DNA from: an uncultured Flavobacteriales bacterium
GTDB taxonomy: Bacteria; Bacteroidota; Bacteroidia; Flavobacteriales; CALTNV01
NCBI GenBank assembly: GCA_943845485.1
Contig: CALTNV010000154.1
Span: forward strand, 1 to 14,952
Length of the DNA stretch: 14,952 nt
Reading direction: 5' to 3'
Part shown: positions 1 to 14,952 of the stretch, one piece after another
Position numbering within the stretch: position 1 is the stretch's first letter
How the letters are laid out: every line of letters starts with the position of its first letter
Notes under the pieces: generated by a model
What the model was told of the DNA's origin: nothing
Seen by the model: only the letters and a program-made list of their open reading frames with translations
The model's database searches: none
Made by a program: the position numbers and the translations under genes

Positions 1-410
1 CCTGGATTTAAAGTCACTAACTGAGCGTCAACATCTAAATATGTAAAGCTTAGATCTGAAGTAATATCAATATCTTTTAATGGTGCTATAGGATATGGTA
101 AGTAATCTGAACATTCAACTCCAGCATAAAGAGTATTAAATTGTAAAAAATTAAAAGCAACAGTACTTTCGGATAAAGGAACATTTAAGTTTAAAAACCA
201 TTCATTATATTTCACAGAATCTGATCCATATAAAGTAGTACCTATCACATAATCTGCTCCAAGATTAGTAATACTATTTAAACTTAAATCAATCCCACTA
301 ACATTATAAACAACATCATTGCTACCACAAGGTTTTTTGCAAGATGTAAAAAACAATAATGCAATGGCAATAACAAAACTTAGGTTAGAAATGAATTTTA
401 TTGGTTTCAT
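1..410 (-). CDS. Secreted lipoprotein of unknown function (C-terminus cut off by window edge)
   Basis: An open frame of 136 codons runs from an ATG at 410 leftward to the window edge without a stop, so the C-terminus is missing. The N-terminus is a classic lipoprotein signal: a short basic start (MKPIKF), a hydrophobic stretch at about residues 10-21, and a lipobox FTSC with the lipidated cysteine at residue 24, followed by Lys-Lys. Signal peptidase II processing and membrane anchoring follow from family knowledge. The mature part contains two more cysteines (residues 28 and about 101) and has a beta-rich, polar character. I recognise no domain in the visible part. It lies 76 bp downstream of the pfkB-family gene on the same strand. 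I see no convincing promoter or terminator between them, so co-transcription is possible. The reading frame is secure; the function is unknown. Confidence 0.8.
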   Translation of the reverse strand, partial: MKPIKFISNLSFVIAIALLFFTSCKKPCGSNDVVYNVSGIDLSLNSITNLGADYVIGTTLYGSDSVKYNEWFLNLNVPLSESTVAFNFLQFNTLYAGVECSDYLPYPIAPLKDIDITSDLSFTYLDVDAQLVTLNP

Positions 411-486
411 AATAAGTAGGTATTTGATTTTGAATGTCCGTAATTTACAAAATTTAACGATGATAATCTACTAATTTTATTAAAAT

Positions 487-1407
487 CTATTTTGAAAAAC
501 TAAAATCTGTCATTTTAACAAATTCATTCATTCTTTCATAAATAACTTCATGAGTTAAATTTTCTATAGCTTCTGTACCAAATTTTTGAACGCAAAAAGA
601 AGCTAATGTAGATCCCATTACAATAGCTCTTTTCATATTTTCAAAACTGATATCATCAGTGTAAGCTAAATAACCAATAAAACCACCCGCAAAAGTATCT
701 CCAGCTCCAGTTGGATCAAAAACTTCTTCTAATGGTAATGCAGGAACATAAAACATATCATTATCATCAAACAATAAAGCTCCGTGTTCTCCTTTTTTAA
801 TAATTAAATGAGAAGGGCCCATAGCTAATATTTTTTTAGCTGCTTTAACTAAACTATACTCTCCGGATAATTGTCTTGCTTCTTCATCATTAATAGTTAG
901 AACATCAACTTTTTCTACAACAGCTTTTAAATCATCTAAAGCAACATCCATCCAAAAATTCATGGTATCTAATACAATTAACTTAGGTCTATCTTTTAAA
1001 TTATTGATAACCTGTAACTGAAGAGCAGGAGTAACATTACCCAACATTAAATAATCAGTATTTTGATAACTATTTGGAATAATAGGATTAAAACTTTCTA
1101 ATACATTTAATTCAGTTATTAACGTATCTCTAGAGTTCATATCATTATGATATTTCCCAGACCAGAAAAAAGATTTTTCTCCTTCTTTAATTTGTAAACC
1201 ATCAGTATTTACGCCTTTATTTTGTAATAAATTTATTTTTGATTGTGGAAAATCATCACCAACAACACTTATAATATTCTGATTTTTAACAAAGTAAGAA
1301 GCTGATAAAGCAATATAAGTTGCAGCTCCACCAATTATTTTATCCGTTTTCCCAAAAGGAGTTTCAATTGCATCAAAAGCAACAGTACCAACAGTTAATA
1401 AATTCAT
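487..1407 (-). CDS. PfkB-family carbohydrate/nucleoside kinase
   Basis: This 306-aa protein is a ribokinase/PfkB-fold kinase, which transfers phosphate from ATP to a sugar, nucleoside or related small alcohol in the cytoplasm. Visible signatures are the N-terminal Gly-rich substrate loop (GGAATY, residues 26-31), an NDEE segment at 173-176, and the C-terminal family signature DPTGAGDTFAGGF at 231-243. That signature includes the anion-hole GAGD, and Asp237 is the expected catalytic base. The length is normal for the family. The start is supported by the N-terminal beta strand (MNLLTVGTVAFD) and by a promoter -7 box ending 24 nt upstream. The substrate cannot be read from the sequence: close Bacteroidota relatives are usually called only sugar kinase or PfkB-family kinase, so no gene symbol is given. 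It is transcribed divergently from the tRNA-Asn pair. Confidence 0.9.
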   Translation of the reverse strand: MNLLTVGTVAFDAIETPFGKTDKIIGGAATYIALSASYFVKNQNIISVVGDDFPQSKINLLQNKGVNTDGLQIKEGEKSFFWSGKYHNDMNSRDTLITELNVLESFNPIIPNSYQNTDYLMLGNVTPALQLQVINNLKDRPKLIVLDTMNFWMDVALDDLKAVVEKVDVLTINDEEARQLSGEYSLVKAAKKILAMGPSHLIIKKGEHGALLFDDNDMFYVPALPLEEVFDPTGAGDTFAGGFIGYLAYTDDISFENMKRAIVMGSTLASFCVQKFGTEAIENLTHEVIYERMNEFVKMTDFSFSK

Positions 1408-1430
1408 TTTCTTTTTTTTTATATTTTATG

Positions 1431-1438
1431 CAAATATA
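1431..1438 (-). promoter_or_regulatory. Promoter -7 box for the PfkB-family kinase
   Basis: On the minus strand this reads TATATTTG, an exact match to the Bacteroidota sigma-ABfr -7 consensus TAnnTTTG. It ends 24 nt before the kinase ATG, which would give a short leader. No exact TTTG -33 element stands at the expected 19-nt spacing, only a T-rich stretch. The box lies 1 nt from the divergent -33 element of the tRNA promoter, so the two promoters are back to back. Confidence 0.55.
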
Positions 1439-1439
1439 C

Positions 1440-1470
1440 TTTGTATTTTGAAATAAAACTATTAGTTTTG
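1440..1470 (+). promoter_or_regulatory. Consensus Bacteroidota promoter driving the tRNA-Asn pair
   Basis: A TTTG -33 element at 1440-1443 is followed after exactly 19 nt by TAGTTTTG at 1463-1470, a full match to TTTG-N19-TAnnTTTG, the primary promoter form in Bacteroidota. The -7 box ends 19 nt before the first base of the mature tRNA, so the primary transcript would have a leader of only about 12-15 nt. This is a near-perfect promoter, as expected for a stable RNA operon. Confidence 0.8.
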
Positions 1471-1489
1471 CAACGCTTTTAGTAAAAAA

Positions 1490-1563
1490 GCTTCTTTAGC
1501 TCAGTTGGTTAGAGCATCTGACTGTTAATCAGAGGGTCCTTGGTTCGAGCCCAAGAAGAAGCG
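1490..1563 (+). tRNA. tRNA-Asn (anticodon GTT), copy 1
   Basis: The 74-nt sequence folds into a complete cloverleaf. The acceptor stem GCTTCTT/AAGAAGC pairs over 7 bp. The D arm is GCTC/GAGC with the GG-containing loop AGTTGGTTA. The anticodon stem TCTGA/TCAGA carries the loop CTGTTAA with anticodon GTT at 1524-1526. The variable region has 5 nt, and the T arm is CTTGG/CCAAG with loop TTCGAGC. The discriminator base is G at 1563. It is followed by CAA, so the CCA tail is not fully encoded and must be added after transcription, as is common in Bacteroidota. It shares a promoter at 1440-1470 and a terminator at 1671-1705 with the second copy. Confidence 0.98.
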
Positions 1564-1594
1564 CAAAATTTAAATACTATTTTACTGAAGCACT

Positions 1595-1668
1595 GCTTCT
1601 TTAGCTCAGTTGGTTAGAGCATCTGACTGTTAATCAGAGGGTCCTTGGTTCGAGCCCAAGAAGAAGCG
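1595..1668 (+). tRNA. tRNA-Asn (anticodon GTT), copy 2
   Basis: This gene is identical over all 74 nt to the copy at 1490-1563, with the same cloverleaf and with anticodon GTT at 1629-1631. It is separated from copy 1 by a 31-nt AT-rich spacer with no promoter of its own, so the two are probably cut from one precursor. The flanking GCGCAAAA after the acceptor stem is also shared, which points to a recent tandem duplication or continued gene conversion. CCA is not encoded. The transcript ends at a strong intrinsic terminator that begins 3 nt after the gene. Confidence 0.98.
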
Positions 1669-1670
1669 CA

Positions 1671-1705
1671 AAAAGTCTTAAAGTTTACTTTAAGACTTTT
1701 TTTTT
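1671..1705 (+). terminator. Intrinsic terminator of the tRNA-Asn operon
   Basis: A perfect 13-bp stem (AAAAGTCTTAAAG at 1671-1683 with CTTTAAGACTTTT at 1688-1700) closes a 4-nt TTTA loop, and an unbroken T-run extends to 1705. This is a textbook rho-independent terminator placed directly after the second tRNA. Confidence 0.93.
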
Positions 1706-1717
1706 GCTCTAAATATT

Positions 1718-1725
1718 TATATTTG
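1718..1725 (+). promoter_or_regulatory. Promoter -7 box for the SDR gene
   Basis: TATATTTG is an exact match to TAnnTTTG and ends 19 nt before the dehydrogenase ATG. The expected -33 position falls in the 3' arm of the tRNA terminator and has no exact TTTG, so this rests on the -7 element and its position only. Confidence 0.5.
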
Positions 1726-1744
1726 AGTAAATAAAATAAATTAT

Positions 1745-2506
1745 ATGAAAACAATATTAATTACTGGGGCAACAAGTGGAATAGGAGAGGCTTGTGCAAT
1801 TAAATTTGCAGAAAATAATTGTCATTTAATTTTAACAGGTAGAAGAGAAAATAGACTTAATGACTTATCAAAAAAATTATCTTGTTTTAATATAAAAATA
1901 ACAACATTATGTTTTGATGTGAAAAACAGAGAAGAAACAATTAATAAATTAACAAAAATATTAAAAGAACAACCCGTTAATATTTTAATAAATAATGCTG
2001 GTTTAGCTGCAGGAAGAAACCCAATTGATAGTGCAAGTATTGATGATTTTGATAATATGATTGATACTAACATTAAAGGTTTGCTTTATGTTACAAAAGC
2101 AACTATTCCATTTTTAAAAAAACAAAATAAAGGACATATATTTAATATAGCTTCAGTTGCAGGTAAATATGCATATGCAAACGGTAATGTTTATTGCGCT
2201 AGTAAACACGCTGTAGATGCATTATCTAAAACAATGAGGATAGATTTATTACCATACAATATAAAAGTAACTAATATTGCTCCGGGAGCAGTAGAAACAG
2301 AATTTTCATTAGTTAGATTCAAAGGTGATAAACAAAAAGCAGAAAATATATATAAAGGATTTACCCCATTAAAAGCTAAAGATATAGCAGAGGTGATTTA
2401 TTTTACAAGTACACAACCAGATCATGTTTGTTTAAGTGACATTACCATCACACCTACCGCTCAAGCAGATGTAAATAATATCATAAAAAAAGAGGCTGAT
2501 AAATAA
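1745..2506 (+). CDS. Classical short-chain dehydrogenase/reductase (YdfG-like)
   Basis: This 253-aa cytoplasmic oxidoreductase has every classical SDR landmark: the Rossmann motif TGATSGIG at residues 7-14, the NNAG motif at 83-86, and the catalytic tetrad Asn109, Ser137, Tyr150 and Lys154 (YCASK). The PGAVETEF segment follows at 180-187. The pair Arg33-Arg34 after the second beta strand suggests NADP(H) preference, by analogy with NADP-dependent SDRs. Overall length and motif wording resemble the YdfG group (NADP-dependent 3-hydroxy acid, serine or allo-threonine dehydrogenases), but the substrate is inferred, so no symbol is assigned. It appears monocistronic, between the tRNA terminator and its own terminator, whose hairpin includes the stop codon. 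The start is the only Met ahead of the first beta strand, and it has an A/T-rich leader without a Shine-Dalgarno sequence. Confidence 0.92.
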   Translation: MKTILITGATSGIGEACAIKFAENNCHLILTGRRENRLNDLSKKLSCFNIKITTLCFDVKNREETINKLTKILKEQPVNILINNAGLAAGRNPIDSASIDDFDNMIDTNIKGLLYVTKATIPFLKKQNKGHIFNIASVAGKYAYANGNVYCASKHAVDALSKTMRIDLLPYNIKVTNIAPGAVETEFSLVRFKGDKQKAENIYKGFTPLKAKDIAEVIYFTSTQPDHVCLSDITITPTAQADVNNIIKKEADK

Positions 2507-2518
2507 GCCTCTTTTTTT
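2485..2518. terminator. Bidirectional intrinsic terminator between the SDR and rprY genes
   Basis: The arms AAAAAAAGAGGCT (2485-2497) and AGCCTCTTTTTTT (2506-2518) pair over 13 bp around an 8-nt loop GATAAATA. The 3' arm ends in T7, and the complementary strand also ends in T7, so it can stop transcription from both converging genes. The stop codon of the SDR gene (2504-2506) lies in the loop and the first base of the 3' arm, so the terminator begins inside coding sequence. The response regulator stop at 2537 lies 18 nt away on the other side. Confidence 0.88.
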
Positions 2519-2536
2519 ATGATTAAAAATCGTAAA

Positions 2537-3235
2537 TTATTCATTTACTAAAAGTTTAAAACCATTACCATGTACAGTAACAATTTCTACATTTTCATCA
2601 TCTTTAAAATATTTTCTTAGCTTAGAAATATAAACATCCATACTTCTACCACGATAATAATCATCATCACCCCAAACCTTTATTAAAGCTTCATTTCTGT
2701 CTAATAATTGTCCAAAACCTTTTTTACACATTAGTTTTAACAACTCATTTTCTTTAGTTGTTAATTTCGTTTCTTGCCCATTAATAACTAAAGTTTGTTT
2801 TAAGGCATTAAAATGAAATTTACCAATATCATAATCAAACACCTCTTCTTTAGATCCTAAAGCTCCTGAACGTCTTAATATTGCTTCAATACGAGCTATT
2901 AATTCATCCATACTGAATGGTTTTTTCATATAATCATCAGCACCTACCTCAAAACCTTTTAAAGTATCTTCTTTTAAAGATTTAGCAGTTAAAAATAATA
3001 TTGGAACTTCTTTATTTATATCTCTTACTGAACTAGCTAGAGAAAACCCATCTAGTTTCGGCATCATCACATCAAGAATTAAAAAATCATAAGAATTATG
3101 TTTAAAAGCATCTAAGCCTTTTTGACCATCATTCATTAATTCAACATTAAATCCTTTCAAGGATAGATATTCGTGAAGCATTCCTCCTAAATTAGGATCA
3201 TCTTCAACTAATAAAATATTAAGTTTTTTTTCCAT
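2537..3235 (-). CDS. rprY: OmpR/PhoB-type response regulator, RprY-like
   Basis: This 232-aa regulator has an N-terminal receiver domain (about residues 4-120). It shows the acidic pocket Glu11-Asp12-Asp13, phosphoacceptor Asp55 in FLILDVMMPKLDG, switch Thr83 and Lys105 in the KKPF motif. The C-terminal winged-helix DNA-binding domain (about 132-230) has a recognition-helix region RGRSMDVYISKLRK at 195-208 and a wing ending VHGNGFKLL. The wording of both domains matches RprY of Bacteroides and Porphyromonas as I recall it. The gene starts 2 nt after the histidine kinase stop, so the pair is probably translationally coupled, and the kinase is the expected phosphodonor. In this phylum RprY is connected to envelope and stress responses; the targets here are not visible. 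A likely bidirectional terminator follows it. The family assignment is secure; the symbol is by resemblance. Confidence 0.9.
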   Translation of the reverse strand: MEKKLNILLVEDDPNLGGMLHEYLSLKGFNVELMNDGQKGLDAFKHNSYDFLILDVMMPKLDGFSLASSVRDINKEVPILFLTAKSLKEDTLKGFEVGADDYMKKPFSMDELIARIEAILRRSGALGSKEEVFDYDIGKFHFNALKQTLVINGQETKLTTKENELLKLMCKKGFGQLLDRNEALIKVWGDDDYYRGRSMDVYISKLRKYFKDDENVEIVTVHGNGFKLLVNE

Positions 3236-3237
3236 AG

Positions 3238-4854
3238 TTATATTTTTGATTTTTTTGGTAATACTATTTTAAAAGTAGAACCAATATTAAATTGACTTGA
3301 TACATGAATACTTCCTCCATGTAAATCAATAATAGACTTGGCATAAGATAAACCCAAACCAAAACCTTTTACATTATGTAAATCTCCTTCAGGAACTCTG
3401 AATAATTTTTCAAATATATGATATTGATTTTCTTTTGCTACACCAATACCTTTATCTTTAAATAAAATTTCAATATTACTTCCTTTATCTAACAATTCTA
3501 TATTTATATCAACTCTATCTTCTGGAGAGTATTTAATCGCATTGTCCAATAAATTATAAAAAACATTTGTAAGGTGAATCATATCACCATTAAAAATAAC
3601 AGGTGTTTTATTTGTATTGTAAGATATTTGACCGTTTAGTTTATTAACTTTTATTGATTCGCTATCATAAATAGAAATTAAGATTTTATTTAAATCAATA
3701 TCTTCCCTATACAATGTTAATGTACCTTCTTCTAATATAGCAGATTGTAAAACATTATCAACTAAAACTTTTAAACGGGTATTTTCTTGATTAATTATAT
3801 TTAAAAACCTATTTCTACTATTCTCCATACAGTTTAAAGATGGATCAGATAACGCTTCTGTAGCTAAAGAAATTGTTGCTATAGGAGTTTTAAGTTCATG
3901 AGTCATATTATTGATAAAATCATTTTTTATCACTCTTAATTTTTCGGCTTTCAAAATTCTTGTTAAAGAATAATAGAAAGCATAAGAAATAATTAAAATC
4001 AATACAATTGATAAAACAATCATTAACCAACTTTGCTTAATCAAAAAAGTTTTTAATGATAAAAAACGAACACTAATAAAATATTGAGAGGGAAGAATAT
4101 CATTAGGATATAAATTATGTAAATATTGATCATCAAAATCTGTATTTAAAGAAGATTCTGAAGAATTTAATAAAACTTTATTCATGTTATCAAGAATCAC
4201 AAAATGATACCCTAAATGAATACCATGCAATGAAAATTGCTCCCTAAGTAAAGTGTCTAAAAGTTTAATATCTAATCGATCTGATATAGAAATATTTTTA
4301 TTATTATTTCTAAATTGACCAATAATATCATTAATTAACATAGCTTGATTCTGAAAACTATATTGTTCTTTACCATAATCAAAATAATCATTTATAGCGG
4401 TATCAGAAGCATTAATATCTAAAACAATATTTTCATTTTCAGTGTAAACAATTTCATTTGAATTTTTCTTAAACTCTTTAACTAAAGAGATAGACTTAAC
4501 CCCAGAATTTGTATCAACATAATTATATTCTGTAACTCTAACTTTATATCCATCACCATCTTTTAAAACAGCAGTGTCTCTATCAACAACTATATTTTTT
4601 TTAAAAGATGAACCTATCTCAGAGGAGATTAAAACCTTAGAAGCTAATTGAGAGTTCTTGATACGGTAAAACATTTCTGATTTCTCATATTTTAATACAG
4701 CTTCATCAATAGCTTTTCTGGCTTCAGAGTTAAATTCAATTTCATTTAACTCAAAAGCATGTTTAACCCAGTATATTTGAATAAATATTAAACCTATTAA
4801 TGCTAAAGTTATAAATACAAAAAATGATTTTAAATGTATATATTTCAAGTTCAT
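3238..4854 (-). CDS. rprX: Membrane sensor histidine kinase, RprX-like
   Basis: This 538-aa sensor kinase sits in the inner membrane. TM1 spans about residues 10-29 and TM2 about 275-297, leaving a periplasmic sensor region of about 245 residues (30-274) that I do not recognise. The cytoplasmic part has a HisKA domain with phosphoacceptor His319 in THELKTP, followed by a HATPase_c domain. That domain shows an N box at 434-442 with Asn438, a G1 box DKGIG at 467-471, an F box FEKLF at 481-485, and a G2 box GFGLGLSY at 497-504. Only about 20 residues separate TM2 from the H box, so no HAMP domain fits between them. It is the first gene of a two-gene operon with the response regulator 2 nt downstream, and its promoter must lie in the divergent intergenic region at 4855-4971. 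The kinase function is certain; the RprX name rests on the partner and general resemblance. Confidence 0.88.
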   Translation of the reverse strand: MNLKYIHLKSFFVFITLALIGLIFIQIYWVKHAFELNEIEFNSEARKAIDEAVLKYEKSEMFYRIKNSQLASKVLISSEIGSSFKKNIVVDRDTAVLKDGDGYKVRVTEYNYVDTNSGVKSISLVKEFKKNSNEIVYTENENIVLDINASDTAINDYFDYGKEQYSFQNQAMLINDIIGQFRNNNKNISISDRLDIKLLDTLLREQFSLHGIHLGYHFVILDNMNKVLLNSSESSLNTDFDDQYLHNLYPNDILPSQYFISVRFLSLKTFLIKQSWLMIVLSIVLILIISYAFYYSLTRILKAEKLRVIKNDFINNMTHELKTPIATISLATEALSDPSLNCMENSRNRFLNIINQENTRLKVLVDNVLQSAILEEGTLTLYREDIDLNKILISIYDSESIKVNKLNGQISYNTNKTPVIFNGDMIHLTNVFYNLLDNAIKYSPEDRVDINIELLDKGSNIEILFKDKGIGVAKENQYHIFEKLFRVPEGDLHNVKGFGLGLSYAKSIIDLHGGSIHVSSQFNIGSTFKIVLPKKSKI

Positions 4855-4894
4855 AAGATGAAATTATATATTTTAAAAGAAAATAGATTAGTTG

Positions 4895-4923
4895 TTAACT
4901 AGAATTAACAGCAAGCTAGTTAA
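4895..4923. repeat. Inverted repeat in the rprX/DUF4175 divergent intergenic region (possible operator)
   Basis: TTAACTAG at 4895-4902 and CTAGTTAA at 4916-4923 are perfect 8-bp inverted arms with a 13-nt spacer, so the dyad centres are about two helical turns apart. It lies between two divergent genes in a 117-bp gap and would overlap the -33 region of the rightward gene's weak promoter. It could be a regulator-binding site (auto-regulation by the response regulator is a natural guess) or a weak RNA hairpin. In such AT-rich DNA an 8-bp dyad can also arise by chance. Confidence 0.4.
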
Positions 4924-4942
4924 TAAGCTAAAGACATAGAAT

Positions 4943-4950
4943 TAATTTAG
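4943..4950 (+). promoter_or_regulatory. Weak candidate -7 box for the DUF4175-ybeY-mnmG block
   Basis: TAATTTAG differs by one base from TAnnTTTG and ends 21 nt before the ATG at 4972. No TTTG is present at the -33 position. It is reported because some promoter is needed here to start the long plus-strand block, and this is the best match I see. Confidence 0.25.
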
Positions 4951-4971
4951 TAAAATCGTGAAGCGAAAAAA

Positions 4972-7869
4972 ATGATTGAAAAAAAACTTAAAGATTTCAT
5001 AAAAAAATACTATTTAAATACCCTAATTACAGGTATACTAATTACTATATCATCAATATTATTAACAACAATAATATTTTCAGTCTTAGAATATTATGGA
5101 AAATTTAATACCATAACAAGATTTATTTTTTTTATACTTTATATCTCTATAAACGGAAGTGTGATTATAAATTATATAATAAAACCAATATTACAAATTA
5201 GTAATATTGGTTTTAAAAAAATTGATTTATTAACTGCAGCTACTTTAATTAGAAATAAAAATATTGGAATAAATGATGAGTTAATAAATTACATACAATT
5301 AAAAAGCAGTAAACAAAATAACGACCTTAGGATAGCAGCAATAAATCAAAAAAATATAAAATATAAAACAACAAATTTTACTGAGGCAATTAACAAAAAA
5401 AGCAAAAGAAATTTTATAAAAATTGCTACATCTTGCTTATTAATATTTTCAATATTAATAATTACTAAACCATATATTCTTAAAGAAAGTACACACAGAA
5501 TTATTAATTATAAGAAAATTTTCAATCATAAAAAGGTAGATATATATATCAGTAAAAAACAATTAATAACGCCGAGTAGAAAAAAACACAAAATAGACAT
5601 ATATGTAAACGGAGTAGAAATACCTAAAATATTAGAAATAGAAATAAATGGATATAAATACATATTAAATAAGATAAATAAGAAGCATTTTAACTATACA
5701 TTTAGAAATTTAAATAAAGATATTAAGTTTAAAATTTTGAATAGTAATTTCATATTAAAAGTCTATAAAAAAGCAAATATAAAATCTTTTAAATATATAA
5801 TATCACCTCCAAAACACACAAGAAAAAAAGAATATATAATAGATAATCAACCAAATATTAATATAGAAGAGGGTAGTGAATACGAATTAAATATAATAAA
5901 AGATAAATTAATTAATTTAAAAATTAATAAACAAAAAGTTAAAAACTCTATCAGTGGACAGTTATTTAAAGATTCGTTATTTAGAATAGAAACTTACAAT
6001 AAATATGATACTTTAACTCTAAAACATAGTATTAAAATAAAAAAAGATAAATACCCAATTATAGAAGTAAAACATAGTAAAAAGGAAGATGATATAATAG
6101 ATACAATAAGTATTAAGGATGATTATGGTTTTAAAAAATTAAAATTAATTTTAATTAATTTTAATGATACAACGATAAAAAATATAGGTATTGATCCAGT
6201 ATCAATAAATCAAAAAATAATAAATAAAATAAGTATAAATAATAACAATATAGAATACTACTATATTATATATGATAATGATGTTATTAATAATTTTAAA
6301 AATAATATTAGCGATAAATACACTTATAAAAAACAAAATATTTCCCAGATAATAGAAAAATCAAAAGAAGACGATAAAAAGAAAGAAAACGAGATAAATA
6401 AATCATTAAAAGAGATCGAAAAAATAAATAATGAAATAAACATAGAAAAAACAAATAACATAAATAATAATAAAACATCCAATCAAAAAGAAGAGTTAAC
6501 TGAAAAATTAAAAAAACAATTAGCTATTCAAAAACAAATAAACGAACTAGAGAAAGAATTAAGTTTACCTAAAGAAGATACTTTAGATAAAAAAATTAAT
6601 AATCTTTTAAAACAAATAGATCAACTAAAACAAGAATTAACTCCTGAACAAATAAAAGAGATAGAAGAGGATATAATAAAAGAAAACCAAATTCAAGAAG
6701 AAAAATTAAAAAGGACACTTGAATTATTAAAAAACAAGAAAGCAATTGAAGAATTAAAAAAAATAAAAGAAGAATTAATCAAAGAAATAAAAAATATAAA
6801 TAAAATAAACATTGATGATACTACAAAACTAAATCAATTAAAAACAAATCTTAAAATTTCGGAAGAAGAAATAAATAAAAATCTAAACCAGTTAAATAAA
6901 AAAGAAAATAAAATAAAAAGCTTAAAAGAAGCAAATAATGAACTTGATAAAAAAAACAAAGAAATTGCTAAGGATAAAATAAAAGAAACAATAGATAAAT
7001 TAGATGAAGAAATTAAAAAAGAAGAACAAAAAAAAGAAGAGTTAAATTTAAAAAACTTAAAAGTAGTACTTTTTAACACAATTAATTTATCTATTAATCA
7101 AGAAGATTGTATTTCAAAAAATCCAAAACTAGAAAAACAAATAGAACTTAATAAAAATACTACAAACACACTTGATAGTATAATAGAAATAAGTAAAAAT
7201 TCAGCTTCATTAAGCAATATAGTAATAGATTTAATTTACAACATAAAAAAAGAACAAAACGAAACAATAGGTTATTTTGAAGAAAACAATGTAAATCAAA
7301 TAAATAGAACACAACAAAACATTACTACTAATTTGAATAAATTAGCAGTAATTCTTAACAATGCAGCAAATCAAACTAAGAATAAACTAAAAGGTGAAGC
7401 AAAAAATTCAAATAAAAACAAGATAGAGAAACAACTAAAAGATCAATTAAAACAACTAAAAGATCAAAAAGGAAAAAAATTAAGTAATGGTAAAAAAATT
7501 ACTTTTATGAAAAATGGGGAAAAAATTAATAATGAAATAAATAAAATTAAAAACAAGGAAACACAAGAAAAACTAAGACAGTTACAAGACAACATAAAAA
7601 AAGATATTTTACATGATGATATTAATAACAAAACTATAAACAATTCAGTGAAACAAATTGTTAAATTCTTAGAATATAACAAAGCTAAAGAAACTCAAAA
7701 TAAAAACAATAAAAGAGAATCAGAAAAAAACGAAATATTTAAGGATATTAAAATAAATTCAACCATAGAAAACAAAGACAGACTAGAAAAAAACAAAACA
7801 ATTATAGAGAGTATAATTATAAAAGAAAATTACAATAAACAAAATAATATTTACATCAATAATAAGTAA
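4972..7869 (+). CDS. DUF4175-like membrane protein with long coiled coil
   Basis: This 965-aa protein has an N-terminal membrane module: two helices at about residues 17-37 and 50-70, a soluble linker ending in a conserved-looking segment (LINYIQLK, 104-111), and a third helix at about 150-166. A beta-rich region follows to about residue 450, probably extracytoplasmic. Then comes a very long Lys/Glu/Asn/Ile-rich helical region with heptad-like spacing (about 460-690) and another helical region to the C-terminus. The order, the N-terminal pattern and the C-terminal KRES segment resemble Bacteroidota proteins annotated DUF4175, which I recall upstream of ybeY and mnmG in Flavobacteriia. Such relatives are usually near 1,100 aa, so this one is somewhat short and strongly biased to Lys, Asn, Ile and Glu, which makes fine alignment unreliable. 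The function is unknown. The stop lies 2 nt before ybeY, indicating an operon. Confidence 0.75.
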   Translation: MIEKKLKDFIKKYYLNTLITGILITISSILLTTIIFSVLEYYGKFNTITRFIFFILYISINGSVIINYIIKPILQISNIGFKKIDLLTAATLIRNKNIGINDELINYIQLKSSKQNNDLRIAAINQKNIKYKTTNFTEAINKKSKRNFIKIATSCLLIFSILIITKPYILKESTHRIINYKKIFNHKKVDIYISKKQLITPSRKKHKIDIYVNGVEIPKILEIEINGYKYILNKINKKHFNYTFRNLNKDIKFKILNSNFILKVYKKANIKSFKYIISPPKHTRKKEYIIDNQPNINIEEGSEYELNIIKDKLINLKINKQKVKNSISGQLFKDSLFRIETYNKYDTLTLKHSIKIKKDKYPIIEVKHSKKEDDIIDTISIKDDYGFKKLKLILINFNDTTIKNIGIDPVSINQKIINKISINNNNIEYYYIIYDNDVINNFKNNISDKYTYKKQNISQIIEKSKEDDKKKENEINKSLKEIEKINNEINIEKTNNINNNKTSNQKEELTEKLKKQLAIQKQINELEKELSLPKEDTLDKKINNLLKQIDQLKQELTPEQIKEIEEDIIKENQIQEEKLKRTLELLKNKKAIEELKKIKEELIKEIKNINKINIDDTTKLNQLKTNLKISEEEINKNLNQLNKKENKIKSLKEANNELDKKNKEIAKDKIKETIDKLDEEIKKEEQKKEELNLKNLKVVLFNTINLSINQEDCISKNPKLEKQIELNKNTTNTLDSIIEISKNSASLSNIVIDLIYNIKKEQNETIGYFEENNVNQINRTQQNITTNLNKLAVILNNAANQTKNKLKGEAKNSNKNKIEKQLKDQLKQLKDQKGKKLSNGKKITFMKNGEKINNEINKIKNKETQEKLRQLQDNIKKDILHDDINNKTINNSVKQIVKFLEYNKAKETQNKNNKRESEKNEIFKDIKINSTIENKDRLEKNKTIIESIIIKENYNKQNNIYINNK

Positions 7870-7871
7870 AA

Positions 7872-8285
7872 ATGTCAGAAATAAACTTTAATTATTTAGA
7901 TATCGAAATCAAATTAGATGAGGATCATTATAAAAAATGGATTGAGAAATGCATTCATAAAAATAAAAAACAATTAGGAGAAATTTCCTATGTTTTTTGT
8001 AATGATGAGTATTTATTAAAAATAAACAAAGATTATCTTAATCATGATTATTATACAGATATCATTACTTTTGATTACTGTGAATTAAATAAAATTAGTG
8101 GAGATTTATTTATATCAATAGACAGAATAAAAGAGAATGCAACAATATTAAATAACACATTTCAAAACGAATTAGATAGGGTTATTATCCATGGCATTAT
8201 ACATCTATTTGGACAAAAAGATAAAACTGAGGAAGAAGCAAAAGAAATGCGCATCAAAGAAGATTATTACTTATCTTTGCGTTAA
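7872..8285 (+). CDS. ybeY: YbeY endoribonuclease / rRNA maturation factor
   Basis: At 137 aa it has normal YbeY length. YbeY is a metal-dependent single-strand RNase that acts in 16S rRNA 3'-end maturation and late 30S quality control in the cytoplasm. Visible motifs are the LNHDYYTDIITFDY block at residues 56-69, GDLFISIDR at 77-85, and the metal site HGIIHLFGQKD at 107-117. The first two ligands His107 and His111 are present. The third position of the H-x3-H-x5-H motif is Asp117 instead of His. From memory this KDK-type ending is common in Bacteroidota YbeY, so it is probably a lineage variant and not a loss of activity. It begins 2 nt after the DUF4175-like gene and ends 35 nt before mnmG. 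The intervening gap contains a parS-like site. Confidence 0.93.
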   Translation: MSEINFNYLDIEIKLDEDHYKKWIEKCIHKNKKQLGEISYVFCNDEYLLKINKDYLNHDYYTDIITFDYCELNKISGDLFISIDRIKENATILNNTFQNELDRVIIHGIIHLFGQKDKTEEEAKEMRIKEDYYLSLR

Positions 8286-8297
8286 GAGTAAATTAAT

Positions 8298-8313
8298 AGT
8301 TCCACGTGAAACA
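8298..8313. promoter_or_regulatory. parS-like ParB-binding site 1, just upstream of mnmG
   Basis: AGTTCCACGTGAAACA matches the widespread chromosomal parS consensus TGTTTCACGTGAAACA at 14 of 16 positions: the left half is GTTCC, the right half the consensus GAAAC, and the outermost base A replaces T. The CACGTG centre lies between 8305 and 8306. It fills most of the gap between ybeY and mnmG, ending 7 nt before the mnmG ATG. ParB dimers load at such sites, spread, and recruit SMC for origin segregation (known biology). Binding here is inferred from the match. The second site at 10197 strongly supports it. Confidence 0.82.
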
Positions 8314-8320
8314 TTAAAAA

Positions 8321-10198
8321 ATGATGAGTTTATTAGGTAATTATGATGTAATTGTTGTTGGTGCAGGACACGCTGGTAACGAAGCTGCTGCAGCAGCTGC
8401 TAATTTAGGTAGTAAAACACTACTTATAACAATGAATATGAATACAATTGGCCAAATGAGTTGCAACCCAGCAATGGGAGGAATAGCTAAAGGTCAAATT
8501 GTAAGAGAAATAGATGCACTTGGAGGATATTCCGGAATTATATCTGACAAATCAATGATACAATTTAAAATGCTTAACAAATCTAAAGGTCCAGCAATGT
8601 GGTCCCCTAGATCACAGAATGATCGATTTAGATTTGCAGAAGAATGGAGATTACAATTAGAGAGTTTACAAAACTTAGATTTTTGGCAAGATACCGTTAT
8701 AAAAATAAACACAGAAAAAAATAAAGTTATAGGAGTAACAACTGCACTTGGGGTTACAATAAAATCAAAATCAGTAATATTAACAAATGGAACATTTCTG
8801 AATGGATTAATTCATATAGGTAAAAAGAATTTTGGGGGTGGAAGAATAGGTGAAAGGAGATCAGAAGGATTAACTGAACAATTACAAAGTTTAGGATTCG
8901 AATCTGACAGAATGAAAACAGGAACTCCTCCTAGGGTAGATGGTAGAAGTTTGAATTATAAAAAAATGGAAGAACAACCTGGAGATGAAAAACCAGGTAA
9001 ATTCAGTTTTTCAAACAATACTAAAACACTTAAAAACCAAAGAAGTTGCCATATTACATATACAAACGAGACTGTTCACGAAATATTAAAAGAAGGATTT
9101 AATGAATCTCCAATGTTCTCAGGTAGAATAAAAGGTTTAGGACCTAGATACTGTCCATCAATTGAAGATAAAATTGAAAGGTTTTCGGAAAGAAACCGTC
9201 ATCAAATATTTGTTGAACCAGAAGGGTGGAACACAGTTGAAATATACGTAAATGGCTTTTCAACTAGCTTACCAGAAGAAATACAACTAAAAGCTTTAAG
9301 ACAAATAGAAGGGTTTGAAAATGCTAAAATTTTTAGACCAGGGTATGCTATTGAATACGATTTCTTTCAACCTACACAATTAAAAAACACCCTGGAAACA
9401 AAAAATATAGATAATTTATATTTCGCTGGTCAAATAAATGGAACAACAGGTTATGAAGAAGCCGCAGGACAAGGTATCATAGCTGGTATAAATGCACACC
9501 AAAAAATAAACAATAAAGAAGACTTTACATTAAAAAGATCTGAAGCATATATAGGGGTATTAATAGATGATTTAATAACAAAAGGAACAAACGAACCTTA
9601 TAGAATGTTTACATCTAGAGCTGAATACAGAATACTACTCAGACAAGACAATGCTGATTTAAGACTTACACCTTTAGGTAACAAAATAGGGTTAGCAAGT
9701 AATGAGAGGTTGAAAAATGTAGAATTCAAAAATAAAAATACTTTAGAAGTTATAAATTTCCTAAAAACACAAAGTATAAAACCAGAAAATATAAATCCAA
9801 TATTAGACAAAACAAAAAACACACATTATAAACAACAAGATAAAATCATCAACTACGTTAGGAGACCTAAAACTTCTATATTAGATTTAGAAGAAATCCC
9901 TATTATAAAAGAAAAATTTAGTAAAATAGACAATAAAGATTTAATATTAGAACAAGCAGAAATAACAATAAAATACGAAGGTTATATAAAAAAAGAAGAA
10001 GAGTTAGCTAAAAAACTAAATAAACTAGAAAATATAAATATTAAAAAAGAGTTTGATTATAAACAATTAAAATCTCTTTCGGCTGAAGCTGTAGAAAAAT
10101 TAACAAATATAAGACCTAAAACAATAGGACAAGCTTCAAGAATATCTGGAGTATCTCCATCAGATATTTCAATATTACTAATACATTTTGGAAGATAG
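8321..10198 (+). CDS. mnmG: MnmG (GidA), FAD subunit of the tRNA wobble-uridine modification enzyme
   Basis: MnmG works with MnmE (GTPase) to add the (carboxymethyl)aminomethyl group to C5 of the wobble uridine in certain tRNAs. It uses FAD, NADH and a methylene-folate donor. At 625 aa it is full length. It has the FAD dinucleotide fold GAGHAG at residues 14-19, the block around Cys48 (SCNPAMGG), Cys278 in [13 protein letters not shown] (equivalent to the essential cysteines near 47 and 277 in E. coli), [12 protein letters not shown] at 374-385, [13 protein letters not shown] at 425-437, and a helical C-terminal domain ending [18 protein letters not shown]. Two consecutive ATGs (8321 and 8324) could both serve as start. 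It follows ybeY in the same block, and a parS-like site flanks it on each side; the second overlaps the last base of its TAG stop. Confidence 0.98.
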
Positions 10199-10212
10199 TT
10201 CCACGTGGAACA
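10197..10212. promoter_or_regulatory. parS site 2, overlapping the mnmG stop codon
   Basis: AGTTCCACGTGGAACA contains the perfect 14-bp palindrome GTTCCACGTGGAAC (10198-10211). This is the core of the well-known Bacillus subtilis parS, and the 16-mer differs from it only in the first base. Its first core base is the G of the mnmG TAG stop, and it ends 16 nt before the ATG of the porZ-like gene. The centre is 1,899 bp from site 1. It has no T-run, so it is not a terminator. Two such matches this close are very unlikely by chance in DNA this AT-rich. Confidence 0.87.
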
Positions 10213-10228
10213 AAATAAATAAAATGAA

Positions 10229-12487
10229 ATGAAAAAAACTTTTTTTTTATTAGTAACCTTATTGTTGTTTACAAATATATACACCCAGCAAAATAGATGG
10301 GAAGAATATTTGCAAAAAAGGGATTATAATAATATATGTAATTATAATAATAATATCTATATAAATACTGCAAATATATTAACGGAATATACAGATACAG
10401 AAATAAACAATTACTGGAAAAAAGATCTATTAAATCATATAAATATAAGTTCATTAAATAGTGATAATAACTATTTATACATTGGTTATAATAATGGTGG
10501 AGTTGATATTTTAAATAATAACATAACCAAATCAATAAACGATATTATAAATAGTAATATAAGTACAGATAAAACTATTAATTATATATGTAATAAAAAC
10601 GACACACTGTATATATGTACTAACTTTGGATTTATAACGTATAGTATAAAAAAACAAGAAACCATAGATACTTATTTAATTGGTCGAAATGGTGGTAAAA
10701 TTAAAGTTTTTGATATATTATTTAATAAAAATAAATTATACACAGCAACTAGTGAAGGGTTAAAAAGTATTGATCAAAATGAAAATTATAAGATAATTGA
10801 AAATTGGAATACAATAGATAACCAAGAAACAATTAATATTGAAAATAATAATGATACAATTTATTATATATGTAAAAATTCAGAAAATAAAACAGTAAGA
10901 ATTTTAGAAAATAACACAATAAAGGAGATAGATTTATTTGAGAATAATATAAACAATATTAAATATATAGATAATAAATTATATATAATTACCGATAATA
11001 AAATATACAATACATCTGATGATGTTAATATGGATAGTATCGTAAAATATAATCAATGGACTAATAATATATATCCATCAGATATAACAAAATACAAAGG
11101 TAATATATATATAACTGATCATGAGTATGGTTTAATAAAACAAATAAATAATGATTTTTTTATTAAATACAGAACAGGACCATTTATAGATAATACATTA
11201 AAAGTGAATCAATTAAATAATGAATTGTGGTTTACTCATAGTCCTTCATTAGGATTTAACTATAATAGAAGTGGAGCGTCAAATTATTCGGAATACAATA
11301 ACAACTGGTATATATATAATAGTACTACTTATTATAATCAACTAGATACCATATACGATGCGATAGATGTGGCATTTAACAAGGATGAGAATAAAGCTTT
11401 TATAGGTTACTTTACTCTTGGAGGTGTAGCAGAAATAAAAGATAATAAGTTTATTAAAATACATTCAAATTTTAATAGCACATTAAAACCTACGTATTGG
11501 GGAGCACAAACATCAGTATCATCATTAAGTTATGATAAGGATGGAAACCTATATATTATGTCTAATCAGTCTACAGAAAAACCAATATCAGTATATGCAA
11601 CAGATAGTATATGGTATAATTTACCTTTTACAAATGAAGTTAAAAATAACTTTTTTGGTGATATGATACATACGAACTCAGGGGATGTATGGGTTACAAA
11701 ACCAAGTGGACAAGGATTATTGGTTTTTAATGATCAAAAAACTTTTTTAAATGCGAACGATGACAATATAAAAACTTACACAAACTCACCCGGGGAAGGT
11801 AATTTAATAAGTAATAAAACAACAGCAATAGCAGAAGATAAAAATGGGACGATATGGGTAGGAACGGATAAGGGATTATGTATAATTGACATCTATAATA
11901 CACCGTATGATAACAATAATGAAGCTTATGAAATAATCATTGACAATAATGGGGTAGCAGAGGCTGTATTAGGAAATCAATACATCACATCTATAAAAAT
12001 AGATGGGGCTAATAGAAAATGGATTGGTACAGCAAACGCAGGTGTATTCTTATTAAGTGATGATGGTAGAGAAGAATTATTACATTTTACAACAGAAAAT
12101 AGTCCATTATTAACTGATGAAATATCATCAATTGCAATTAATAAAGAAAATGGAAAAGTATACATAGCAAGTTCATTAGGTACAATATCTTATCAATCAG
12201 ACGCTTCGGAAAGTAAAGAAAATTACAGTGAAGCAAAGATATTTCCAAATCCATTTATTAGGAATAAACATGATTATATTACAATAAATAATCTAACGGA
12301 AAATTCAAACATCAGAATCACTGATATTAGTGGAAATATTATACATCAAAACAATACAAACGGTGGAATGTATCAATGGAATTGTAAAAATATAAATAAT
12401 GAGGATATTAAAACTGGTGTATATCTAATTTTTATATCGAATGAAATAGGAGATACTCATACAACATTAAAATTATTGGTAAAATAA
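10229..12487 (+). CDS. porZ: PorZ-like type IX secretion protein: signal peptide, beta-propellers and C-terminal sorting-type domain
   Basis: This 752-aa exported protein has a type I signal peptide (MKK, then a hydrophobic core at about residues 5-16, with cleavage near YTQ/Q at 19-20). Repeated short beta-propeller blades follow, such as YLYIGYNNGGVDI, LYTATSEGLKSI, IWVGTDKGLCII (542-553) and KWIGTANAGVFLL. The final 81 residues start with FPNP at 672-675 and run through a sorting-type domain (RITDISGNII, GVYLIFISN, TLKLLVK). Two propellers plus this C-terminal domain, at about 750-780 aa, is the PorZ architecture. PorZ is a cell-surface partner of the sortase PorU in the T9SS attachment complex and binds anionic LPS in Porphyromonas gingivalis. 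A generic T9SS-exported propeller protein is the main alternative. The stop codon abuts the recO ATG with no gap, and a parS site lies immediately upstream. Confidence 0.78.
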   Translation: MKKTFFLLVTLLLFTNIYTQQNRWEEYLQKRDYNNICNYNNNIYINTANILTEYTDTEINNYWKKDLLNHINISSLNSDNNYLYIGYNNGGVDILNNNITKSINDIINSNISTDKTINYICNKNDTLYICTNFGFITYSIKKQETIDTYLIGRNGGKIKVFDILFNKNKLYTATSEGLKSIDQNENYKIIENWNTIDNQETINIENNNDTIYYICKNSENKTVRILENNTIKEIDLFENNINNIKYIDNKLYIITDNKIYNTSDDVNMDSIVKYNQWTNNIYPSDITKYKGNIYITDHEYGLIKQINNDFFIKYRTGPFIDNTLKVNQLNNELWFTHSPSLGFNYNRSGASNYSEYNNNWYIYNSTTYYNQLDTIYDAIDVAFNKDENKAFIGYFTLGGVAEIKDNKFIKIHSNFNSTLKPTYWGAQTSVSSLSYDKDGNLYIMSNQSTEKPISVYATDSIWYNLPFTNEVKNNFFGDMIHTNSGDVWVTKPSGQGLLVFNDQKTFLNANDDNIKTYTNSPGEGNLISNKTTAIAEDKNGTIWVGTDKGLCIIDIYNTPYDNNNEAYEIIIDNNGVAEAVLGNQYITSIKIDGANRKWIGTANAGVFLLSDDGREELLHFTTENSPLLTDEISSIAINKENGKVYIASSLGTISYQSDASESKENYSEAKIFPNPFIRNKHDYITINNLTENSNIRITDISGNIIHQNNTNGGMYQWNCKNINNEDIKTGVYLIFISNEIGDTHTTLKLLVK

Positions 12488-13210
12488 ATGAATAATTATA
12501 ATGATGAAGGCATAGTTTTAAAAAAAGTTAAACTCCAAAATCAGAAATATATCATAACGCTTTTTACAAAGTTAAAAGGGAAGCAAACTTTTTATTTCCA
12601 AAACTCATCAAAAAAAAGCAATTTAATAAAACATATTCAAAGTTTATACCTTATAAATTTCTCATCAAAAAAAGGAAAAATTTCTCAATTAAATCAATTA
12701 AAAGACATCTCATTTAATCAAAACTATAAAGATATTCCTTTTAATATTCATAAAACATTTATAATGTTTTTTATAAATGATATTTTAAATAATACAATAA
12801 TAGAGGAAGAAGTAAATGATTTAAAGTATGAATTTATAAAAAATAATTTACTACTATTAGATGAAATAGATGTGTATTATGATTTTCATATAAAATTTTT
12901 AATCCACTATACAAAATTACTTGGAATCACTCCATTGATAAAAAATAAAGATTACAATTATTTAGATATTGAGAATGGAGAATTTAAAAATATTAATAAA
13001 TCTATAAAGTATCAGATAGAAAAAAAATATTCGCTTTATATTAAAGATATTATGTTAAATAAAATACTATATAAAAGTATTATCGCACTTAATAATATAG
13101 AGAGGAGAGAAATTTTAAATATCGTTTTAAAATATTATTCAATTCATTTAAAGGATTTTAAGCTACCAAAATCTTTAGATACATTGAATGAAATCTATAA
13201 CGACTTATAA
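12488..13210 (+). CDS. recO: RecO, recombination mediator
   Basis: RecO works with RecR (and RecF) to load RecA on SSB-coated single-stranded DNA and to anneal strands during repair in the cytoplasm. This 240-aa protein has the N-terminal OB-fold pattern (DEGIVLKKVKLQNQKYIITLFTK region, about residues 6-80). A helical C-terminal domain contains a Bacteroidota-type FHIKFLIHYTKLLGITP segment (133-149) and an ending YYSIHLKDFKLPKSLDTLNEIY. No cysteine occurs in the whole protein, so the zinc finger of many RecO proteins is absent. From memory this is usual in Bacteroidota. It is very Lys/Asn/Ile-rich. Its ATG directly follows the porZ-like stop (TAAATG), implying coupled translation. Its 3' end overlaps the opposing membrane-protein gene by 16 bp. 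Confidence 0.85.
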   Translation: MNNYNDEGIVLKKVKLQNQKYIITLFTKLKGKQTFYFQNSSKKSNLIKHIQSLYLINFSSKKGKISQLNQLKDISFNQNYKDIPFNIHKTFIMFFINDILNNTIIEEEVNDLKYEFIKNNLLLLDEIDVYYDFHIKFLIHYTKLLGITPLIKNKDYNYLDIENGEFKNINKSIKYQIEKKYSLYIKDIMLNKILYKSIIALNNIERREILNIVLKYYSIHLKDFKLPKSLDTLNEIYNDL

Positions 13211-13845
13211 AAAGTTTGATTTCTGATTACTCCATGGATATCGCAATAAATATTAAGCTCTTTAAAAAAGTCTAATAGGTCAATAGGTTTTAAAAAACTA
13301 GTATTAATAGAATTTACAGAACCATCTAAAAAAGAAAAATATAATATATCATCTCTTAATTCAACTTCTTTTAAAAACTGAAAAGAAAAAAAATCTGTAG
13401 ATAAGTTTAAAGTAACAATCCCTTTTTTAGTAATTATATAACCTAATTTTCCTTTAATATAAAAAATATAGCAGATAGAATCTATAATAAAATATAAGGA
13501 GGCTAATAAAAATAGATAATCAAATTCTAATAGTGATATATAGAATAAAGCAAAGAATAAAAACAATAAAATAAGTAAGGAGGCTTTTAAATACTCAATT
13601 AAAGATATTTTACTATTAAAATGATATATTTTATACCCAATAGAATTAATAGTTAAAAAATACTGTTTAAAATACCTCCATTTAGGTAATTGAATAAATA
13701 AAATATAATACAGAAAAGAAAAACCCAAGATACTGTAAGTAATATTTTGTAAAAATGGTATTTCAAACATTTCTGTTTTAAAATCTAATACAAATACAGA
13801 ACCAATAAATAATAATACAACGAAAAAAAAATATCTACCTATCAT
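13195..13845 (-). CDS. Four-helix membrane protein of unknown function
   Basis: This 216-aa integral membrane protein has predicted helices at about residues 4-20, 33-51, 87-105 and 109-129. A short amphipathic or beta-like segment lies between helices 2 and 3 (60-80), and a soluble C-terminal part follows (130-216). The C-terminal part has alternating strands (GYIITKKGIVTL, DILYFSFLDGSVNSI) and a final helix (PIDLLDFFKELN). That pattern recalls small bacterial PH-like domains attached to membrane helices, but this is only a fold-level impression. I do not recognise the family. Its ATG overlaps the TGA of the upstream DUF4837-like lipoprotein gene (ATGA at 13842-13845), so it is almost certainly translated together with it and probably works in the envelope. 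It converges on recO with a 16-bp overlap of the coding ends. Confidence 0.82.
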   Translation of the reverse strand: MIGRYFFFVVLLFIGSVFVLDFKTEMFEIPFLQNITYSILGFSFLYYILFIQLPKWRYFKQYFLTINSIGYKIYHFNSKISLIEYLKASLLILLFLFFALFYISLLEFDYLFLLASLYFIIDSICYIFYIKGKLGYIITKKGIVTLNLSTDFFSFQFLKEVELRDDILYFSFLDGSVNSINTSFLKPIDLLDFFKELNIYCDIHGVIRNQTFYKSL

Positions 13846-14897
13846 TTTATTTTATTATATGAATATAACATAGCTTCTAATTCACGCAAATATTCACGCT
13901 TTCCAAATTTAGGAGCATATAAATAACTATCTAAACAAATTACTTTTGTATTAGTATCATCAAGAAAAGAGATACTAACAAAAACACCCCCCATATAATC
14001 ATTAACAGTACGCCACATACCAGTTAATTTAACAGCAAATTTACCATTAAAATTTATAGTATCTAAACTAGGTTTAAAGCCATCATGCATTTCCGTTAAC
14101 ATAAAAGCAGAATCTGTCTCTAATTTTATTATTGATTTAAAAGATTTATTTCGATGCAAAACCAATTGATTTAAGCCAAAAGCACTATCAGAAATATAAG
14201 GATATTCATATACTAAAATACCTTGAATAATATCATGAGGAACATTTTGAAACGCACCATTATCATCACCAGTCATTTTATTACGCAAACGCTGGCTATT
14301 AAGCCAAACAGAATTAGTCGTTGAACTAGCAACTTTCATAGAATTAATAACATTCATTTCAAATTGATGATGTTCAATTAAATAATCCTTAATTTCTTTA
14401 TTAGGATATAATTTATAATGATTTACCAGTCTTGATAATTCGATATTATTAAAATACTGAACCCATTGATGGCCATATTTATAAATTAGTTTACGTACTT
14501 CGTGATTACTATTTGCTTTAATTAAAATTACACGTTGACCTCTAGCCCACAAATCTTTAACATATTCTACTTCGGCATCTTGATACTTATGATCTATATC
14601 TATTTTAATAATATTACCATTGGATTTTTGAAGTTTACTAAAGTTTTTATTCAGAATAGTATAAACAGAAAAGGCATATTCAGGACGAAAAGGGTTTTCA
14701 GGTTTTATGATTTCTTTTAGATAAGTAGATAAAGTATCATTAACAGCATTTAAAGAGTTAGTTGTAGGGTAAACAACAAGAACTTCACCAGGTTTACCAA
14801 TAAACCATGGTAGGAATGATTTTGATTCTTCATCTTCATCACACGAAGAAAAAATAAATAATATAGAAAAAATAAATATAAAAGATTTTAATTTCAT
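13842..14897 (-). CDS. DUF4837-like lipoprotein
   Basis: This 351-aa envelope protein has a lipoprotein signal peptide: a basic start (MKLKS), a hydrophobic stretch at 6-16, and lipobox FSSC with Cys19. Acidic residues DEDEE follow. The mature part starts with GKPGEVLVVY (34-43), then a segment ending in WARGQRVILIKANS. Further on is SVWLNSQRLRNK, and a C-terminal region has GMWRTVNDYMGGVFVSISF and LYAPKFGKREYLRELEAMLYSY. The pattern (GxPGE near the N-terminus, a central WL-R segment, a G-W-x8-GG block) fits the Bacteroidota lipoproteins grouped as DUF4837, whose function is unknown. Both ends are coupled by 4-nt ATGA overlaps: upstream with the LysM-domain gene and downstream with the four-helix membrane protein. 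This context points to peptidoglycan or envelope work. Confidence 0.82.
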   Translation of the reverse strand: MKLKSFIFIFSILFIFSSCDEDEESKSFLPWFIGKPGEVLVVYPTTNSLNAVNDTLSTYLKEIIKPENPFRPEYAFSVYTILNKNFSKLQKSNGNIIKIDIDHKYQDAEVEYVKDLWARGQRVILIKANSNHEVRKLIYKYGHQWVQYFNNIELSRLVNHYKLYPNKEIKDYLIEHHQFEMNVINSMKVASSTTNSVWLNSQRLRNKMTGDDNGAFQNVPHDIIQGILVYEYPYISDSAFGLNQLVLHRNKSFKSIIKLETDSAFMLTEMHDGFKPSLDTINFNGKFAVKLTGMWRTVNDYMGGVFVSISFLDDTNTKVICLDSYLYAPKFGKREYLRELEAMLYSYNKIK

Positions 14898-14952
14898 TTT
14901 TTATAGATTTTAATTTTTTGACCGATTTTTAAGTTGGATGAATTTATATTTG
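14894..14952 (-). CDS. C-terminal end of a LysM-domain protein (N-terminus beyond window)
   Basis: From 14950 leftward a frame reads 18 residues, ending NLKIGQKIKIYKK, before TGA at 14894-14896. The pattern S-N-L-K-I-G-Q-K-I-K-I followed by a few basic residues and the stop is the last strand of a LysM peptidoglycan-binding repeat at the end of a protein. The TGA overlaps the ATG of the DUF4837-like gene (ATGA, 14894-14897), matching the coupling at 13842-13845 and supporting the frame. Bacteroidota proteins of this kind are often LysM-bearing lytic transglycosylases or peptidases; the catalytic part is outside the window, so the enzyme type cannot be stated. Only 18 codons are visible. Confidence 0.68.
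   Translation of the reverse strand, partial: NINSSNLKIGQKIKIYKK

Follow-up and report, generated by a model that had tools for sequence, protein, structure and literature searches.

parS-like sites flanking mnmG in an uncultured Flavobacteriales bacterium and their conservation across the phylum

Organization of the locus

The window (the whole stretch of DNA analysed here: 14,952 nucleotides of contig CALTNV010000154.1, assembly GCA_943845485.1, from an uncultured Flavobacteriales bacterium) carries a block of five genes on the + strand into which two parS-like sites are set. The features are as follows.

4972–7869, + strand: Lys/Asn-rich open reading frame of 965 residues, first gene of the block (from the ORF list)
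7872–8285, + strand: ybeY, rRNA maturation RNase, left of site 1 (TIGR00043, PF02130)
8298–8313 (core 8299–8312), unstranded: parS-like site 1, AGTTCCACGTGAAACA, in the ybeY–mnmG gap
8321–10198, + strand: mnmG (gidA), tRNA uridine-34 modification enzyme, between both sites (TIGR00136, 836.8 bits; GIDA, PF01134)
10197–10212 (core 10198–10211), unstranded: parS-like site 2, AGTTCCACGTGGAACA, a perfect 14-bp palindrome in the mnmG–porZ gap
10229–12487, + strand: porZ, type IX secretion protein, right of site 2 (NF052228, 462.1 bits)
12488–13210, + strand: recO, last gene of the block (RecO_N, PF11967, above cut-off; TIGR00613, below cut-off)

No Pfam or NCBIfam family was found for the Lys/Asn-rich reading frame at E 1e-3; we tentatively take its product to be a DUF4175-type protein. 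The successive gaps between the five genes measure 2, 35, 30 and 0 nt, so that the two sites occupy the only sizeable gaps of a tightly packed block, as an earlier sequence-only reading of this DNA had described. Both sites lie where that reading had placed them. Site 1 is 7 nt from the start codon of mnmG, and site 2 takes in the final two bases of the stop codon (TAG) of this gene.

Each 16-mer differs from the consensus TGTTYCACGTGRAACA by one mismatch at the outermost 5' base, and both 14-bp cores are exact matches to GTTYCACGTGRAAC. The core of site 2 is palindromic throughout, as had been claimed for it, whereas that of site 1 is broken by one C/A pair. Relative to the B. subtilis parS consensus, which we take to be TGTTNCACGTGAAACA, the core of site 1 would fit fully and that of site 2, which had been described as identical to the B. 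subtilis core, would fit with one change. No consensus match appeared in any of 200 dinucleotide-shuffled versions of the window. The hexamer CACGTG, with an expectation of 0.18, occurs exactly twice in the whole window (two or more copies in 4 of 200 shuffles), both times in the parS-like sites, and the statement that the window holds no other match centred on it is therefore correct.

Conservation of the sites at mnmG

The MnmG search yielded 21 loci, 20 titled within Bacteroidetes and one Eubacteriales, and sites were seen in the same gaps at several of them. An exact site is present in 14 of the 19 genomes behind these loci and is absent from G001, G003, G009, G010 and G013. The main sample comprised 99 genomes drawn evenly from the phylum of the Flavobacteriales genome G017 (locus L018), presumably the Bacteroidota as defined by GTDB. 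The gene mnmG was found in all 99 genomes and exact GTTYCACGTGRAAC sites, 223 in total, in 93; the control, in which the core is read backwards, gave one match each in four genomes. Exactly two exact sites are present in 63 of the 99 genomes. The sites are strongly concentrated at mnmG, with 186 of the 223 within 1.5 kb of the gene, 21 more (207 in all) within 10 kb and two more within 30 kb; the remaining 14 are on contigs other than that of mnmG. The earlier assignment of the sites to chromosomal parS agrees with this distribution, and the even scatter of hits that would have counted against it is not seen in the relatives.

An exact site lies at mnmG in 89 of the 99 genomes (94 when one mismatch is allowed) and is absent there in ten. 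Exact sites are found on both sides of mnmG in 36 genomes, upstream only in 25 and downstream only in 27, with one further genome in which the site, as scored, lies only inside the end of mnmG; an upstream site is thus present in 61 genomes and a downstream site in 63. For the 186 nearby sites the distance to the edge of mnmG has a median of 31 bp, and the commonest upstream offset, −29, is shared by 15 of the 93 upstream sites in the 99 genomes. When the MnmG sequences were clustered at 75% identity, 45 of 52 clusters had at least one member carrying a site at mnmG, so the conservation is not explained by relatedness.

The link between mnmG and parS is breakable, since in four of the ten genomes without an exact site at the gene (G031, G051, G054 and G081) the exact sites are on a contig other than that of mnmG. 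With names read from translations, the displaced sites adjoin murQ-like and mfd-like ORFs in G031 and a threonine-synthase-like ORF in G081 and G054. The mfd-like ORF of G031 (L267:1545) starts MFHVKH; the parS core therefore falls in its first codons, which would place a centromere site within coding sequence.

ParB and its contact residues

ParB (TIGR00180, E 1e-30) was found in all 99 genomes of the phylum sample; the lack of a ParB gene that the earlier reading had allowed for was not seen among these relatives. PMC7383237 reports R173 and G201 to be among the residues that set specificity for parS, with R204 as a further DNA contact. We compared 37 ParBs, consisting of the best 30 of the 99 genomes by score and seven from genomes in which the sites are lacking or moved. 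R173 is present in every one of the 37 proteins; G201 is found in 36 of them, as is R204. The motif GERRxRA, as typed, is present in 29 of the 37 and is thus not uniform. The pairing of ParB with its sites described below is suggestive rather than blind, because seven of the 37 ParBs were chosen for lacking or moved sites. The consensus is matched in the window itself, and few, clustered copies together with a ParB bearing parS-type residues are found in its relatives.

The two substituted proteins come from genomes in which the sites are also unusual. The ParB of G108 (loci L047 and L273) has A201, and this genome has no exact site and one match with one mismatch (backward control: two). The ParB of G003 has K204, and no parS match was found in this genome at up to one mismatch; what it does carry is TGCTCYACGTRGAGCA, in four copies that all lie upstream of mnmG. 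At L003:8580–9085 of the same genome, TGCTCCACGTAGAGCA occurs four times on the upstream side of mnmG and is absent from the rest of the 6.5-Mb genome bin. The repeats of G003 are a candidate for an altered centromere with a co-changed ParB. In G009 and G010, neither a ParB at E 1e-20 nor a parS match at up to one mismatch was found, so that either the bins are incomplete or the system has been lost. The mnmG flanks of these two genomes are very alike, and they may be one species. Both (loci L009 and L010) are very AT-rich Bacteroidetes genomes. Loss of the exact site is not always paired with a changed ParB, since exact sites are also lacking in G001, G013 and G094, whose ParB contacts are normal and which carry sites with one mismatch.

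Position relative to the origin, dnaA and parB

In 17 single-contig genomes (those in which one contig spans nearly the whole genome), dnaA lies 0.4–35% of the genome away from mnmG, within 2.1% in eight of the 17 and more than 20% of the chromosome away in six. parB is 7.7–47% of the genome from mnmG in all 17, and the expectation that mnmG and its sites would lie near parAB does not hold in these relatives. GC skew was sampled in five of the six genomes with a distant dnaA, at 20 places each with 20-kb samples (4-kb samples for G060). The fitted origin is nearer to mnmG than to dnaA in all five. Its distance from mnmG is 1.3% of the genome in G074, 3.3% in G024, 1.9% in G060, 6.0% in G046 and 15.4% in G112, compared with 20–48% from dnaA in the same five genomes. 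The fit stands out clearly against shuffles in G074 and G024 only (0 and 1 of 200); the share of shuffles is 0.065 for G112, 0.085 for G046 and 0.235 for G060. In G024, mnmG lies ∼28 kb outside the best origin interval, and forcing the origin into the interval of mnmG gives a worse fit (SSE of 0.022 versus 0.014). An origin-proximal position, as first proposed, is favoured by these fits, clearly in two of the five genomes, and the placement of mnmG and parS near the replication origin is fairly supported.

Strict DnaA boxes are slightly enriched 3.5–5 kb upstream of mnmG (ten boxes versus none in the control, with 62 genomes covered at that distance). The window contains one strict box, which equals the chance expectation. 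A location of oriC at mnmG itself was considered and rejected: the only cluster of strict boxes near mnmG, three in number, is that of G034, and oriC is therefore probably not beside the gene.

Neighbouring genes and SMC

By profile search, ybeY is adjacent to mnmG in at least 17 of the 99 genomes, a floor because distant YbeYs were possibly missed by the profile. A site is still present at mnmG in 74 of the 82 genomes in which no adjacent ybeY was found. Upstream of mnmG the neighbours in 96 genomes belong to 36 families, and downstream those in 99 genomes belong to 29, where the families are longest-ORF picks that may include spurious antisense ORFs. Given the low count for ybeY and the many neighbour families, the sites track mnmG rather than the operon. 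The suggestion that the link is kept by embedding the sites in an operon is not supported, as the sites are kept among differing neighbours. The representative of an upstream family present in 25 genomes matches the MnmE model and that of a downstream family present in eight matches the GidB/RsmG model; these neighbours recall an old origin cluster.

SMC (TIGR02168) was found in 85 of the 99 genomes, 82 of them over the cut-off. The other 14 (G017, G030, G038, G042, G046, G058, G062, G070, G074, G085, G089, G101, G105 and G112) gave no TIGR02168 match at E 1e-40, an absence that rests on one model and six candidates scored per genome. They include G017, the nearest to the window on the MnmG tree among the sampled relatives. 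An exact site lies at mnmG in each of these 14 genomes and in 75 of the 85 with an SMC match; five of the 14 have 3–9 exact parS sites. It is therefore unlikely that the sites are kept where they are by SMC loading, and the idea of a ParB/SMC loading zone across mnmG is not supported. In agreement with this, PMC10197239 reports that no known condensin was found in two Bacteroidetes.

A second phylum and comparison with known systems

The second phylum is that of locus L019, the one with the Eubacteriales title; 61 genomes were searched, 57 of which have sites. Among the matches listed (38 genomes with a placed mnmG and 75 sites), a site lies within 10 kb of mnmG in 28 of the 38 genomes and within 1.5 kb in six, of the 56 sites no more than 10 kb away 55 are downstream of the gene, and 43 of the 75 sites are 2–6.5 kb downstream. 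RsmG is encoded in the flank of 28 of the 30 second-phylum mnmG loci checked. Two mnmG copies stand in tandem on one contig in G149, G132, G167 and G169 of this phylum. The link between mnmG and parS, which the earlier reading had thought possibly old, is thus present in both phyla.

In the Bacillota origin cluster the gene order is mnmG–rsmG–parA–parB. As seen in the second phylum, it shares with the phylum of the window the linkage of mnmG to parS, with RsmG in the mnmG flank; it differs in that, among the matches listed, 43 of 75 sites are 2–6.5 kb downstream and sites lie within 1.5 kb of mnmG in 6 of 38 genomes, versus 89 of 99. The parS sites of B. subtilis and Caulobacter (ParABS) resemble those described here in their TGTTYCACGTGRAACA-type palindrome, their few clustered copies and the R173/G201 ParB of the relatives. 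In the phylum of the window, however, parB is remote from the sites, and the sites hug mnmG while dnaA lies up to 35% of the genome away. Noc is a relative of ParB, and for the ParB of one sampled genome the best PDB sequence matches are two Noc chains. The sites described here are nevertheless CACGTG-core parS, the two window sites do not fit NBS, and the ParBs have R173 (37 of 37) and G201 (36 of 37), in contrast to the Q173/R201 of Noc given in PMC7383237.

In Bacteroides caecimuris a parS cluster is taken as the origin mark, and the same source cautions against assuming that dnaA marks the origin (PMC10197239, available part). The clustering of parS in that origin domain is as found here; mnmG or gidA is unmentioned in that part of the article. 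The accessible portions of PMC8653839 and PMC13342612 likewise make no mention of parS beside mnmG. No description of sites hugging mnmG across the phylum was found in the open-access literature that we searched. Outside that literature lies the main survey of parS, by Livny et al. (2007), which may list some of these sites.

Interpretation of the sites

We consider it highly likely, on comparative sequence evidence, that the palindromes are parS sites near the origin, linked to mnmG and bound by ParB for segregation. Their identity as parS is well supported by the match to the consensus and by its conservation, and they very probably work as parS within the origin region of the chromosome from which the window derives. 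Several other explanations were weighed. Chance matching might appeal to there being only two sites in the window, each with one mismatch over 16 bp, and it has next to no probability; none of the 200 shuffles matched, the backward core was found once each in four of the 99 genomes, and the conservation of 186 of 223 sites at mnmG already refutes it. Hairpins in the operon mRNA (an attenuator, a terminator or a processing site) are rejected as extremely improbable. Site 2 does fold, at −6.2 kcal/mol (z −2.66, with 4 of 200 shuffles as good), but site 1 is no better than shuffles (z 0.25), and the one terminator-like site in 7800–10400 overlaps neither palindrome. Furthermore, the central C/A combination, which has no pairing in mRNA, is found at 25 of 186 sites, about as often as the T/G wobble (30 of 186); since the two are equal as DNA and about equally common, recognition of double-stranded DNA fits best. 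Operators are typically palindromic sites in operon gaps, a description that the two sites resemble, and an unrelated transcription factor might regulate a ybeY–mnmG–porZ–recO operon through them. This too is rejected, as very improbable: a site remains at mnmG in 74 of the 82 genomes without an adjacent ybeY, most genomes (63 of 99) contain only a pair of sites, the cores match the parS core exactly, and the four genomes in which ParB is missing or altered are also without exact sites.

A further alternative accepts ParB as the ligand and holds that the sites serve mnmG, with ParB binding or spreading tuning its expression or coupling tRNA modification to replication, so that function rather than linkage would bind gene to centromere. 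The sites hug the start codon (7 nt in the window, with −29 as the commonest offset in the phylum) as well as the stop codon, and they stay with mnmG through 36 families of upstream neighbours. No single promoter arrangement is kept, however, because in 52 of the 99 genomes the exact sites at mnmG are confined to one flank (upstream in 25, downstream in 27); four genomes have exact sites on another contig, and among the matches listed for the second phylum 43 of 75 sites are 2–6.5 kb downstream of mnmG. We regard this alternative as distinctly unlikely.

If the two palindromes are mnmG-linked parS near the origin, as we prefer, a ParB whose gene lies at another place in the genome would load onto both as a CTP-dependent clamp, the mode of loading established for the ParB family, and would spread over mnmG and its neighbours; ParA would then move the ParB–parS complexes and so separate the sister origins. 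For the organism of the window, we infer both ParB binding and a role of the sites in segregation. The sites, their conservation, ParB with its DNA-contact residues and the origin signal were computed in relatives. The parS–mnmG–parS unit may descend from an old origin cluster, mnmE–mnmG–rsmG–parA–parB, near the replication origin. In that event the link between mnmG and parS would be ancestral, and in the phylum of the window parAB, and often dnaA, would have left the neighbourhood of mnmG while parS stayed. With a median of 31 bp between the sites and the edge of an important gene, the two would be hard to part by rearrangement, and selection would hold parS near the origin; through this tight linkage and selection, gene and centromere would travel together. 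Linkage is the likely cause of the association.

A bolder version would make parS–mnmG–parS a phylum-wide, rearrangeable centromere cassette that marks the origin better than dnaA and needs neither parAB nearby nor, in certain lineages, SMC; the spreading of ParB over mnmG would itself be under selection and would tie segregation to tRNA modification. Taken as a whole, we think this proposal unlikely.

Implications

The wider regularity is that probable centromere sites hug mnmG in most genomes of the phylum, independently of a nearby parB, dnaA or SMC. The gene dnaA commonly serves to locate the origin; as it is more than 20% of the chromosome from mnmG in six of the 17 single-contig genomes, mnmG together with its parS sites may be the better marker, and one that is easy to search for. 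The arrangement also provides defined sites for the study of chromosome folding and separation in SMC-less lineages. Finally, the K204 ParB with TGCTCYACGTRGAGCA sites in G003 and the A201 ParB without exact sites in G108 are candidate pairs for co-change of centromere and ParB.
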